From Opitutaceae bacterium (GTDB lineage Bacteria > Verrucomicrobiota > Verrucomicrobiia > Opitutales > Opitutaceae): DNA of 64,000 nucleotides. A program made the translations under genes and the position numbers. Numbering within the stretch: position 1 is the stretch's first letter; every line of letters begins with the position of its first letter. The stretch is from assembly GCA_027482185.1 (NCBI GenBank), contig JAIXWF010000004.1:1-64000 (forward strand), in the 5' to 3' direction. The notes below the pieces were generated by a model, which was not told the origin of the DNA, did not search any database, and saw nothing but the letters and a program-made list of their open reading frames with translations. Below are positions 1 through 64,000 of this stretch, one piece after another.

Positions 1-152
<152 letters not shown>

Positions 153-154
153 CC

Positions 155-679
155 TCAATATTTCAGCGTCATCTCGGCGTCGTTGAGCACGAGGGTCACG
201 GTGCGGCGGCCGATTTCGCGGACGCGGAGGTAAATGGTTTCGCCTTCGACCACGGCGGGCACGACATCGCCCTGTTTGTAGGGCCGCTTGTTGATCACGA
301 GGTGCGAGCGGCCGCCGATTTCGAGCGTGCCGCTGACACGCAGGGTCGCGGCGCCCTGTTGCAGCAACGCGAGGTTGCGCGATTCGCCGTTGGCCGGCTC
401 GGCGGGCGTCTCGGGTTTGTCGGTCTTGGTTTCGGCGGGCGCGGCGACGGGCTGGCCGGCCGGGCGGAACGGACTCGCGCGCGGTTCGGGCGGCGGCGGC
501 GCCTCGTTCCGGTGCTGGTAGAGATCGTTGATCTTGTTCCGCACCTGGCGGAAGCGCGCGTCCATCGTGTTGGCGGCGGCCGGGGCCGCGGGCGCCGCCT
601 TCGCGGCCTTCGGATCGGGTTCGGCGGCGGCGAGGACGCCGGCCAACGCGAAAAACGGCAGGAGGACGCGCGCGTTCAT
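155..679 (-). CDS. PilP/GspC-like pilus assembly protein
   Basis: A 174-residue exported protein and the last gene of a four-gene chain. Residues 1-19 form a signal peptide, residues 20-110 are a low-complexity Ala/Pro-rich linker, and the C-terminal 60 residues form a compact beta-rich segment (GRSHLVINKRPYKQGDVVP...) like the periplasmic HR domain of PilP and GspC. In type IV pilus systems PilP links the inner-membrane PilMNO complex to the PilQ secretin. The start at 679 overlaps the upstream stop as ATGA, which fixes it; longer versions of the frame run antisense-like through the PilO gene. A pilQ gene would be expected next but would lie past the heptamer array and outside the window. 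Assignment rests on position and architecture more than on sequence. Confidence 0.6.
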   Translation of the reverse strand: MNARVLLPFFALAGVLAAAEPDPKAAKAAPAAPAAANTMDARFRQVRNKINDLYQHRNEAPPPPEPRASPFRPAGQPVAAPAETKTDKPETPAEPANGESRNLALLQQGAATLRVSGTLEIGGRSHLVINKRPYKQGDVVPAVVEGETIYLRVREIGRRTVTLVLNDAEMTLKY

Positions 680-1230
680 TTCTTGCCGAGGAGTTCGACG
701 CTCAGGTCGAGCGTCAGGGTGGAGGAGCCGGGGGCGGAGCGGGCGAAATTGAAACTCGTGATCTTCGCGAGCCGCGGGCCGGTCTCGATCGCGAGCAGGA
801 ACGACACGGCCTGCTCGTAGTTGCCGATCACGCGCATGCTGAACGGCACGCGGCGGAAGAGCGTCGATTTGTCCGAGATGGGCGAGCTGATCGGGTGGAG
901 CTCGGGCAGCCGCACCTTGGTCTGCTCCTCGATCTTGTAGAAATACCAGACGTTCTCCGCGAGGTTCGACTCCACCACGAGGTGCTCGTCGATGCGGTGC
1001 GTCGTTTCGCGCACGGCGGCGACTTCCTGGCGGAGCGTGGAGCCGCTCACCAGCTTGGCCAGCATCGCTTCCCATTCCGCGGCGCGGGCGCGGTGGGTGA
1101 CGCGGAGGTTCTCGTTTTCCCCGAGCAAAAACCAGATGCCGCCGGCAAACAGCAGCGTCAGCCCGACGCAGGCCGAGCAGAACGGCCAGCGGCGGACCAG
1201 CAGGATGAAACTGGCGAAAGCCGAATTCAT
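676..1230 (-). CDS. PilO-like inner-membrane pilus assembly protein
   Basis: A 184-residue bitopic protein: short cytoplasmic N-terminus, one membrane helix at about residues 17-36 (CVGLTLLFAGGIWFLL), a coiled stretch to about residue 80, then a periplasmic alpha/beta domain. This is the PilO layout; PilO dimerises with PilN in the inner membrane. The start codon overlaps the PilN-like stop (ATGA) and its own stop overlaps the next start in the same way, so the genes are almost certainly translationally coupled. Sequence similarity to studied PilO proteins is weak by eye; the order PilM-N-O-P is the main support. Confidence 0.65.
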   Translation of the reverse strand: MNSAFASFILLVRRWPFCSACVGLTLLFAGGIWFLLGENENLRVTHRARAAEWEAMLAKLVSGSTLRQEVAAVRETTHRIDEHLVVESNLAENVWYFYKIEEQTKVRLPELHPISSPISDKSTLFRRVPFSMRVIGNYEQAVSFLLAIETGPRLAKITSFNFARSAPGSSTLTLDLSVELLGKK

Positions 1231-1829
1231 GGGCCGCCGGGCTTGAGGCGCAGGTTGATCTCGAACCGGAGCGTGTCGCCGGTCGAGCCGCGGTCGAGAT
1301 CGGTCACGACGATCTCGCGGCAGAGCGGGGAAATCTTCGGGTCGCGGCGGAGCTGCTCGACGTAGCCGCCGAGGAGCAGCGTGGCGCGGTCCGACCGCTC
1401 CTTCAGGCTGCCGCGCACGACGATGCCGGTGTCGTTCCAGTCGATCTGGTCGATCGTCATCTGGTCGGGGCGGCTGCGGCCGAGGTTGGAAAGGAACTCG
1501 GCGGCGAAGAACTGCGGCCGCACGAGCGCGTGCGCCTGATCGATCTTGGCCGCCTCGACCGAGTACTCGCGCTGCAGCCGGTCGAGGTCGGCGACCTCCG
1601 CGCGGTTCTCGCTGATCCGCTTTTCCCAATCGTGGATCTCGCGGCTCAGGCTGGCGGTGATGAGACCGAGCCAGCCGACGAAGAGCAGCGCGCCGAGCGC
1701 GACGCCGCCGAACACCGCGTTCACGATGAAACGCGTACCGATGATCGTGTCCTCGGGCAGTTCGGCCTCCAGACGGAGGTCGACGTGCCAGTGCGGGCTC
1801 AGCGCCAGGGGATCGCGGCTCCGCTTCAT
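1227..1829 (-). CDS. PilN-like inner-membrane pilus assembly protein
   Basis: A 200-residue protein with a cytoplasmic N-terminus of about 35 residues, a membrane helix at about 36-58 (VFGGVALGALLFVGWLGLI), a charged coiled segment (WEKRISENRAEVADLDRLQ), then a ferredoxin-like periplasmic domain that ends in alternating beta strands. PilN binds PilM through its N-terminal tail and PilO through the periplasmic domain. The start at 1829 is set by an ATGA overlap with the PilM-like gene. The open frame continues far upstream on this strand (to 2939), but that part is the shadow of the PilM-like gene. Confidence 0.65.
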   Translation of the reverse strand: MKRSRDPLALSPHWHVDLRLEAELPEDTIIGTRFIVNAVFGGVALGALLFVGWLGLITASLSREIHDWEKRISENRAEVADLDRLQREYSVEAAKIDQAHALVRPQFFAAEFLSNLGRSRPDQMTIDQIDWNDTGIVVRGSLKERSDRATLLLGGYVEQLRRDPKISPLCREIVVTDLDRGSTGDTLRFEINLRLKPGGP

Positions 1830-2869
1830 GCGTTGGGGCCGCCCGCCGGCGCGAGTTGGCCGACAAGGCTGAGGGGTTGGAGCCAGTTGCGGTCGGGCAC
1901 GGGCACGTCCTCGCCGAGCTGCAGGCCGACGGAGGTCAGCCACGCCGCGAGGTCGGGCACGAGAAACTCGAGGTCGACCGCGGCGCACATTGTCTCCTCC
2001 AGCCAGCCGAGCTTGGCCGGCAGGTGCGCGCAATAGAGGGCCCCGATGGGCTGGCCCGTCTGCATCTCGAAATAGTCGATCGCCGGCTTCAGGTGGCGCG
2101 TGAGCATGCGCACGAGGCGGCGGCCGTGGCCGCGAAGCTCTTCCGTCGGCTCGAACAGCTGCTGCCGCGCCGCCCCGATGCCGGGCGCGCCGAGCTCCTT
2201 CATCGCGGACTCCATCACGGACAGCAGGCCGTGCGGCAGCGTCGCCGGAGTATGGATACCGTCGCGGGCCAGGAAATAGATCCGGGTCTGGCCGAGACCG
2301 ACCTCGCAGACCACGACCGCGTGGGGATAGGCCGTCTCGCGCACGTACCGCGCGAGGGCGCCGAGCAGCGTGATGCTCCCGAGCTCGAGGCGCCGGGGCC
2401 GGATACCGAGCCGGCGGAGCCGGGCCTGCGTTTCGCGGACGACCCCGTAGGGCAGGCCGAGCAGCAGGCCGGGGCGCGAGGGCGTGTTGACCGTGAACTG
2501 CTCGCCATCGACGGGATGGAGGGCGGAAATATGCCAGTCGTGCAGGCCCGTGACCTTGGCGCCGTCGGCCAGCAGGGTCTGGAGATAGTTGGGCTCGGAC
2601 AGACGGCGGGTGTTGATCGTCTCGCGGTAGAGCACGCGCTCGATCGGGTGGATCCCGCAGTAGCCCGGGAGGTACCCGCGGCCGCGGTCCGGGAACACGC
2701 GGCGGATCCATTCGGCGATCGCTTCGTCGTCCCCGGCCGGAACCTCGGCCAGGGAATCCACCGTGAGGGGCCGCTGGTCGAGTTGCCGGAGCCGGGCGAG
2801 CTGCACCCCGTGATCGGTCACGTTCCACAGCACGCCATGGCGCTTGGTGCGGGTGAGATACGACAGCAT
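1826..2869 (-). CDS. PilM-like actin-fold ATPase of type IV pilus assembly
   Basis: A 347-residue soluble protein with the alternating beta/alpha pattern of the PilM/FtsA actin-like fold; for example the segments VTDHGVQLARL near the N-terminus and AVVVCEVGLGQTRIYFL in the middle look like phosphate-loop strands. PilM is cytoplasmic and binds the PilN tail. I chose ATG 2869 (MLSYLTRTKRHG), which places the first beta strand correctly; an in-frame TTG at 2932 would add 21 residues of basic sequence without domain character. It is the first of four genes joined by ATGA overlaps. No clear Shine-Dalgarno precedes the start. Confidence 0.65.
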   Translation of the reverse strand: MLSYLTRTKRHGVLWNVTDHGVQLARLRQLDQRPLTVDSLAEVPAGDDEAIAEWIRRVFPDRGRGYLPGYCGIHPIERVLYRETINTRRLSEPNYLQTLLADGAKVTGLHDWHISALHPVDGEQFTVNTPSRPGLLLGLPYGVVRETQARLRRLGIRPRRLELGSITLLGALARYVRETAYPHAVVVCEVGLGQTRIYFLARDGIHTPATLPHGLLSVMESAMKELGAPGIGAARQQLFEPTEELRGHGRRLVRMLTRHLKPAIDYFEMQTGQPIGALYCAHLPAKLGWLEETMCAAVDLEFLVPDLAAWLTSVGLQLGEDVPVPDRNWLQPLSLVGQLAPAGGPNA

Positions 2870-2994
2870 CGCGGGGTGGAAGGAAAAAGGCGTGGTGCGG
2901 AGACCGCGCCGAACGTGGCGGACGCGCGCCAAGTTGCAATGACGGACCGGCCGACCTCCCGGACCGCGGCGGGCCCCGCGCCGACGGCGGCCGC

Positions 2995-3549
2995 CTAGTT
3001 CAGGACCTGCTTGTTGCGCATGATCACCCGCGGCGACACGCTCCGGTAGCGCGCCAGCGTGCCGTTGGCCTGCGACCCCGCCGCGATCGTGAAACTCAGC
3101 TCCACGCTTTTCACGCTCTTCGTGTCGGTCGTCGTCGCGCCGTTCTCGGCGTAATAGGTGAACGCGAGCGACTCGGCCTTGGACAGCAGCTTCGTGCTGG
3201 CCGTCCCGACGGTGCGGTTGAGCTCCTGCGTGCCGGAATTGTAGACGTAACTGACGGTGACGTTGCCCGAGGCCCCGAGCTTTGTGAGCGTCATCGACGT
3301 CGCGCCCGCCGACGTGATCGTGATCGCCTCGCTGACGTCCGTCGTCATCTGCCGCAGCGTGCGGCGCGTCTCGACGTCGAGCGACTGGTTGCTCGCCAGC
3401 CGGGTCAGGTTGCGGCCGATGAACAGGTAGGCCGAAAGAATGGCGGCGAACACGATCGCCGAGAGGCTCGAAGCCACGATAACCTCGGCCAGGGTGAAGC
3501 CTCGGGAACGGCGGCGGGGGACTGAATCACGAGCGCTGATACGTAACAT
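2995..3549 (-). CDS. Prepilin-like protein with N-terminal methylation motif
   Basis: A 184-residue type IV pilin-like protein. The leader is basic (RISARDSVPRRRSRG) and is followed by the prepilin peptidase signature G^FTLAEVIVASS, with the conserved Glu at mature position 5, and a hydrophobic helix to about residue 45. The rest is Thr/Ser-rich beta sequence, as in minor pilins or pseudopilins of the PilW/GspJ kind. It overlaps the upstream prepilin gene by 23 nt, so the two are co-transcribed and probably form part of the same pilus tip or initiation complex. ATG 3549 is the only start that gives a sensible leader. Confidence 0.85.
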   Translation of the reverse strand: MLRISARDSVPRRRSRGFTLAEVIVASSLSAIVFAAILSAYLFIGRNLTRLASNQSLDVETRRTLRQMTTDVSEAITITSAGATSMTLTKLGASGNVTVSYVYNSGTQELNRTVGTASTKLLSKAESLAFTYYAENGATTTDTKSVKSVELSFTIAAGSQANGTLARYRSVSPRVIMRNKQVLN

Positions 3550-4003
3550 ACAGCCCGTTCTTGCCGAGGTATGTCGAGCTTGTGCGCGAGAAGCTGCGGC
3601 CGGTGTTGCCGGTCCAAGTCACCGTGTAGGTCACCTGGACCATATCCGTCCGGACGGACGTGATCTCGCGCTTGCAGCGGAACCCGGTGCTGACGGCGGT
3701 GATGTTGGTGCCGAAATCGAAGCCCTCGCTCTTGTTGTAGGCGTCGTCGGATTCGCGCACCCAGACCGTGATGTTGTTGTCGAGGTTGTTCACCTGCGAC
3801 CAGGTCATCAGGCGGATATTCTCGATCTGCCCGTGGATGATCTGCATCGCCACCGTCTGCTTGCGGGCCAGATCGAGCATCTGGGAGCCCTGCGTGATCA
3901 CGTGGATCATGCCCACCATACCCAGCACCATCACGCCAGCCGCCACCATCACCTCGACCAAGGTGAAGCCGGACCGGCGCGGGAATGAACGTTGACGGAC
4001 CAT
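3527..4003 (-). CDS. Prepilin-like protein (PilV/GspI type)
   Basis: A 158-residue prepilin with leader MVRQRSFPRRSG followed by FTLVEVMVAAGVMVLGMVG, a classic prepilin peptidase site with Glu5. Length and the methionine-rich first helix resemble minor pilins PilV or GspI. It is the first gene of the minus-strand pilus cluster. The gene upstream, on the other strand, is the sigma-54-controlled small protein at 4366, so 4004-4365 is a divergent regulatory region. The last 23 nt overlap the next prepilin gene. Confidence 0.85.
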   Translation of the reverse strand: MVRQRSFPRRSGFTLVEVMVAAGVMVLGMVGMIHVITQGSQMLDLARKQTVAMQIIHGQIENIRLMTWSQVNNLDNNITVWVRESDDAYNKSEGFDFGTNITAVSTGFRCKREITSVRTDMVQVTYTVTWTGNTGRSFSRTSSTYLGKNGLYVTYQRS

Positions 4004-4327
4004 CGATGGGATTTACCCGGGAAGACCTTCCACGGTTCAGCTCAACGGCGCACCGTCAAGGGTCCCGGGTCCCGGTACTCGGAAATCGTCTATGCACATG
4101 GGCGCACAGCTTGGCGCCGCCGCCCGGGAAGAGATGCGAAAAATCGCGCCGGCCCGACCGGCACGCCCTCGCCCCGTTACACCACCGCGTGCAGCCTTCG
4201 TCGAACCGGTGCCGCGTCCCATTTGCGGGAAACGTCATTCCCAATCGCCAGACAACGCCGCGGCTCGGAATTGGCCTGCAAAATCTTAAGATGTTTTAGT
4301 ATATACACTTAAAGACTCATCGATCGC
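4004..4327. other. Divergent intergenic region, no gene
   Basis: This gap separates the minus-strand pilus genes from the plus-strand sigma-54 operon. Frames inside it are short and lack coding character. From 4281 to 4320 there is an AT-rich stretch (TTAAGATGTTTTAGTATATA) that stands out in this GC-rich sequence; it lies just upstream of the sigma-54 site and could hold the activator or IHF sites, which I cannot resolve by eye. The pilus promoter must lie near 4004-4060, but no clear -10/-35 pair is visible. Confidence 0.5.
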
Positions 4328-4344
4328 TTGGCACGGCCATTGCA
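4328..4344 (+). promoter_or_regulatory. Sigma-54 promoter, near-perfect consensus
   Basis: TTGGCACGGCCATTGCA matches the sigma-54 consensus (TGGCACG-N4-TTGCA) at every position that counts: GG at 4330-4331 and GC at 4342-4343, exactly 10 nt apart. The expected transcription start is near 4355, about 11 nt before the ATG of the small protein at 4366. The operon it serves includes an NtrC-type activator (4692-6059), so positive autoregulation is likely. Confidence 0.9.
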
Positions 4345-4365
4345 AAGGTCTCCGGCATCAACGCC

Positions 4366-4605
4366 ATGAAATCGCTCCTCAAAGCCACCGCGCTCGCCCT
4401 CGCCGCCGCCCTCCCGGGCGTTCTCGCCGCCGAAACCCTCGGCCTCGCCCTCCCCGCCTTCCTCGCCACCGGCCCCGTCTTCGGCCTGCTGGTCGCCTCG
4501 CTCGTCGTGCTGACGTTCGTCTCCGACTACGCCCCGGCCTCCGCCCTGCCCGCCCGCCGCGTCCCCGCCACTCACGGCAAAGCCGATCACCCGCTCGCGG
4601 CCTGA
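4366..4605 (+). CDS. Small membrane protein heading a sigma-54 operon
   Basis: A 79-residue protein: MKSLLKATALALAAALPG begins a signal-like hydrophobic segment, a second hydrophobic helix covers about residues 32-52 (GPVFGLLVASLVVLTFVSDY), and the tail is short and polar. I know no named family. It is the first gene after the sigma-54 promoter and precedes the NtrC-type regulator by 86 nt, so it is probably strongly induced with it, for example as a membrane-stress or signalling peptide. A protein of similar size, start (MKSL) and layout is encoded at 56571-56795, also next to a response-regulator gene. Confidence 0.75.
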   Translation: MKSLLKATALALAAALPGVLAAETLGLALPAFLATGPVFGLLVASLVVLTFVSDYAPASALPARRVPATHGKADHPLAA

Positions 4606-4691
4606 TCTTTCCCGGCCAAGGCCGGCGCCGCGGCGCACCCGCACCGGCACGGTCCCTTGACTCTCCTCCCGTCCCTTTCGTCATTCCCTCC

Positions 4692-6059
4692 ATGTCCCAA
4701 GCCCCGACCGCCCGCATCCTCATCGCCGACGACCAACCCGACGTACTCGAGGCCCTGCGGCTCCTGCTCAAGGGCGAGGGCTACGCCACCGAGGCCGTCA
4801 AATCGCCCGCCGCCGTCATCAAGGCTGTCGAAGCCAACGACTACGCGCTCGTCCTCATGGACCTCAACTACGCGCGCGACACCACCAGCGGCCAGGAAGG
4901 CCTCGAGTTGCTGCAAAAACTGCAGGGGCTCGACGCCACGCTGCCGGTGGTCGTCATGACGGCGTGGGCCAGCGTCGACGTCGCCGTCGAAGCCATGCGC
5001 CGCGGCGCCCGCGACTTCGTCACCAAGCCCTGGGATAACCCGCGCCTGCTCGCGATCATCCGCAACCAACTCGAGCTCGGCAGCGCGGTCCGCGCCTACC
5101 GCCGGCTCGAACAGGAAAACGAATTGCTCCGCGGCAGCGGCAAAGCCGGCCCCGCCCTCCTCGCGCAGTCGGCCGCCATGCGCCCCGTGCTCGAGGTCAT
5201 CGCGCGCGTCGGTCCCTCCGACGCCAACATCCTCATCACCGGCGAAAACGGCACCGGCAAGGGCCTCGTCGCCCAGGCCCTCCACGCCGTCTCCCTCCGC
5301 GCCGGCAAACCCTTCATCTCGGTCAACATGGGCGGCCTCCCCGAAGGCGTTTTCGAGAGCGAGCTCTTCGGCCACGTGCGCGGCGCGTTCACCGACGCCA
5401 AAGCCGACCGCGCCGGCCGTTTCGAACTCGCCGACGGCGGCACGCTCTTCCTCGACGAGATCGGCAACATCCCCCTCAGCCAGCAGGCGAAGATGCTGCG
5501 CACGATCGAGACCGGGGAATTCGAGCGCGTCGGCTCCTCGCGCACCTACCGCGCCAGCGTGCGCCTCATCTCCGCGACCAACGCCGACCTCGCGGCCGAA
5601 GTCGCCGCCGGCAAGTTCCGCCAGGACCTGCTCTTCCGCCTCAACACGATCCAGCTCCACCTCCCGCCGCTGCGCGAACGCCGCGAGGACATCGAATTGC
5701 TCGCGCAGCATTTCCTGAAGCAGCACGTCACGCGCTACCGCAAAGGCATCACCGGCTTCGACGAAGGCGCGCTGCAGGCCCTCCGCGATTATTCCTGGCC
5801 GGGCAACGTCCGCGAACTCGACCACTCCGTCGAACGCGGCGTGCTGATGGCCCCGGGCAAAGTGATCCGCGCCCCCGACCTCGGCCTCAACGCCGGCCAG
5901 GCCGTCCCGCGCCTCGAGGAAATGAGCATCGAGGAAGTGGAGGCGTTTTTGATCAAGAAGACCCTCGCCCGCTGCGACGGCAACGCCCGCAAAGCCGCCG
6001 AGGAACTCGGCCTCAGCCGCAGCGCCTTCTACCGCCGGCTGGAAAAGTACGGCCTGTGA
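4692..6059 (+). CDS. Sigma-54-dependent NtrC-family response regulator
   Basis: A 455-residue activator. Receiver domain 8-125 with acidic pair D13/D14, phospho-acceptor D57 (LMDLNY) and K112 (TKPW). AAA+ domain about 155-390: Walker A GENGTGKG at 184-191, sigma-54 contact loop GAFTDA at 231-236 (a common variant of GAFTGA), Walker B LFLDEIG at 252-258. The C-terminal Fis-type helix-turn-helix ends with RSAFYRRLEKYGL. It should drive sigma-54 promoters when phosphorylated by the kinase encoded at 6560. Likely targets in this window are the sites at 4328, 8242 and 25751, which precede its own operon, the exporter operon and the permease array. A four-helix-bundle element separates it from its kinase gene. 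Confidence 0.95.
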   Translation: MSQAPTARILIADDQPDVLEALRLLLKGEGYATEAVKSPAAVIKAVEANDYALVLMDLNYARDTTSGQEGLELLQKLQGLDATLPVVVMTAWASVDVAVEAMRRGARDFVTKPWDNPRLLAIIRNQLELGSAVRAYRRLEQENELLRGSGKAGPALLAQSAAMRPVLEVIARVGPSDANILITGENGTGKGLVAQALHAVSLRAGKPFISVNMGGLPEGVFESELFGHVRGAFTDAKADRAGRFELADGGTLFLDEIGNIPLSQQAKMLRTIETGEFERVGSSRTYRASVRLISATNADLAAEVAAGKFRQDLLFRLNTIQLHLPPLRERREDIELLAQHFLKQHVTRYRKGITGFDEGALQALRDYSWPGNVRELDHSVERGVLMAPGKVIRAPDLGLNAGQAVPRLEEMSIEEVEAFLIKKTLARCDGNARKAAEELGLSRSAFYRRLEKYGL

Positions 6060-6081
6060 GCCCGGCGGTGGCGCTCCCCGA

Positions 6082-6550
6082 GCGGTAAGCAAAAAGCTTT
6101 AAGCGCAAAGCTGCCCAAACCTACCGTGCCGCCGTGAAAGATTTTCGGGAGCTCATTGTGTGGCAGCGCAGCCACGCTCTCACCTTGGATCTCTATCGCG
6201 CAACAAAGTCATTTCCGAAGGAGGAAACGTTCGGCCTCACGAGCCAGTTGCGCCGCGCCGCGGCGTCCGTGCCGACCAATATCGCCGAAGGCTGCGGCCG
6301 CGACGGCGACGCCGAGCTCAAACGCTTCCTCAGCATCGCCCTCGGCTCGGCCTGCGAAACCGACTATCTCATTCTGCTTGCCGCGGAGTTGGGTTACCTC
6401 TCGGACAGCGACGCGCCGATGCTGGCCAACGAAGCGCTCGAAATCCGCCGCATGCTCGGCACGTTTGTCCAAAAGCTGAAATCGTAGCCTCCCCGGTTTC
6501 CGCTTCTCCTGCCTCCCGTTGCTTTCCGCTTAACGCTTTCAGCTTACCGC
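6082..6550. mobile_element. Inverted-repeat unit enclosing a four-helix-bundle gene
   Basis: The left arm 6082-6111 and the right arm 6521-6550 are inverted copies of each other over 30 nt with 26 matches; both outer ends read GCGGTAAGC. Inside each arm AAGC recurs every 7 nt (left arm: 6087, 6094, 6101, 6108), so the arms are made of the same kind of heptamer found in other gaps of the window. The only content is the four-helix-bundle gene at 6134-6487. The unit sits between a response-regulator gene and its kinase gene, a place where these operons normally have little sequence. No target-site duplication is obvious. Mobility is inferred, not shown. Confidence 0.6.
6134..6487 (+). CDS. Four-helix-bundle protein (S23/IVS-encoded family)
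   Basis: A 117-residue protein with the family hallmarks: N-terminal KDFRELIVWQRSHALTLDLY, central QLRRAAASVPTNIAEGCGR, then two further helices. It belongs to the four-helix-bundle family (TIGR02436) found in 23S rRNA intervening sequences and related to the Avd accessory protein of diversity-generating retroelements. These proteins are small, basic-patched and oligomeric; molecular function is unsettled, with nucleic-acid binding the usual proposal. The start is GTG 6134, which fits the family N-terminus. The gene is enclosed by 30-bp heptamer-built inverted repeats and lies between a regulator gene and its kinase gene, so its link to those genes is probably insertional rather than functional. 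Confidence 0.93.
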   Translation: MKDFRELIVWQRSHALTLDLYRATKSFPKEETFGLTSQLRRAAASVPTNIAEGCGRDGDAELKRFLSIALGSACETDYLILLAAELGYLSDSDAPMLANEALEIRRMLGTFVQKLKS

Positions 6551-6559
6551 CCCGCCCTC

Positions 6560-7906
6560 ATGGCGAAGCCATCCCGCCGCCTCTCCCTCGAGCAGAACGT
6601 CGCCCTCTACGCGCTGCTCGGCGGGCTGCCCGCGGTCGTCACCGCCCTCTGCTTCCTCTGGCTCGGCGACCGGCCGCCCAAGGAACAGTGGACCCTTACG
6701 CTGCTCATCGCCGGCTGCTGGTTCGGTTTCGCCCTCGCCGCGCAGAACCTCGTCATCCGCCCGCTCCACACGATGGCCAACCTCCTCTCCGCGCTGCGCG
6801 AGGGCGACTTCGCCGTCCGCGCCCGCGGTGCCCGCCGCGACGAAGCCCTCGGCGATGTCCTCGCCGAAATCAACACCCTCAGCCGCACCCTTCAGGACCA
6901 ACGCCTCAGCGCCCTCGAAGCCACCGCCCTCCTCCGCACCGTCATGGAGGAAATCAACATCGCCATCTTCGCCTTCGACAGCGAACGGAAGCTCCGCCTC
7001 GCCAACCACGCCGGCCAACTCCTCCTCGGCAAACCCGCCGAACGCATCCTCGGCCGCGACGCCGCCGAGATCGGTCTTGCCGAATGTCTCGAGGGTCCCG
7101 CCGGCCGTCTCCTCAACCTCTCTTTTCCCGGCGGCGCCGGCCGCTGGGGCATGCGCCGCAGCGAATTCCGCGAGGGCGGCCGCCCCCACCAACTCGTCGT
7201 CATCGCCGACCTCAGCCGCACCCTGCGCGAGGAGGAACTGCAAGCCTGGCAACGCCTCGTCCGCGTCCTCGGCCACGAACTCAACAACTCCCTCGCCCCC
7301 ATCAAGTCCATCGCCGGCAGCCTCGGCTCCCTCCTGCGGAACCCCCGCCGCGCCCCGGATTGGGAAGAGGACATGCGCGGCGGCCTCGACATCATCGCCT
7401 CCCGCGCCGAAAGCCTCGGCCGTTTCATGCAGGCCTACGCCCGCCTCGCCCGCCTGCCCCAACCCGCCCTCGCCCCCTGCGAGTTTCACGCCCTCGTCCA
7501 CCGCGTCGTCGCGCTCGAACGCCGCCTCCCCGTCCGCGTCCTTGGCGGCCCCAACCTCGTCTTCCCCTGCGACGCCGCCCAGATCGAACAGGTCCTCATC
7601 AACCTCGTCAAAAACGCCGTCGAAGCCGCCCTCGAACAACAGGCCAACGGCCGCGCCGACGCCGGCGTCCGCGTCGCCTGGAAGAAAAACGGCGCCCACC
7701 TCGACATCCTCGTCGAGGACGACGGCCCCGGCATCGCCCAGGCCACGAACCTCTTCGTCCCCTTCTTCACCACCAAGCCCGAAGGCTCCGGCATCGGCCT
7801 CGTCCTCTGCCGCCAAATCGCCGAAAATCACGGCGGCGCCCTAACCTTGGCGAATCGCGAAAACGCCCCCGGCTGCGTCGCGACCTTGCGCCTGCCGGCT
7901 CCTTGA
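6560..7906 (+). CDS. NtrY/NtrB-like sensor histidine kinase
   Basis: A 448-residue membrane kinase, the probable partner of the regulator at 4692. Two membrane helices at about 14-35 and 47-66 bracket a very short loop, so it likely senses the membrane or cytoplasm rather than a periplasmic ligand. A HAMP-like segment follows (66-118), then a PAS domain (about 122-220). The phospho-acceptor is H239 in RVLGHELNNS, an H-box typical of NtrB/NtrY-type kinases. The ATPase domain carries the N-box NLVKNAVEA, G1 EDDGPGI and G2 GSGIGL. ATG 6560 follows the right arm of the inverted-repeat unit by 9 nt. The stop codon lies in the loop of a perfect 14-bp hairpin. Confidence 0.93.
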   Translation: MAKPSRRLSLEQNVALYALLGGLPAVVTALCFLWLGDRPPKEQWTLTLLIAGCWFGFALAAQNLVIRPLHTMANLLSALREGDFAVRARGARRDEALGDVLAEINTLSRTLQDQRLSALEATALLRTVMEEINIAIFAFDSERKLRLANHAGQLLLGKPAERILGRDAAEIGLAECLEGPAGRLLNLSFPGGAGRWGMRRSEFREGGRPHQLVVIADLSRTLREEELQAWQRLVRVLGHELNNSLAPIKSIAGSLGSLLRNPRRAPDWEEDMRGGLDIIASRAESLGRFMQAYARLARLPQPALAPCEFHALVHRVVALERRLPVRVLGGPNLVFPCDAAQIEQVLINLVKNAVEAALEQQANGRADAGVRVAWKKNGAHLDILVEDDGPGIAQATNLFVPFFTTKPEGSGIGLVLCRQIAENHGGALTLANRENAPGCVATLRLPAP

Positions 7907-7919
7907 GCCGGCAGGCGCA
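7887..7919 (+). terminator. Hairpin straddling the kinase stop codon
   Basis: A perfect 14-bp stem (7887-7900 with 7906-7919) and a 5-nt loop CCTTG; the kinase TGA is at 7904-7906. The stem is GC-rich and very stable, but no T-run follows, because a GTTGAGA heptamer array begins at once. It may stop transcription, protect a 3' end, or be another product of the local repeats. Confidence 0.55.
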
Positions 7920-8112
7920 GTTGAGAGTTGAGAGTTGAAAGTTGAGAGATCGATCCGTTGCGAAATCCGCGCCCCGATCCCCAATTTCCAATCTCCCCCT
8001 TAAGACCCCCGGTCTCTGCAGTCCGGTCTCCGGTTTTCGGTCTCCGGTTTCGGAAAATCCACATTCCGCAATTCCCCGTCTCCGGTCTCCGGTTTCCGAA
8101 TTCCGGTCTTCA
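7920..8112. repeat. Two heptamer arrays (GTTGAGA and GTTTCCG types)
   Basis: This gap of over 300 nt holds no gene. GTTGAGA-type units repeat four times at 7920-7947. A second family with words such as GGTCTCC, GGTTTTC, GTCTCCG and AATTCCG runs in strict 7-nt steps at 8011-8059 and 8078-8112. The second family recurs at 42933-42974, 43716-43743, 45491-45530 and 55743-55777, and inverted at 47846-47894. Between the array and the sigma-54 site, 8113-8241 shows nothing recognisable. Confidence 0.85.
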
Positions 8113-8241
8113 TACCCGTCCCATTTCCGGGATTTCACCGTCCCACCCCCGAAGGCCAACCGGTCCCTTGATTCTACGGAATTCCGCCCGATAAATTTTC
8201 TTCCCACTCAAAAACAACCACTTGGGAAAACGCCGACCCCT

Positions 8242-8258
8242 CCGGCACACGCACTGCA
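8242..8258 (+). promoter_or_regulatory. Sigma-54 promoter upstream of the exporter genes
   Basis: CCGGCACACGCACTGCA has GG at 8244-8245 and GC at 8256-8257, with the required 10-nt spacing, GGCAC in the -24 half and TGCA in the -12 half. Both this site and the one at 4328 continue with AAAGGT. The expected transcription start (about 8269) is only about 4 nt before the adaptor ATG at 8273, implying a nearly leaderless mRNA, which is a reason for some caution. Confidence 0.7.
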
Positions 8259-8272
8259 AAGGTTCGCCTCTC

Positions 8273-9526
8273 ATGGACATCAAGCGCCCCGACCAATCCG
8301 CCGCCAAGCGGAAGAAACGTCTGCTCTACGGGGGCCTCGCCGTCGTTGCACTTGTCGCCATCACCTTCGTCCTCGGCCGTCTCAAACCCGCCGCCCCGAC
8401 CATCGAGCGCAATCTCGTCTACATCGATACGGTCAAGCAGGGCCAGATGCTCCGCCAGGTCCGCGGCCTCGGCACCTTGGTCCCCGAGGAAATCCGCTGG
8501 ATCGCCGCCCGCACCCAGGGCCGCGTCGACAAAATCATCCTCCGCCCCGGCGCCGTCGTCACGCCCGACAGCATCATTTTGATGCTCGCCAACCCCGACG
8601 TCGAACAGGCCGCCGCCAACGCCGATTCCCAACTCAAGGCCGCCGAAGCCGAACTCGCCAACCTCGAGGTCACCATCCAAAGCGGCGTCCTCCAGGCCGA
8701 ATCCGTCGCCGCCTCCGCCCGCGCCGATTTCGAACAGACCAAGCTCAGCGCCGCCGTCAACGAACAGCTCTTCCGCGAAGGCCTCGTCTCCAAACTCGAC
8801 CTCGATCTCTCCAAGGTCCGCGCCGAACAGGCCGCCACCCGCCACAGCATCGAGCAACGCCGTTTCCAATTCGCCAAGGACGCCGTCAAACCCCAGCTCG
8901 CCGTCAAACAGGCCGAGGTCGACCGCATCCGCGCCCTCGCGAAACTCCGCCGCGACGAACTCGACGCCCTCGCCGTCCGCTCGAGCATGAACGGTGTCCT
9001 CCAACTCCTCCCCGTCGAGGTCGGCGCCCAGGTCCAACCCGGCTCCAACCTCGCCCGCGTCGCCAATCCCTCCCGCCTCAAAGCCGAGATCCGCGTCGCC
9101 GAAACCCAGGCCCGCGACATCCAGATCGGCCAGGTCGCCCAGGTCGACACCCGCAACGGCATCGTCGAAGGCAAAGTCGCCCGCATCGATCCCTCCGTGC
9201 AAAACGGCACCGTCACCGTCGACGTCCACCTCGCCGGCGAACTCCCCCGCGGCGCCCGCCCCGATCTCTCCGTCGACGGCACCATCGAGCTCGAACGCCT
9301 CGCCGATGTCGTCCACGTCGGCCGCCCCGCCTTCGGCCAGGAACGCAGCACCGTCGGTATCTACAAACTGGATGCCGACGGCACCTACGCCGTCCGCACC
9401 CAGGTCAAACTCGGCCGCAGCTCCGTCAACGCCGTCGAGATCGTCGACGGCCTCCGCCCCGGCGACCGCGTCATCCTCTCCGACATGTCGCAGTGGGACG
9501 CCAACGACCGCGTGAAACTCAACTGA
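8273..9526 (+). CDS. HlyD/MacA-like periplasmic adaptor of an ABC exporter
   Basis: A 417-residue membrane fusion protein. Layout: basic N-terminus (KRKKR), single membrane anchor at about 17-35 (LLYGGLAVVALVAITFVLG), lipoyl half-domain around GRVDKIILRPGAVV, alpha-helical hairpin at about 105-235 rich in Ala/Gln/Glu, second lipoyl half (AVRSSMNGVLQLLPVEVGAQVQPG), then beta-barrel and membrane-proximal domains. In MacAB-type pumps it joins the inner-membrane transporter to an outer-membrane channel. ATG 8273 is chosen because it gives the expected short cytoplasmic tail; upstream codons in the frame cover the promoter. The ATPase (9815) and a permease (12097) downstream are its likely partners. 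No TolC-like channel is in the window. Confidence 0.9.
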   Translation: MDIKRPDQSAAKRKKRLLYGGLAVVALVAITFVLGRLKPAAPTIERNLVYIDTVKQGQMLRQVRGLGTLVPEEIRWIAARTQGRVDKIILRPGAVVTPDSIILMLANPDVEQAAANADSQLKAAEAELANLEVTIQSGVLQAESVAASARADFEQTKLSAAVNEQLFREGLVSKLDLDLSKVRAEQAATRHSIEQRRFQFAKDAVKPQLAVKQAEVDRIRALAKLRRDELDALAVRSSMNGVLQLLPVEVGAQVQPGSNLARVANPSRLKAEIRVAETQARDIQIGQVAQVDTRNGIVEGKVARIDPSVQNGTVTVDVHLAGELPRGARPDLSVDGTIELERLADVVHVGRPAFGQERSTVGIYKLDADGTYAVRTQVKLGRSSVNAVEIVDGLRPGDRVILSDMSQWDANDRVKLN

Positions 9527-9546
9527 GCGTGCCCCGCCCTCCCGCC

Positions 9547-9612
9547 ATGCTCCCCGTCGCCCTCGTCCTCGTCTTGCTCGTCGTCCTCGTCGCCACCGAC
9601 TCCCGCGAATGA
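9547..9612 (+). CDS. Possible 21-residue membrane micropeptide
   Basis: ATG 9547 opens a frame coding MLPVALVLVLLVVLVATDSRE and a stop. It is almost entirely one hydrophobic helix with a charged C-terminus, starts 20 nt after the adaptor stop, and has the GC3 pattern of its neighbours. It could be a small subunit or regulator of the exporter. A frame this short can also arise by chance from GTC/CTC-rich DNA. Confidence 0.35.
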   Translation: MLPVALVLVLLVVLVATDSRE

Positions 9613-9626
9613 AGGGCTGCCGCCCA

Positions 9627-9808
9627 ATTGAGAGTTGAAAGTTGAGTGTTGAGAGCCCGATCCACCCAACCCCCGAACTCCAAACTCCAAGACCCAAGAC
9701 CCAAGAGCCGAGACCCAAAACCCAAAACTCAAAACCCAAAACGCAGAACCCAGCCCCTCCGACTCCCCCGGCGCCCGCCAAACTCCGAACCCCAAACTCC
9801 GAACCCAT
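9627..9808. repeat. Heptamer arrays (GTTGAGA and AACCCAA types)
   Basis: The whole gap between the adaptor and ATPase genes is repeat. GTTGAGA/GTTGAAA-type units occupy 9627-9655. Eleven AACTCCA/AGACCCA/AAACCCA-type units then run without a phase break at 9676-9752, and four more at 9781-9808; the 28 nt between the two blocks is exactly four units, so the phase is kept. Last comes the ATPase start region (ATTTATATG). The inverted form of the second family (TTTGGAG, GGTTTTG) is found at 42814-42848 and 45276-45384. Confidence 0.9.
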
Positions 9809-9814
9809 ATTTAT

Positions 9815-10516
9815 ATGTCCGACTCGCTCATCAAACTCGAAGGCGTCACCAAGGTCTTCCTCACCGACGAAGTCGAAACGCATGCCCTCTCCGGCATCCA
9901 CCTCGACATCAAGCAAGGCGAATACGTTTCCATCGCCGGCCCCTCCGGCTGCGGCAAATCCACCCTCCTTTCGATCCTCGGCCTGCTCGATTCGCCGACC
10001 GACGGTTCCTACATTCTCAACGGCCGCCCCGTGCAGGGCCTCTCGCTCCCCGAGCGCGCCCGCATCCGCAACCGCGAGATCGGTTTCATTTTCCAATCTT
10101 TCAATCTGATCGGCGACCTCACCGTCTACGAAAACGTCGAGCTCCCGCTCACCTACCGCGGCATGCCCGCCGCCGAGCGCAAAGCCGCCGTCACCGAGGC
10201 CCTCGAAAAAGTCGGCATGGGCCACCGCGCCAAACACCTGCCCTCGCAACTCTCCGGCGGCCAGCAGCAGCGCGTCGCCGTCGCCCGCGCCCTCGCCGGC
10301 AAACCCGCCGTCCTCCTCGCCGACGAACCCACCGGCAACCTCGATTCGAAAAACGGCGACTCCGTCATGCAGCTACTCGCCGACCTGCACAAACAGGGCG
10401 CCACGATCGTCATGGTCACGCACGACGCCCGCTTCGCCCGCCACGCCGACCGCACGATCCACATCTTCGACGGCCGCGTCGTGCAGGAACAGGTCGAGAG
10501 CGACCCGACGCGCTGA
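9815..10516 (+). CDS. ABC transporter ATP-binding protein (MacB/LolD type)
   Basis: A 233-residue ATPase subunit with all motifs: Walker A GPSGCGKST at 42-50, Q-loop FIFQSFN at 91-97, signature LSGGQ at 146-150, Walker B VLLADE at 166-171 followed by PTGNLDS, and the switch H203 in VTHD. The EPTGNLDS and FQSFNL forms are typical of the LolD/MacB/FtsE class that works with FtsX-like permeases. It should power the exporter made with the adaptor at 8273 and the permease at 12097, and is the only ABC ATPase gene in the window, so it could also serve the five orphan permeases at 25825-40027. Confidence 0.95.
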   Translation: MSDSLIKLEGVTKVFLTDEVETHALSGIHLDIKQGEYVSIAGPSGCGKSTLLSILGLLDSPTDGSYILNGRPVQGLSLPERARIRNREIGFIFQSFNLIGDLTVYENVELPLTYRGMPAAERKAAVTEALEKVGMGHRAKHLPSQLSGGQQQRVAVARALAGKPAVLLADEPTGNLDSKNGDSVMQLLADLHKQGATIVMVTHDARFARHADRTIHIFDGRVVQEQVESDPTR

Positions 10517-10522
10517 TATATA

Positions 10523-10697
10523 TCAGCTCTCAGCGGTCAGCCTTCAGCTATCAGCAAGCAGCCGATCGCCCTTCCTTTTTGCGCCTCCTGCGCCTCCTTG
10601 CGGCCATCCCCATGCCGAGATCTCACCGCACGCTCCGACCGCTTCCGCTTCCGCTGACTGCTGACCGCTGATCGCTGATCGCTGACAGCTGATCGCT
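10523..10697. repeat. Heptamer inverted-repeat element (TCAGCNN / GCTGANN)
   Basis: The left arm has five TCAGCNN units (10523-10557) and the right arm six GCTGANN units (10653-10694). The arms are complementary, so the transcript could fold into a long imperfect hairpin around a 95-nt loop. Within the loop (10573-10605) is a 9-nt-type repeat with the words GCGCCTCCT and GCGGCC, also seen at 21343-21375. This is the same design as the unit at 6082-6550 but without a gene. Confidence 0.85.
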
Positions 10698-10706
10698 CCC
10701 TACCCC

Positions 10707-11840
10707 ATGCGCCTCCGCGCTCTCCCCGCCCTCCTGCTGGCGCTGCTCTTCGCCGCGCCGCCCGGCCGCGCCTGCACGATCTTCGTCCTCACCGACGCCG
10801 ACCGCACCCTCTTCTTCAACAACGAGGACTGGTCCAACCCCGCCGCCCGCCTCTGGTTCGTGCCCGCCGGCCCCGGCTATCTCGGCTGCGCCTACGTCGG
10901 CTTCGACGACGGCTGGGCCCAGGGCGGCGTCAACACCGCCGGCCTCGCCTTCGACTGGGTCGCCGGCGCCATGGACGACTACACGCCCGCCCCCGGGCTC
11001 GCGCGCGTTCGCGGCAACTCCAGCCAGCGCATGCTGGAAACCTGCACCACCGTCGACGAGGCGATCGCGTTCTACCGCACGCACCGCGAAACCGAATTCG
11101 CCCGCGCCCGCATTCTCGTCGCCGACCGCACCGGCGCCTCCGTCATCATCGGCGCCCGCCAAGGCGCCCTCTTCTTCGAACGCGCCGCGCACAGCCGCGG
11201 CTTCGGCTACGGCCGCGATATCCTCCGCGCGCAACTCGCCGCCGCGCCCGCTCCCTCGCTCGCCGCCGGCGCCGCCATTCTGCGCGCCTGCGTCCAGCCC
11301 GGCGCCACCCCCACGCAATACGCCAACGCCTTCGATCTGCGCACCGGCGATCTGTTCTTCTTCCCGCAGCCCGCGGCCGACGCCCCCGTCGCCCTCGCCC
11401 TTGCCGCCGAACTCGCCAAGGGCCCCCACGCCTACGACATCCCCGCCCTCGCCGCGCAAGTCGCGCAGCCGCCCCGCGCGCTGCGCCCCGCGGAAAAGCG
11501 TTTCTACCTCGACGAATTCGCGCCGCTCGCCCCCGCCGAGCCGACCGTCGCCCGCCGCATCGAGCAAGTCCTGCAGTCCGCCGCCCGCGGCGCCTCGCGC
11601 CCCGCCGACTACACGCCCGAACTCTGGGCCAAGCTCGCCCCCGCCCAACGCGAAATGCAGGCCCAGCTCGCCGCCCTCGGCCCGCTGCAGCACGTCGCCC
11701 TCGTCGCGCCTTCCGCCGCTCCCGCCTACCGCTGCATCGCCGAATTCTCCGGCGCCCGCGTGCTGCAACGTTTCGAATTCGACGCCGCCGGCCGCGTCGC
11801 CGCCCTCGCCACCGAATTCGTCGAACGTATCCGCCCCTGA
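10707..11840 (+). CDS. Exported Ntn-hydrolase (choloylglycine hydrolase-like)
   Basis: A 377-residue protein. The signal peptide (1-22) ends in PGRA, so cleavage exposes Cys23 of CTIFVLTDADRTLFFNNEDW. An N-terminal Cys followed by a strand and an NNEDW-type motif is the arrangement of Ntn-fold amidohydrolases such as choloylglycine hydrolase and related C45/C59-type enzymes, in which Cys is the nucleophile. The substrate is probably a linear amide such as an acylated amino acid or bile-acid-like compound; nothing in the sequence decides this. The last 120 residues are outside the core fold. It lies between the ATPase and permease genes of the exporter, so it may act on the exported product, with repeat elements on both sides. 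Confidence 0.75.
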   Translation: MRLRALPALLLALLFAAPPGRACTIFVLTDADRTLFFNNEDWSNPAARLWFVPAGPGYLGCAYVGFDDGWAQGGVNTAGLAFDWVAGAMDDYTPAPGLARVRGNSSQRMLETCTTVDEAIAFYRTHRETEFARARILVADRTGASVIIGARQGALFFERAAHSRGFGYGRDILRAQLAAAPAPSLAAGAAILRACVQPGATPTQYANAFDLRTGDLFFFPQPAADAPVALALAAELAKGPHAYDIPALAAQVAQPPRALRPAEKRFYLDEFAPLAPAEPTVARRIEQVLQSAARGASRPADYTPELWAKLAPAQREMQAQLAALGPLQHVALVAPSAAPAYRCIAEFSGARVLQRFEFDAAGRVAALATEFVERIRP

Positions 11841-11936
11841 CCTACATGGCCGCCCGCCGACCGCTTGGGGAACCTTTGAAAAACACGCGGCAGAGTTTCT
11901 TGCCCAAGCCCCGGAGGGCTGATTGCCGCCAACAAG

Positions 11937-11999
11937 CGCAAAGAGCGCAAAAATCGGCTGCCTCGGCCGCTGCTTTTGCGGATTTTGAGTTTCTTTGCG
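11937..11999. repeat. Inverted repeat of the CGCAAAG (9-nt) family
   Basis: Arms 11937-11955 and 11981-11999 match over their ends (CGCAAAG outside, AAAATC inside; 14 of 19 positions). Internally the word GCGCAAA repeats with a 9-nt step. Related elements with AAACGC/CAAAG ends are at 14676-14762 and 24101-24172. Confidence 0.7.
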
Positions 12000-12064
12000 G
12001 CCATCCCAAGGGCCGAATTCCGCAGACTGCCAAATCACCCGAAGATTTTTCAGAGGCTCCTTAA

Positions 12065-12092
12065 AGCTTAGCGCTTACCGCCTATAGCTTAT
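12065..12092. repeat. Short heptamer block (AGCTTAG type)
   Basis: Four in-phase 7-nt units (AGCTTAG, CGCTTAC, CGCCTAT, AGCTTAT) end 4 nt before the ATG of the permease at 12097. The words match the right arm of the four-helix-bundle unit at 6521-6550 (GCTTAAC, GCTTACC). Confidence 0.75.
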
Positions 12093-12096
12093 ATTC

Positions 12097-14520
12097 ATGC
12101 TCCCCGACCTCCGCTTCGCTTTCCGCCAACTCGCCAAGGCCCCCGGCTTCACCGTCGTCGCCCTGCTCGCGTTGTCGCTCGGCATCGCGGCCTGCACCAC
12201 CGTCTTCACGTTCTACAACGCCCTGCTCGTGCGGCCGCTGCCGTTCCTGCAGGACGAAGCCTCGCTCGTCCGGATCGGTTCCTCCACCCAACAGGGCACC
12301 GACTCGTTCTTCGAACTCTCGATGCCGGATTTCCGGGATCTCCGCGCCCAGAACACCACGCTGACGGACCTCCTCACCACCTGGAACCGCACCTTCATTC
12401 TGACCGGCGGCGACCAGCCGCAACGCCTCCTCGGCGCGTGGATCACCGCCACCGGCTTCGATACCCTCGGCGTCAAACCGATCCTCGGCCGCAACTTCGT
12501 CCCCGCCGACGCCGCCCCCGGCGCCCCGCTCGTCACGCTCATCGCCCACCATGTCTGGCGCCAGCACTTCGGCGGCCGCGAGGACATCGTCGGCCAGACC
12601 GTCACCCTCAACGGCGTTCCGACCGAGATCGTCGGCGTCATGCCCCGCGGCTTCCGTTTCCCCGAGGTCAACGACGCCTGGCAGCCGTTTCCCGACGACC
12701 AGGAAACGAAGCCCGAACTGCGCGGCGCCCACCATCTGCCCGCCTGGGGCCGCCTGAAACCCGGCGTCACCCTCGAACAGGCCCAGGCCGAGCTCGCCAC
12801 GCTCGGCACACGCCTCGCCGCCGCCTATCCCACCACCAACGCCGGCCTCACGTTCCGCGTCTTCAATATCCGCGACGACGCCACCCGCCACTTCGCCGTG
12901 CAGATGCAGCTCATGCTCGGCGCCGTCATCTTCGTCCTGCTCATCGCCTGCGGCAACGTCGCCAATCTCCTCCTCGCCCGCGCCGCCACCCGCGCGCGCG
13001 AAATCGCCCTCCGCTCCGCGCTCGGCGCCACCCGCGGCCGCCTGATCCGCCAGTTCCTCGTCGAATCCCTCCTGCTCGGCGCCGCCGGCGGCGCCCTCGG
13101 ACTCGTCATCTCGTTCTGGGGTATCGACGCCGTCATCGCCCTCATCACGCCCGACGAAACGCCGTTCTGGATGCAGTTCGATCTCGACTGGCGCACCTTC
13201 CTCTTCACCGCCGGCGCCACGCTCGCCGCCAGCGTGCTCTTCGGCCTCGCCCCGGCCCTCCAGCTCTCGCGGCCCGATCTCGCCGTCGAACTCAAGGAAG
13301 GCGGCCGCGGCGGCACCGCCTCCGCCCGCGCCTCCCGCCTCCGCTCGTCGCTCGTCATCGCGCAGATCGCCCTCGCCCTCGTCCTGCTCGTCGGCGCCGG
13401 CCTCACCCTCCGCTCCTTCCTCGCCCTCGCTGCCACGCCCACCGGCATCGAGCCGGAAAACGTCCTCACCTTCCGTGTCGGTTTGCCGCCGTCCCAATTC
13501 AAGGACCGCAGCGAGGTCCGCGCCTTCTTCGACCGCGTCGAACGCGAGCTCGCCGCCCTCCCCGGCGTCTCCGCCTCCGGCTTCATCAGCTACCTGCCCC
13601 TCACCGAAAACAACAACATCTCCGCCTTCTACCTCGAGGGCGAGACCCCCCCGGCCTCCACTCAGGAGGCCCACGACACCCATAACCGCAGCGTCACGCC
13701 CGGCGCCCTGGCCGCCCTCCGCATCCCGCTGCTCAAGGGCCGCATGTTCGACGCCAACGACCACGCGAAATCGCCGCATGTCGCCCTCGTCGACGTCGCC
13801 TTCGCCGAGAAATTCCTCGGCGGCGTCGACCGCGCCGTGGGCCGCCGCTTCACCTTCAGCGTCGGCGACAAAGAGCCCAAGTGGAACACCATCGTCGGCG
13901 TCGTCGGCAACGTGATCCAGCTGCCCGGCGCGCGCCGGGCCCAGCACCAGGTCTGGTTTCCGTGGACCCAAAGCGACGAGAACTTCGTCTCCGCCGTGCT
14001 CCGCGTGCCGGGCGACCCCGCCGCGTACGCCCAGAATGTGCGCGACGCCGTCCTCGCCGCCCGCGCCGACATCCCGATCTACTACATCGAGCCCATGGCC
14101 AAGATCGCCTACCGCTCGATCTGGCGCCCGCGTTTCTTCGGCCAGCTCTTCGTCGGCTTCGCCGGCATCGCCCTCTTCCTCGCCGCCATCGGCATCTACG
14201 GCGTGATGGCCTACAACGTCTCCCAGCGCACGCAGGAGATCGGCGTCCGCATGGCCCTCGGCGCCCAACCCGGCACCGTCGTCGCGATGGTCCTGCGGCA
14301 AGGCCTGCGCCTCGTCGGCTTCGGCCTCGGCGCCGGCCTGGTCGCGTCTTGGTTCGCCGCCAGCCTGCTCGCCGGTTCGCTCTACGGCATTTCCCCGCAC
14401 GATCCGCCGACCTTCGCCTTCGTGCCGCTGCTCCTCGCCGCCGTCGCCCTGCTCGCCTGCTGGCTCCCCAGCCGCCGCGCCGTCCGCGTCGACCCCATGG
14501 TCGCCCTCCGCACGGAGTGA
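12097..14520 (+). CDS. ABC exporter permease, duplicated FtsX/MacB type (ADOP)
   Basis: An 807-residue permease with the doubled layout of acidobacterial duplicated orphan permeases: start MLPDLRFAFRQLAKAPGF, first membrane helix about 19-41, periplasmic MacB-like domain to about 265, FtsX core with three helices (about 275-400, containing ACGNVANLLLARA and REIALRSALGATRGRLIRQ), a further helix near 418-440, a second periplasmic domain, and a second FtsX core ending in SRRAVRVDPMVALRTE. Unlike the other permeases here it lies in the same gene string as an adaptor and an ATPase, so it probably forms the working MacAB-like pump with them. The substrate is unknown. Confidence 0.92.
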   Translation: MLPDLRFAFRQLAKAPGFTVVALLALSLGIAACTTVFTFYNALLVRPLPFLQDEASLVRIGSSTQQGTDSFFELSMPDFRDLRAQNTTLTDLLTTWNRTFILTGGDQPQRLLGAWITATGFDTLGVKPILGRNFVPADAAPGAPLVTLIAHHVWRQHFGGREDIVGQTVTLNGVPTEIVGVMPRGFRFPEVNDAWQPFPDDQETKPELRGAHHLPAWGRLKPGVTLEQAQAELATLGTRLAAAYPTTNAGLTFRVFNIRDDATRHFAVQMQLMLGAVIFVLLIACGNVANLLLARAATRAREIALRSALGATRGRLIRQFLVESLLLGAAGGALGLVISFWGIDAVIALITPDETPFWMQFDLDWRTFLFTAGATLAASVLFGLAPALQLSRPDLAVELKEGGRGGTASARASRLRSSLVIAQIALALVLLVGAGLTLRSFLALAATPTGIEPENVLTFRVGLPPSQFKDRSEVRAFFDRVERELAALPGVSASGFISYLPLTENNNISAFYLEGETPPASTQEAHDTHNRSVTPGALAALRIPLLKGRMFDANDHAKSPHVALVDVAFAEKFLGGVDRAVGRRFTFSVGDKEPKWNTIVGVVGNVIQLPGARRAQHQVWFPWTQSDENFVSAVLRVPGDPAAYAQNVRDAVLAARADIPIYYIEPMAKIAYRSIWRPRFFGQLFVGFAGIALFLAAIGIYGVMAYNVSQRTQEIGVRMALGAQPGTVVAMVLRQGLRLVGFGLGAGLVASWFAASLLAGSLYGISPHDPPTFAFVPLLLAAVALLACWLPSRRAVRVDPMVALRTE

Positions 14521-14675
14521 GGCGGCAACGGCGAACCCAGCCGGCGCACCGCCGAATTTGATTCGATCCCGGACGCCGGTTCGCGTTTCCTTCGGCTCCG
14601 TCGCGCCCGCCCCGGCGCCCACCTGCGTTTCCCGCCGCCGCCGCGCCGGCCACGGCATCCACTGACCCAACCCCT

Positions 14676-14762
14676 AAACGCCAAGCCGCAAAGACCCGCC
14701 AAGGCTCGCCAGGACTCTTCGCGTCTCTTCGCCCTCCTTCGCTTCTTCGCGTTTGGCTTCGA
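14676..14762. repeat. Imperfect inverted repeat, AAACGC/GCGTTT ends
   Basis: The left part starts AAACGCCAAGCCGCAAAGA (14676-14694); the right part (14717-14762) has CTTCGC repeated about every 9 nt and ends GCGTTTGGCTTCG. The outer ends are complementary in part. It fills most of the gap before the isomerase-like gene; 14521-14675 shows nothing else recognisable. Confidence 0.6.
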
Positions 14763-14779
14763 ATTCTCCCCCTCGCCCC

Positions 14780-15745
14780 ATGACCCCTCTGCCCACCCGC
14801 CGCGCCTTCCTCCGCGCCGCCGCCCTCGCTCCCGCCGCCTTCGCCGCCGCCTCCGCCTCCGCCGCCTACAGCCCCATCCCCCGCCACAGCGGCTCGCACC
14901 TGCGCACCTCCCTCAACGCCTACTCGTTCCTCGAATTGCTCAACGCCAACGCGAAGGACAAATCCAAGGGGATCGATCTCTTCGGGGTCTGCGATTTCTG
15001 CGCCAAGGCCGGCTTCGACGCCGTCGATCTCACCGGCTACTTCTTCCCCGGCTACCCCGCCGCCCCGGCCGACGACTACCTCTTCAAACTCAAGCGCCAC
15101 GCCTTCAACCTCGGCCTCGACATCAGCGGCACCGGCGTGCGCAACGACTTCACCGCCGCCGATCCCGCCGTGCGCGCCGAGGGCGTCGCCCGCCTCAAGA
15201 CCTGGATCGAAGTCGCCGCCAAACTCGGCGCCCCCACCATCCGCGCCTTCGCCGACTCGCAGCAGCCGTTCAAGAATTGGCAGCAGGCCTCCGGCAACGC
15301 CCCGCGCGACACCGTCGAGGCCTACCTGGCCGAGGCCCTCCGCGAGTGCGCCGCGCACGGGAAAAAGTTCGGCGTCATCGTCGCCGTCCAGAACCACGGC
15401 GACTTCATCAACACCGGCGCCGAACACCTCAGTCTCCTCCGTCGCGTCGACCACGAATGGTGCGCCGCCCTCGTCGACACCGGCAAATACCTCACGCCCG
15501 ATCCGTACGCCGACATCGCCGTCATGGCCCCGTACGCCGTCAACTGGCAGATCAAGGAAACGATGAAGAGCACCGTCGACTCGCCCGCCGTCGACCTGCC
15601 CAAACTCGTCGGCATCATCCGCCGCTCCGGCTACCGCGGCTACATTCCGATCGAGACGCTGTCGATGCGCCGCAAGGACTACGACCCGTACGTCGAGGTC
15701 GGAAAAATGCTCGCCGGCCTCCGCGCCGCCCTCGCCTCGGCCTGA
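14780..15745 (+). CDS. Secreted sugar-phosphate isomerase/epimerase-like TIM barrel
   Basis: A 321-residue protein of the xylose isomerase-like TIM-barrel superfamily. Barrel elements include LNAYSFLELL, KAGFDAVDLTGYFFPGYP, GVIVAVQNHGDF, WCAALVDTGKYL and GYIPIETLSM; the Glu, His and Asp residues there fit a metal site. Residues 1-29 are a Tat-like signal (TRRAFLRAAALAPAAFAAA). ATG 14780 is chosen because the signal starts there; an upstream TTG only adds linker. It likely isomerises or epimerises a sugar or sugar acid in the periplasm. It lies beside an enolase-superfamily gene, a LacI regulator and a TonB receptor, so the set looks like a carbohydrate-utilisation locus. Confidence 0.8.
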   Translation: MTPLPTRRAFLRAAALAPAAFAAASASAAYSPIPRHSGSHLRTSLNAYSFLELLNANAKDKSKGIDLFGVCDFCAKAGFDAVDLTGYFFPGYPAAPADDYLFKLKRHAFNLGLDISGTGVRNDFTAADPAVRAEGVARLKTWIEVAAKLGAPTIRAFADSQQPFKNWQQASGNAPRDTVEAYLAEALRECAAHGKKFGVIVAVQNHGDFINTGAEHLSLLRRVDHEWCAALVDTGKYLTPDPYADIAVMAPYAVNWQIKETMKSTVDSPAVDLPKLVGIIRRSGYRGYIPIETLSMRRKDYDPYVEVGKMLAGLRAALASA

Positions 15746-15754
15746 GCGCCGCGC

Positions 15755-16792
15755 CTACCCCGCCGCACGCACGGTCGCGCCGTCGATCCAGCGCCCCTCG
15801 ATCAGCACCCGGCGCGGCACCGCCGGCACGCCGCGCTCGTTGCGCTGCAGCATGCCCGCCACGTAGTCCACTGCCGCCGCCCCGACATCGAGCGGCGACT
15901 CGTTCACGCCCGCCGGACCGCGGCCCGGCTTCACCTGCGTCAGCATGGCCAACCCGAGTTCCCGCGGCACCCGCAGCCCGAGTTTCTTCAACGCCGGCAA
16001 CACCTCGGGACACTTGCTGATGATCGCATCCGGGCGGCGGCGCTTCAGCCAGGCCGCGAACTCCGCGTCGCGCCACGCCGGCAAAAACAGCGGCGTCAAC
16101 CGGTCCCGCCGCGCCAACCCCTGCTGCCCCACCAGATAGCCCGCGAGCCAGTTGTGATCCACGCGCTGGTCGCTCGCCCGCCGCATCACCAGCCCGATCC
16201 GCCGGTAACCGCGCGCCGCCAGCTGCTCCACGGCCAGCTTGATGCAACGGTACTGGTTCGGCCCCACCATGTGCAGCGCAGGCGCCACCACCGAATAGCC
16301 AATCGTCACCGCGGAAAACCGTTCCCACTCCAGCGTCACCGTCTCCGCCGGCGTCGGCTGCGGCGCAATCACCAGCCCCTCGATCCCGCGCGCCGCCAAT
16401 ATCCGGCTCGCCCGCTCCGCCGTCAGCCCCGGCTCCCGCCGCCAAAACTCCTGCAGCCGGAAACCCAACGCCTGCGCCTGCTCGCGCGCCCCCAGGAAAT
16501 ACTCGCGGTAGATCTCCTCCTCGCGCCACCCCGCGCGCGTCGGAAAGTTCGTCACCCACGCCAGCGTCGCCCGGTACTTGCCCGCCGGGTTGCGCCGGTA
16601 GACGGCCAACGCCGCCAGCAGCGGATCCGGCCGGTAACCCATTTCCTCCGCCACGCGCCGCACCCGCGCGCGGGTCGCCGCCGGCAATCCCGGCCGGTTG
16701 CGCAGCGCCAGCGACACCGTCGAGAAGTGGCAGCCCGCGCGCCGCGCGATGTCGCGCAGCGTGACGCGGGGCACGGACGGCGTCGGAGGCAT
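15755..16792 (-). CDS. LacI-family transcriptional regulator
   Basis: A 345-residue regulator. The N-terminal helix-turn-helix (about 10-35, TLRDIARRAGCHFSTVSLALR) and hinge helix region (RPDPLLAALAVYRR) are followed by a periplasmic-binding-protein-like effector domain (77-340). The sequence MGYRPDPLLAAL is typical of verrucomicrobial LacI proteins. It is transcribed away from the enolase-superfamily gene at 16916 and its stop faces the isomerase stop at 15745. It most likely represses the divergent operon until a sugar or sugar acid binds; a candidate operator is at 16822. Confidence 0.92.
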   Translation of the reverse strand: MPPTPSVPRVTLRDIARRAGCHFSTVSLALRNRPGLPAATRARVRRVAEEMGYRPDPLLAALAVYRRNPAGKYRATLAWVTNFPTRAGWREEEIYREYFLGAREQAQALGFRLQEFWRREPGLTAERASRILAARGIEGLVIAPQPTPAETVTLEWERFSAVTIGYSVVAPALHMVGPNQYRCIKLAVEQLAARGYRRIGLVMRRASDQRVDHNWLAGYLVGQQGLARRDRLTPLFLPAWRDAEFAAWLKRRRPDAIISKCPEVLPALKKLGLRVPRELGLAMLTQVKPGRGPAGVNESPLDVGAAAVDYVAGMLQRNERGVPAVPRRVLIEGRWIDGATVRAAG

Positions 16793-16821
16793 GCCGCAAC
16801 CTCGCCGCCCCGGGGACTTTG

Positions 16822-16835
16822 TTCAACAGTTTGAA
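16822..16835. promoter_or_regulatory. Candidate LacI-type operator
   Basis: TTCAACAGTTTGAA is an inverted repeat (TTCAA-4 nt-TTGAA) in the 123-nt gap between the divergent LacI gene and the enolase-superfamily gene. It is the only clear palindrome there. The 4-nt spacer is not the classic contiguous LacI core with central CG, so this is a candidate only. Confidence 0.45.
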
Positions 16836-16915
16836 TGACGGCCCGGTTTACGCCCCCGGGCACGGCCCCGAGTCTCCCGCCCTCCGAACCGCCCGGACCG
16901 CGCTTCCGCCCCGCC

Positions 16916-18196
16916 ATGTCTTCCCCTGCCCCGCTCCCCGCCCCGCCCGTCTCCCGCCGCCGTTTTCTCGCCGCGGCCGCCGCCGGCGCCGCGGCGTCCG
17001 GTTTTTCCCTGCGCGGCAACCCCGCCCGCGACGCCCTCGCCGCCACCTACGCCAAAATCGACCGGGCCGCCGCCGCCCCCGTGCTCGATGTCTCGCGGCT
17101 CCGCGACCCCTTGCCCATCGAGTCGATCGACTTCCTGCGCCAGGGCGAAATCTGGCTGGTCCGCGTCCGCGCCAAATCCGGCGCCGTCGGCGTCGCCGTC
17201 AGCAACGAACGCGACATGGGCTACCTCGTCCCCGTCGCCCGCCAGTTGCTCGTCCCCCCGCTCCTCGGCCAGGACGCGCGCGACTGGGAACGCCTCATCG
17301 GCGAGGTCTACCTGCACAGCTCGAACTACAAGCGCCAGGGCCTGCTCTTCTGGCTTCCGTTCGCCTCCATCGAGTTCGCCATTCTCGACCTCCTCGCCCG
17401 CGCTTCCGGCCAGTCCGTCACCGCGTTGCTCGGCGGCCAGGTCGGCCGCCGCGTCGATCTCTACCACGCGCACGACGACCGCCACCGCCCCGCCGCCGAA
17501 AGCGTCGAACGCATGCTCGCCGCCCGCGCCCGCTTCGGCACCCGCGCCGCCAAGTTCAAGGTCGGCGGCCGCATGCGCGGCAACGCCGACCTCGTGCCCG
17601 GCCGCACCGACGCCATCATCCCGCTCGTCCGCGAGAAATTCGGCCCGGACTTCACCCTCTACGCCGATGCCAACGGCTCCTTCGACGTCGCCCGCGGCCT
17701 CGAGGTCGGCCGGCTTCTCGACCGCCACCGCATCGCCATCTTCGAGGAACCCGTGCCCCACGACCAATACGAGGAAACCAAAATCGTCGCCGACGCCCTC
17801 GTGCTCCCCTTGGCCGGCGGCGAACAGGAGAGCAGCCACAACCGCTTCCGCTGGATGATCGCCCATCGCGCCGTCGACGTGGTGCAGCCCGACCTCTTCT
17901 ACTTCGGCGGCTTCGTCCGCTCCATCCGCGTCGCCCGCATGGCCCACGCCGCCGGCCTCGCCTGCGATACCCACATCTCCGGCACCGGCCTCGGCTTCCT
18001 CTACATGCTCCACTTCGTCGCCTGCATCCCCAACGCCGGCGCCTTCCAGGAATTCAAGAGCTTCGACGGCAAAATCCCCCTCGACGCCCCGGCCGAAAGC
18101 CTCCGCCCCGTCGCCGGCCGGCTCGTCTCCCCGCCCGGTCCCGGCTTCGGTATCGAAATCGATCCCCGCTGGATCGCCGCCGCCGAAGTCGTCTGA
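16916..18196 (+). CDS. Enolase-superfamily sugar-acid dehydratase/racemase-like protein
   Basis: A 426-residue protein with a Tat-type signal (SRRRFLAAAAAGAAASG). The barrel carries the superfamily residues: K213/K215 in AKFKVGG, metal ligands D251 (YADAN), E277 (FEEPV) and E303 (GGEQ), and H353 (DTHISG). A KxK motif with a C-terminal His fits mandelate racemase-type enzymes, which abstract a proton next to a carboxylate; dehydration of an aldonate or uronate is most likely. Export of such an enzyme is uncommon. ATG 16916 is preferred to the in-frame ATG 16835, which overlaps the candidate operator and adds 27 Pro-rich residues. Confidence 0.88.
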   Translation: MSSPAPLPAPPVSRRRFLAAAAAGAAASGFSLRGNPARDALAATYAKIDRAAAAPVLDVSRLRDPLPIESIDFLRQGEIWLVRVRAKSGAVGVAVSNERDMGYLVPVARQLLVPPLLGQDARDWERLIGEVYLHSSNYKRQGLLFWLPFASIEFAILDLLARASGQSVTALLGGQVGRRVDLYHAHDDRHRPAAESVERMLAARARFGTRAAKFKVGGRMRGNADLVPGRTDAIIPLVREKFGPDFTLYADANGSFDVARGLEVGRLLDRHRIAIFEEPVPHDQYEETKIVADALVLPLAGGEQESSHNRFRWMIAHRAVDVVQPDLFYFGGFVRSIRVARMAHAAGLACDTHISGTGLGFLYMLHFVACIPNAGAFQEFKSFDGKIPLDAPAESLRPVAGRLVSPPGPGFGIEIDPRWIAAAEVV

Positions 18197-18351
18197 GCTT
18201 CGCCGGGCCCGGTCGCCCGCTTGCCGCTCCTTGAATTTCAACTTCGTTCCCTGACCTGTCTCCCGGTTTCGCTTCCGTCCCGCAAACCCGCTCCGGTCCC
18301 CCGCCGGATTCACCCCCACACCCCCGTCCCGCCTCGTCCCGTCCTTTCGCC

Positions 18352-21255
18352 ATGTCCTACCCCACCCTGCGCCCCTGCGCCGCCTTCGCCCTCGCTCTGC
18401 TCGCCGCCGGTCTCGCCTTCGCCGACGGCACCGTCACCGGTACCCTCCGCCGCGCCGGCCAAGGCACCGCCCTCCCCGGCGCCGCCGTCCGCCTCGTGCC
18501 CGGCGACCGCGCCGCCGTCACCGACCGCGCCGGCAATTTCTATTTCGGCCAGGTCCCCGCCGGCAGCTACACCGTCGAAATCAGCTACCTCGGCCTAGAG
18601 GCCAAGACCATCCCCGTCCGCGTCGCCGACGGCCAAGTCGCCCGCGCCGACACCGATCTCGGCGAAGGCGCCGTCCTCATGCAGGCCCTCACCGTCGAGT
18701 CCGTCCGCGAAGGCCAATCCCGCGCCATCAACCAGCAGCGCACCGCGAACACGATCTCCAACATCATCTCCGCCGACGCCATCGGCAATCTCCCCGACCG
18801 CACCGTCGGCGAGGCCCTCGCCCGCCTCCCCGGCGTCAACGTCGTCGACGACCAGTTCGCCAACATCCGCGGCACCCCCGCCGAATTCAACGCCGTCACC
18901 CTCGACGGCGACCGCCTCTCCACCACCGGCAGCAATATCGACTCCACCTCCGTCAACACCGACACCCGCGCCGTCGATCTCTCCCTCATCCCCGCCGAAA
19001 TGGTCGGCGGCATCGAGGTCATCAAGACGCTCACCTCGGACATGGATGCCGATTCCTTCGGCGGCACCATCAACCTCGTCACCCGCTCCGCCTTCGACCT
19101 CAAGGAGCGCAGCCTCAACGGCAAGGCCGAGTACATCCGCAACACCTTCCGCCGCCAACCCGGCCACGCCGTCTCGCTCACGTTCATGGACGTCCTCGAC
19201 CAGGCCCGCACCGTCGGCCTCAGCGCCACGTTCACCTACCGCCGCGAGGACCGCATGACGAATTCGTACGAGTTCGGCTACTACGACGCCGCCGCCATCC
19301 CCGTCGGCACCTCCGGCTCCGGCACCGCCGGCGCCATCGCCGCCGTCGGCGACCAGGCCATGGAAGCCTACGACACGCGTCTCAACTTCTCCGAAATCAC
19401 CAAGCTCGGCGGCACCCTCAACCTCGACTGGAAATTCTCCGCCGCCACCGAACTCCACTTCCGCTCCTTCTACGAAAACACCGAGAACGTCGGCGGCCGC
19501 TTCCGCAATCGCATCCGCGCCCTCTCGCGCTGGAACGCCACCTCCACCGCCCAGCTCCAATCCGGCCTCCAGGCGCGCTTCCAGAATTACATGGAAGACG
19601 GCGTCCGCGAACAGGACGTCCTTCGCCTCGGCGTCGACGGCAAAACCCGCCTCGCCGACGGCACCCTCACCTACGGCCTCCGCTACGGCGACTCCGGCGC
19701 CTCCCTCGACCGCGACCGCTACATCTTCGACTACCCCAGCAACACCGAACGCCGCGCCTACGCGTGGAGCATCGACCGCCGCAACGCCACCCTCCCCGTC
19801 GTCTCCCTCACCCACATCGCCACCGGGCAAAACGGCATCACCTCCCTCCTCACCGACCGCAAACTCAGCAACCTCCGCTTCCAAACCGGCACCGAGGACG
19901 AAACCGATCTCACCGCCAACCTCGACTACGCCTTCGCCCTCCCCGTCGCCGGCCGGAATCTCGATTTGAAGTTCGGCCTCAAACACCGCGGCAAGGAACG
20001 CAGCTCCCGGCCCAATATCTTCGACGCCAACGCCCCCACGACCAACCAGCCCACCTTCGCCGATTTCCCCGTCCTCACCGAACCGCGCAATTTGCTCGGC
20101 GGCTCGCAGGCCACCATGGGCCCGATCGTTGCTCTGGATAGCGTCGTCGCCTTCTACCGCGCCAACGCCGCCCGTTTCACCCCGTTGCTCGGCGACGAAC
20201 TCATCCGCCTCGAGGCCCGCAAGTACGACGTCGAGGAAGACATCCTCTCCGCCTACGGCATGGGCACCGCCAAGTTCGGCCCGCTCGAGGCCATCGCCGG
20301 CCTCCGCTGGGAACAGACCAAGACCGCCTACTACTGGATCGCCGATCCCGCCGGCGCCTCCCGCGGCTCCCGCACCTACGACACCTTCCACCCCAGCCTC
20401 CTCCTCAACTACCGCTTCAACCCGCGCTTCGTCGCCCGCCTCGCCTACACCCGCACCCTCGCCCGCCCGGCCTACGGCGATCTCGTGCCCTACCGCTCCA
20501 CCGCCGACACCGCCTCCGAATCCGGCACCGGCGGCCTCGAACCCGGCGACTACCCCGAAACCAACAAGGTCTTCCTCGGCAACGCCGGCCTCAAAGCGCA
20601 GCAATCCGAAAACTTCGACCTCTCCGTCGAATACTACCTCTCCCGCAGCGGCGTCGTCTCCGCCGCCCTCTTCCGGAAAAATCTCAGCGACGTCGTCTTC
20701 CGCTCCCAGTTCAAACTCCCCGGCCAACCCACCACGATCTACTTCCAGGAACGCAACGGCTCCACCGGCAAAGCCACCGGCCTCGAACTCTCCTGGCAGC
20801 AGGCCCTCACGTTCTTGCCCAAACCCCTCGACGGCTTCGGCGTGAACCTCAACGCCACCTTCATCGACGGCTCCTCCGTCCTCGAGGAACTCGTCCCCGG
20901 CTCCACCTCGACCTACCGCCCGCTCAAAGTCGGCTTCCTCCCCGAACAACCCGAGACCGTCTACAACGCCCAGCTCTGGTGGGAAAAGGCCGGCTTCACC
21001 GCCCGCGTCGCCGTCAACTACATCGACGAATTCGTCCGCACCGCCGGCGGCCTGACGTCGTTCTCGATCAACAACCAAGCCACCCGCGTCGACGCCTCCG
21101 TCAGCTACCGTATCAACAACAACCTTACGCTCTACGCCGAAGGCCGCAATCTCACCGACGAAGTCACCTCCTGGTACGCGACCACGCCGTCCCGCCCCGA
21201 GGACTACAGCTTCACCGGCGCCGTCTACACCGCCGGCATCAAGTTCCGCTTCTGA
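18352..21255 (+). CDS. TonB-dependent outer-membrane receptor
   Basis: A 967-residue receptor. Signal peptide 1-24; CarboxypepD_reg-like beta-sandwich at about 26-105 (DGTVTGTLRRAGQG...TDRAGNFYFGQVPAG); plug domain from about 120 (AINQQRTANTISNIISADAIG, NLPDRTVGEALARLPGVNV, FNAVTLDGDRL); then a 22-strand barrel ending in IKFRF with the terminal Phe used for Bam-dependent insertion. The plug resembles receptors for oligosaccharides in Asticcacaulis and Opitutaceae. With the neighbouring isomerase, dehydratase and LacI genes it probably imports a plant or algal glycan fragment. No TonB-box-like motif stands out. Confidence 0.93.
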   Translation: MSYPTLRPCAAFALALLAAGLAFADGTVTGTLRRAGQGTALPGAAVRLVPGDRAAVTDRAGNFYFGQVPAGSYTVEISYLGLEAKTIPVRVADGQVARADTDLGEGAVLMQALTVESVREGQSRAINQQRTANTISNIISADAIGNLPDRTVGEALARLPGVNVVDDQFANIRGTPAEFNAVTLDGDRLSTTGSNIDSTSVNTDTRAVDLSLIPAEMVGGIEVIKTLTSDMDADSFGGTINLVTRSAFDLKERSLNGKAEYIRNTFRRQPGHAVSLTFMDVLDQARTVGLSATFTYRREDRMTNSYEFGYYDAAAIPVGTSGSGTAGAIAAVGDQAMEAYDTRLNFSEITKLGGTLNLDWKFSAATELHFRSFYENTENVGGRFRNRIRALSRWNATSTAQLQSGLQARFQNYMEDGVREQDVLRLGVDGKTRLADGTLTYGLRYGDSGASLDRDRYIFDYPSNTERRAYAWSIDRRNATLPVVSLTHIATGQNGITSLLTDRKLSNLRFQTGTEDETDLTANLDYAFALPVAGRNLDLKFGLKHRGKERSSRPNIFDANAPTTNQPTFADFPVLTEPRNLLGGSQATMGPIVALDSVVAFYRANAARFTPLLGDELIRLEARKYDVEEDILSAYGMGTAKFGPLEAIAGLRWEQTKTAYYWIADPAGASRGSRTYDTFHPSLLLNYRFNPRFVARLAYTRTLARPAYGDLVPYRSTADTASESGTGGLEPGDYPETNKVFLGNAGLKAQQSENFDLSVEYYLSRSGVVSAALFRKNLSDVVFRSQFKLPGQPTTIYFQERNGSTGKATGLELSWQQALTFLPKPLDGFGVNLNATFIDGSSVLEELVPGSTSTYRPLKVGFLPEQPETVYNAQLWWEKAGFTARVAVNYIDEFVRTAGGLTSFSINNQATRVDASVSYRINNNLTLYAEGRNLTDEVTSWYATTPSRPEDYSFTGAVYTAGIKFRF

Positions 21256-21450
21256 TCCGGCCGGGGCCCGTCGCCACCGTGCCGCGTAGCCGCAAGCGCC
21301 CGCGAGTGGCCGCCCCCGGTGCAAACCACCGCCCGCCCCGCCGGCCCCTTGCGCCTTTTGCGCCTCCTTGCGGCCCGTTCCCGTCGGCCCCGAGCCGTTG
21401 GGCCTATAGCATACAGAGCCGCTCACCCCGGCTCTCCCGGACCTTCACGG

Positions 21451-24072
21451 ATGCTGCCCACCCTATCCGTCCCATTCGTCTCATCCGTCCCACCCGTGCC
21501 CCTCCTCCCCCTCCCCCGCCGCAGCGCCCTCTTCTTCCTCACGGCCGGCCTCAGCCTCGGGCTTGGCCTCGCCTCCGCCGCCCCGCTCGCCGCTCCGACC
21601 TACCTCGATTTCACCCCCGCGCCGGCCCTAGCGCCATCGCCCGGCGCGATCTCGGTCCCGCCCACGCTCCCCGCCGATCCCGCCCGGCCATACGCGTGGA
21701 ATCAACCGCCCGCCGGCGCGTTCACCGGTGATCCGACCTGGACCGGCGTCCGCTCCCCGGCTCTCAACGACGGCGTCGCCGGCCCCGCGTTCTCCCTCCG
21801 CCTCGACCTCGCCCCCGGCCGCTGGACCGCCCTCGTGTTTCTCGACGACGGCCACCGCGACGCCCACACCATCCGCCTCGCCGTCGACGGCCGCGTCCAC
21901 CCGCACAACCCGCGCGAATTCGGCCTCGAGGAAGAACCCGGCCCGCCGCCCATCTGCCGCTACCGCGTCGCCGTCCTCGCCTTCGCCGCCACCGCCGGCC
22001 AACCGACGACGCTCGCCTTCGCGCATCCCGATCCGACCGCCGCCCACGGCGCGCGCCTGCTCGCCGTGCACCTGCTGCCGGAAGCGGATTCGTCCTCCGA
22101 CCTCGCCCGCTGGTTCTCCCGCCAACTCGCCGAAGTCGGCCGCCACGGCTCCCGCGCTTCCCTCGACGCCCTGCACTTCGAACTCGGCCAACACGCGCAG
22201 TCGCCCGAGTTTCGCGCCTACGGCACCTACTGGCAGGCCCACGTCGCCCTCCTCCAGGAAGCGGAACGTTGGCACCGCGAAGCCGGCTGGGACTGGTTCA
22301 GTCTCAAGACCCGCAGCAGCATGTTCACGCGTTACAAGATCGCGCTGAGTCTGCTCGATCCGCTCGTCGAACATCCGGCCGGCGACGCCTTCCCGCTCCG
22401 CCCCCGCGCCCTCTGGCTCCGCGCGCGCCTGCTTTATTGGATCTGGGTCGAACAGCACCTCGCCAAAGACCGCGAAGCCTTCGATCGCGACATCGCCCTC
22501 CTTCGCCGCCGCGAACCCGCCGATCCCCTCGTCGCCATGTACGCGGGCGAAAAGATCCGCGACCCCGGCCCGCCCGGCATCCTCGCCGCCGATCCCGGCG
22601 CGCCCGCCTGGTCCGCCGCGCAACTCGAGGCCCTCGCCCGTCTCCGCCACGTCGCGCACTACTGGATCGACGAACGCCAGATCCCCAACGGCGAACTCGG
22701 CGGCAAACCCGACGACGATGTCGAAACTCTCCGTTGGTGGCCCGCGCTCATGTTCGCCGGCGACGAAAAAGTCGTCGCCGCCTTCGGCCGCCTCGCCGAG
22801 GGCGTCTGGTTCAGCCGCCGCGTCCACCGCGGTTTCTCGCGCGAACCGCGCGACGTCGAACACTCCGCCGAATTCGTCGCCGATACCGTTCCGCTCATGG
22901 CCTTCCTCCGCCGCGATGAAACCTGGATCTCCCGCCTCGCCTGGTCGCACCTGCACTTCCGCGATCTCTGGACCGGCCGCAACGCCCACGGCCAACTCCA
23001 GTTCAAATCCGCCTGGATCGGCGCCACCTCGATTCTCAGCGACCCGCCGCGCAACCGCGACCTCGCCATGAACACCCGCGCCGCCAAAGCCGTGCGCTAC
23101 TACGCCGCCCTCAAGCCCGACCCCGCCGCCGACGCCCTCCTCCTCGACTGGAGCCGCACCTGGGCCGCCGCCGCCGCCCGCACCGACAAAGGCAAACCCG
23201 CCGGTCTCTTCCCCGCCTCCCTCCGTTGGCCCGACGCCGCCGTCAACGGCGACGAACCTTCCTGGCACCGCGCCAACATGTTCTGGCAGTACTTCGACTG
23301 GCGCGGCGACGGCATGCTCTACGACCAATTGCTCCACGCGTGGACGCGCTCGCGCGACGACTCCCTGCTCGCGCCGCTGCGGACGACGTTGGCGTTCCTC
23401 CAATCCGCTTCCGCCAACGCCGCCGCTCCCGCCGGCTCGCCCGCCTGGGCCGCCGCCCGCCTCCTTGAAAGTTCATCGTTCTGGGGCGTCGTCGCACAGT
23501 GGCGCTTCGAAACCGGCGACGCCGCCTTCGATGCGCTCCTGCGCCGCCACGGCCCGCCGTACCTGCAATTCCGCCTCGACGGCAACGCCCAGCCGCTCGC
23601 CGCGGGCATCGAACAATCGATGCTCGAACACCTGCGTTACAACACGCCGCTCCGCACCACCGAGGTCCTCTTCACCGACCGCATCCACGTCGCGCGCGAT
23701 ATCGGGAATTGGGACGGCACCGATCTCGTGATCGCGATGCTCACCGGCCACCATTCGCCCGACGGCATGTCGCCGTACTACCACGTGGCCTGGGAGCAAA
23801 CCCCGCCCGGTTTCACCGCCCTTGTCGCCGCCGCCGGCGCCCGCGTTTTCTCCGCCGAACTCTTCGTGCACGGGACGGAAAACGCCTCCGTCGTCGCGCG
23901 CCTCTTCCGTCTCGCCCCCGGCCGCTGTCGCATCGTCGTTTCCGCCGGCGGCCGCATCATTTCGGAACGCACGGAGGAAATCTCCGCGCTGCCGCACCGG
24001 CTCACGCTCGCGTTGCCCGGCCGCACCGCCGTGCGCGTGGACATCGCCGCGCTCGCGAAGGCTTCAAACTGA
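21451..24072 (+). CDS. Large secreted protein, possibly glycan-active
   Basis: An 873-residue protein I cannot assign to a named family. A signal peptide lies around RRSALFFLTAGLSLGLGLASA; about 60-230 is beta-rich like a galactose-binding or malectin-type domain; about 260-760 is helical with many Trp and acidic residues (GWDWFSLKTRSS, YWIDERQIPNGELGGKPDDDVE, WHRANMFWQYFDWRGDG), like an alpha/alpha-toroid of lyases or glycosidases; the end is beta-rich again. It follows the TonB receptor. Start is uncertain: ATG 21451 precedes a 9-nt repeat (21462-21497), and GTG 21496 just after it gives a more normal signal peptide. Confidence 0.75.
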   Translation: MLPTLSVPFVSSVPPVPLLPLPRRSALFFLTAGLSLGLGLASAAPLAAPTYLDFTPAPALAPSPGAISVPPTLPADPARPYAWNQPPAGAFTGDPTWTGVRSPALNDGVAGPAFSLRLDLAPGRWTALVFLDDGHRDAHTIRLAVDGRVHPHNPREFGLEEEPGPPPICRYRVAVLAFAATAGQPTTLAFAHPDPTAAHGARLLAVHLLPEADSSSDLARWFSRQLAEVGRHGSRASLDALHFELGQHAQSPEFRAYGTYWQAHVALLQEAERWHREAGWDWFSLKTRSSMFTRYKIALSLLDPLVEHPAGDAFPLRPRALWLRARLLYWIWVEQHLAKDREAFDRDIALLRRREPADPLVAMYAGEKIRDPGPPGILAADPGAPAWSAAQLEALARLRHVAHYWIDERQIPNGELGGKPDDDVETLRWWPALMFAGDEKVVAAFGRLAEGVWFSRRVHRGFSREPRDVEHSAEFVADTVPLMAFLRRDETWISRLAWSHLHFRDLWTGRNAHGQLQFKSAWIGATSILSDPPRNRDLAMNTRAAKAVRYYAALKPDPAADALLLDWSRTWAAAAARTDKGKPAGLFPASLRWPDAAVNGDEPSWHRANMFWQYFDWRGDGMLYDQLLHAWTRSRDDSLLAPLRTTLAFLQSASANAAAPAGSPAWAAARLLESSSFWGVVAQWRFETGDAAFDALLRRHGPPYLQFRLDGNAQPLAAGIEQSMLEHLRYNTPLRTTEVLFTDRIHVARDIGNWDGTDLVIAMLTGHHSPDGMSPYYHVAWEQTPPGFTALVAAAGARVFSAELFVHGTENASVVARLFRLAPGRCRIVVSAGGRIISERTEEISALPHRLTLALPGRTAVRVDIAALAKASN
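21462..21497. repeat. 9-nt repeat (CCCATCCGT type) at a gene start
   Basis: Four in-phase 9-nt units (CCTATCCGT, CCCATTCGT, CTCATCCGT, CCCACCCGT). The same words occur at 51332-51361, ending in the ATG of the BadF-type kinase, and at 47957-48010. Here the block falls between two possible start codons of the secreted protein, which favours the later one (GTG 21496). Confidence 0.8.
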
Positions 24073-24100
24073 ACCGTAGCCCCTTGGGAACCGCGTAGGC

Positions 24101-24172
24101 CAGGAAACGCAAAGCCACGCCGGAATCTCTTGGCGCAGCTTCGCGCTCCTTTGCAGCTTCGCGTTTGGTTCC
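24101..24172. repeat. Imperfect inverted repeat, CGCAAAG family
   Basis: The left end carries GGAAACGCAAAGCCACGCC; the right end carries CTTTGCAGCTTCGCGTTTGG, its partial complement. The element fills the gap between two convergent genes (stop 24072 and stop 24209) and could act as a terminator for both, although it lacks T-runs. Confidence 0.6.
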
Positions 24173-24208
24173 GCCGCGCCGTCGTCCCGAGGCCGGATCG
24201 GAATCCGG

Positions 24209-25045
24209 TCAATCCAAAGGATAGATTTCCAGCAGCACGGTCCCGGCGGCGACGCCGAGACTGCCCGCGTGCACCGTGTAGACTCCGGGCGCGAGCGTCA
24301 TGACCATCGCCGCGTCGCGGACCCCCGGCTCGAGCGGAAACGCGCCCGCCCGCGCCGAGGCCTGCGCGACCAGCGTGCGGTACGCGGGATTCACCGCCCA
24401 ATCGTCGTTGGTCGCGATCGGCGCGTCGTAGCGGAAAAGCTGCAGGCGCACCGCCGCGAGCGCGTTGGTCACGCCGAATTGCGCGAGTCCCGGCCCGATC
24501 GCGCGGACCAGCACCGTGCGGGTGCGGCCCTCGACATAGAAGCCGCCGATCACCGGCGAACCGGGCCGCACTTCGCCGCGCGTCGCGAGATTCGGAATCT
24601 CGCCCACGTTGCCGCGCGCCTCCGTGCTGCGCGCGACCTCGAAGTGCCAGCGGCCCGCGATGTCGATCGGCTCGAGGTCGTTCACGAGGCGGAAATTCGC
24701 CAGCGCCTGCGGCCCGAGTTGGCCGTACGCGAGCCACGCCGAACCGGCGACCAGCAGTTTGCCGAAGGCCGTTGCCGGAATCGTCACCGCCACCGGCACC
24801 GGAAAGTCGCCGCTGCGCGCGAGCGTCCCTTCCGCCGTGAGCAGGTAGCGCCGCTCGAGGATGCGGCCCGTGCCGGCCTCCGGCACATACCGGTGCACGG
24901 AGATCTCGAAGAGCCGCGTCGTGCGTTGCTCGAACGGCACCGGATCGACGATCCATTCGGGATCGGTTTCGTTCGCCCGGACGGCGACGTTGGACACCGC
25001 GGCCAACAGGCCGGCGGCGAGGAGTTTGGTTTTCAGTGCGGTCAT
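24209..25045 (-). CDS. Secreted beta-sandwich protein, function unknown
   Basis: A 278-residue exported protein (signal 1-24, MTALKTKLLAAGLLAAVSNV). The last 130 residues form a domain I recognise from many large verrucomicrobial surface proteins: GSPVIGGFYVEGRTRTVLVRAIGPGLAQFGV, then LQLFRYDAPIATNDDWAVN and APGVYTVHAGSLGVAAGTVLLEIY. It is probably a beta-sandwich used for surface display or adhesion; I know no biochemical role. ATG 25045 is chosen because the signal starts there; the frame upstream to 25129 has no coding character. It is transcribed toward the sugar-acid locus, with no clear operon partner. Confidence 0.75.
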   Translation of the reverse strand: MTALKTKLLAAGLLAAVSNVAVRANETDPEWIVDPVPFEQRTTRLFEISVHRYVPEAGTGRILERRYLLTAEGTLARSGDFPVPVAVTIPATAFGKLLVAGSAWLAYGQLGPQALANFRLVNDLEPIDIAGRWHFEVARSTEARGNVGEIPNLATRGEVRPGSPVIGGFYVEGRTRTVLVRAIGPGLAQFGVTNALAAVRLQLFRYDAPIATNDDWAVNPAYRTLVAQASARAGAFPLEPGVRDAAMVMTLAPGVYTVHAGSLGVAAGTVLLEIYPLD

Positions 25046-25223
25046 AAACAGGGACCGCGCCCTTAACATTCCCCGTGCCAGCCTTCGCGCCGGTCCTGCA
25101 GTATCCTGATTCCAATGACGTTGCGGCAACCCGGCGCATTTCGCCCGGAACTCACCCGCCCGCCCGCCGTTTCATCCACGGAATCCCCGAATTCCAATTC
25201 CGGGAAAAAACCGAAATCCGAAA

Positions 25224-25279
25224 GCTGACCGCTGACCGCTGACAGCTGATCGCTGAGAGCCGAGAGCTTACCGCTTACC
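25224..25279. repeat. Heptamer array (GCTGACC grading to GCTTACC)
   Basis: Eight in-phase units run from GCTGACC through GCTGATC and GCCGAGA to GCTTACC, so two words seen as separate families elsewhere are joined in one array. The stop codon of the BamE-like gene (TTA on this strand, 25275-25277) lies inside the last unit. Confidence 0.85.
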
Positions 25280-25550
25280 TCTTTCCACCCACACTTTTCA
25301 CCTTCGCGCCGCGCGACGGCTCCCACCAGCGCACGACTCCCTTTTCAAACTGCACGTAGCCGCCGTCGTCGTAATTCCAAATCGCCCAGAGGCCCGCTTG
25401 GCCGACACTCTGCAGGAGCGGCCCGCCGATCTGCTCGCGCACTTCCGCCGGCGTCATGCCCTCCTTCATCTCCGCCCAGCCGGCGTGCAGCCCGTTGCTC
25501 AGGAGCAACGCGGTCATCAGCATCAGCAGCCGCTTCAAATTCGATTTCAC
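25275..25550 (-). CDS. Small exported BamE/SmpA-like protein
   Basis: A 91-residue protein with an N-terminal signal (KRLLMLMTALLLSNGLHA) and the core pattern MKEGMTPAEVREQIGGPL...WAIWNYDDGGYVQFEKGVVRWW. The segment GMTPAEVREQIG followed by a YxDG strand and FEKGVV resembles the BamE (SmpA/OmlA) fold, used in outer-membrane assembly factors and beta-lactamase-inhibitor-like proteins. It lacks a lipobox, so it is not a standard BamE. The start is GTG 25550. Its stop codon is supplied by a heptamer array. Role unknown. Confidence 0.65.
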   Translation of the reverse strand: MKSNLKRLLMLMTALLLSNGLHAGWAEMKEGMTPAEVREQIGGPLLQSVGQAGLWAIWNYDDGGYVQFEKGVVRWWEPSRGAKVKSVGGKR

Positions 25551-25750
25551 GCGCCGATCCTGCCGTAAAAATCCCCCCGCGACAAGGGGGCCGGCCCCGA
25601 TCGAGTGGATCTACTCAGATCGATCCGCCGCCGACTTTGTCCCATTCGTGGGACGCCACAGTTTCGGTTTCGGAGTCCCGCCTCGGCTCCGGTATTGCCC
25701 CTTGAATTTTAAGTCCCTTCCGCCGAGCGCTTAGCGCCATCGCTCCGCGG

Positions 25751-25768
25751 CTGGCACTCGCCGTGCAA
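25751..25768 (+). promoter_or_regulatory. Sigma-54-type promoter before the permease array
   Basis: CTGGCACTCGCCGTGCAA has GG at 25753-25754 and GC at 25765-25766 with 10-nt spacing, a perfect TGGCAC -24 half, and GTGCA instead of TTGCA in the -12 half. Transcription would start near 25778, 47 nt before the ATG at 25825. It resembles the sites at 4328 and 8242 and places the orphan-permease array in the same putative regulon. The rest of 25551-25750 holds no gene; an AT-rich patch (GAATTTTAAG) lies about 45 nt upstream. Confidence 0.7.
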
Positions 25769-25824
25769 TTCGTTGCCGCCGCGACCTCCGTCGCGGCCCT
25801 TCTCCAAACCGGTCTGCGTTCCCC

Positions 25825-28350
25825 ATGCTGCTCGAAACGTTCATCCAGGATCTGCGCATCGGCTTGCGCGTGCTCATCAAGGAAAAGGGCTTCTGCGCCC
25901 TCGCCGTCTCCGTCCTCGCTCTCGGCATCGGCGCCGTCACCGCCCAATTCGCCGTCGTCAACGGCGTCCTCCTCCACGCCTTCACGTTCCGCGACGCCGA
26001 TCGCCTCGTCGACGTGCAGCTCGTCGATCCCGTCAACTTCACGCCCGACAACTTCAACGGCCGGATGACGACGGCCGACTTCGCGGACCTCCGCGCGCGG
26101 CAGACGTCGTTCTCCGACTTCGTCGCCTACCTCAACGGCTCCACCGTCAACCTCACCTACCAGGGCCAACCCAAGCGCCTCACCGGCGGCTACGTCAGCC
26201 ACGATTTCTTCAAAGCCCTCGGCGTCTCCCCCGTCCTCGGCCGCGATTTCCGCCCGGAGGAAGACCAGCCCGGCGTCGACAAAGCCGTCCTCCTCAGCGA
26301 CGCGCTCTGGCGTTCCGATTTCGGCGCCGATCCCGCCGCCATCGGCCAATCCGTCCGCGTCAACGGCCGCTCCGGCGTGATCGTCGGCGTCATGCCGCCG
26401 AAATTCCAATTTCCCAACAACGAACAGCTCTGGATCCCGGTGAACGCCGAGTTCCCCGTGCGCCCCCGCAACGACCGCGGCATCAATTTCGTTTCCGTCA
26501 TCGGCCGCCTTAAGCCCGGCATCTCGGCCGACCAAGCCCAGGCCGAACTCTCCGTCCTCGGGAAGCAATTCGCGGAGCAATTCCCCGACACCAACAAACA
26601 GTTCACGCAGGGCTACGTGCGCCCGCTCATCCGCGCCTTCACCGGCGGCCAACTCGCCGGCCTGCTCTACACCATGCTCGGGTTCTGCGCCGGCGTCCTC
26701 TTCATCGCCTGCGGCAACGTGATGAACATGCAGTTCGCCCGCGCCACCCTGCGCGCCAAGGAACTCGCCATCCGCTCCTCGCTCGGCGCCACGCGCGTGC
26801 GCCTCATCCGCCAAATGCTCACGGAGAGCCTCCTCCTCGCCGGGCTCGGCGCCATCGTGGGCGTGACCCTCGCCGTCTGGGCCACCGGCTACCTCGACGC
26901 CCTCGTCCACAATCTCCAGAACCCGATCCCGTCGTGGATGCGTTTCACGATCGACGCCAAGGTCCTCGCCGTCGTCGTCGGCGCCGCCCTCCTCTCCGCC
27001 GTGATCTCGGGCCTTGTTCCCGCCTGGCTCTCCTCCCGCGCCTCCGCCCTCGACGTGCTCAAGGAAGGCGGCCGCGGCAACACCGGCCGCACCGTCGGCG
27101 TCATCACCCGCGGCCTCGTCGTTTTCCAGATCGTCGTCACCTGCGTCCTTCTCATCGGCGCCCTGCTCCAGGCCCAATCCATCTTCCGCCAGCAGACCCT
27201 CGACTACGGCTACGACACCTCCGCCGTCCTCGGCGCCCGCATGGGCCTCATGGAAGGCGACTATCCGAACTCGGAGAAACGCCGTCTGTTCTACGAAAGC
27301 CTCCTCCGCGAACTCCGCGCCTCGCCGCAATTCGAGGCCGTCGCCCTCACCAACCGCTTCCGCATGGTCTTCTCCGGCGGCGGCCCCGTCGAGATCGAGG
27401 GCCGCGAGTACAAGGCCGACACCGACCGCCAGAACGCCCAGTTCGAGAACATCACCCCCGGCTACTTCGCCACCCTCGGCGTGAAGGTCGTCGAGGGCCG
27501 CGACTTCACCGACGCCGACTCCGACCAGCGCGAGCCCGTCGCGATCGTGAACGCCAAATTCGCCCGGAAGTACTTCGGCAACGAATCCGCCCTCGGTCGC
27601 CGCATCCGCACCATCCAGCAGAACGGCACCAACCCCTCCGCCTGGCGCAAGATCGTCGGCGTCGTCGAGACCGTGCGTATGCAGGGCCCGTTTCCCAACG
27701 GCCCCGGCGGCCCGCAGATCGACGGCTCCGGTTTCTACCTGCCGTTCTTCGGCTCCGCCTTCGGCCCCGTCCCCGAGGCTCCCGTCGCCAACCAATTCGG
27801 CACCGTCATCGTCCGCCCCCGCGCCGGCCAGCGGCCCGAGTCCCTCGGCTCCGTGCTCCAGGGCGTCGTCAACCGCGTCGACCCCAACCTCCCGCTCTAC
27901 TTCGTCGGCACGCCGCGCGCCGCCCTCGACACCTTCCTCGCCCAGAACCGCATCGTCGCCGTCATGTTCGGCGTCTTCGGCGGCATCGCCGTCCTGCTCG
28001 CCGCCGTCGGCCTCTACGGCGTGATGAGTTTCTCGGTCAACCAACGCACGCAGGAGTTCGGCATCCGCATGGCCCTCGGCGCCGACCCGGGCCGCATCCT
28101 CGGCCTCGTCGTCCGCCAGGGCACATTCCAAATCGGGCTCGGGCTGGCCCTCGGCTTGGCCCTCGCCCTCGTCATCGCGATCCTCGGCGACGCCGGCATC
28201 AGCGGCGTCCTGACCGGCGTCAGCCCGCGCGATCCCGCCACCTACGCCGCCGTCGCCGCGCTCCTCGGTCTCGTCTCGCTCGCCGCCACGTTCGTCCCCG
28301 CCCGCCGCGCCACCCGCGTCGACCCCATGGTCGCCCTCCGCGCCGAGTGA
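25825..28350 (+). CDS. Orphan ABC permease 1 (ADOP type)
   Basis: An 841-residue permease, the longest of the five in this block. It has an N-terminal helix (EKGFCALAVSVLALGIGA), two MacB-like periplasmic domains and two FtsX cores; the first core has ACGNVMNMQFARATLRAKELAIRSS and the second ends RRATRVDPMVALRAE. The ACGNV and RSSLGATRVRLIRQ segments fit the mechanotransmission class of transporter, which moves peptides, lipoproteins or toxins through periplasmic partners instead of carrying solutes across the membrane. It follows a sigma-54-type site and begins the array. No ATPase gene is nearby; the one at 9815 is the closest. Confidence 0.92.
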   Translation: MLLETFIQDLRIGLRVLIKEKGFCALAVSVLALGIGAVTAQFAVVNGVLLHAFTFRDADRLVDVQLVDPVNFTPDNFNGRMTTADFADLRARQTSFSDFVAYLNGSTVNLTYQGQPKRLTGGYVSHDFFKALGVSPVLGRDFRPEEDQPGVDKAVLLSDALWRSDFGADPAAIGQSVRVNGRSGVIVGVMPPKFQFPNNEQLWIPVNAEFPVRPRNDRGINFVSVIGRLKPGISADQAQAELSVLGKQFAEQFPDTNKQFTQGYVRPLIRAFTGGQLAGLLYTMLGFCAGVLFIACGNVMNMQFARATLRAKELAIRSSLGATRVRLIRQMLTESLLLAGLGAIVGVTLAVWATGYLDALVHNLQNPIPSWMRFTIDAKVLAVVVGAALLSAVISGLVPAWLSSRASALDVLKEGGRGNTGRTVGVITRGLVVFQIVVTCVLLIGALLQAQSIFRQQTLDYGYDTSAVLGARMGLMEGDYPNSEKRRLFYESLLRELRASPQFEAVALTNRFRMVFSGGGPVEIEGREYKADTDRQNAQFENITPGYFATLGVKVVEGRDFTDADSDQREPVAIVNAKFARKYFGNESALGRRIRTIQQNGTNPSAWRKIVGVVETVRMQGPFPNGPGGPQIDGSGFYLPFFGSAFGPVPEAPVANQFGTVIVRPRAGQRPESLGSVLQGVVNRVDPNLPLYFVGTPRAALDTFLAQNRIVAVMFGVFGGIAVLLAAVGLYGVMSFSVNQRTQEFGIRMALGADPGRILGLVVRQGTFQIGLGLALGLALALVIAILGDAGISGVLTGVSPRDPATYAAVAALLGLVSLAATFVPARRATRVDPMVALRAE

Positions 28351-28456
28351 AACAGGTAGCGAGTAGTGAGTAGCGAGGAGCGACCATCCCAAACTCCCGG
28401 ATCCAATCCGCCGCCTACTCGCTAGCCACTACCCGCTACTCGCTACTTCTTCCCCC
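28351..28456. repeat. Heptamer inverted-repeat spacer (GTAGCGA type), copy 1
   Basis: The element begins right after a permease TGA and ends at the ATG of the next. The left arm has four units GTAGCGA/GTAGTGA/GTAGCGA/GGAGCGA (28356-28383); the right arm has five complementary CTACTCG-type units (28415-28449). The stretch between the arms is about 31 nt, so the mRNA can form a long imperfect hairpin that ends a few nt before the start codon. The copy at 30881-30986 differs at two positions. Confidence 0.95.
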
Positions 28457-30880
28457 ATGCCCGACCTCCGTTTCGCCTGCCGCTCGCTGCTGAAGACCCC
28501 CGGCTTCACCGCCGTCGCCGTCGTCACGCTGGCCGTCGCCGTCGGCGCCTGCACCGCCCTGTTCAGCGTCCTCCAGGCCGTCGTCCTGCGGCCCTTGCCG
28601 TATCCCGATCCCGATACGCTCGTCTCCGTCTGGGCCGTCCAGGCCGAACGCAACCTCCGCGCGCCCGCGATCTCCTGGGACAAGTACCTCGCCTTCCGCG
28701 AACGCCGCGACGTCTTCCGCGAGCTCAGCCTCGCCGCCGGCAACGCCTTCACCCTCGCCGACGGCAAGGGCGAACCGGAGCAGGTGCTCGGGCAGCAGGT
28801 CTCCGCCAATTTCCTGCCCGTCCTCGGCCTCACCCTCACCCGCGGCCGCAATTTCCTTCCCGAAGAGGACCGCGCCGGCGGCGCCCCGGTCGTCATGATC
28901 AGCCCTCGGCTCTGGCAAACGCGTTTCGGCGGCGATCCCGCCATCCTCGGCCGCGTCATCCGGATCGACGGCGTCAGCCGCGAGATCATCGCCGTCCTCC
29001 CCGCCGATTTTCCCGCGCCGTTCAACGGCACCGACGTGCTCGTCACCCAGGCCCGCGAGTTGCCGTACCTGCAACCCCAGCAGCGCGATTCCGCCGTCTT
29101 CCACCAGGCCATCGGCCGCCTCGCCCCCGGCGTCACGCTCGCCCAAGCGAGCGCCCGCCTCCGGGAGATGGCCGCGCAGTTCGCCGCCGCGAACCCCGGC
29201 AAACTCGACGCCGCCAACACCAACGAAGCCCGCACCCTCGCCCAGCAGGTCCTCGGCAATCTCGGCCAGACGTTCTGGTCCCTCGCCGGCGCCGTCGCCG
29301 CCGTGCTCCTCATCGCCTGCGCCAACATCGCCAACCTCTTCCTCGCCCGCGTCAGCGCCCGCCACCGGGAAATCGCCGTCCGCCTCTCCCTCGGCGCCGG
29401 CCGCGGCGAAATCATCCGCCAGTTCCTCGCCGAAAGCCTTCTCTTCACGCTGGTCGCTTCCGTCCTCGGCGTCCTGCTCGCCTGGTGGAGCCTCCAGGGT
29501 ATCCAGGCCCTCGCCGGCCAGCAATTGCCGCGCGTCGGAGAAATCGCGCTCGATGCCAACGTCCTCGGCTTCGCCCTCGCCGTCGCGCTCGCCGCCGGTC
29601 TGCTCATCGGTCTCTACCCTGCCCTCCAGGCCTCGCGGACCGACGTCGGCACCGTCCTCAAAGACAACACCCGCGGCGCCGGCGGCGGCACCGCCGCCAA
29701 ATCCTTCCGCCACGTCCTCGTCGTCACCCAGGTCGCACTCTCCCTCACCCTGCTCATCTGCGCCGGTCTCCTCGTCCGCAGTTTCCACCGGCTCCAGCAG
29801 ACCGCGCCCGGATTCGAAGCCGCCGGCCGCGCCTTCGGCGGCATCAGTCTCCCCGCCGCCAAGTACTCGTCCCCCGAACTCGTCCGCGAATTCTACGCCC
29901 GCGCCCAGGAACGCCTGCGCCACATCCCCGGCCTCGCCCGCGCCGGCCTCACCGCCAACCTTCCGCTCAACAACGGCGGCTTCCTCTCCCCCTACCTCGT
30001 CAAAGGCCGCCCCGTCGTTCCTTTCAGCGAACGTCCCCTCGCCACCGTCAGCAACGTCAGCGCCGACTACTTCGCCACCCTCGGCATCGCCCTCAAGTCC
30101 GGCCGCTTCTTCGCCGACACCGACCGCGCCGACGCCCCGCAGGTCGCCCTCATCAACGAATCCCTCGCGAAGAAACTCTTCCCCGACGCCGATCCCCTCG
30201 ACCATTCCTTCGTCATCGGTCCGAACTCCGACACCGTCGTCCGCATCGTCGGCGTCGTGCGCGACGTGAAAACCGCGGGCCTCAACGTCCCGCCCCCCGA
30301 CGAGATCTACTACCCGCTCACGCAGCGCGGCCCGCCCTTCTGCACCTTGGTCGGCCAGGCGCAACCCGGCCTCGCCGCCGCCGCCGTCATCCCGCTGCTC
30401 CGCCGCGCCCTCGCCGAACTCGACCCCGCCCTCGCCCTCGCCAACGCCCAGACGATGGACGCGCTGCTGACCCAATCCGTCGGCGTCCAACGCCTCACGC
30501 TCGCCCTCCTCCTCGTCTTCGCCGCCATCGCCGCCCTGCTCGCCGTCGTCGGCGTGTATTCGGTCATGGCATACGCCGTGGCCCAGCGCACCGGCGAGAT
30601 CGGCATCCGCATGGCCCTCGGCGCCACGCCCGCGCACATCCGGCAGCTCGTGCTCCGCGCCGGCTCCGCCCAGGTCGCGCTCGGCCTCGCCCTTGGCCTC
30701 GGCGGGGCCTTCGCCGCCAGCCGCCTCCTCGAGCAGGCGCTCTACGAGGTGAAACCCTTCGACCCGCTCGTCTTCGCCGCCGTCGCGACCGCCTTTGCCG
30801 CCGTTGCCGCGCTGGCCTGCCTCATCCCCGCCCGCCGCGCCACCCGCGTCGATCCCGTGGTCGCCCTCCGCGCCGAATGA
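28457..30880 (+). CDS. Orphan ABC permease 2 (ADOP type)
   Basis: An 807-residue duplicated permease: start MPDLRFACRSLLKTPGFT, first FtsX core with ACANIANLFLARVSARHREIAVRLSLGAGRGEIIRQ, a second-half helix (HVLVVTQVALSLTLLICAGLLVRSF), and an end of RRATRVDPVVALRAE. Its periplasmic domains differ strongly from those of the other permeases, so cargo or partner may differ. It is flanked on both sides by near-identical heptamer spacers. The start abuts the spacer and no Shine-Dalgarno is seen. Confidence 0.92.
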   Translation: MPDLRFACRSLLKTPGFTAVAVVTLAVAVGACTALFSVLQAVVLRPLPYPDPDTLVSVWAVQAERNLRAPAISWDKYLAFRERRDVFRELSLAAGNAFTLADGKGEPEQVLGQQVSANFLPVLGLTLTRGRNFLPEEDRAGGAPVVMISPRLWQTRFGGDPAILGRVIRIDGVSREIIAVLPADFPAPFNGTDVLVTQARELPYLQPQQRDSAVFHQAIGRLAPGVTLAQASARLREMAAQFAAANPGKLDAANTNEARTLAQQVLGNLGQTFWSLAGAVAAVLLIACANIANLFLARVSARHREIAVRLSLGAGRGEIIRQFLAESLLFTLVASVLGVLLAWWSLQGIQALAGQQLPRVGEIALDANVLGFALAVALAAGLLIGLYPALQASRTDVGTVLKDNTRGAGGGTAAKSFRHVLVVTQVALSLTLLICAGLLVRSFHRLQQTAPGFEAAGRAFGGISLPAAKYSSPELVREFYARAQERLRHIPGLARAGLTANLPLNNGGFLSPYLVKGRPVVPFSERPLATVSNVSADYFATLGIALKSGRFFADTDRADAPQVALINESLAKKLFPDADPLDHSFVIGPNSDTVVRIVGVVRDVKTAGLNVPPPDEIYYPLTQRGPPFCTLVGQAQPGLAAAAVIPLLRRALAELDPALALANAQTMDALLTQSVGVQRLTLALLLVFAAIAALLAVVGVYSVMAYAVAQRTGEIGIRMALGATPAHIRQLVLRAGSAQVALGLALGLGGAFAASRLLEQALYEVKPFDPLVFAAVATAFAAVAALACLIPARRATRVDPVVALRAE

Positions 30881-30986
30881 AACAGGTAGCGAGTAGTGAG
30901 TAGCGAGGAGCGACCATCCCAAATTCCCGGATCCAATCCGCCGCCTACTCGCTAGCCACTACCCGCTACTCGCTACTTCTCCCCCC
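30881..30986. repeat. Heptamer inverted-repeat spacer (GTAGCGA type), copy 2
   Basis: By direct comparison with 28351-28456 it matches at 104 of 106 positions, with the same length and the same position between stop and start codons. The coding regions on either side are far more diverged. This means a recent copy event or gene conversion limited to the spacer and a few flanking codons. Confidence 0.95.
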
Positions 30987-33404
30987 ATGCCCGACCTCCG
31001 CCTCGCCCTCCGTTCCCTGCTCCGGACTCCCGGCTTCACCGCCGTCGCGATCCTCACGCTGGCGCTCGGCGTCGGTGCCAACACCGCCATGTTCAGCGTG
31101 CTCAACGAGGTCATGCTGCGCCCGCTGCCCTACCCCGAGATCGGGCGGCTCGAACGGATCTTCCGCGCCACCGAGCAACAACCCGAGGGTTCGTCCTCGT
31201 TCGCCGACTTCCTCGACCTGCAAGCCGCCGCCGGCACCTACGGCTCCATCGCCGGCTACGCGCCCGGCGACCTCAGCCTCGCGGATCCGGGCCGACCCGC
31301 CGAAACCGGAAAAGGGCTGCGCGTCTCGGCCAACTTTCTCGCCACCTTCGGCATCGCCCCCGCGCTTGGCCGCGACTTCCTCCCCGACGAAGCCGCCCGC
31401 GGCCGCCACCATGTCCTCATCGTCAGCCACCGCTGCTGGCAGGACCGCTTCGGCGGCGACCGCGGCATCGTCGGCCGGACGGTCCGCGTCGACGGCATCC
31501 CGCACCGCATCGTCGGCGTCCTGCCCGCCGCCTTCAGCGACTGGCGCTACCTCGGTTGGGTCGACTTCCTGCGGCCGCTCGGGCTGACCGACGCCGAGGC
31601 CGCCGACCGCCTCGCCACGCCGCTGCGCCTCGTCGGCCGACGCGATTCGTCCGTCACCCCGGCCGCCGGCACCGCCTTCCTCGCCGGTTTCGGCGCCCGC
31701 CTCGCCGCGGACTTTCCCGGAACCCATGCCGGCACCGCGTGGCGCACGGTTCCGCTGCAGGATTTCATCAACGACGCCGGCACCGGCATCTCCCTCGCGA
31801 TGCTCGTCGGGCTTTCCGGTTTCGTCGTGCTGATCGCCTGCTCGAATCTCGCGAATTTCCTCCTCGCCCGCACCCTCGCGCGCGCCCGCGAGTTCGCGGT
31901 CCGCTCCGCGCTCGGGGCCTCGCGGCTGCGCCTGATCCGGCCGCTGCTGCTCGAATCCCTGCTCCTCTCCCTCGGCGGCGGCGCCGGCGCCCTGCTCGTC
32001 GCCGCCTGGGCTACCGACTGGCTCTCCGCCCGCAGCCGCTCGGACGAAGGCCACTTCGTGCCCTTCGCCCTCGACTGGTCCGTTTTCGGCTGGGCTCTCG
32101 GCGCCTCGCTGCTCACCGCCCTGGCCTTCGGTCTCGCCCCGGCTCTCTTCACCCTGCGGCTCGATCTCAACCACACCTTGAAAACCGGCGGCCGCGGCGC
32201 CGCGGGCAGCCGCGGCGAACGCCGCCTCCGCCAGTTCCTCATCGTCGGCCAATTCGCCCTCGCCCTCGTGCTCTTCGCCGGCGCCGCCCTCTTCGCCCGC
32301 GGGCTCCACGAAGTAAACCACCGCCGCCAGGGCTGGGAGTCCGACCGGCTGGTCACGGGCGCCTTCCAACTCCCCGCGGCCGCCTATCCGGGCCCGGCGG
32401 AAATCGCCGCCTTCCACCGGCTCGCCCTCGAACGCCTCGCCGCCCTCCCCGGCGTCGAAGTCGCCGGTTTGGCTTCGTCGCTGCCGTTCCTCGGCCCCGG
32501 CGAGACCCGCCGCTTCGTCGCCGCCGATCTTCCGCCGCCCGAGCGCGGCCGCGAACCCGTCGCCGCCGTCAGCGCCGTCAGCCCGGATTATTTCGCCGCC
32601 GTCGGCACCCGTCTCGTGCGGGGCCGGGCCTTCGCCGCCTCCGACCGCGCCGACGCCCCGCCGGTCTACATCGTGAACCGCGCTTTCGCCCGCAGCCTCT
32701 TCGGCGACGCCGATCCGGTCGGCCGCCGCCTCGCGCCCGCCGGCGAAAGCCGCCCGGCCTGGGGCGAGATTGTCGGCGTGGCCGACGACGTCGTCTCCAC
32801 CGTGCCGGGGCCCCATCCCGTGGCGCTCCAGCTCTACCGCCCGCTCGCGCAGGCGCCGGCGGCCGCCGTGCAGCTCGCCGTGCGCAGCCGCGGCCCGGCG
32901 CCGGGAACCCTCGTCACCGGTATCCGTGCGGCCATGACGGCCCTCGACCCCGACCTGCCCGTGAACCCGCTCCGCCCGGCCGAAACCGCGGTCGCCCGCA
33001 CCAACTACCAGCTCGCGGTCCTGCGCGACATGCTCCTTTCGTTCGCCATCCTCGGGCTCGGCCTCGCCGCCCTCGGCATCTACGGCACCATCGCCCGGCT
33101 CGTGGCGCAGCGCACGCCGGAGTTCGGCATCCGCCTCGCCCTCGGCGCCGACCGCGCCGACCTGCTCCGCCTCGTGCTCGGCTCGGGCCTGCGGCTCGCC
33201 CTCGTCGGCGCCGGCTTCGGCCTCGTCGGCGCCTACGGCGTTTCCCGGCTGCTCGCGGCCGGCTTTCCCGGAATCGACTCCGGCGATCCGCTCGTCTTCG
33301 CCGGCGCCACCTCAGTGCTCCTCGCCGTCGCCCTCGTCGCCTGCTGGCTCCCGGCCCGCCGCGCCGCCTGCGTCGATCCCGTCATCGCCCTCCGCCACGA
33401 ATGA
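30987..33404 (+). CDS. Orphan ABC permease 3 (ADOP type)
   Basis: An 805-residue duplicated permease starting MPDLRLALRSLLRTPGFT. The first FtsX core reads ACSNLANFLLARTLARAREFAVRSALGASRLRLIRP, with Ser in place of the usual Gly/Ala after Cys; the second core ends RRAACVDPVIALRHE, the most divergent C-terminus of the set (the usual TR before VDP is AC). The first periplasmic domain is about 220 residues. It is followed within 75 nt by the TPR protein gene, with no heptamer spacer. Confidence 0.92.
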   Translation: MPDLRLALRSLLRTPGFTAVAILTLALGVGANTAMFSVLNEVMLRPLPYPEIGRLERIFRATEQQPEGSSSFADFLDLQAAAGTYGSIAGYAPGDLSLADPGRPAETGKGLRVSANFLATFGIAPALGRDFLPDEAARGRHHVLIVSHRCWQDRFGGDRGIVGRTVRVDGIPHRIVGVLPAAFSDWRYLGWVDFLRPLGLTDAEAADRLATPLRLVGRRDSSVTPAAGTAFLAGFGARLAADFPGTHAGTAWRTVPLQDFINDAGTGISLAMLVGLSGFVVLIACSNLANFLLARTLARAREFAVRSALGASRLRLIRPLLLESLLLSLGGGAGALLVAAWATDWLSARSRSDEGHFVPFALDWSVFGWALGASLLTALAFGLAPALFTLRLDLNHTLKTGGRGAAGSRGERRLRQFLIVGQFALALVLFAGAALFARGLHEVNHRRQGWESDRLVTGAFQLPAAAYPGPAEIAAFHRLALERLAALPGVEVAGLASSLPFLGPGETRRFVAADLPPPERGREPVAAVSAVSPDYFAAVGTRLVRGRAFAASDRADAPPVYIVNRAFARSLFGDADPVGRRLAPAGESRPAWGEIVGVADDVVSTVPGPHPVALQLYRPLAQAPAAAVQLAVRSRGPAPGTLVTGIRAAMTALDPDLPVNPLRPAETAVARTNYQLAVLRDMLLSFAILGLGLAALGIYGTIARLVAQRTPEFGIRLALGADRADLLRLVLGSGLRLALVGAGFGLVGAYGVSRLLAAGFPGIDSGDPLVFAGATSVLLAVALVACWLPARRAACVDPVIALRHE

Positions 33405-33477
33405 GATTCCATCCGTTGGAAAACATCGCCCGCCGCCGGGCCCCCGGCCTTGATTCGCCCGCGTGATTCCCGCCGCC

Positions 33478-34347
33478 ATGAAGCTCCGCCTCCTCGCCCT
33501 CGCTGTCGCCCTCGCGACCTCGCTCCAAGCCGCCCCCGACGCCGCTGCCCTCGCCGCCGCCCGGGCTCTGCTCGACGCCCGCCAACTCGCCGAAGCCCAA
33601 GCCGCCTTCGAAAAACTGGCCGCCGCCCACCCCGCCGATCCCGAGGTCAACTTCGCCCTCGGCGAACTCGCCCTCCGCCGCAACGAACCCGAGAAAGCCG
33701 CCCCCTATTTCGAAAAGTGCGTCGCCGCCGCGCCGGCGTCCTCCCGCTACCACCGCCGCCTGGGCGACGCCTACGGCAGCCACGCCGCCAAGGCCTCCGT
33801 CTTCAGCAAGCCCGGCCTCGCGAAAAAATGCCTCGCCGCCTACGAAAAAGCCGTCGCCCTCGACCCCGCCGACATCGACGCCCGTCTCAGCGTCTTCGAA
33901 TTCTACCGCCAAGCCCCCGCCCTCTTCGGCGGCGGCGTCGACAAGGCCACCGCCACCGCGGAAGCCATCAAGAAACTCGATGCCACCCGCGGCCACTACG
34001 CTTTCGCCACGCTCTACAGCGGCGAGAAAAAGTTCGCCGAAGCCCTCGCCGAATACGACGCCGTCCTCCGCGCCAAACCCGACGACTACCCCACCCTCTA
34101 CCAAATCGGCCGCCTTGCCGCCGTCAGTGGCCAATTCCCTGAGCGCGGCCTCGCCGCCCTCAACCGCTGCCTCGCCCTGCCCGTCCCCTCCGCCAACACC
34201 CCGGGCCACGCCGCCGCCCACTGGCGCATCGGTGTCATTCTCGAAAAGAAAAACGATCTCCCCGGCGCCCGCGCCGCCTACGAAGCCTCCGTCAAACTCG
34301 ACCCCGCCTTCACCCCTGCGGCCGAGTCGCTGAAGAAACTCAAGTAA
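33478..34347 (+). CDS. Periplasmic TPR-repeat protein
   Basis: A 289-residue protein with a signal peptide (1-19, KLRLLALAVALATSLQA) and about six TPR-like helix pairs, for example AEAQAAFEKLAAAHPADPEVNFALGELAL and KCLAAYEKAVALDPADIDARLSVFEFY, ending with GARAAYEASVKLDPAFTPA. TPR arrays are protein-binding scaffolds. Position inside the permease block suggests it recruits a periplasmic partner or substrate for one of the permeases. ATG 33478 is the start that gives the signal; one further Met five codons upstream is possible. Confidence 0.85.
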   Translation: MKLRLLALAVALATSLQAAPDAAALAAARALLDARQLAEAQAAFEKLAAAHPADPEVNFALGELALRRNEPEKAAPYFEKCVAAAPASSRYHRRLGDAYGSHAAKASVFSKPGLAKKCLAAYEKAVALDPADIDARLSVFEFYRQAPALFGGGVDKATATAEAIKKLDATRGHYAFATLYSGEKKFAEALAEYDAVLRAKPDDYPTLYQIGRLAAVSGQFPERGLAALNRCLALPVPSANTPGHAAAHWRIGVILEKKNDLPGARAAYEASVKLDPAFTPAAESLKKLK

Positions 34348-34385
34348 CCCGCCCGCCGCGGGCACCACATTCCCTCTTTTTCCCC

Positions 34386-35114
34386 ATGTGCCCGATCTTC
34401 CGCCTTCGTCCGTCCAGTTTGCTCCGCGGCCTGCTCGCGTTTGTTCTTGGTACCGCCGTCTTCGCCGCCGACCCGGCCCCCGCCCCGGCGCCGAAGCTCT
34501 TCGCCGTCACCTTCACCACCGGCCCGAAATGGGATCCGGCCAAACCGCCGCAGGACCAGGCGTTCTTCAAAGAACACTCCGCCAACCTCGCTCGCCTGCG
34601 CACGGAAAACATCTCCGTCCTCGGCGGCCGCTACGGCGACAAAGGCCTGCTCCTCGTCCGCGCGACCGATGCCGCCGCCGTCCGGGCCCAGCTCGCCCGC
34701 GATCCGTCCCTGGCCGCCGGCACCTTTGTCGCCACGGTCGAGGAATACCTCCCGTTCCAGCACGGCGACACCCGCCCGTCGGCCGCGCCCGCCGCCGCCG
34801 GCCCGAAGTTGAAACAATGGGTCTACGTCCTCCGCCTCGTCCCGCGGCTGCACGACGACAACGCCTGGACCGACGCCGACAAACAACTCGTCGGCGCCCA
34901 TTTCACCCGGCTCCAGACCGCGACCCGGGAAGGCAAAGTCATCCTCGCCGGCCGCACGACCGACGCCGGCGACCGGACCTTCGGGCTCGTCATTTTCGAG
35001 GCGGCCGACGAAGCCGCGGCCACCGCCTTCATGAACGGCGACCCCGCCGTTTCCGGCGGCATCATGACCGCCGAACTTCGGCCCTACGCCGTCGCGCTGC
35101 AGCGCGCGCGCTAG
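34386..35114 (+). CDS. Exported double YCII-like domain protein
   Basis: A 242-residue protein: signal peptide to about residue 27, then two ferredoxin-like domains of the YCII kind. Domain 1 (about 36-120) holds LFAVTFTTGPKW and HSANLARLRTENISVLGGRYGDKGLLLV; domain 2 (about 142-240) holds WVYVLRLVPRL, HFTRLQTATREGKVILAGRT and FGLVIFEA. In both, an H..(L/T)RL helix, a GG or AGR strand and a final F/Y strand repeat in the same order, which supports an internal duplication. YCII-like domains are thought to be small-molecule enzymes or binders. The gene ends 10 nt before the next permease gene, so the two are co-transcribed. Confidence 0.7.
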   Translation: MCPIFRLRPSSLLRGLLAFVLGTAVFAADPAPAPAPKLFAVTFTTGPKWDPAKPPQDQAFFKEHSANLARLRTENISVLGGRYGDKGLLLVRATDAAAVRAQLARDPSLAAGTFVATVEEYLPFQHGDTRPSAAPAAAGPKLKQWVYVLRLVPRLHDDNAWTDADKQLVGAHFTRLQTATREGKVILAGRTTDAGDRTFGLVIFEAADEAAATAFMNGDPAVSGGIMTAELRPYAVALQRAR

Positions 35115-35124
35115 CCCTTCCGCC

Positions 35125-37521
35125 ATGCTCGCCGATTTCCGCCTCGCGGCCCGCCAGCTGGCCAAGACGCCGGGCTTCACGCTCGTCGCCGTGGCCGTGC
35201 TCGCGCTCGGGATCGGCGCCTCCACCGCCATCTTCTCCGTCGTCAACGCCCTCCTGCTCACGCCGCTGCGCTACGGCGACTCCCGTCCGCTGGTCCAGCT
35301 GCGTTCCCTGCATCCGGAACAGGGATACGCCGCACTCGCGCCCGCCACCTTCCTCGAGGTCGCCGCGGCCGCCGGCTCCTTCGAATCGGCCGCCGCCCAG
35401 ACCTACTATTACTACAACCTCACGCGCATCGGCACCGCCGCGCGCGTCACGGGCGTGCAGGCCACCGCCGACTACTTCAAACTCTGGCAGGTGCCGCCCC
35501 TCCTCGGCCGCACCTGGAACCCGGAAGAAAACCGCCCGGGCGCCCCGCCCGTCGTCGTCCTGTCGGAACAGGTCTGGCGCAAACACTTCGCCGCCAACCC
35601 CGGCCTCATCGGCCAGACCGTCACGATCGACGACGTCCCCGTGACCGTCATCGGCGTGATGCCCGCCTCCTTCCAGGATCCTTGGGGCAACGGCAGCCTC
35701 TGGCGCCCGATGCCCGTCGACGGCGACGTGACCCGCGACCGCGCCTCGCGCTTCTGGAGCCCCTTCGCCCGGCTCAAGCCGGGCGTCACGCTGGAGGCCG
35801 CCAATGCCGAGCTCGCCACGCTCGCCGCCCGCCTCGCGCAAACCTACCCCGAAAACCACCGCGACTGGACGCTCGTCGCCGGCGATCTCCATCGCGCTGT
35901 CGTCGGCGACTACCGCCGCGGCCTCTTCATCGTCCTCGGCGCCGTCGGCTGCGTCATGCTCATCACCTGCGCCAACGTCGCCGGCCTCAACGTCGTCCGC
36001 GCCTCCGCCCGCCGCAAAGAACTCGCCCTCCGCACCGCCCTCGGCGCCACCCGCGGCCAACTCCTCCGCCAATTGCTCGCCGAAAGCCTCCTCCTCGCCC
36101 TGATCGGCGGCGGCGCCGGCGTCCTCGCAGGCAGCTGGGGCATCGACGCCCTGCTCGCCACTGTGCCCGAGGGCTGGCTGCCCCGCGCCGCCGAGATCGC
36201 GCTCGACGGCCCCGTGCTCGCCGCCGCCCTCGCCCTCACCCTCGCCACCGGCGTTGTCTTCGGCGTCGCCCCCGGCCTCACCGCCGCCCGCGTCGACGCC
36301 CACGAGGCGCTGAAAGAAACATCCCGCGCCTCCGCCTCGCCCGCCGCCCGCCGGCTGCGCTCCGTCCTCGTCGTGGCCGAGATCGCCCTCGCCTTCGTGC
36401 TCCTCGCCGCCGCCGGTCTGCTCGGCCGCAGCTTCCTCGCGATCCTCGGCCAGCCCGCCGGCATCGACGCCACCCGCGTCCTCTCCGCCACCGTTTCCCT
36501 TTCGGAAACCCGCTACGCCACGCCCGATCAACGCCGCGATTTCTACCGGCGCGCCGTCGCCGCCGTCGCCGCCCTGCCCGGCGTCTCCGCCGCCGGCTTC
36601 ACCCACACGTCGCCGTTCCGCTGGGGCATTCCCATTTCGTTCACGGCCGTCGGGCAGGACGGCACCGTCGCCGCCAACATCCCGCCCAGCTTCTACGATT
36701 CCGTCAGCCCCGACTACTTCCGCGCCGCCGGCATTCCGCTCCTCGCCGGCCGGCTCTTCGACGCCACCGACCGCGCCGGCGGCAAACCCGTCGTGCTGCT
36801 CAGCGCCGCCGCCGCCCGCCGGCTCTTCGGCAACGACGACCCCGTCGGCCGCTTCATCACCAGCGGCCCGAACAGTCCCGCGCGTTTCGAAGTCGTCGGC
36901 GTCGTCGGCGACGTGCGCCGCAACGGTCTCGCCAACGCGATCCCGCTCCAGGCCTACCGCCCGCTCGACCAACGCCCCACCGCCTTCGCCACCCTCATGG
37001 TGCGCACCTCTCTCCCGCCGGCCGCCGTCGCCAAGTCCGTCGCCGCCGCCCTCGCGCGCGTGGATCCCGAAACTCCGGTTTCAGATCTTTCCGCGATGGA
37101 CGCCGTCATCAGCCGCGGCGTCACCCAGCCGCGCCTCTACCTCACGCTCTTCACCGTCTTCGCCGGCATCGCGTTGCTCCTGTCCGCCGTCGGCCTCTAC
37201 GGCCTGATCGCCTACGGCGTCGCGCAACGCACGCGCGAATTCGGCATCCGCGCCGCCCTCGGCGCCAGCCCGCGCACCGTGCTCGTCCAGGTTATCCGCG
37301 AAAGCGCCGGCCTCGTGGCCGCCGGCCTCGGCCTCGGCCTCGCCTGCGCGCTCGTCGCCGTCCGGCTGCTGCAGGAAATGCTCTTCGAGACCTCGGTCTA
37401 CGACCCCGTCGTCTTCGTCGGCGTCCCCTTCCTCCTCGCCGCCGTCGCCCTCGCCGCGTGCTTCATCCCCGCCCGCCGCGCCACCCGCGTCGATCCCCTC
37501 GTGGCCCTCCGGGCCGAATGA
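35125..37521 (+). CDS. Orphan ABC permease 4 (ADOP type)
   Basis: A 798-residue duplicated permease: start MLADFRLAARQLAKTPGFT, first core TCANVAGLNVVRASARRKELALRTALGATRGQ, a helix after the linker (VLVVAEIALAFVLLAAAGLLGRSF), second core GLIAYGVAQRTREFGIRAALGASPRTV, and an end of RRATRVDPLVALRAE. It follows the double YCII-like gene by 10 nt. Its second core is closest by eye to that of the permease at 37631. Confidence 0.92.
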   Translation: MLADFRLAARQLAKTPGFTLVAVAVLALGIGASTAIFSVVNALLLTPLRYGDSRPLVQLRSLHPEQGYAALAPATFLEVAAAAGSFESAAAQTYYYYNLTRIGTAARVTGVQATADYFKLWQVPPLLGRTWNPEENRPGAPPVVVLSEQVWRKHFAANPGLIGQTVTIDDVPVTVIGVMPASFQDPWGNGSLWRPMPVDGDVTRDRASRFWSPFARLKPGVTLEAANAELATLAARLAQTYPENHRDWTLVAGDLHRAVVGDYRRGLFIVLGAVGCVMLITCANVAGLNVVRASARRKELALRTALGATRGQLLRQLLAESLLLALIGGGAGVLAGSWGIDALLATVPEGWLPRAAEIALDGPVLAAALALTLATGVVFGVAPGLTAARVDAHEALKETSRASASPAARRLRSVLVVAEIALAFVLLAAAGLLGRSFLAILGQPAGIDATRVLSATVSLSETRYATPDQRRDFYRRAVAAVAALPGVSAAGFTHTSPFRWGIPISFTAVGQDGTVAANIPPSFYDSVSPDYFRAAGIPLLAGRLFDATDRAGGKPVVLLSAAAARRLFGNDDPVGRFITSGPNSPARFEVVGVVGDVRRNGLANAIPLQAYRPLDQRPTAFATLMVRTSLPPAAVAKSVAAALARVDPETPVSDLSAMDAVISRGVTQPRLYLTLFTVFAGIALLLSAVGLYGLIAYGVAQRTREFGIRAALGASPRTVLVQVIRESAGLVAAGLGLGLACALVAVRLLQEMLFETSVYDPVVFVGVPFLLAAVALAACFIPARRATRVDPLVALRAE

Positions 37522-37630
37522 AACGGGTAGCGAGTAGCGGGGAGCGAGCATCCCAATCTTCCGAATCCCCTTCGCCGCCTCCCGCCGCCTACTCGCTGCC
37601 CACTACCCGCTACTCGCTACTTCCGCTCCC
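37522..37630. repeat. Heptamer inverted-repeat spacer (GTAGCGA type), diverged copy
   Basis: The left arm has three GTAGCGA-type units (37527-37547) and the right arm five CTACTCG-type units (37589-37623). The middle (37548-37588) is longer than and different from that of the two near-identical copies at 28351 and 30881. As there, the element fills the space between a permease stop and the next permease start. Confidence 0.9.
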
Positions 37631-40027
37631 ATGACCGACCTCCGCCTCAGTTTCCGGTTGCTCGCGAAATCCCCCGGCTTCACCGCCGTGGCCATTTTCA
37701 CCCTCGCCCTCGGCATCGGGGCCACCACCGCCATTTTCTCCGTCGTCAACGGCATCTTGCTCCGCCCGCTGCCCTACGCCGCCCCCGAGCAATTGGTGAA
37801 CATCTGGGAAGCCTCGCTGAAACAGAATTTCTCCAAGGCCCCGCTGCCGCCGGGCAATGTCTACGACCTCATCGCGGAAAACCGCACCTTCGCCGCCCTC
37901 GCCGCCTTCACCCCCGCCGCCCTCAACCTCGCCGGCGACGGCGTCGCGCCCGAACGCCTCGACGGCGCCGCCGTGACCGCCGGCTTCACCGCCGTCTTCC
38001 GCACCGCCCCCGTGCGCGGCCGCTTCTTTGCCGCGGAGGAATTCGAAAACGGCAAGGACGCCGTCGTCATCCTCAGCCACGCCTTCTGGCAGCAGCGCTT
38101 CGGCGGCCGCGCCGATGCCGTCGGCCAAACGCTCCAGCTCAACGGCCGCACCCGCACCGTCGTCGGCATCATGCCCGACGGCTTCACCTACCCCGGCAAA
38201 GCCGCCGCCTGGGTGCCCTACGCCCCCGACGCGCAGTTCAAACAACGCCGCGACTACCACCTGCTCCGCCTCGTCGGCCGCCTGCGCGACGGCGTCACCC
38301 TCGCCGAAGCCCGCGCCGACCTGCAGCAACTCAACCGCCGCATGGCCGCGCAATTCCCGGACACCAACGCCGACTGGACGATCGACGTTTTCCCGATGCT
38401 GGCCGACGCCGTCGCCGCCGTGCGCCAGCCGCTCTACGTGCTCATCGCCGCCGTCGGTGCGCTTCTGCTCATCGCCTGCGCCAACGTCGCCAACCTCCTC
38501 CTCGTCCGCGCCGCCGCACGCCGCCAGGAAATCGCCGTGCGCATTTCGCTCGGCGCCACCCGCGGCCGCATCGTCCGGCAATTGCTCACCGAGAGCCTGC
38601 TGCTCTTCGCCTGCGGCGGCGCCGCCGGCGTGCTGCTCGCGCAATGGGGCCTCGGCGCCCTGCTCGCCCTCGCCCCCGCCGGCATCCCGCGCCTCGACCA
38701 AGTCGGCATCGATCCCACCGCCCTGCTCGTCACCGCCGGCCTCACCGGCCTCACGGGCCTCGTCTTCGGGCTCATCCCCGCCTGGCAACACTCGCGCACG
38801 GAGCTCGGCGGCACGCTCCGCACCGGCGATCGCGGCAGCACCGGCCGCCGCGGCCTCGTGCGCTCCGGCCTCGTCGTCGTCCAGGTCGCCGCCGCCGTCA
38901 TGCTCCTCATCGTCGCCGGCCTGCTCATCCGCAGCTTCGACCAGATCCGCCGCGTCAACCTCGGCTTCGAGCCCGGCGGCGTGCTCACGTTCCGCGTCGA
39001 TTTGCCCGCCGCGAAATACAACTCCTCGGAAAAAACCGCCGCCTTCCTCGCCGACCTCGAACGCGAGCTCGGCGCCCTGCCCGGCGTCGAAGCCGTCGGC
39101 GCCGGCACCGCCGTCCCGCTCGTCGGCGGCCCGACCTACATCATGCGCTTCGAGGGCCGCCCGCCCGTCACTCCCAGCAACGCCCCCGTCGCCCGCCACC
39201 GCCTCGTCACGCCGGGCTACTTCCGCGCCCTCGGCCTGCAACTGCTCCGCGGCCGCGCGTTCACCGCCGCCGACGCCCCCGGCAGCCCGCTCGTCTGCGT
39301 CGTCAACCAAACCCTCGCCAACAAATACTTCCCCGGCGAGGACCCCATCGGCCGGCGGCTCGAGATCGGTTTTTCCGAACCGCCCGCCTGGCGCGAAATC
39401 GTCGGCGTCGTCGCCGACGCGAAGACCGACGGCCCGGAGGCCGAGACGCCCGTGCAGGTCTTCGAACCCGTGCACCAGTTCACGCAGAACAGTTTCAGCC
39501 TCGCGGTCCGCACCGCCGGCGATCCGGCCGCGCTCGCCCCGACGCTGCGCGCCGCCGTGCGGAAAATCGATCCCGCGCAACCGCTCCACAACCTGAAGCC
39601 GATGACGCAGCTCGTATCCGAATCGCTCGCCCAGCGCACGTTTTCCGTCGTGCTGCTCGTGGTCTTCGCCGTCGTCGCCCTCGCCCTCGCGGTGATCGGC
39701 CTGTACGGCGTGATCGCCTACGGCGTCGCCCAGCGCACGCGCGAATTCGGCGTGCGCCTCGCCCTCGGCGCCGGCGCGCGCCACATCCTCGAATTGGTCC
39801 TGCGGGAAGGCGTCGTGCTGATCGGCCTCGGCCTGCTCGTCGGCCTCGGCGGCGCCTTCGCCGCGTCGCGCTTTGTTCAGTCGTTGCTCTTCGGCATCGG
39901 CGCGACGGACCCGCTGACCTTCGGTGCGATCGCGGTGCTGCTCGCCGCCGTCGCCTTGGCCGCCTGCCTGATCCCGGCCCGCCGCGCCACGCGCGTCGAC
40001 CCCGTCGTCGCCCTGCGCTCCGAGTAA
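37631..40027 (+). CDS. Orphan ABC permease 5 (ADOP type)
   Basis: A 798-residue duplicated permease: start MTDLRLSFRLLAKSPGFT, first core ACANVANLLLVRAAARRQEIAVRISLGATRGRIVRQ, helix GLVVVQVAAAVMLLIVAGLLIRSF, second core GVIAYGVAQRTREFGVRLALGAGARHILEL, and an end of RRATRVDPVVALRSE. It closes the array. Nothing recognisable follows to 40235 apart from a weak 9-nt-spaced CGGAG pattern (40068-40098), the inverse of the CCTCCGTG words at 45530-45558 and 58253-58302. Confidence 0.92.
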   Translation: MTDLRLSFRLLAKSPGFTAVAIFTLALGIGATTAIFSVVNGILLRPLPYAAPEQLVNIWEASLKQNFSKAPLPPGNVYDLIAENRTFAALAAFTPAALNLAGDGVAPERLDGAAVTAGFTAVFRTAPVRGRFFAAEEFENGKDAVVILSHAFWQQRFGGRADAVGQTLQLNGRTRTVVGIMPDGFTYPGKAAAWVPYAPDAQFKQRRDYHLLRLVGRLRDGVTLAEARADLQQLNRRMAAQFPDTNADWTIDVFPMLADAVAAVRQPLYVLIAAVGALLLIACANVANLLLVRAAARRQEIAVRISLGATRGRIVRQLLTESLLLFACGGAAGVLLAQWGLGALLALAPAGIPRLDQVGIDPTALLVTAGLTGLTGLVFGLIPAWQHSRTELGGTLRTGDRGSTGRRGLVRSGLVVVQVAAAVMLLIVAGLLIRSFDQIRRVNLGFEPGGVLTFRVDLPAAKYNSSEKTAAFLADLERELGALPGVEAVGAGTAVPLVGGPTYIMRFEGRPPVTPSNAPVARHRLVTPGYFRALGLQLLRGRAFTAADAPGSPLVCVVNQTLANKYFPGEDPIGRRLEIGFSEPPAWREIVGVVADAKTDGPEAETPVQVFEPVHQFTQNSFSLAVRTAGDPAALAPTLRAAVRKIDPAQPLHNLKPMTQLVSESLAQRTFSVVLLVVFAVVALALAVIGLYGVIAYGVAQRTREFGVRLALGAGARHILELVLREGVVLIGLGLLVGLGGAFAASRFVQSLLFGIGATDPLTFGAIAVLLAAVALAACLIPARRATRVDPVVALRSE

Positions 40028-40235
40028 ACCTGCATTCCTCAGTTGCGTTGGGTCGCGGAGATCACCGAGCGCAGCCCGGAGTTCACGGAGAATGGATTGG
40101 CCGGAGCGGAGGTTGATTTCGCGGCGGTCCCCGGAAAGGCCAAAGCCAGCGATCGTGAATCCCCCCAACCCTCTGCGCTACTCCGCTTCGCCTTCGTGGC
40201 TCTATGCCCCACGGCGCTCCCCGGCCCGTCGCCGC

Positions 40236-40493
40236 TCAATAATCGTGCAGCGTGATCAGGCCCCAGAGGATCGAAACCTTTTTGCCGGACGGCCCGTTGC
40301 TGCCGACGATCTTCGAGGTGTCGGCGTTGAGCGTGTTCGGGGTCGGCGGCTGGAACGAGTCCTTGGCCACGACCACCGCGCCCCCGAGAACCGTCGTTTC
40401 CTTGCCGCCGCTGGAATTGGTGCGCGACGCGCAACCGGAGAAAACAAGCGTGGCGGCGAGGAGCGCGAGGGTGGTCGAAAGCTTCAATTTCAT
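40236..40493 (-). CDS. Small lipoprotein
   Basis: An 85-residue protein with a lipoprotein signal: MKLKLSTTLALLAATLVFSGC, lipobox LVFSGC, so Cys21 is the expected lipidation site. The mature part is short, with a Gly/Ser/Thr stretch (SRTNSSGGKETTVLGGAVVVAKDSF) and the end SILWGLITLHDY. No family is recognised. ATG 40493 is chosen because it starts the signal; the upstream in-frame region is not signal-like. It stands alone, 155 nt from the RNase D stop on the same strand, and may be expressed from its own promoter. Confidence 0.75.
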   Translation of the reverse strand: MKLKLSTTLALLAATLVFSGCASRTNSSGGKETTVLGGAVVVAKDSFQPPTPNTLNADTSKIVGSNGPSGKKVSILWGLITLHDY

Positions 40494-40648
40494 GGGGACG
40501 AAGGAGGCGGGTCGAAGGACGCTGGGGAGCGCCCGGAAGTTTCGCAAGCGCAGGAAAGCCCGGGAAACAACCCCGGCTCCGACATTCGCTGCCGGCCAGC
40601 GGTTCAGGTCCCGACTTTCAACCCTCACCTTTCAACAGCCGCCCAATC

Positions 40649-41830
40649 TCACCCCGCCTGCTGCAGCGACGGCTCGCCCTTCAGCAAATCCGCCTGCCAC
40701 GGAAGCAACACCGCCCCGAGTTCGCGGGGCCGCCGCGCGATCTGGGCCAGCTGCGAGCGGTTGGCAATCAACGTCGGCTCGATCTCGAGCTTCTGCGCCA
40801 CCCGGTCGCGGTCCGCCTTGATCCGATCCTGCAATTCGATCTCCGCCTGCGTCAGGGAAACGTGGTTCGGGTCGCGGCCCGGCCGCCGCGGCAACGTCTT
40901 CGGGTCGCGCGCGAGTCCGGCGCGCACGGCGGCGGCCAGCGACGGGAAAATGCGGTCGTGGCGTTTGCCGAGATGCACCTGCGCCAGAATGGTCGCCTCG
41001 CTTTCGCCGGCCTCGGCGGCCTCGGCGATCTTCAGCAAAAGGGTGTTGCCGCAGACCTTGAACGGCGGCGTGTCCAGGCGCTGCGCCTGGGCCTCGCGCC
41101 AATGCCACACGTCGTGCAGCACGGTCAGGCCCGGCCCGCGGAGGCGTTCGCTGCGGCCGATGCGCCAGTCGTTGTCCGTCGCGGGCGCGAAACCCGTGCC
41201 GCCGGACTCGATCTGCGCGCGGCATTGCTGGTCGAGCCAATCGAGGCGGCCGAGTTTCTTCAGCTCGCGCGTGAGGATGTCGCGCAACGCCGGCAGGTGC
41301 CAGACATCGAGCGAAGCGTAGTCGAGGAGCTTCGGCGTGATCGGCCGCTTGGACCAATTCGCCTTCTGGCCGTCCTTGTCCAACGCGACGCCGAAATGCT
41401 GTTCCAGCAACGCCGCCAGCCCGATGCGCGGCCGGCCGAGCAGCTGCGCCGCCAGCATCGTGTCGAACAGGCTCTTGGGCCGGAAACCGCAGAGGTCGTG
41501 CAGCAAACGCAGGTCGAAATCGCTGCCGTGCATCACGAGGTGCTTGTCCGCCAGCGCCTCCCAGAGCGGCCCCAGCTTCAGCCCGGGCGCGAGCACGTCC
41601 ACGAGGTAGACTTCGCCGTCGACGAGGAACTGCAGCAGGCAGACCCGCGTCTTGTAGTGGTACATGTTGTCCGCCTCCGTATCGAGGCAGACCTCGTCGA
41701 CTTTCCCGATCGCGGCGAGGAGCGGCGCCAATGAGCCGGGCTGGTCGAGCAATTGGTAGGCGGGCGGACGGGTGGACACTTTGACGCCGAGAAAACGGCG
41801 GAGCGGCGACGGGAGGAAGCGCGAAATCAT
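40649..41830 (-). CDS. rnd: Ribonuclease D-like 3'-5' exoribonuclease
   Basis: A 393-residue DEDDy exonuclease. Exo I motif D50 and E52 (CLDTEADNMYHY), Exo II in HGSDFDLRLL (D104/D106), Exo III Y171 and D175 (YASLDVWHL). Two HRDC-like regions follow (VWHWREAQAQRLDTPPFKVCGNTLLLKIA and the C-terminal 80 residues), the usual RNase D layout. Such enzymes trim tRNA and other stable RNA 3' ends. ATG 41830 fits 7 nt after the upstream gene stop; the frame opens 15 codons earlier inside that gene. It is probably co-transcribed with the hydrolase at 41838-42710. Confidence 0.93.
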   Translation of the reverse strand: MISRFLPSPLRRFLGVKVSTRPPAYQLLDQPGSLAPLLAAIGKVDEVCLDTEADNMYHYKTRVCLLQFLVDGEVYLVDVLAPGLKLGPLWEALADKHLVMHGSDFDLRLLHDLCGFRPKSLFDTMLAAQLLGRPRIGLAALLEQHFGVALDKDGQKANWSKRPITPKLLDYASLDVWHLPALRDILTRELKKLGRLDWLDQQCRAQIESGGTGFAPATDNDWRIGRSERLRGPGLTVLHDVWHWREAQAQRLDTPPFKVCGNTLLLKIAEAAEAGESEATILAQVHLGKRHDRIFPSLAAAVRAGLARDPKTLPRRPGRDPNHVSLTQAEIELQDRIKADRDRVAQKLEIEPTLIANRSQLAQIARRPRELGAVLLPWQADLLKGEPSLQQAG

Positions 41831-41837
41831 GCGACGG

Positions 41838-42710
41838 CTAGGCGGCCTTATTCCACGCCGAGAGGAAGGCATCAACCAACAAAGGCAGGTCCGGGGAATA
41901 ACCGCCCTCGAGCACCGCCGCCGCCGGCCGGCCCGTCGCCCGCAGCCAGGTGCCCAAGGTCGCGAAATCCTCCGTTTCCAACGTCATCGCCGTGATCGGG
42001 TCGCGCGCGTAGGCGTCGAATCCCGCCGACACCAGAATCAGGTCCGGGGCAAACGCCTGCACCGCGTCCAGCGACGCCCGCAGCGCCGCCATGTGCTCCG
42101 CCCGCGGCGTGTGCGGCGCGACGGGCCAGTTGCGCGTGCGCGGCCCGAGGTCCTGCGTGCCCGTGCCCGGGTAGCCGGGATACTGGTGCACGGACGCGAA
42201 GAACACGCCGTCGCGCCCGTGCAGAATCGCCTCGGTGCCGTTGCCGTGGTGCGCATCGAAATCCCAGACCGCGACGCGCGCCGCCCCGAGCCGCGCGCGC
42301 GCCGCGAGGGCCGCGATCGCGATTTGGTTCAGGTAACAAAATCCCATCGCCTGGCCGGCCGTGGCGTGGTGGCCCGGCGGCCGCATCAGCGAAAACACGG
42401 GCGTGCGTTCCCGCAACGCGTGCGCCGCCGCCTCGACCGCCGCCGCCACGGCCCGGCGCGCATGGTCGCCGATCCCGGCGAAGTACGGCGTATCCGGATC
42501 GAAATCACGCGGCTGGCCCAGCCGTTTCACGTGCGCCGGGGTATGCGCGAGCCGCAACAGATCGTCGTCCGCCGGCGCCGCCGGCTCGCGCCACGTCCAG
42601 TCCGGATGCGCCGGCCGCAGGTGGGCGACCGTGCGCAGCACGCGCGCCGGCTGCTCGGGCCGCATCGACGAACCGTACTCGGCGCAGCGCGGATCATGCA
42701 GAATCAGCAT
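41838..42710 (-). CDS. Histone deacetylase/AcuC-like metal hydrolase
   Basis: A 290-residue arginase/deacetylase-fold protein. Key motifs: RPPGHHA (H114, H115), VWDFDAHHGNGTE (D150, D152, H154, H155 region) and SAGFDAYARDP, which supply the catalytic His pair and the zinc ligands, and the late loop LEGGYS, which in this family carries a Tyr near the active site. Bacterial members remove acetyl groups from polyamines, acetoin-pathway enzymes or other amines. The full catalytic set is present, so it should be active. Substrate is not deducible. It lies directly upstream of the RNase D gene on the same strand. Confidence 0.93.
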   Translation of the reverse strand: MLILHDPRCAEYGSSMRPEQPARVLRTVAHLRPAHPDWTWREPAAPADDDLLRLAHTPAHVKRLGQPRDFDPDTPYFAGIGDHARRAVAAAVEAAAHALRERTPVFSLMRPPGHHATAGQAMGFCYLNQIAIAALAARARLGAARVAVWDFDAHHGNGTEAILHGRDGVFFASVHQYPGYPGTGTQDLGPRTRNWPVAPHTPRAEHMAALRASLDAVQAFAPDLILVSAGFDAYARDPITAMTLETEDFATLGTWLRATGRPAAAVLEGGYSPDLPLLVDAFLSAWNKAA

Positions 42711-42774
42711 GTCCGCATCGCCGCAAATTCCCCCCGCGCGCGCAAGCGCGGCGGCGCGGCGCGGGGCGCCGCGC

Positions 42775-42974
42775 GGTTCGGGGTGCGGGGTGCGGAGTTG
42801 CGCCGTTGGGAATTCGGTTTGGTTTTGGGTTTTGCGTTTTGGGTTCTGGGTCGAGGTCGCGTTCAGCTCTCAGCTCTCAGCTCTCAGCTCTCGGCTGTCG
42901 GCTTTCTTCCTTCTTCTTTCCCCCATTTCTTCTTTTCCGTTCTCCGGTTTCCGGTCTCCGCAGTCCGGTCTTGG
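42775..42974. repeat. Mosaic of four heptamer families
   Basis: This gap of 304 nt between divergent genes holds no gene. In order: GGTGCGG-type units (42775-42802), GGTTTTG-type units (42814-42848), TCAGCTC units, four of them identical, grading to TCGGCTT (42863-42904), and GTTTCCG-type units (42933-42974). Each block keeps a strict 7-nt step, and the blocks match families found singly elsewhere in the window. A GC-rich imperfect palindrome precedes them at 42745-42772. Confidence 0.9.
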
Positions 42975-43014
42975 AAACTTGCCTCGCGCCGCCGCCCCCG
43001 CGACGCTCGCCGGC

Positions 43015-43701
43015 ATGAAAGTGGTCGTCCTGTGCTCCGGCGGTATGGACTCCGTGACCGCGCTCCACTGGGCGCGGCGGGAGCACGACGTCGCCGTCGC
43101 CCTGAGCTTCGACTACGGCGCCAAACACAACCACCGCGAGATCCCCTGCGCCGCCGCCCACGCCCGCGACCTCGGCATCCGCCACGAGACCATCGCCCTC
43201 GACTTCGTCGACCGGCTCTTCGCCTCCGATCTCCTGCGCAGCGGCGGCGACATCCCCGAGGGCCACTACGAGGCGGCCAACATGAAGCAGACGGTCGTGC
43301 CCTTCCGGAACGCCATCATGCTCTCCATCGCCTGCGGCCTCGCGGAAAGCACCGGCGCCGAGGGCCTCGTCATCGCCGCCCACGGCGGCGACCACGCCAT
43401 CTATCCCGATTGCCGCGAAGACTTCATGCGCGCCATGGGCGAGACCATGCGCCTCGGCACCTACGCCGGCGTGCAACTGCTCCGCCCCTTCATCGCCCTC
43501 AACAAAGCCGAGATCGCCGCCGCCGGCGCGGAACTGGGCGTCGACTTCGCCCGCACCTGGTCCTGCTACAAGGGCGGCGACGTCCACTGCGGTCGCTGCG
43601 GCACCTGCGTCGAACGCCGCGAGGCCTTCCTCCACGCCGGCCTCGCCGACCCCACGGCCTACCTCCACGCCGATCCCCTGCCGGCCAAGCCCCGCGGCTG
43701 A
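43015..43701 (+). CDS. queC: 7-cyano-7-deazaguanine synthase QueC
   Basis: A 228-residue enzyme that turns 7-carboxy-7-deazaguanine into preQ0 with ATP and ammonia in queuosine synthesis. The PP-loop is SGGMDS at 8-13; the zinc site is C184 (SCYKGG) and C192, C195, C198 (CGRCGTC); other family segments are FDYGAKHNHRE, VPFRNAIML and DCREDFM. ATG 43015 (MKVVVLCSGG) is the natural start; the frame is open far upstream only because of repeat sequence and the opposite-strand gene. It lies next to queE at 43744, as the two act in successive steps. Confidence 0.97.
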   Translation: MKVVVLCSGGMDSVTALHWARREHDVAVALSFDYGAKHNHREIPCAAAHARDLGIRHETIALDFVDRLFASDLLRSGGDIPEGHYEAANMKQTVVPFRNAIMLSIACGLAESTGAEGLVIAAHGGDHAIYPDCREDFMRAMGETMRLGTYAGVQLLRPFIALNKAEIAAAGAELGVDFARTWSCYKGGDVHCGRCGTCVERREAFLHAGLADPTAYLHADPLPAKPRG

Positions 43702-43715
43702 ACGCGCCGAACCGC

Positions 43716-43743
43716 GGATCCGTTTTCCGTTTACCGTTCTCCG
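43716..43743 (+). repeat. Heptamer block joined to the queE start codon
   Basis: Four in-phase units (GGATCCG, TTTTCCG, TTTACCG, TTCTCCG) end at 43743, and the queE ATG begins at 43744. The block occupies the place where a Shine-Dalgarno would normally be; none is present. Confidence 0.85.
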
Positions 43744-44439
43744 ATGCTGATCGCCGAGGTTTTCCATTCCCTGCAGGGCGAGGGTGAGCTCACCGGCGTG
43801 CCCTCCGTCTTCATCCGCACCAGCGGCTGCAATCTCCGCTGCGCCTGGTGCGACACGCCCTACGCTTCGTGGGAACCGGAAGGCAAACTGCGCGCCCTGC
43901 CCGACCTCGTCGCCGAGGTCGAGGCCCACCCCGCCACCCGCCACGTCGTCCTCACCGGCGGCGAACCGATGATCGCCAAGGACGTCCGCCCCCTCGCCGC
44001 CGCCCTCCGCGCCACCGGCCGCCACCTCACCATCGAAACCGCCGCCACGGTCGCGCCCGACGGCATCGGCTGCGACCTCGCCTCCCTCTCGCCCAAGCTC
44101 CTCAACTCCGCGCCGGATCCGCTCGCCCACGCGGCCTGGCGCAAAAAACACGAGGTCACGCGCTGGCAGCCCGACGTCGTCCGCGCCTGGATCGACGCCT
44201 ACCCCTACCAGTTCAAGTTCGTCGTCGCCCGCCCCGAGGACATCGAGGAACTCGAACACATGCTCGCCGCCCTCAAGCGCGAGATCCCGCGCCACAAAGT
44301 CCTCCTCATGCCCGAGGCGACTTCCCTCGAGAAAATGCGCAGCCGCGCCGCCTGGCTCGGCGACCTCTGCAAGGCCCGCGGCTACCGCTACGCCCACCGG
44401 CTCCACATCGAGCTCTACGGCAACAAGCGCGGCACGTGA
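43744..44439 (+). CDS. queE: 7-carboxy-7-deazaguanine synthase QueE
   Basis: A 231-residue radical SAM enzyme that contracts 6-carboxy-tetrahydropterin to 7-carboxy-7-deazaguanine. The cluster motif is C29-x3-C33-x2-C36 (SGCNLRCAWCDTPYASW), preceded by the QueE-type start EVFHSLQGEGELTGVPSVFIR; the GGEP SAM motif is at 72-75. The C-terminal half has KFVVARPEDIEE and the final HIELYGNKRGT, both usual for the family. It follows queC by 42 nt. Other pathway genes (queD, folE) are not in the window. Confidence 0.96.
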   Translation: MLIAEVFHSLQGEGELTGVPSVFIRTSGCNLRCAWCDTPYASWEPEGKLRALPDLVAEVEAHPATRHVVLTGGEPMIAKDVRPLAAALRATGRHLTIETAATVAPDGIGCDLASLSPKLLNSAPDPLAHAAWRKKHEVTRWQPDVVRAWIDAYPYQFKFVVARPEDIEELEHMLAALKREIPRHKVLLMPEATSLEKMRSRAAWLGDLCKARGYRYAHRLHIELYGNKRGT

Positions 44440-44552
44440 CCGCGGCCCCGGCCGGCGGAGCGAATGCCGCGGTTTCAACCGCCCGCCTTCGGCGCTTCGG
44501 CCGCCGCGCCTCGCGTTTTGCCGGTTTTCGGCCATGATCCGGCTCCCTTTGC

Positions 44553-45245
44553 ATGACACCGGCTGATCCGACCGAACCGTCCGCGCCCGCTCCCCCCGGC
44601 ACCTCGGTCATCGTGCCCGCCGACCCGGCCCGCCCGCGCAAATTGTCCGAGGAGTTCGCGTTGATTTTGCGGGAATTCGAAGTCGAGACGGTCACGCTGC
44701 GCGAAGTGCTCGGGCTGCTGCAGGGCCGCGGCTACGTGCTGCTGCTCATGCTGCTGTCGCTGCCGTTCTGCACCCCGATCCCGCTGCCCGGACTCTCGAC
44801 GCCGCTCGGCCTCATCATCGGGCTCATCGGTCTGCGGCTCGCTCTTGGGGCCAAGCCTTGGCTGCCGGCCCGCCTACTCGACACGCGCCTGCCGCCGGAA
44901 ACGTTCAAGAAAGTCTTCGCCGTCACCCGCAAACTCGTCCTCGGCTTCGAACGTCTCCTGCGCCCGCGGCTCGCCTGGGTCACTGCCGCCGCCTGGAGCC
45001 GCCAGGCCCACGCCGTCTCGATCGTGATCTGCGCCCTCTACCTGCTGCTGCCGTTGCCCGTGCCGTTCAGCAACGTGATCCCCGCCTGGGCCATCTTGCT
45101 CGTCGCCGGCGGCCTGCTGGAACGCGACGGTCTCTTCATTCTGCTCGGCCATGTGAGCACCGTGCTCGCCACCGCGTTCTTCGGCGCCATCGCGTTCTTC
45201 GGCGTCGGCATCGTCGAGGAAGCGTGGCGCTGGCTGACGCACTGA
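44553..45245 (+). CDS. ExoD-family membrane protein
   Basis: A 230-residue integral membrane protein of the ExoD (exopolysaccharide synthesis) family: a polar N-terminus of about 35 residues, LREVLGLLQGRGYVLLLMLLSLPFCTPIPLPG with the conserved PF..PIPLPG turn, LGLIIGLIGLRL, and three more helices with PVPFSNVIPAWAILLVAGGLLERDG. The role of ExoD is poorly defined; it was linked to exopolysaccharide and stress tolerance in rhizobia. The stop codon lies inside the stem of a 10-bp hairpin (45244-45267). No operon link to queE is evident (113-nt gap). Confidence 0.85.
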   Translation: MTPADPTEPSAPAPPGTSVIVPADPARPRKLSEEFALILREFEVETVTLREVLGLLQGRGYVLLLMLLSLPFCTPIPLPGLSTPLGLIIGLIGLRLALGAKPWLPARLLDTRLPPETFKKVFAVTRKLVLGFERLLRPRLAWVTAAAWSRQAHAVSIVICALYLLLPLPVPFSNVIPAWAILLVAGGLLERDGLFILLGHVSTVLATAFFGAIAFFGVGIVEEAWRWLTH

Positions 45246-45267
45246 GCCCGGCGCGGACGCCGGGCTC
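45244..45267 (+). terminator. Hairpin at the exoD-like stop codon
   Basis: GAGCCCGGCG (45244-45253) pairs with CGCCGGGCTC (45258-45267) around the 4-nt loop CGGA. It starts within the TGA stop. No T-run follows. As with the hairpin at 7887-7919, it may stop or pause transcription or protect the mRNA end. Confidence 0.6.
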
Positions 45268-45275
45268 GGTGCGTC

Positions 45276-45558
45276 GGTTCCGGGTTTTGCGTTTTTGGGT
45301 TTTGGGTTCGGCGGGGACGGAAGCAGAACGCGAATTCGAAGTTTGGGGTTCGGAGTTCGGAGTTTGGAGTTTGGAGTTCGGAGCCGACGGGCGGTGCGCC
45401 GGCGAATCCGCCTTCCTCCGTTTCCCGCTTTTCCAATTTTCCTCTTTCCCGATTTTCTGCGTCCCGGCCTTTCTTCCTTCTTCTTCTCCCGTTTCTCCTT
45501 TTCCGATTCTCCGGTTTCCGGTTTCCGCACCCTCCGTGTCCTCCGTGCCTCTGTGGTT
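45276..45558. repeat. Repeat mosaic: 7-, 8- and 9-nt periods
   Basis: This 486-nt gap between convergent genes has no coding sequence. GGTTTTG-type heptamers cover 45276-45311 and AGTTTGG/AGTTCGG heptamers 45340-45384. Five exact octamers (TTTCCCGC, TTTTCCAA, TTTTCCTC, TTTCCCGA, TTTTCTGC) cover 45421-45460. GGTTTCC-type heptamers cover 45491-45530, and three 9-nt units of the CCTCCGTGT type cover 45530-45558. The octamers recur at 63309-63348, where TTTTCCAA and TTTCCCGC are reused exactly. Confidence 0.88.
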
Positions 45559-45577
45559 CAAGAAACGTCCGCAAAAA

Positions 45578-45603
45578 AAGGCGCGTCCCGCGGGACGCGC
45601 CTT
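45578..45603 (-). terminator. Intrinsic terminator for the DUF481-type gene
   Basis: A perfect 26-bp palindrome centred between 45590 and 45591, beside seven A residues at 45573-45579. Read on the minus strand it is a GC-rich hairpin followed by a run of T, a standard Rho-independent terminator, about 130 nt after the stop of the gene at 45732-46772. Confidence 0.85.
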
Positions 45604-45674
45604 GGAAATGGGTCAGGGCGGATTCGTTTCCGCCGCCCGAAACGAAGATCGAAAGTCCCGGACTGGAATGTTGG

Positions 45675-45728
45675 GGTTTCCGGATTTCCGGTCTCTCAAC
45701 TCTCAGCCCTCAACTCTCAACTTATACC
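45675..45728. repeat. Heptamer block (TCTCAAC type)
   Basis: Units TCTCAAC, TCTCAGC, CCTCAAC, TCTCAAC and TTATACC run in phase from 45694 to 45728, preceded by GGTTTCC-like words. TCTCAAC is the exact inverse of the GTTGAGA units at 7920-7947 and 9627-9655. The block ends 4 nt before the stop codon of the DUF481-type gene, on the far side from its terminator. Confidence 0.85.
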
Positions 45729-45731
45729 GCC

Positions 45732-46772
45732 TCAGCGCCAGTTCAGCACCAGGCGGGTGAAGTAGGACGTGTCCATCTTCTCCACGCCGCGGCCGGGCTC
45801 GCTGTTGTAGTCGTTGCTCACGCCGAAACGGATCTTCCAGCTCGGGTTGGCGAGCGGGATTTCGTAGAAGGATTCGTGATACGCACGGTAGTTGCCGAAG
45901 TCCTCGAAGGTCGGGACGAAGGACACGCGGTTGACGAGCTTCGAACCCGGCAGGGTCAGCTCGTGCGCGAGGCCGAAGTCGAGACCGGCGCTCTTCACGT
46001 CGACCGTGCGCGGGTTGCGGTAACCCTCGTAGCGGAACGAAAGACCGCCTCGGGTCGTCAGCGTCTGGTTCGCCGCCTTGATCACGTCGTAGCCGAAACC
46101 GGCCGCCGCGATGTTGTACAGCTCGATGTCCTTCACGCGGTCGAAGCCGCCTTCCTCGCGCACATACCACGAGGTCTTGCCCGAGAAGTTGTTCTGGTAG
46201 TCGACGCCCGCCTTGAACTGGTCGGCCGACTTCTGGTTGTCCGTCACCTGGCGGTCGTACGCGGTGTAGAACTGCAGCGTGTCCTGCTTCGTGCGCAGGA
46301 CGGCGCGGACCGAAGCCGCGGTGCCGAGCTGCTCCTTGTTGCCGTTCTTGCCGGTCACATCGATCGCCGCCTCGTAGGCCCAGTGCCGCTCCATCGCGGC
46401 CACTTCCGGATCCTTGCCGCCGCCGGTCCAGGACGCCGCCACTTTGCCGACCGAGGTCGAGATGGTGCCGTCGCTGCCCGCGATCTTGATCTCGCCGTTG
46501 GCGCCGCCGGCAATCTTGCCCTCGATGCGCGTGCCGCTCGCGAGGCGCACCGTGAGCGGCGCGTCCGTCGTGATGCTGGTCACTTCCGCCTGCTTGATGC
46601 TCAACGAGCCGGCGAAATCGGTGTCGATGGCCACGGCACCGGCATGGATGCCGGTGATTTTGCCGACGATGCGGGCGCCGTTCTTGGTCTCGACAACGTC
46701 GGCCAGAGCGGCCGAAACGAAGCCGGCGAAACAAAGCGCATACAGACTGCGCAGGAGGGAGGTTTTGATCAT
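45732..46772 (-). CDS. DUF481/YdiY-type outer-membrane protein
   Basis: A 346-residue exported protein. Signal peptide 1-24 (LLRSLYALCFAGFVSAALA). About 25-110 has small-beta repeats of the form VETKNGARIVGKITGIHAGAVAIDTDFAG and RLASGTRIEGKIAGGANGEIKI, which look like SH3-like folds. From about 130 a barrel of alternating strands (DTLQFYTAYDRQVTDNQKSADQFKAGVDYQNNF) ends in SYFTRLVLNWR, the pattern of DUF481 proteins (YdiY family, thought to be salt-inducible). Probably a small porin-like barrel. ATG 46772 starts the signal. An intrinsic terminator lies downstream. Confidence 0.85.
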   Translation of the reverse strand: MIKTSLLRSLYALCFAGFVSAALADVVETKNGARIVGKITGIHAGAVAIDTDFAGSLSIKQAEVTSITTDAPLTVRLASGTRIEGKIAGGANGEIKIAGSDGTISTSVGKVAASWTGGGKDPEVAAMERHWAYEAAIDVTGKNGNKEQLGTAASVRAVLRTKQDTLQFYTAYDRQVTDNQKSADQFKAGVDYQNNFSGKTSWYVREEGGFDRVKDIELYNIAAAGFGYDVIKAANQTLTTRGGLSFRYEGYRNPRTVDVKSAGLDFGLAHELTLPGSKLVNRVSFVPTFEDFGNYRAYHESFYEIPLANPSWKIRFGVSNDYNSEPGRGVEKMDTSYFTRLVLNWR

Positions 46773-46921
46773 GGTGGGCAGGGAGAAACCCCCATCCGAA
46801 CGGAAAACGGTCCGGCAAGTCAATGCCGCGGCCCGATCCGGCCGCCGCGTTTTCCTGCCCGTTGCCTGCCTGCAAACCCCGACTCGACAGCCCCGCGCCC
46901 CCGCCCTTGCCTCGCCGGCGC

Positions 46922-47833
46922 ATGTCCGCCGCCTCCGTCCAACGCCCCGCCCTGATCGTCGCCGACCGCTGGCGCGACTACCAATTGATCGAGTGCGGCG
47001 ACGGCATGAAGCAGGAGCGCTGGGGCGAGTACACGCTCGTGCGCCCCGATCCGCAGATCATCTGGCCCCGCCACGGCCAGGCCCCCGGCTCGCGTTGGCA
47101 AAACTGGGACGGCTTCTACCACCGCAGCGAGCAGGGCGGCGGCAAATGGGAGTTCCGCCGCCCCCTTCCCGATTCCTGGCACCTGAAGTACGATTCCCTC
47201 GGCCTCACCTTCAAGATCCACCCCACCTCCTTCAAACACACCGGCCTCTTCCCTGAACAGGCCGTGAACTGGGAATGGTTCTCCGCCAAGATCAAGGCCG
47301 CCCGCGCCGCCGGCCGCGAGGTCAGCGTCCTCAACCTCTTCGGCTACACCGGCGCCGCCTCCGTCGCCGCCGCCAAGGCCGGCGCCAGCGTTTGCCATGT
47401 CGACGCCGCCGAAGGCATGGTCAAATGGTGCCGCGACAACGCCGCCCTCAGCGGCCTCGCCGCCGCCCCCGTCCGCTACATCACCGACGACTGCCTTAAG
47501 TTCGCCCGCCGCGAATTGAAGCGCGGCCGCAAGTACGACGCCGTCATCATGGACCCGCCCACCTACGGCCGCGGCGCCACCGGCGAAATGTGGAAACTCG
47601 AGGAGCACCTCTGGGAACTGCTCACCGAGTGCCGCGCCCTGCTCTCGGACCAACCGCTCTTCTTCCTGATCAACGCGTACACCGCCCGCCTCTCGCCCAC
47701 CGTCGTGGCCAACCTCCTCGCCGAACTCCTCCACGGCCGCGGCGGCGCCATCACCGCCGGCGAAGTCGGCCTGCCCATCCAGCGCGACGGCAAGGTCCTC
47801 CCCTGCGGCATCTACGGCCGCTGGGAAACCTAG
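46922..47833 (+). CDS. Class I SAM methyltransferase, RlmI/RlmK-like
   Basis: A 303-residue enzyme. SAM-binding motif VLNLFGYTGAASVAAAKAGA at about 140-159, acidic strand end VCHVDAAEGMVKWCRDNA, and catalytic motif DPPTYGRG, in the order seen in 23S rRNA m5C/m2G methyltransferases of the RlmI/RlmK/YxjB group; the NLFGYTG and DPP(T/S)YGRG pair is diagnostic of that group. The N-terminal 110 residues (WRDYQLIECGDGMKQERWGEYTLVRPDPQIIW) replace the PUA domain of RlmI. The target is probably rRNA. ATG 46922 is chosen as the first start past the signal region of the divergent gene. Confidence 0.88.
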   Translation: MSAASVQRPALIVADRWRDYQLIECGDGMKQERWGEYTLVRPDPQIIWPRHGQAPGSRWQNWDGFYHRSEQGGGKWEFRRPLPDSWHLKYDSLGLTFKIHPTSFKHTGLFPEQAVNWEWFSAKIKAARAAGREVSVLNLFGYTGAASVAAAKAGASVCHVDAAEGMVKWCRDNAALSGLAAAPVRYITDDCLKFARRELKRGRKYDAVIMDPPTYGRGATGEMWKLEEHLWELLTECRALLSDQPLFFLINAYTARLSPTVVANLLAELLHGRGGAITAGEVGLPIQRDGKVLPCGIYGRWET

Positions 47834-47837
47834 GATA

Positions 47838-48025
47838 AGACCGGGATTCGGAAACCGGATACCGGAGTTTCAATTGCGGAGTGCGGAGTGCGGATCTCAT
47901 CCCCCGCCCACCCTGCTCACGCGCCGCCTCCCACCACCGCGGCTCCGCCTATCCGCCCCATCAGTCCCATCCGTCCCATGGGTCCTATACGACCTATGCG
48001 ACCCATAGGCCATAAGACCCATCCC
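47838..48025. repeat. Heptamer block followed by 9-nt repeats
   Basis: Seven in-phase heptamers (ATTCGGA, AACCGGA, TACCGGA, GTTTCAA, TTGCGGA, GTGCGGA twice) cover 47846-47894; they are the inverse of the GTTTCCG family. Six 9-nt units (CCCATCAGT, CCCATCCGT, CCCATGGGT, CCTATACGA, CCTATGCGA, CCCATAGGC) cover 47957-48010, the last ones drifting from the first. The gap holds nothing else and lies between convergent genes. Confidence 0.88.
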
Positions 48026-48027
48026 CC

Positions 48028-49950
48028 TCATCGCGGCGCCGCCGGCTCAGACCCCGCCCCCAGCACCGCCGCGATCTCCGGATCCTCGCGATAGCCCGCC
48101 ATGCGCGCATCCCACTGCATGCGCAGCCGCAGGGTCTGCAGGTCCTCCGGAAACGCCGCCGCCTCGCGCATCAGCTCGATCGCCCCGGCCCGGTCGCCCA
48201 CCAGCAACGCCCGCGGGATCGTATCGAAGGTCCAACTCACCATCGGCGGCACGCGGTGCGGCCGCCGCCGCGACTCCATTGTCACCCGGTGCAGCGCCAG
48301 CGCCTCGTCCTTTCGCCCCAGCCCGAGCAAGGCCCAGATCTCGGCCAGTCGCCCGGTCGTGTCGCCCGGGTTCTCCGCCTTGCGCCGGTTGATCTCCGCC
48401 AACGCCGCCTCGTACTGCACCCGCGCCTGACCCGGCCTCCCCTGCCGCGCCAGCAATTCCGCCCGCGGCAACGCCGCCGGTCCGCTGTAATTGTTGGCAT
48501 CGTAGAACCAGGGCTCCGCGAAGGTCTGCAACGCCGCCAACCCATAGGCCGCGTCGCCGCTCAGCGTCGCATACACAAATGCCGACGTCACCGTGCGCTC
48601 CTCCGCTCGCGCCCGCGCCGGCACCCGGTCCAGCCAACGCCGCATCTCCGCCAGATCGCCCCGGCCCAGCGCCGCGCGCGCTTTCCAGTTCAACGCGTTC
48701 GGCAGCGGGGTGATCGCCAGCACCGCGTCGATTTCCCGTTCGAAGTCCACCGGCCGCCCGCGCACGCGGTACAAAATCGAAAGTTCGTACCGCGTCAGCG
48801 CATCGTCCGGAAAACGCGCGGCCCATTTTTCCATCTCCGCCAACGCCTCCGTCTGCCGGCCCGGCTGCGCCTCGAGCGCCCGCACCAGGCTCCGGCCAAG
48901 ATCCGGCCGGTCCGGCGCCACCGCGATCGCCCGCCGCAACAACGTCTCCGCCCGGGCCGGATCGCCGCCGCGGCTCGTCAGGAAAATCGCCAGGGCCAGC
49001 AACGCGTCCGGATGCTCCGGAGCCAATTGCACCGCCCGCTCGCCGTAGCGCTTCGCCCGCGTGGTCCGCTCCGCCTCGAAATCGAAATTCCGCAGCAAAA
49101 ACCCGTTCTGCACCCGCGCCGCCACCGTCACCGCCTCCGCATCCGACGGCGCCTTTTCCGCCACCCGCATCACGATATCCTCCGCCAACCTGAAATCCTC
49201 CCGCGTCGACTCCAGACTGTCGATCAACGCGATCGCCCGCCTCAACTCCGAATCCCGCGGCCAAACGGCCGACGCCGTCTTCGCGGTCGGCGCCGCCGTC
49301 GCGGTCGGAGCGGATGCATTCACCGCCGCCGCCGGCTCGCGGCTGCGTTTTTCCCGCGCCTGCCACATCGGCCGCACCGCATACACCAGCGCAAACACGA
49401 TCCCGACTCCCGCCCATGCGTAGCCGATCCACGCGGCCTTCGACGTCGCTTTGGCCGCCGGACTTTCCGCGCCGCCCGCCGTCGCCGCCACCACCCGCGC
49501 CACGGGAGCCGGCACCGTGCCGCTCAGCAAACCCGCCACCCGCCGCGCCAACTCCGCCGGCGTCTCCTCGAGCCGCACCCGCGTCCATTGCAGTTCGCGG
49601 AATCGGTCCGGCACGCGCGCCGTCGTCTCCGCCGTGTCGCCCAGCACCAGCGGCAGCAAAAACGGCACGTCGTCCGCCATCAGGTACGACCGATCCACCG
49701 CCAATTTCCACTCGAGCCGGAAATACCCCTCCGCCCGCGCATCCGTGTTCGCCGAGATCAACGGCATGAACAGCGCGCACTCCTTGATTTGCCGCCGGAT
49801 CTTCGCGTCCCAGGCGTCGCCGCCGACCAATTCGTCGCGGTCGAACCACACCTCCACGCCCGCCGCCCGCAGCGCCGCGCAGATGCGCTCCGCCGCCGCC
49901 GCATCCTGCGACGCGTAACTCAGGAAAACCGCTTTGCCGCCCGCGCTCAT
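48028..49950 (-). CDS. TIR domain - membrane helix - TPR protein
   Basis: A 640-residue protein. TIR domain at about 5-140: KAVFLSYASQDAAAAERI (box 1), VEVWFDRDELVGGDAWDAKI (BB-loop region) and YFRLEWKLA, where E80 is at the position of the catalytic Glu of NAD-cleaving TIRs. One membrane helix at about 173-192 (AWIGYAWAGVGIVFALVYAV). The remaining 440 residues are TPR-like helix pairs (YGERAVQLAPEHPDALLALAIFL, ETLLRRAIAVAPDRPDLG). This is a verrucomicrobial signalling or self-killing layout: cytoplasmic TIR, exported scaffold. The start overlaps the VOC gene stop as ATGA. No other defence genes are beside it, so a defence role is possible but unsupported by context. Confidence 0.88.
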   Translation of the reverse strand: MSAGGKAVFLSYASQDAAAAERICAALRAAGVEVWFDRDELVGGDAWDAKIRRQIKECALFMPLISANTDARAEGYFRLEWKLAVDRSYLMADDVPFLLPLVLGDTAETTARVPDRFRELQWTRVRLEETPAELARRVAGLLSGTVPAPVARVVAATAGGAESPAAKATSKAAWIGYAWAGVGIVFALVYAVRPMWQAREKRSREPAAAVNASAPTATAAPTAKTASAVWPRDSELRRAIALIDSLESTREDFRLAEDIVMRVAEKAPSDAEAVTVAARVQNGFLLRNFDFEAERTTRAKRYGERAVQLAPEHPDALLALAIFLTSRGGDPARAETLLRRAIAVAPDRPDLGRSLVRALEAQPGRQTEALAEMEKWAARFPDDALTRYELSILYRVRGRPVDFEREIDAVLAITPLPNALNWKARAALGRGDLAEMRRWLDRVPARARAEERTVTSAFVYATLSGDAAYGLAALQTFAEPWFYDANNYSGPAALPRAELLARQGRPGQARVQYEAALAEINRRKAENPGDTTGRLAEIWALLGLGRKDEALALHRVTMESRRRPHRVPPMVSWTFDTIPRALLVGDRAGAIELMREAAAFPEDLQTLRLRMQWDARMAGYREDPEIAAVLGAGSEPAAPR

Positions 49951-50405
49951 GCGTACTCCGCCAATTCCACGATGACCCCGTCCGGGTCCAGAAAATACAC
50001 GAGCGTCTTTTCCCCCGCCGCAAACTTCACCACCCCCGCCGGCACCTTCACCGGCTCGCTGAACAACGTCACGCCCGCCGCCTTCAGCTTCGCCACCGTC
50101 GCCGCCATGTCGTCCACCCGCAGCGCAAAATGCCGCAACCCGAGGGTGTTCGGAGCCGAATTTTCCGGCCGCGCCGTCCCGACCGGCGCCTCGTACTGCA
50201 ACAGCTCGAGCCGCAACCCGCCCCCCGGCGGCACGACAAACGCGACGCGCCCTTTGACCCCGCGCAAGCCGACGATCCGGTCGATCCATTCGCCCTCCAT
50301 GAACACGTCGTGCGTCTTCTCGAACCCCAGCACCTCGGTGTAGAACTTCACCGACCGCGCCAAGTCCGCCACGACAAGATTGAGATGGTCCACGCCGCGA
50401 ATCAT
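49947..50405 (-). CDS. VOC/glyoxalase-fold protein
   Basis: A 152-residue vicinal-oxygen-chelate protein with two babab modules: MIRGVDHLNLVVADLARSVKFYTEVLGFE and LGLRHFALRVDDMAATVAKLKAAGV. Candidate metal ligands are H7 (VDHLNL), E78-region (RLELLQYE), H106-region (LRHFAL) and the late Glu of VIVELAEY, consistent with a metal-bound lyase, dioxygenase or methylmalonyl-CoA epimerase-like enzyme. The substrate cannot be told. Its stop overlaps the start of the TIR-TPR gene (ATGA), so the pair is translationally coupled, which is an odd partnership. ATG 50405 gives the standard N-terminus. Confidence 0.9.
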   Translation of the reverse strand: MIRGVDHLNLVVADLARSVKFYTEVLGFEKTHDVFMEGEWIDRIVGLRGVKGRVAFVVPPGGGLRLELLQYEAPVGTARPENSAPNTLGLRHFALRVDDMAATVAKLKAAGVTLFSEPVKVPAGVVKFAAGEKTLVYFLDPDGVIVELAEYA

Positions 50406-50572
50406 GGCGCCGTCGTGCCAGCCGAATCCCCCGATGTCGAGCCGCCCCCCGCCAGCGCCCCCGTCCCTAAAGTAACCTATTGGACTACTTTTCCCCGGCC
50501 GCACCTCGGCGCCTTCGCCACCCGCCACTTTCTGCCTTCCCGCGCCGCGCCGCTTCCGCCTTGCTCGGCTCC

Positions 50573-51301
50573 ATGTCTCCGCTCGCCTCCGCCTACTACG
50601 ACCGCTCCCTCGCGCTGCTCGCCGCCGCCCGCGAGCAAAACGCCGCCACGATCGCCGCCCTCGCGCCGATTCTCGGCGCCTCCGTCGCCCGCGGCGAGGT
50701 CATCCACACCTTCGGCTCCGGCCACAGCGAAATCATCGCCCGCGAAATCGTCGGCCGCGCCGGCGGCCTCGTCTGCATCACCAGCATCAACGACCCCACC
50801 GCCGGTTTCATCGAGAACCTCGTCGGCTACGGCACCGCCCTCGTCGAACGCTACGATCGCCAGTACGAACTCCGCGCCGGCGAGGTCGTCATCGTCATCT
50901 CCAACTCCGGCAAGAATTCTTCCCCCCTCGAGGTCGCCCTCCACGCCAAGAAGAAGGGCTGCATCGTCGTCGCCCTCTGCTCCCTCGCGATGTCCACCAC
51001 CGCCAAGACCGTCCACCCCGGCGGGAAAAACCTCCACGCCCTCGCCGACTACGTCCTCGATAACGGCGGCGTCCCCGGCGACACGGTCATGCAGCTCACG
51101 CCCGATATCGCCACCGGCCCGACCAGCACCTTCGTCGGCTCCTCGCTGCTCAATTGGCTCATGCTCTCCGTCATGGAATGGCTCAAAACCAACGGCCACC
51201 CGCTCCCCGTCCTCCGCAGCCAAAACATCCCCGGCGCCATCGAGCACAACCGCGCCGTCGGCGCGAAATACAAACACCGTCTCAGCAAACAGCTCGCCTG
51301 A
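50573..51301 (+). CDS. SIS-domain sugar isomerase/etherase-like protein
   Basis: A 242-residue SIS-domain protein. Sugar-phosphate loops include FGSGHSEIIAREIVGRAGGL and ISNSGKNSSPLEVALHAKKKG. It belongs to the group that includes UPF0309 proteins and resembles N-acetylmuramate-6-phosphate etherases; the C-terminal GAIEHNRAVGAKYKHRL is usual for UPF0309. Together with the BadF-type kinase encoded 60 nt downstream it suggests handling of amino sugars such as GlcNAc or MurNAc. ATG 50573 is the natural start. The upstream gene is divergent. Confidence 0.88.
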   Translation: MSPLASAYYDRSLALLAAAREQNAATIAALAPILGASVARGEVIHTFGSGHSEIIAREIVGRAGGLVCITSINDPTAGFIENLVGYGTALVERYDRQYELRAGEVVIVISNSGKNSSPLEVALHAKKKGCIVVALCSLAMSTTAKTVHPGGKNLHALADYVLDNGGVPGDTVMQLTPDIATGPTSTFVGSSLLNWLMLSVMEWLKTNGHPLPVLRSQNIPGAIEHNRAVGAKYKHRLSKQLA

Positions 51302-51331
51302 GCCCCGCCGCCGCTCACCGCTTCCCCTTCG

Positions 51332-51361
51332 CCTATCCGTCCCATCAGTCCCATCCGTCCC
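51332..51361 (+). repeat. 9-nt repeat ending in a start codon
   Basis: Units CCTATCCGT, CCCATCAGT, CCCATCCGT and the partial CCC run in phase, and the ATG of the kinase (51362) completes the fourth unit (CCCATG). The start codon is therefore part of the repeat word, and there is no Shine-Dalgarno. Confidence 0.88.
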
Positions 51362-52258
51362 ATGACCTACCGCATCGGCGTCGACGGCGGCGGCACCAAG
51401 ACCGAGTGTATCCTGATCGATGAGACGGGCACCGTCGTCGGCCGCCACCTCGCCCCCGGCTGCAATCCCAACGTCGCCGGCCCCGAACAGGCCCGCCTCA
51501 CCGTCTCCGACGCCCTCTGCCGCCTGATCGCCCCGCTCGGCCCCGCGCCCGCGATCACGCACACGCACATCTACGCCGCCGGCAACCGCAGCTGGTGGCG
51601 CGAGACCGGCGCCACCCTCGCCGGCTTCGGCCGCGTTTTCACCGCCGACGACTCCCACCCCGTCCTCGAACTCGCCACCCACGGCCGCCCCGGCCTCGTC
51701 CTCCACGGCGGCACCGGCTCCTTCGTCGCGGCCCGCGCCCCCGACGGCACCGTCCACTATGCCGGCGGCATCGGCTGGCGCTTCGGCGATCCCGGCAGCG
51801 GCTACGACCTCGGCCGCCGCGCCATCGGCCGCGCCCTCCTCGAACTCCAGGGTTGGGCCCCGCCCTCCCGCCTCGGCCCGGTCGTCCGTGACCACACGCA
51901 GCTCGGCGAAGCCGCCGATGCCGCCGCCGTCACGCGCTTCTTCTACCAGCACGCCGAGCCCAACCGCCAGATCGCCGGCCTCGCGCCCGCCCTCCTGCGC
52001 CTCGCCAGCGAAGGCGACCACACCGCCCACCAGCTCGTCCTCGACTCCGCCGGCGAATTGCTCGCCCTCGCCCTCCAGGTCGCGGCGAAACTCTTCCCCG
52101 GTACCGCCCTCGACACGCTCCCCGCCGGCCTCAGCGGCCCGATCGTCACGCACGAGGTCGTCCGCACCGCCCTCGCCCCGCGCTCCCCGCTGCCGCTCGT
52201 CCCCGTGACCGAAGCCCCGATCGAGGGCGTCCGCCGTCTCGTCGCCCGCGCCCCGTGA
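51362..52258 (+). CDS. BadF/BadG-type ATPase, N-acetylglucosamine kinase-like
   Basis: A 298-residue ASKHA-fold kinase. Phosphate-1 loop IGVDGGGTKTECILID at 5-20; LHGGTGSFVAAR (phosphate-2 region) and GWRFGDPGSGYDLGRRA near the middle are signatures of eukaryotic-type GlcNAc kinase and BadF/BadG relatives. GDPGSGYDLG in particular marks the amino-sugar kinases. With the SIS protein upstream it likely phosphorylates an amino sugar from cell-wall turnover or chitin. The stop overlaps the next start (GTGA). The start codon is embedded in a 9-nt repeat. Confidence 0.88.
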   Translation: MTYRIGVDGGGTKTECILIDETGTVVGRHLAPGCNPNVAGPEQARLTVSDALCRLIAPLGPAPAITHTHIYAAGNRSWWRETGATLAGFGRVFTADDSHPVLELATHGRPGLVLHGGTGSFVAARAPDGTVHYAGGIGWRFGDPGSGYDLGRRAIGRALLELQGWAPPSRLGPVVRDHTQLGEAADAAAVTRFFYQHAEPNRQIAGLAPALLRLASEGDHTAHQLVLDSAGELLALALQVAAKLFPGTALDTLPAGLSGPIVTHEVVRTALAPRSPLPLVPVTEAPIEGVRRLVARAP

Positions 52259-53202
52259 ACCGCCGCCGTTTCCTCGTCGCCACCGGCGCCGCCCTCCTGC
52301 CGGTCTGGACCGGACGCGCCCGCGCCGCGGAAGCGAAAACGCCCGGCCAGGCCTACTTCGGCCCCGAACGCTTCGTCGAATACCTCGCCGGCGAACTTCC
52401 GCTCGTCTTCACCGCCCCGCACGGCGGCCGCCTCCGGCCGGACGCGATTCCCGACCGCACCTCCGGTGTCACCGACGCCGACGCCAACACCCAGGAACTC
52501 GCCCGCGCGCTCCACGCCGATCTCCTCGCCCGCACCGGCCGCCACGCCCACGTCGTCATCAGCCATCTCCACCGCCGCAAACTCGATCCCAACCGCGAAC
52601 TTGCCGAGGCCGCCCAAGGTTCCGCCCTCGCCGAGCAAACGTGGCACGACTACCACGCGACCATCGCCGGCGCCCTCGCGGCCGCCGCCGCCCGGCATGG
52701 TTTCGCCTTCCTCGTCGACGTCCACGGCCACGCCCACCCCATCCCGCGCCTCGAACTCGGCTACGCTCTCGCGGCGGCCCAGCTCAACCAAAGCGACGCC
52801 GCCTTCGACGCTTCCGAACTCGTCAAATTGAGCACGCTGCGCGACCTGCACGCGCGCACCGGCGGCAGCGGCGCCGCCCTCCTCCGCGGCCCCGGCAGCC
52901 TCGGCGACCTCTTCGCGCAACGCGGCTACCGCGCCGTCCCGAGCCCGCAGGAACCGCAACCGGGCCAGAATCCGTTCTTCGCCGGCGGCTACACCGTCCG
53001 CCGCCACGCCGCCGATCCCGCGACGACCAAAGTCGACGGGCTCCAGATCGAATGCCACCGCCCCGGCGTGCGCGACACCGAGGAAAACCGCGCCGCCTTC
53101 GCCCGCGCCACGGGCGACGCGCTGCTCGTGTACTTGAAAAGCCGCTACGCCTACGCGCCCGCCCCGGCCGCCACCCCCTCGCCCGCGCCCGCCGCGCCCT
53201 GA
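52255..53202 (+). CDS. N-formylglutamate amidohydrolase-like exported enzyme
   Basis: A 315-residue protein with a Tat-type signal (NRRRFLVATGAALLPVW) and segments of the N-formylglutamate amidohydrolase family: LPLVFTAPHGGRLRPDAIPDR, DANTQELARAL, HVVISHLHRRKLDPNRE and FLVDVHGHAH. The H and D residues in these would bind zinc. Family members hydrolyse N-acyl or N-formyl amino acids, and some related proteins act on other amides; an exported version beside amino-sugar genes may act on cell-wall peptides. The GTG start overlaps the kinase stop, so the genes are coupled. The C-terminal 15 residues are an Ala/Pro tail. Confidence 0.8.
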   Translation: MNRRRFLVATGAALLPVWTGRARAAEAKTPGQAYFGPERFVEYLAGELPLVFTAPHGGRLRPDAIPDRTSGVTDADANTQELARALHADLLARTGRHAHVVISHLHRRKLDPNRELAEAAQGSALAEQTWHDYHATIAGALAAAAARHGFAFLVDVHGHAHPIPRLELGYALAAAQLNQSDAAFDASELVKLSTLRDLHARTGGSGAALLRGPGSLGDLFAQRGYRAVPSPQEPQPGQNPFFAGGYTVRRHAADPATTKVDGLQIECHRPGVRDTEENRAAFARATGDALLVYLKSRYAYAPAPAATPSPAPAAP

Positions 53203-53213
53203 GTCCCGCCGCG

Positions 53214-53702
53214 ATGCTCGCCCGTTTCACCAAGGCCCCGCCCGCCGCCCCCGCCGATACGCTCGCCTGCGTGCGGCCCGACGGCTCTGCCTCCGCCTTG
53301 CCGCTCCCCCGCGAGGGCGTGCTGCCGCGCGAGGCCGTGCACTTCGTCGCCGAGTCCGCCCTCGGCTGGCACGACGCCCTCTTCGGCCTGATCGCGGCGG
53401 GCGCGGACGCCCCCGCCGTCGCGGCCCGCGCCCGCGCGCTGCCCGCCGGCCCCGTCCGCGAGCCGCAGCTCCACCAGGCCGCCGCCCTCGCCGAATGCCT
53501 GCGGGCCGAGCTCTGGGGCGGGGCCTCGGACCCCGCCGCCTTCGCCGAGAAACTCATCCTCGCCTGCCGGCGCCGCGGCGTCGCGCCGCCTGATGTCGAC
53601 GCCGACGAACTCGCCCGCGTGCGCCTCGCCCTGCGCGAGTTCGGCGCCGCCTGGCGCCCGCTCGGCCCCGGGCAATCGCTCGAGCGCACCTTCGCGACAT
53701 GA
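53214..53702 (+). CDS. Conserved-looking protein, unknown function
   Basis: A 162-residue soluble protein, Ala-rich and helical, with no signal or membrane helix. Notable segments are LPREAVHFVAESALGWHDALFGLIAAGA and ELWGGASDPAAFAEKLILACRRRGV. I do not recognise a family. Its coding nature is supported by tight packing: it starts 12 nt after the amidohydrolase-like gene and its stop overlaps the next start (ATGA). It may work with the next protein, to which it is coupled. Confidence 0.6.
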   Translation: MLARFTKAPPAAPADTLACVRPDGSASALPLPREGVLPREAVHFVAESALGWHDALFGLIAAGADAPAVAARARALPAGPVREPQLHQAAALAECLRAELWGGASDPAAFAEKLILACRRRGVAPPDVDADELARVRLALREFGAAWRPLGPGQSLERTFAT

Positions 53703-54586
53703 CCGCCGCCCCGGCTCCGTCGGTCCTCGCCGAGGCGGACTGGCAGGCCCGCCGCGCCGCCCACGACGACCGCGTGCGCGCGTGGACCGAGCCGCACCAG
53801 GTCCGCGCGCAGCGCGGCGAGAAGCACCCGGTCTACGACTTCCTGTTCACGTACTACGGCTTCCGCCCCGCCTGGCTCCGCCGCTGGCATCCGGGCCCGG
53901 ACCTCGCGCTCGCCGGCGCCGGCGCGCGCGACTTCCTCCGCTGGCCCGAGTACCGCGAGTTGCCCGACGGCACCGTCGGCCTCGACCCCGCCGCCCTGCC
54001 CGCCCAACGCCGCACGTTTCTCCTTTGGCTCCGCGGCCTGCTCGCCGGCATGCAGGAGCGCCCCGCGTTCTTCGGCTGCTTCGGACTCCACGAATGGGCT
54101 ATGGTGTACCGGCAAACCCCGGACGAAGTCCGCCACAACGCCTGGCCGCTGCGCTACCCGCCGGACGAGCTCGCCCGCATCGTCGAAGCCTCGCCGGTCA
54201 CTTGTTCGCACTTCGATGCGTTCCGTTTCTTCACCGCGCCCGCCCGGCCCCTGAACCGCCTGCAACCGACCCGCACCGACACCGCCCGCCTCGAGCAGCG
54301 CGGCTGCCTGCACGCCAACATGGACCTCTACAAGTGGGCCTTCAAACTCGCGCCGTTCAGCCCCGCCGAGCTCGTCGCCGACTGCTTCGAACTCGCGCGC
54401 GATATCCGCGAAACGGATATGCAGGCCAGCCCCTACGACCTCGCCGCGCTTGGTTTCCCGCCCGTCGCGATCGAAACTCCCGCCGGCCGCGCCGAATACG
54501 AGCGCCGCCAGCGCGCCTTCGCCGCCCGCGGCGAGCCCCTGCGCGCGCGCCTGCTCGCACTCTGCGACCGCCTGCTCGCCGCCTGA
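53699..54586 (+). CDS. Uncharacterised conserved protein
   Basis: A 295-residue soluble protein with a strongly conserved look: GEKHPVYDFLFTYYGFRPAWLRRWHPG, FFGCFGLHEWAMVYRQ, VRHNAWPLRYPPDELARIVEA, HFDAFRFFT and CLHANMDLYKWAFKLAPF. I recall close relatives in actinobacteria that databases label 3-methyladenine DNA glycosylase, but I see no helix-hairpin-helix or catalytic Asp motif to support that. Many His, Asp and Tyr residues in conserved positions suggest a metal- or cofactor-dependent enzyme. It is the last gene of a run of tightly packed or overlapping genes that starts with the kinase at 51362. Confidence 0.75.
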   Translation: MTAAPAPSVLAEADWQARRAAHDDRVRAWTEPHQVRAQRGEKHPVYDFLFTYYGFRPAWLRRWHPGPDLALAGAGARDFLRWPEYRELPDGTVGLDPAALPAQRRTFLLWLRGLLAGMQERPAFFGCFGLHEWAMVYRQTPDEVRHNAWPLRYPPDELARIVEASPVTCSHFDAFRFFTAPARPLNRLQPTRTDTARLEQRGCLHANMDLYKWAFKLAPFSPAELVADCFELARDIRETDMQASPYDLAALGFPPVAIETPAGRAEYERRQRAFAARGEPLRARLLALCDRLLAA

Positions 54587-54615
54587 TCGGCCGCGCGCCG
54601 GGCGCACCTTCGCCC

Positions 54616-54644
54616 TTCGGCCCACTCCCGTTCGGCCAATACCG
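54616..54644 (+). promoter_or_regulatory. Shared 29-bp element, copy 1
   Basis: This segment matches 56491-56519 at 26 of 29 positions. It contains two direct half-sites (TTCGGCCCA and TTCGGCCAA) spaced 15 nt apart, then ATACCG. It lies 82 nt before the ATG of the papain-fold-like gene; the DNA just downstream (54645-54666) is also partly similar in the two copies. A promoter with a tandem activator site is the simplest reading; the LuxR-type regulator encoded between the two copies is a candidate binder. Confidence 0.65.
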
Positions 54645-54726
54645 GCGCCGCGGCGTTTCGGGCATCTTGGCGGCGTTCGCAGGACATCCCGTCCCGCGAC
54701 GCACCGAACCCGAATCACCCGCTCCC

Positions 54727-55632
54727 ATGCATCTCGTCTCCTCCCTCGATTCCGCGCGGCCCTCCTGGGCCCGCCTCTTCGCCACGCTCGCCATCGGTTC
54801 CGCCGTCGTGCTCGGCGCCGTCAACACCTTCGCCGCCCAGCCCGCGCACCTCGCCAAGGGCCTGCAGCTCGTCGACGAAATCACCGCCGCCCAGGACCAG
54901 GGCATCTTCACCGACGCCGCCAACGTCCCGCTCAACCGCTACGGCGGCAGCTGGAACAGCGCGACCGACGCCTCGTTCATCCGTTTCCTCGACGTCGCCG
55001 CCGGCATCCGCCCCGGCAACAACACCAAGTGCGCCCCTCTCGTCACGCACCTGCTCAAGACCGCGTACAACTGGAGCTGGTACAGCTACACCTTCGTGGA
55101 CCCGATTCTCAACACGTCGAAGAAGTCCTCCAGCCCCGCGCCCTACCAGTACATCGCGCTGCTGAAGCAGGGGAAGGGCTTCGCCTCCCAGGTCACGCGC
55201 CTCGACCAGGCCCTGCCCGGCGACATCCTCCTCTGGTGGAAGATCGGCTCCGATGAAAACGACCACGCGATGATCATCGTCAACGTCGACCTCCAGAGCG
55301 GCAAAGCCTACCCGGCCGAGCTTGAAGGCGCCGACGCCACCCTCGCCGGCACGGCATACTACGAGGTCGAAGTCCTCGACAGCTCGAGCGGCGTGCACAG
55401 CGCCGACACCCGCATCGTCAGCGTCAACGGCGTCGACACCCAGATCGCCGGCATCGGCACCGGCAAGATCGGCATCTTGGTCGATGCCAACTTCGCCATC
55501 GTCGGCCACACCTGGAGCCTGCCGAATTCGGACTACGCCACGAACCAGGCCGCCTGGCTCAACGGCCTGCACTCCCGCCTCAAGCGCCAGACGAGCGTCG
55601 AGGCCGTCATCGGCCGCCTGCCCGCCCTGTAA
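54727..55632 (+). CDS. Exported papain-fold-like (NlpC/P60 or CHAP type) protein
   Basis: A 301-residue secreted protein (signal about 18-37, ATLAIGSAVVLGAVNTFAA). A Cys in GNNTKCAPLVTHLLK and, about 80 residues later, PGDILLWWKIGSDENDHAMIIVNV give a Cys-His arrangement like NlpC/P60 and CHAP amidases; PGDILLWW is a characteristic strand before the catalytic His. It may cut or modify peptidoglycan or another amide. The last 80 residues end RLPAL. ATG 54727 begins the signal; the open frame upstream covers another gene. A strong terminator follows at 55657. Confidence 0.7.
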   Translation: MHLVSSLDSARPSWARLFATLAIGSAVVLGAVNTFAAQPAHLAKGLQLVDEITAAQDQGIFTDAANVPLNRYGGSWNSATDASFIRFLDVAAGIRPGNNTKCAPLVTHLLKTAYNWSWYSYTFVDPILNTSKKSSSPAPYQYIALLKQGKGFASQVTRLDQALPGDILLWWKIGSDENDHAMIIVNVDLQSGKAYPAELEGADATLAGTAYYEVEVLDSSSGVHSADTRIVSVNGVDTQIAGIGTGKIGILVDANFAIVGHTWSLPNSDYATNQAAWLNGLHSRLKRQTSVEAVIGRLPAL

Positions 55633-55656
55633 TCCGCACCCGAGTCAACTTCCTCC

Positions 55657-55688
55657 GCGCCGCGAGCCTCCCCGCTCGCGGCGCTTTT
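55657..55688 (+). terminator. Intrinsic terminator
   Basis: An 11-bp perfect stem (55657-55667 with 55674-55684), loop CTCCCC, followed directly by TTTT (55685-55688). It lies 25 nt after the stop of the papain-fold-like gene and is the clearest plus-strand Rho-independent terminator in the window. Confidence 0.85.
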
Positions 55689-55705
55689 GCGTCTGCAACA
55701 AAGCC

Positions 55706-55777
55706 GTCAGCGCTCAGCCTTCAGCGGTCAGCTCGGCATCCCGTCTCCGGTATCCGGTTTCCGAATTCCGGTTTTAT
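55706..55777. repeat. Two heptamer families between convergent genes
   Basis: TCAGC-type units (GTCAGCG, CTCAGCC, TTCAGCG, GTCAGCT) cover 55706-55733; GTCTCCG-type units (GTCTCCG, GTATCCG, GTTTCCG, AATTCCG, GTTTTAT) cover 55743-55777. The last unit contains the stop codon (TTA on this strand, 55774-55776) of the LuxR-type regulator gene. Confidence 0.88.
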
Positions 55778-56415
55778 CCATTCAGCTTTTCCAGCGCCAT
55801 CGCCGCCGCGCTGGTGCGGTTCTCGACGCCGAGTTTCGCGAACGTGCTTTCGAGATGCTTCTTCACCGTCGTGAGGCCGATGCCGAGCACGGTGGCGATT
55901 TCGTCGTTGGTCTTCCCGCGGGCCACCCAGAACAGCACCTCGGCCTCGCGCGGCGTCAGGCCGAGTTTTTCCAATTGCCCGGGATGCGGCTCGCCGCCCC
56001 CGCTGCTCCGCGCCGGAGCCGCCTTAGCCGCCGCGGCCGCGGCCAATTCCGCCCGCCGCAGGCGCGCACGCACCGCCGCCAGCAATTCGTCCGGCACCAC
56101 GGGTTTCGTCAGGTAGTCGTCGGCCCCGAGATTCATGCCCGTGCGGATATCTTCCTGCTCGCTCCAGCCGGTGAGAAACACGAAGGGCAGGTGCGCCGTC
56201 TTCGGCTCGCCGCGCAGCGTCTCGAGCACACGGTGGCCGTTCATCTCCGGCATCGTGATGTCGCAGATCACGAGGTCCGGCGCGTCCGCCTTCGCCCGCT
56301 CCACGCCCTCGCGGCCGTTGCGGGCCTCGATGATTTCGTAGCCCTCCAGGCGCAGCAACTCGGTGTAGTGCGCGCGCAACCGGGCGTCGTCGTCGATGAC
56401 CAAAATGCGTTTCAC
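55774..56415 (-). CDS. LuxR/NarL-family response regulator
   Basis: A 213-residue regulator. Receiver 3-120 with acidic cluster D8-D10, phospho-acceptor D52 (CDITMPEMNG), T82 (LTGW) and K104 (TKP); an Ala-rich linker at about 121-145; GerE-type helix-turn-helix at about 150-213 (LTPREAEVLFWVARGKTNDEIATVL, TVKKHLESTFAKLGV). It is divergent from the small membrane protein gene at 56571. No kinase gene is adjacent; the large hybrid kinase at 58390 and the sensor at 63366 are the nearest. Copies of a 29-bp element precede both flanking genes and are plausible targets. Confidence 0.94.
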   Translation of the reverse strand: MKRILVIDDDARLRAHYTELLRLEGYEIIEARNGREGVERAKADAPDLVICDITMPEMNGHRVLETLRGEPKTAHLPFVFLTGWSEQEDIRTGMNLGADDYLTKPVVPDELLAAVRARLRRAELAAAAAAKAAPARSSGGGEPHPGQLEKLGLTPREAEVLFWVARGKTNDEIATVLGIGLTTVKKHLESTFAKLGVENRTSAAAMALEKLNG

Positions 56416-56490
56416 GGCGCGGCAGCGTGCGGCCCCGGCCCGCGGATGTAAAGCCGCCGGCCCGCCCGCGCGCCCCGGCGGCCTGGGCCG

Positions 56491-56519
56491 TTCGGCCCAC
56501 CCCCGTCCGGCCCATACCG
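56491..56519 (+). promoter_or_regulatory. Shared 29-bp element, copy 2
   Basis: Matches 54616-54644 at 26 of 29 positions, with half-sites TTCGGCCCA and TCCGGCCCA spaced 15 nt apart, then ATACCG. It lies 51 nt before the ATG of the small membrane protein and 75 nt from the divergent LuxR-type regulator start, so it could control both. Confidence 0.65.
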
Positions 56520-56570
56520 CGCCGCGCGGAATCCCGGTATCGTCTGCCCAACAAATCCAACCGACCTCCG

Positions 56571-56795
56571 ATGAAATCGCTCCCGCTTCCCGCCTTCGCC
56601 GCCGCCCTCGCCGCCGCCGCCGCGCTGCCCTTCAGCCTCGCCGCCGCCGGCACCCTCTTCGTCACCGCCGGCCTCGGCGCCGTGATCCACGCCGACTACG
56701 TGCAGCGCTGCCGCCGCGTGCGGCTCCCCCGTCTCGTAGCCCCGGCCGCCGCCGCCCGCTTCGCCGGCACCGAGGCCCACCGCCTCGCCGCCTGA
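56571..56795 (+). CDS. Small membrane protein, MKSL type
   Basis: A 74-residue protein: MKSLPLPAFAAALAAAAALPF is a first hydrophobic segment, SLAAAGTLFVTAGLGAVIHADY a second, and the rest is basic and polar (VQRCRRVRLPRL...). It resembles the protein at 4366-4605 in start, length, two hydrophobic segments and an acidic-tyrosine end to the second segment (HADY against SDY). Each lies next to a response-regulator gene. Function unknown; a small signal peptide or membrane-stress protein is possible. It may be in one operon with the globin and cytochrome c genes that follow. Confidence 0.65.
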   Translation: MKSLPLPAFAAALAAAAALPFSLAAAGTLFVTAGLGAVIHADYVQRCRRVRLPRLVAPAAAARFAGTEAHRLAA

Positions 56796-56844
56796 TCCCT
56801 CTTCTCCTTTCCCCCGCCATCCTCCCCGTCCTCCCGCCTCCGCC

Positions 56845-57270
56845 ATGAACCCCGCCGAAATCGCCCTCGTCAAAGACTCCTTCCGCAAGGTTGTGCCCAT
56901 CGCCGACCAGGCCGCCGCCCTCTTCTACGCCCGCCTCTTCGAACTCGATCCGTCGCTCCGCCGGCTGTTCCGCGGCGATATGACCGAGCAGGGCCGCAAG
57001 CTCATGGCCATGATCGCCGCCGCCGTCGCGGCGCTCGAGAAACTCGATTCCCTCGTCCCCGCGGTCCGCGCCCTCGGCGCCCGCCACGGCGGCTACGGCG
57101 TCACCGAAGACCACTACGCCACCGTCGGCGCCGCGCTGCTCTGGACGCTCGAAAAGGGCCTGGGCCCGGAGTTCACCCCCGAGGTCCGCGCCGCCTGGGT
57201 CTCCGTCTATTCGCTCCTCGCCAACACCATGATCGAGGCGCAGCGCGCCGCCGCCCCGGCGGCCGCCTGA
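56845..57270 (+). CDS. Single-domain globin
   Basis: A 141-residue 3/3 globin of the Vitreoscilla haemoglobin/flavohaemoglobin-head type. The family pattern LFYARLFELDPSLRRLF is at 27-42, Tyr28 is the probable B10 residue and Gln49 (EQGRKLM) the probable E7 residue, and proximal His81 lies in LGARHGGYGV, followed by HYATVGAALLWTL. It should bind oxygen or nitric oxide with haem, in the cytoplasm. A flavin reductase domain is absent, so it needs another reductant. It precedes a cytochrome c gene, suggesting a response to low oxygen or NO. Confidence 0.93.
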   Translation: MNPAEIALVKDSFRKVVPIADQAAALFYARLFELDPSLRRLFRGDMTEQGRKLMAMIAAAVAALEKLDSLVPAVRALGARHGGYGVTEDHYATVGAALLWTLEKGLGPEFTPEVRAAWVSVYSLLANTMIEAQRAAAPAAA

Positions 57271-57286
57271 ACCGGGACCCGCTCCC

Positions 57287-57388
57287 ATGTTCCCGTATCC
57301 CGATTCCAACTACCTTTCGCGCGGAGCGGCGGCCGTCTCGCTGATCGTCGGCTGCTTGCTGCAACTGCTGCTCATGGTCGCCGCCTGA
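57287..57388 (+). CDS. Possible 33-residue membrane peptide
   Basis: ATG 57287 codes for 33 residues: MFPYPDSNYLSRGAAAVSLI, then VGCLLQLLLMVAA, that is, a polar start and one membrane helix. It starts 16 nt after the globin stop, matches the GC3 pattern of the region, and is followed by the cytochrome c gene. It could be a small subunit of a respiratory or stress complex. Support is position and composition only. Confidence 0.5.
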   Translation: MFPYPDSNYLSRGAAAVSLIVGCLLQLLLMVAA

Positions 57389-57433
57389 CCGGCCGCCGCC
57401 CCGCGCGTCCCTCTTCCCGTTCTCCTTCCCGCC

Positions 57434-57625
57434 ATGGGCTCCTTCTATCCGATCTCGATGCCGGTCGTGTTCCGCCTGGAACGCGCGCCGTTCCCCGTCC
57501 TGCCGCCGCTGCCCGCCGGCGCCCCGGCCCAATTTCCGCGGCCCGCCGCTCCCCGGCCCGGTCTCCGCCGTTCGCCGCGCCGGCCCGCCCAGGCCGCCGT
57601 CGTCGCCCTCCGCGCCGTCGCATGA
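57434..57625 (+). CDS. Doubtful small Pro/Arg-rich frame
   Basis: A 63-residue frame starting MGSFYPISMPVVFRLERAPF and then rich in Pro, Arg and Ala. It lies between the small membrane peptide and the cytochrome c gene in the same orientation and has a reasonable start region. No fold or family is recognisable, and Pro/Arg-rich frames of this size are common by chance in this DNA. Confidence 0.25.
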   Translation: MGSFYPISMPVVFRLERAPFPVLPPLPAGAPAQFPRPAAPRPGLRRSPRRPAQAAVVALRAVA

Positions 57626-57708
57626 AACGCACCGCTTTCCGACCGCTGCGCCCCTTGCGCCGCTCCTCCCTCTCCGCCGCGCCCACCCGGCCCGGACCTG
57701 ACTCTCCC

Positions 57709-58164
57709 ATGCCCATGAAAACGAAAACCCGCACCACCCTCGCCGCCCTCGGCGCCTTCTGGCTTACCGTCGCCGCGGCCTCCGCCGCGCCCGCCGATGC
57801 CGCGCCGGCGCTCGACTCCACCCGCGGCCAGGATCCGCTCCTCGTCCGCGGCCGCTACCTCGTCGAACACGTCGGCCTCTGCGCCGACTGCCACTCCCCC
57901 CGCAACGAAAAGGGCGAGTTCGTCCGCGAGCTCTGGCTCAAGGGCGCCCCGTTGCCCTTCCAGCCCACCGTCCCCATGCCGTGGTCCCCGGCCGCGCCGC
58001 CGCTCGCCGGTCTTCCGACGATGAACCTCGAACAGGCCGTCGCGTTTCTCCGCACCGGCAAACGCCCCGACGGCACCGAGGCCCGCCCGCCCATGCCGCA
58101 GTTCCGCTTCAACGCCGACGACGCCATCGCCGTCGCCGCCTACCTGAAGTCCCTCGGCAAGTAA
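57709..58164 (+). CDS. Periplasmic monohaem cytochrome c
   Basis: A 151-residue class I cytochrome c. Signal peptide at about 5-27 (TRTTLAALGAFWLTVAAASAA); haem-binding CADCH with C58, C61 and H62 in YLVEHVGLCADCHSPRNEKG; the likely sixth ligand is M129 in RPPMPQFRF; the final helix DDAIAVAAYLKSLG is typical. It resembles small cytochromes that pass electrons to dehydrogenases or terminal oxidases. ATG 57709 is chosen for the signal; ATG 57715 is equally possible. An in-frame ATG at 57622 would add 29 residues of Arg/Pro-rich sequence without signal character. Confidence 0.92.
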   Translation: MPMKTKTRTTLAALGAFWLTVAAASAAPADAAPALDSTRGQDPLLVRGRYLVEHVGLCADCHSPRNEKGEFVRELWLKGAPLPFQPTVPMPWSPAAPPLAGLPTMNLEQAVAFLRTGKRPDGTEARPPMPQFRFNADDAIAVAAYLKSLGK

Positions 58165-58252
58165 GCCAGGCAACGGCCGGCGCGCCGGCCCGTGGCGACA
58201 GGGTGGCAGTTTACCGGCCGGATGCACTCGCGGCGGCTTCGGTTTTCCGCCG

Positions 58253-58302
58253 ACCTCCGTGGCCTCCGGCCTGTCTCCGTGCCCTCGGTGACCCACGGAA
58301 TC
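58253..58302. repeat. 9-nt-type repeat (CCTCCGTGG words)
   Basis: Words CCTCCGTGG, CCTCCGGCC, TCTCCGTGC and CCTCGGTGA follow one another in steps of 9-10 nt, then CCCACGGAATC. The same words occur at 45530-45558. The rest of the gap 58165-58389 shows nothing recognisable. Confidence 0.65.
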
Positions 58303-58389
58303 TTCTAGAACGCCCGCCCGCCGCCCAGCGCACCGTTGCGCTGCGCGGCGTCCGCCGTTTCTCTCGCGCCCGCCCCCTCCGATTCCGCG

Positions 58390-61300
58390 ATGTCTTCCCG
58401 CGACGCCGATCCCAATTCCGCCGCCTCGACCCGGCTGCAGGCCCACCTGGCCGGCATCCTCGATGTCGCCCTCGACTGCATCGTCAGCGTCGACCACGAG
58501 GGCCGCTTCATCGATTTCAACCCCGCCGCGGAACGCACCTTCGGCTACCGCCGCGCCGATGTCCTCGGCCGCGACATGACCGACCTCATCGTGCCGCCCG
58601 CCCTCCGCGACGGCCATCGCCGCGGCATGGCCCGCCTCTTCGCCGGCGAGGCCCCGCGCATGCTCGGGCAACGCATCGAGATCACGGCCATGCGGGCCGA
58701 CGGTACCGAATTTCCCGTCGAGCTTGCCATCACGCGCGTCGCGACCGACGGCCCGCCCGTCTACACCGCCCACCTGCGCGACATCACCGAGCGCAAACGC
58801 ACCGAGCAAAGCCTGCTTGAGCTGCAGAGCCGGCTCGAATCCCTGCTCGCCGAACGCACCGCCGCCCTCGCCCGCGCCCGCCACGAACTTGAGCTCTCGC
58901 TCAGCGCCCAGCGCGAGACGCAGCGCTACTTCGAGACCGGCTTCCACGCCAGTCCCGCCCTCATGTCGATCGCCAGCGCGGTCGACGGCACCCTCCTCGA
59001 GGCCAACCCCGCCTTCGTCCGCGGCTCCGGTTACACGCGCGACGAACTGATCGGCCGCACCACCCTGGAGCTCGGACTCTGGCTCCACCCGGAGCAACGC
59101 GACGATTTTCTCATCCGCATCCGCCGCGACAAACAGGTGCGCGATTTCGAAGCCGAGTTCCGCAGCAAGACCGGCAACGTCCGCGCCCTCCTGCTCAACG
59201 CCGACATCATCGAGCTCGGCGGCAGCCCCTGCATGCTCACCGTCGGCATCGACGTCAGCGAGCGCCGCCGCCGCACCCAGATCCAGACCGCCACCTACGA
59301 GATCTCCCAGGCCGTCCTCGGCGGCGACGATCTCCCCGCCCTGCTCGCCAAGGTCCACCGCATCATCGGCGGCCTCATGCCCGCGCGGAATTTCTACGTC
59401 GCCCTCCTCAACGCCGACCGCTCCCTGCTCACGTTTCCCTACTTCGTCGACGAGACGATGGCCCACCCGGAACCCCGCGCCCCGCGCAACGGCGTCACCG
59501 AATTCGTCATCGACACCGGCGAACCTCTCCGGGCCCAGGATGCCGAGGTCGTCGCCACCCTGCGCCGCCGCGGCAACTACGAGCCCAGCGGCGATCCCTG
59601 CGCCCAATGGATGGGCGCTCCGCTCAAGGTCGAGGGCCGCGCCCTCGGCGTCATCGCCCTGCAGGACTACCACAATCCGAACGCCTACTCCGACGACGAC
59701 AAGCAGCTCCTCATGTTCGTCGCCGACCAGACCGCAGCCGCCATCCACCGGCAGCAGGTCGAGGCCGCCCAGCGCGAGGCGCGCATCTATTTCGAGAAGA
59801 GCTTCCACACCAGCCCCGCGCTCATGGCGATCTCGCGGCTCTCCGACCGCCGCATCACCGAGGCCAACCCCGCCTTCCTCCGCGCCAGCGGCTACCGCCG
59901 CGAGGATGTCATCGGCCGCACCGCCGACGAACTCGACCTCTGGGTCCGCCCCGCCCAGCGCGAGGAATTCGTCCGCCGGCTCCGCGAAGAACGCGCCGTG
60001 CGCGACTTCGAGGCCGACTTCCGCGCCAAGGACGGCGCCCTCACCCACTTCCTCATCCACGGCGACGTCCTCGAACTCGGCGGCGAACCGTCCGTGCTCA
60101 CCGTCGGCATCGACATCACCGACCGCCGCCGCCGCGAACGCGTCCAGGCCGCCACCTACGCCATCTCCCAGGCCGTCCTCGCCGGCAACGACCTGCCCGC
60201 CCTCTTCCGCGAGCTCCACCGCATCGTCGCCGATCTCATGACGGCGCGGAACTTCTACGTCGCCCTCCTCAACGCCGACCGCTCCCTGCTCACGTTCCCC
60301 TACTTCGTCGACGAAACCGCCCCGCCCCCCGCGCCGCGCAAACCCGGCTTCGGTCTCACGGAATACGTGCTCAACACCGCCAAGCCGCTCCGCACCACCG
60401 CCGACGAACTCACCGTCATCCTCAGCGCCGACGGCCGCTACAAGCCCACCGGCAAACCCTCCGCCATCTGGCTCGGCGCCCCGCTCATGATCGACGGCCG
60501 CGCCATCGGCGTCATCGCCGTCCAGGACTACCGCAGCCGCTCCGCCTACTCCGAGGCGGACCTGCAGCTCCTGATGTTCGTCGCCGACCAGACCGCCGCC
60601 GCCGTCCACCGCCGCCAGGTCGAGGCCGCCCAACGCGAATCGCGCGCGTTCTTCGAGAAGAGTTTCCACTCGAGCCCCGCCCTCATGACCATCAACCGGC
60701 TCGAGGACCGCCGGATGCTCGAGGTCAACCCCGCCTTCACCGCCGCCTCCGGCTACGCCCGCGAGGAAGTCATCGGCCGCACCACCCAGGACCTCCGCCT
60801 CTGGGTCCACGAGGCCGAGCGCCACGAGTTCGTCCAACGCATCGGCCTCCAGGGCTTCGTCCGCGATTTCCAGGCCGACTTCCGCGCCAAGGACGGCCGC
60901 ATCGTCACCCTCCTCGTCAACGCCGACGTCCTCGAACTCTCCGGCGAACGCTGCGTCCTCACCGTCGGCATCGACGTCACCGAGCGCCGCCGCCGCGAAC
61001 AGGTCCAGGCCGCCACGTTCCAGATCTCCCGCACCGTCCTCGCCGGCGACGACCTCGCCAGCCTCTTCGCCGAGGTCCACCGCATCGTGGGCGACCTCAT
61101 GCCGGCGAAGAATTTCTACATCGCCCTCCTCGGCCCCGACGAACGCGAGCTCTCCTTCCCGTACTTTGTCGACGAATACGTCGCGCCTCCCGCCCCGCGT
61201 CCGATCGGCAACCGCTTCACCGACTACGTCATCGCCACCCGTCGGCCCCACTTGCTCACGGCCGACGAACTCGACGCCGTCCTTGCCGCCCGCGGCGACT

Positions 61301-63288
61301 TTGTCCGCCTCGACCGCCCCGCCGCCCAGCGCCTCGGCGCCCCGCTTCTCGTCGGCGGCCGCGTCCTCGGCATGCTCGCCCTCCAGGACTACGCCAATCC
61401 GAAGGCCTACGGCCCCGACGAGCTCCGCCTGCTCAGCTTCGTCGCCGAACAGACCGCCGTCGCCGTCCAGCGCCGCCAGGCCGAGGCCGCCCTCGCCCTC
61501 GCCGAGAAACGCTACCGCAGCATCTTCGAGAACGCCGTCGAGGGCCTCTACGTCACCTCGCCCGAGGGCCGCTTCGTCAGCGCCAATCCCGCCCTCGCCC
61601 GCATGCTCGGCTACGCCTCCCCCGCCGAACTCGTAGCGGAGATCGGCGACATCAGCCGCGACTTCTACGCCCGCCCGCAGCGCCGCGAGGACTTCCTCGC
61701 CCAAGTCTCCGCCCGCGACCAAGTCAGCGACTTCGAATCCGAGGTCCGCCGCCGCGACGGCTCCACGTTCTGGATTTCCGAATCCGTCCGCGCCGTGCGC
61801 AACGCCCAGGGCGCCCTCGACCACTTCGAGGGCGTCGCCATCGACATCACCGAACGCCGCGAAGCCGCCCGCGCCCTCCAGCTCGCCAAGGAAGCCGCCG
61901 ACACCGCCAGCCGCGCCAAGAGCTACTTCCTCGCCTCCGTCAGCCACGAGCTCCGCACCCCGCTCAACGGTATCCTCGGCTACACCCAGATCCTCCGCCG
62001 TGATGCCGGTCTTTCGGCCAAGCAGCGCGAGGGTGTCCGCGTCATCCACGAATCCGCCGACCACCTTCTCGCCCTGATCAACGACGTCCTCGACCTTTCC
62101 AAGATCGAGGCCGGCCGCATCGAGCTCCACCCCGCCGATTTCGATCTCCCCGCCTTCGCCACCGGCGTCGAGGCCGTCTTCACCCCGCGCGCCAAGGAAA
62201 AGAGCATTCTGTTCGAGACCGCCGTTGCCGCCGATCTCCCGCGCTGGGTCCGCGGCGACGAACAACGCCTCCGCCAGATCGTGTTCAACCTCGTCTCCAA
62301 CGCCGTGAAGTTCACGAAGACCGGCGGCGTCGTGTTCTCCGTCCAGACCGTGCCCGCCGCGGCCGACCGCGCCGCCGCCATCCGCTTCTCCGTCAGCGAC
62401 ACCGGCCCCGGCATCGCCGCCGAGGATCTCAAGAAGCTCTTCGAGCCCTTCACCCAGGTCGGCCACCAGGCCGGCACCGCCGCCACCGGCACCGGCCTCG
62501 GCCTCGCCATCAGCCGCAGCCTCGTCGAACGCATGGGCGGTCGCCTCTCGGTCGAAAGCCAGCCCGGCTGGGGCAGCCGCTTCTGGTTCGACGTCGCGCT
62601 CCCCGCGGCCGCCGCCGCCGCGCCCGCCGCCCCCGCCCGCAGCCAGCGCATCGTCGGCTACGCCGGCGAACGCCGCCGCGTCCTCGTCGTCGACGACAAT
62701 GCCACCAACCGCGCCGTCGTCGTCGACATGCTCGCCCCCCTCGGCTTCGACCTCGCCGAGGCCGCCTCCGGCGAACTCGCCCTCGACGTCGCCGCCACCT
62801 TCGCCCCCGACCTCGTCCTGATGGACCTTCGCCTTCCCGGCGGCATCGACGGCCTCGAAGCCACGCGCCGCCTCCGCCGCTCCCCGCGCGGCGCCGCCCT
62901 CCGCATCGCCGCCGTCTCCGCCAGCGCCTACGATCTCGACCGCACCGAATGCTTCGCCGCCGGCTGCGACGAATTCCTCGCCAAACCGTTCCGCGAGGAG
63001 GAACTCTGGGCCCTCGTCGCCCGCACCCTCGGCCTCGCCTGGACCTACGCCGAGACCGAGGCCACGCAGACGCCGTTCGCGCTCGCCCTCCACCCGCCGC
63101 CCGCCGCCGAGGCCGCCGCGATCTACGAACTCGCCGCCAAAGGCGACGTCGTCGCCATCCGCGCCCGCGCCGAAGCCCTCCTCGCCCTCGACCCGAAGTA
63201 CGCGCCCTTCGCCCAGAGCGTCCTCGACCTCGCCACCCGCTTCAAAATGAAGGCCATCCGCCAATTCGTCGCCCGCTACACGAACTGA
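58390..63288 (+). CDS. Giant hybrid histidine kinase with triplicated PAS-GAF modules
   Basis: A 1632-residue soluble kinase with no membrane helix. A first PAS domain covers about 15-135, then a coiled linker. Three tandem PAS-GAF modules of exactly 287 residues each follow, starting at the YFE or FFE residues encoded at 58927, 59788 and 60649. A fifth PAS precedes the dimerisation helix with H1186 (SVSHELRTPLNGI); the ATPase domain has NLVSNAVKF, DTGPGI and GTGLGL; a receiver follows with D1479 (LVLMDLRLPGG); the last 100 residues are helical. The GAF repeats (NFYVALLNADRSLLTFPYFVDE) are nearly identical in modules 1 and 2. It probably integrates several signals and passes phosphate to its own receiver. 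ATG 58390 follows a repeat-rich gap. Confidence 0.95.
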   Translation: MSSRDADPNSAASTRLQAHLAGILDVALDCIVSVDHEGRFIDFNPAAERTFGYRRADVLGRDMTDLIVPPALRDGHRRGMARLFAGEAPRMLGQRIEITAMRADGTEFPVELAITRVATDGPPVYTAHLRDITERKRTEQSLLELQSRLESLLAERTAALARARHELELSLSAQRETQRYFETGFHASPALMSIASAVDGTLLEANPAFVRGSGYTRDELIGRTTLELGLWLHPEQRDDFLIRIRRDKQVRDFEAEFRSKTGNVRALLLNADIIELGGSPCMLTVGIDVSERRRRTQIQTATYEISQAVLGGDDLPALLAKVHRIIGGLMPARNFYVALLNADRSLLTFPYFVDETMAHPEPRAPRNGVTEFVIDTGEPLRAQDAEVVATLRRRGNYEPSGDPCAQWMGAPLKVEGRALGVIALQDYHNPNAYSDDDKQLLMFVADQTAAAIHRQQVEAAQREARIYFEKSFHTSPALMAISRLSDRRITEANPAFLRASGYRREDVIGRTADELDLWVRPAQREEFVRRLREERAVRDFEADFRAKDGALTHFLIHGDVLELGGEPSVLTVGIDITDRRRRERVQAATYAISQAVLAGNDLPALFRELHRIVADLMTARNFYVALLNADRSLLTFPYFVDETAPPPAPRKPGFGLTEYVLNTAKPLRTTADELTVILSADGRYKPTGKPSAIWLGAPLMIDGRAIGVIAVQDYRSRSAYSEADLQLLMFVADQTAAAVHRRQVEAAQRESRAFFEKSFHSSPALMTINRLEDRRMLEVNPAFTAASGYAREEVIGRTTQDLRLWVHEAERHEFVQRIGLQGFVRDFQADFRAKDGRIVTLLVNADVLELSGERCVLTVGIDVTERRRREQVQAATFQISRTVLAGDDLASLFAEVHRIVGDLMPAKNFYIALLGPDERELSFPYFVDEYVAPPAPRPIGNRFTDYVIATRRPHLLTADELDAVLAARGDFVRLDRPAAQRLGAPLLVGGRVLGMLALQDYANPKAYGPDELRLLSFVAEQTAVAVQRRQAEAALALAEKRYRSIFENAVEGLYVTSPEGRFVSANPALARMLGYASPAELVAEIGDISRDFYARPQRREDFLAQVSARDQVSDFESEVRRRDGSTFWISESVRAVRNAQGALDHFEGVAIDITERREAARALQLAKEAADTASRAKSYFLASVSHELRTPLNGILGYTQILRRDAGLSAKQREGVRVIHESADHLLALINDVLDLSKIEAGRIELHPADFDLPAFATGVEAVFTPRAKEKSILFETAVAADLPRWVRGDEQRLRQIVFNLVSNAVKFTKTGGVVFSVQTVPAAADRAAAIRFSVSDTGPGIAAEDLKKLFEPFTQVGHQAGTAATGTGLGLAISRSLVERMGGRLSVESQPGWGSRFWFDVALPAAAAAAPAAPARSQRIVGYAGERRRVLVVDDNATNRAVVVDMLAPLGFDLAEAASGELALDVAATFAPDLVLMDLRLPGGIDGLEATRRLRRSPRGAALRIAAVSASAYDLDRTECFAAGCDEFLAKPFREEELWALVARTLGLAWTYAETEATQTPFALALHPPPAAEAAAIYELAAKGDVVAIRARAEALLALDPKYAPFAQSVLDLATRFKMKAIRQFVARYTN

Positions 63289-63308
63289 CCGCGTCACCTC
63301 CTTCCCCG

Positions 63309-63348
63309 TTTTCCGATTTTCCAATTTCCCGCTTTCCCAATTCTCCGC
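63309..63348. repeat. Octamer array (TTTTCCAA type)
   Basis: Five in-phase 8-nt units: TTTTCCGA, TTTTCCAA, TTTCCCGC, TTTCCCAA, TTCTCCGC. Two of the words are exactly those at 45421-45460. The array lies in the short gap between the giant kinase and the next sensor gene. Confidence 0.88.
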
Positions 63349-63365
63349 CCTCCGCCCCTCGCCCC

Positions 63366-64000
63366 ATGCCCGAGACCATTCTCATCGTCGACGACACCCC
63401 CGCCAACCTCGGCGTCCTGGTCGAAACCCTCGGCACCGCCGGCTACCAGCTGATGGTCGCCGAGGACGGCGAGGAAGCCCTGGCCCAGATCGCGCGCACC
63501 GTCCCCGATCTCATTCTCCTCGATGTCATGATGCCCGGCATCGACGGCTTCGAAACCTGCCGCCGCCTCAAACGGAATCCCGCCGCCCGCGACGTGCCCG
63601 TTCTCTTCATGACCGCGCTCAACGAGACGGCCGACAAGGTGAAGGCCTTCGGCGCCGGGGGCGTCGACTACCTCACCAAGCCGATCGAACACGAAGAGGC
63701 CCTCGCGCGTATCCGGACTCACCTTACGTTGCGCCGCCTCCGCCGCGAGCTCGAGGACCAGCTCGTCCTCAAAGACCGCTTCATGCGCATCGCCGGCCAC
63801 GACCTGCGCAATCCCCTCTGCCTGATCCTCATGGCCGGCGACCTCGCCCGCCGCCACGCCGCCGGCGCTTCCGCCGAAGTCGCCAAGTACCTCGACAACA
63901 TTGCCGACTCCGCCGGCCAGATGCGCCGCATCATCGACACGTTCCTGGAAATCCGCGGCGGCGCCAATCCCGGCGCCAACGGCCGCGTCGACCTCAACCT
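63366..64000 (+). CDS. Receiver-histidine kinase protein (cut by window end)
   Basis: The first 211 codons of a sensor or response-regulator kinase. Receiver domain about 4-120: acidic pair D9/D10 (LIVDDTPANLGVLVETL), phospho-acceptor in LILLDVMMPGIDGF, Thr in LFMTALNET and Lys in YLTKPIEHEEAL. A coiled linker leads to the H-box RFMRIAGHDLRNPLCLILMA. The gene runs past the window end. It starts 77 nt after the giant kinase stop in the same orientation, so the two are likely one operon and may form a phosphorelay, with this receiver a candidate acceptor. Confidence 0.92.
   Translation, partial: MPETILIVDDTPANLGVLVETLGTAGYQLMVAEDGEEALAQIARTVPDLILLDVMMPGIDGFETCRRLKRNPAARDVPVLFMTALNETADKVKAFGAGGVDYLTKPIEHEEALARIRTHLTLRRLRRELEDQLVLKDRFMRIAGHDLRNPLCLILMAGDLARRHAAGASAEVAKYLDNIADSAGQMRRIIDTFLEIRGGANPGANGRVDLN

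Follow-up and report, generated by a model that had tools for sequence, protein, structure and literature searches.

Inverted heptamer arrays flank a four-helix-bundle gene of the PF05635 family in an Opitutaceae genome and in other bacteria

Described systems and the unit between a regulator and a kinase gene

Several described systems resemble parts of the locus reported here. In REP/RAYT systems, a driver gene defined by a Y1 HUH transposase is flanked by dispersed inverted short repeats, with which it often co-occurs. Intervening sequences (IVS) of 23S rRNA encode proteins of the four-helix-bundle family PF05635. According to the available part of PMC4990558, the Coxiella IVS is 428-444 nt long, with a 28-bp terminal stem that is cleaved by RNase III in vitro, and the family member Xcc0516 is a homopentamer. 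The structure entries 2gsc and 2rld contain five chains each. A preliminary description of this DNA had related the family to the Avd protein of diversity-generating retroelements; structure comparison supports this relation, which is also stated in the accessible text of PMC10053308. Rickettsia palindromic elements, as characterized in the available portion of PMC10969869, are ~150 bp long, contain a short peptide ORF and insert in frame into protein genes.

Heptamer arrays have been described separately, as G-rich heptamers in Xanthomonas and Nostoc (PMC4692102) and as TAACTGA repeats in Beggiatoaceae (PMC4679880), and such arrays are the feature that these genomes share with the locus studied here. 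In two Xanthomonas genomes, GGGAATC arrays form 70 and 75 convergent pairs, and this heptamer has been studied for G-quadruplex formation (PMC4692102, available part). The main texts of the two papers, to the extent that they were available, leave the repeats unlinked to the four-helix family, and the terms 'S23', 'four helix' and 'helix bundle' are absent from them. Open-licence texts in which the family appears under its accession, under its name or as Xcc0516 likewise make no mention of heptamer arrays in their available parts. The pairing of PF05635 genes with heptamer arrays was not found among the matches listed from open-licence PMC full text, and preprints and subscription papers may describe it.

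The window analysed here is a 64,000-nt stretch of an Opitutaceae genome (G000). It contains a unit at 6082-6550 with three parts:

6082..6111, + strand: left arm, an array of 7-nt units with four cores, each unit made of AAGC and three variable bases
6134..6487, + strand: four-helix-bundle gene (PF05635/TIGR02436; 23S rRNA IVP or S23p family), GTG start, 117 aa
6521..6550, - strand: right arm, an inverted array of 7-nt units as in the left arm

The repeat search returned two arms of 30 nt each, complementary at 26/30 positions (87%) and separated by a 409-nt spacer. Written in one orientation, they read GCGGTAAGCAAAAAGCTTTAAGCGCAAAGC and GCGGTAAGCTGAAAGCGTTAAGCGGAAAGC, each with four AAGC cores at 7-nt steps. 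The inverted local alignment score between the two 220-nt flanks of the gene was 22, which was unmatched in 5000 first-order Markov shuffles (maximum 19), and the 204 control ORFs taken from related genomes all stayed below 20. The enclosed ORF matched the Pfam profile PF05635 at 130.1 bits (cut-off 33.8) and TIGR02436 at 130.9 (cut-off 24). PF05635 was its sole profile match in the Pfam search, which found no catalytic domain in the protein, and this match (6146-6460) was the only one to the family within the window. The ORF list and profiles place a sigma-54 response regulator gene (4692-6059) and a histidine kinase gene (6560-7906) on either side. Thus, the inverted repeat, its AAGC cores every 7 nt, the family of the enclosed gene and the position between regulator and kinase genes were all as the preliminary description had given them. 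Downstream, at 7890-7952, a perfect hairpin spans the kinase stop codon and is followed directly by a gene-less AGTTGAG-type heptamer array.

At 469 nt, the unit is close in size to the Coxiella IVS, and it shares with rRNA IVS an IVP-family ORF and complementary ends. Its location differs, as it lies between protein genes and outside rRNA, so it is not an rRNA IVS. In addition, its ends consist of tandem 7-nt units and gene-less derivatives are dispersed.

Inverted short-unit arrays around PF05635 genes

We scored the left and right 220-nt flanks of PF05635 genes by local inverted alignment, with a threshold of 16. For the window's phylum, 57 genomes including the window's own (35 with a match) and a further search of 145 genomes by the Pfam model (100 with a match) were used. 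The first search supplied 72 loci, with matches down to E 1.1e-9 (a partial match in G016 and a contig-end match in G043 within this range were omitted), and the second contributed 27 of its best 30, after removal of three duplicates. One locus whose flank was too short was also dropped before counting, leaving 98 scored loci, which are partly non-independent, as some represent orthologous sites. Outside the phylum, named genome contigs were scanned with part of Xcc0516, and the best 80 of at least 571 confirmed stretches were taken. To these we added nine of 30 plasmid records, of which six are cyanobacterial, and dropped one short-flank locus, giving 88 scored loci.

The preliminary description had proposed testing standalone four-helix genes of Opitutaceae and other Verrucomicrobiota for inverted heptamer flanks, and the outcome was positive. 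In the window's phylum, the score reached 16 in 83/98 loci, compared with 3/204 control ORFs, 18/291 mispaired flanks and 5/98 flanks in direct orientation. Elsewhere, it did so in 71/88 loci, compared with 8/361 control positions and 19/435 mispaired flanks. The remaining loci (15/98 in the phylum and 17/88 elsewhere) fell under the threshold. The titles of the best 80 contigs cover Proteobacteria, Bacteroidota, Nitrospirota, Planctomycetes, Acidobacteria, Firmicutes, Chloroflexota, candidate phyla and an ANME-1 archaeon, with the phyla of the named genera assigned by us. In the window's own genome, all seven PF05635 matches, one of them under the cut-off, had inverted flanks scoring at least 19. 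Xcc0516-type genes of five Xanthomonas species (L142-L146) were flanked by GGGAATC-like arrays on both sides. Inverted short-unit flanks are therefore a general feature of the PF05635 family. Four of the seven own-genome matches, the weaker ones (L327-L330), have flanks of other unit types.

Repetition at lag 7 in both flanks (at least 16 of 21 positions) was found in 45/98 phylum loci and 3/204 controls, and repetition at lag 8 in 9/98 and 0/204, respectively. Lags 5, 6, 9, 10 and 11 were found in none of the 98 loci; lag 6 occurred in one of the 204 controls. The best period among 97 loci was 7 in 77, 8 in 17, 6 in two and 9 in one. The heptamer unit thus holds for most loci, and a minority is built on period 8 instead.

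Array anatomy was examined in 168 elements (336 arms) with a score of at least 14 and a period strength of at least 0.5. The median was 5.0 units per arm (134/336 arms round to five, 60 to four and 62 to six), although the five-unit mode hinges on the array-extension rule and the filtered set, and the window's own arms have four cores. Across 140 seven-nucleotide elements, the sorted per-position conservation means were 0.98, 0.96, 0.92, 0.86, 0.76, 0.67 and 0.55. The unit therefore has a constant core, with two to three of its positions less constrained, and the window's arms conform to this design. Perfect stems of at least 8 abutted the outer array edge at 13/336 arm edges and at 0/1656 control positions. 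We considered the edge hairpin as an insertion target; as the stems occur at a minority of edges and some of these rows are orthologues, we retain it as an observation.

The arrays also have a polarity. The left arm contained more G than C in 160 elements and the reverse in five, with the G-rich strand directed inward. This bears on whether intergenic heptamer microsatellites are simply common, arising by chance or slippage, with the gene merely nearby. The window is indeed rich in such arrays, with 25 at lag 7. However, inverted, locus-specific pairing far above the mispaired, direct and control sets, together with one-sided polarity, led us to reject this explanation, to which we give next to no chance.

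We then compared unit motifs with protein sequences in 97 loci (without L090 and L094), using 4499 pairs that were not flagged as the same site; the filter was blastn, which diverged orthologues can escape. Among pairs at different sites with protein identity of at least 70%, the unit motifs were alike (Smith-Waterman, SW, score of at least 14) in 23/24 (96%). By the same measure, arrays were alike in 37% of 161 pairs at 55-70% identity, 8% of 524 pairs at 45-55% and 4-5% of pairs at 25-45%. Protein identity and array motif were correlated (Mantel r 0.33), a value that none of 2000 permutations attained. Protein similarity thus predicts the unit motif at different sites.

Variable sites, dispersed copies and copies inside genes

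To compare orthologous regulator-kinase loci, 19 regulator orthologues from 41 genomes, own included, were sorted by eye. The junction contained a four-helix element in five, a PDDEXK_3-type gene or its remnant in four and arrays only in three; it was empty in six and cut by a contig end in one. PF13366 was confirmed for two of the four PDDEXK_3-type occupants (L128 and L134 among the junction loci). With 12 junctions occupied and six empty, the comparison that the preliminary description had called for did find empty sites. The regulator-kinase gaps have diverged too far among these orthologues for target-site duplications to be read. Because occupancy varies among orthologues, the window copy is an insertion or the survivor of one. 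Unit sequences at the junction vary by species, but left and right arm resemble each other within a copy: across six loci, the mean arm score was 17.5 within a locus and 9.9 between loci. The former value is inflated, since the best alignment of each arm pair was also used to set the arm limits.

PDDEXK_3 (PF13366) genes from the same family of genomes, which we take to be of the GxxExxY type, have inverted arrays of their own. At loci L231-L260, the score reached 16 in 27/30, compared with 43/288 mispaired flanks, a rate that is probably higher because the units are alike between loci. By eye, these arrays mostly comprise three 9-10-nt units such as CACGGAG.

Copying of whole elements is illustrated by G043, in which three copies with 8-nt units and 88-95% protein identity occupy three sites. 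Their alignment starts at one array edge and stops at the other, with unrelated sequence beyond, and part of the gene has been lost from one copy. The same genome bears on a retroelement explanation, in which the protein would work, like the Avd of diversity-generating retroelements, with a reverse transcriptase, here supplied in trans. The window protein has the Avd fold, but a reverse transcriptase neither adjoins its gene nor was detected in its genome. RVT_1 was likewise not found in the gene-bearing genomes G017, G027, G029, G031, G034, G043 and G056, of which G043 has near-identical copies. In any of these genomes, the window's own included, divergent enzymes or assembly gaps may hide one. 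Reverse-transcriptase dependence is thus unsupported in the genomes searched, and we regard it as very unlikely.

In the pair counts, gene-less array pairs were more numerous than gene-bearing ones. In the own genome, a four-AAGC-unit pattern gave 58 matches (25 and 33), which merged into 36 arrays. Arrays within 500 nt of each other formed seven pairs, all convergent, of which six were too short for the four-helix gene. The reversed pattern, used as a control, gave 83 and 25 matches, exceeding the forward 25 and 33, and it gave 52 and 37 in G006; these matches are probably CGAA-type arrays of another copy (L003, L299). At L299, three unit types (AAGC, GAACTCC and CACTGATG) are nested or lie side by side. 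A GTAG pattern in three other genomes gave at least 18 convergent and no divergent pairs among the matches listed, one of which (L010) encloses the four-helix gene. Overall, among the matches listed, 25 array pairs were convergent and none divergent, and the four-helix gene lay inside two (the window unit and L010). Gene-less convergent pairs are thus dispersed in the way that REP doublets are. Three such doublets of the GTAGCGA type lie in the window, none with an assigned strand:

28353..28449: gene-less convergent doublet, left array 28353-28388, right array 28419-28449
30883..30979: second gene-less doublet, near-identical to the first
37525..37624: third gene-less doublet, left array ~37525-37550 by eye, right array 37592-37624

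The window also starts with a long CGCTGAC heptamer array (1-158), and clusters of several heptamer unit types without a four-helix gene are present at 42766-42961 and 45281-45387.

Arrays tend to accompany genes of the matching type. GTAG arrays were present in 8/8 genomes with a GTAG-type four-helix gene and in 11/49 others (Fisher p 4.6e-5), with the genome types assigned by reading the arms by eye. G007 and G009 have genes near the GTAG type, mainly GGAG units and no GTAG arrays; counting them as GTAG-type gives 8/10 vs 11/47 (p 0.0013). Lag-7 arrays numbered 15 in genomes with the gene and two in genomes without it (400 kb each), an underpowered comparison in which GC differs between genomes and both exceptions lie in G030. 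Cognate arrays also occur where no cognate gene was detected. G000 has 33 GTAG matches although none of its seven PF05635 copies is GTAG-type, G013 has 62 with no GTAG-type gene among the two of its three PF05635 matches that were read, and G030 has 24 and no PF05635 match. G006 has 132 AAGC matches, and the three of its four PF05635 matches that were read all have other units. These cases argue against a strict coupling of gene and array.

In an alternative explanation, arrays came first: what moves would be the gene-less inverted doublet, and both PF05635 and PDDEXK_3 genes would be homing passengers that insert into existing doublets. The 23 gene-less doublets among the 25 pairs counted, from the matches listed, fit this explanation, as do the different genes in array-bounded units at one junction and the orthologous sites within one genus where L306/L323 and L320 hold different four-helix lineages with different units. 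However, similar genes keep a similar motif at different sites, gene and arrays form a single block common to all three G043 copies, and the PDDEXK_3 arrays, as read by eye, are of another design. We therefore consider the arrays-first explanation unlikely.

Some copies lie inside other genes. In four of them (L007, L033, L035 and L037), the element sits within a pglX-like gene whose frame stays open through both arrays and the four-helix gene, and the four-helix gene is read in a frame other than the host's. Eco57I or N6 methylase domains were found by Pfam in L007 and L037 and not in L033; L033 and L035 were assigned as pglX-like by resemblance. In the L007 product, 140 residues replace eight of BrxX (9ewz; between 294 and 303), and both sides align. 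L060 (Mfd-like) and L209 (PF01555 methylase) show the same in-frame pattern. Across the survey, the host frame was open across the element in 7/164 cases, and in these six also with 120 nt added on each side. By eye, gene-less doublets are in frame as well in L209, L033 and L007. Intron-like splicing was considered for the pglX-like copies and set aside, as a host frame that reads through the element has no need of it. These six elements resemble Rickettsia palindromic elements in their in-frame insertion; the whole gene in another frame seen here is unmentioned in the available description of those elements, on which the likeness is based (PMC10969869). L037, from the window's phylum, and L207, from a contig named Spirochaetaceae, have near-identical arms at the same methylase position, which suggests that the entire gene was transferred together with the element inside it.

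The in-frame copies also bear on a possible RNA function, in which the paired arms would form a transcript stem cut by RNase III and bound by the protein, which would regulate its own or a neighbouring mRNA; the unit would then be a regulatory insertion and not mobile. This agrees with the presence of the same protein family in rRNA IVS, including that of Coxiella with its RNase III-cut stem (PMC4990558, available part). It also agrees with copies between neighbours of one pathway on cyanobacterial plasmids, namely between cas6 and cas4 (L222), two ribonucleotide reductase subunit genes (L226), and cas10 and cmr3 (L227). An RNA function alone, however, leaves unexplained the three near-identical copies in G043, the dispersed gene-less doublets and the open host frames, and we judge it improbable.

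A candidate mobile element and its proposed reader

Our preferred reading, to which we assign a probability of roughly 0.7, is that a widespread selfish element has one of its copies at 6082-6550, and that the pentameric protein of this element recognizes its arrays by a REP/RAYT-like logic. The preliminary description had taken the unit to be an insertion with its own ends. This part is supported by what was observed: the architecture and its generality, filled and empty sites with variable occupancy at the junction, the block copies in G043, the coupling of motif and protein, and gene-less derivatives. Its suggestion that the protein recognizes or maintains the ends much as RAYT proteins do needs a correction. 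A driver gene with cognate, dispersed, inverted gene-less doublets is a real likeness, whereas REP sequences are single palindromes and the arrays here are built of 7-nt units. In addition, the four-helix protein shows no Y1 HUH transposase domain, and that it touches the arrays is an inference, so the RAYT comparison is an analogy only.

By homology to Xcc0516, the window protein is presumably a homopentamer. Such a ring might bind the inward-pointing arrays, perhaps with one unit per subunit; the median of 5.0 units per arm, the homopentamer described for Xcc0516 and the five chains in 2gsc and 2rld would fit this arrangement. The ring could act on extruded single strand or on RNA and bring the two ends of the element together, after which host replication or repair may copy the hairpin-ended unit to new sites. 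Gene-less doublets would be copied in trans. A point against this model is that no catalytic domain was found in the protein, so that the host would have to supply the chemistry. The window copy probably adds nothing to regulator-kinase signalling.

A broader reading, for which we would offer slightly less than even odds, is that PF05635 genes across bacteria and on at least one archaeal contig drive a new class of mobile element that encodes neither a transposase nor a nuclease nor a reverse transcriptase. At both inverted ends, each subunit of a pentamer would read one 7-nt unit. Most of the heptamer repeats long known from cyanobacteria, Xanthomonas and others would then be the ends or remains of such elements, rRNA IVS would be copies that landed in rRNA genes, and some copies would lie in frame inside housekeeping or defence genes.

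The proposed element would join three puzzles, namely a four-helix protein of many phyla, the rRNA IVS in which it is encoded and the heptamer repeats that abound in bacterial genomes. It would offer each a role: the protein would read the repeats, the repeats would be the ends of the element and the insertions in rRNA would be one subset of its copies. A route by which selfish DNA may enter coding sequence and lengthen proteins is suggested by the copies found in frame in BrxX-, Mfd- and methylase-like genes. If the proposed movement is true, a mobile element would be driven by a small protein for which no catalytic domain is known, which would represent a new mechanism.
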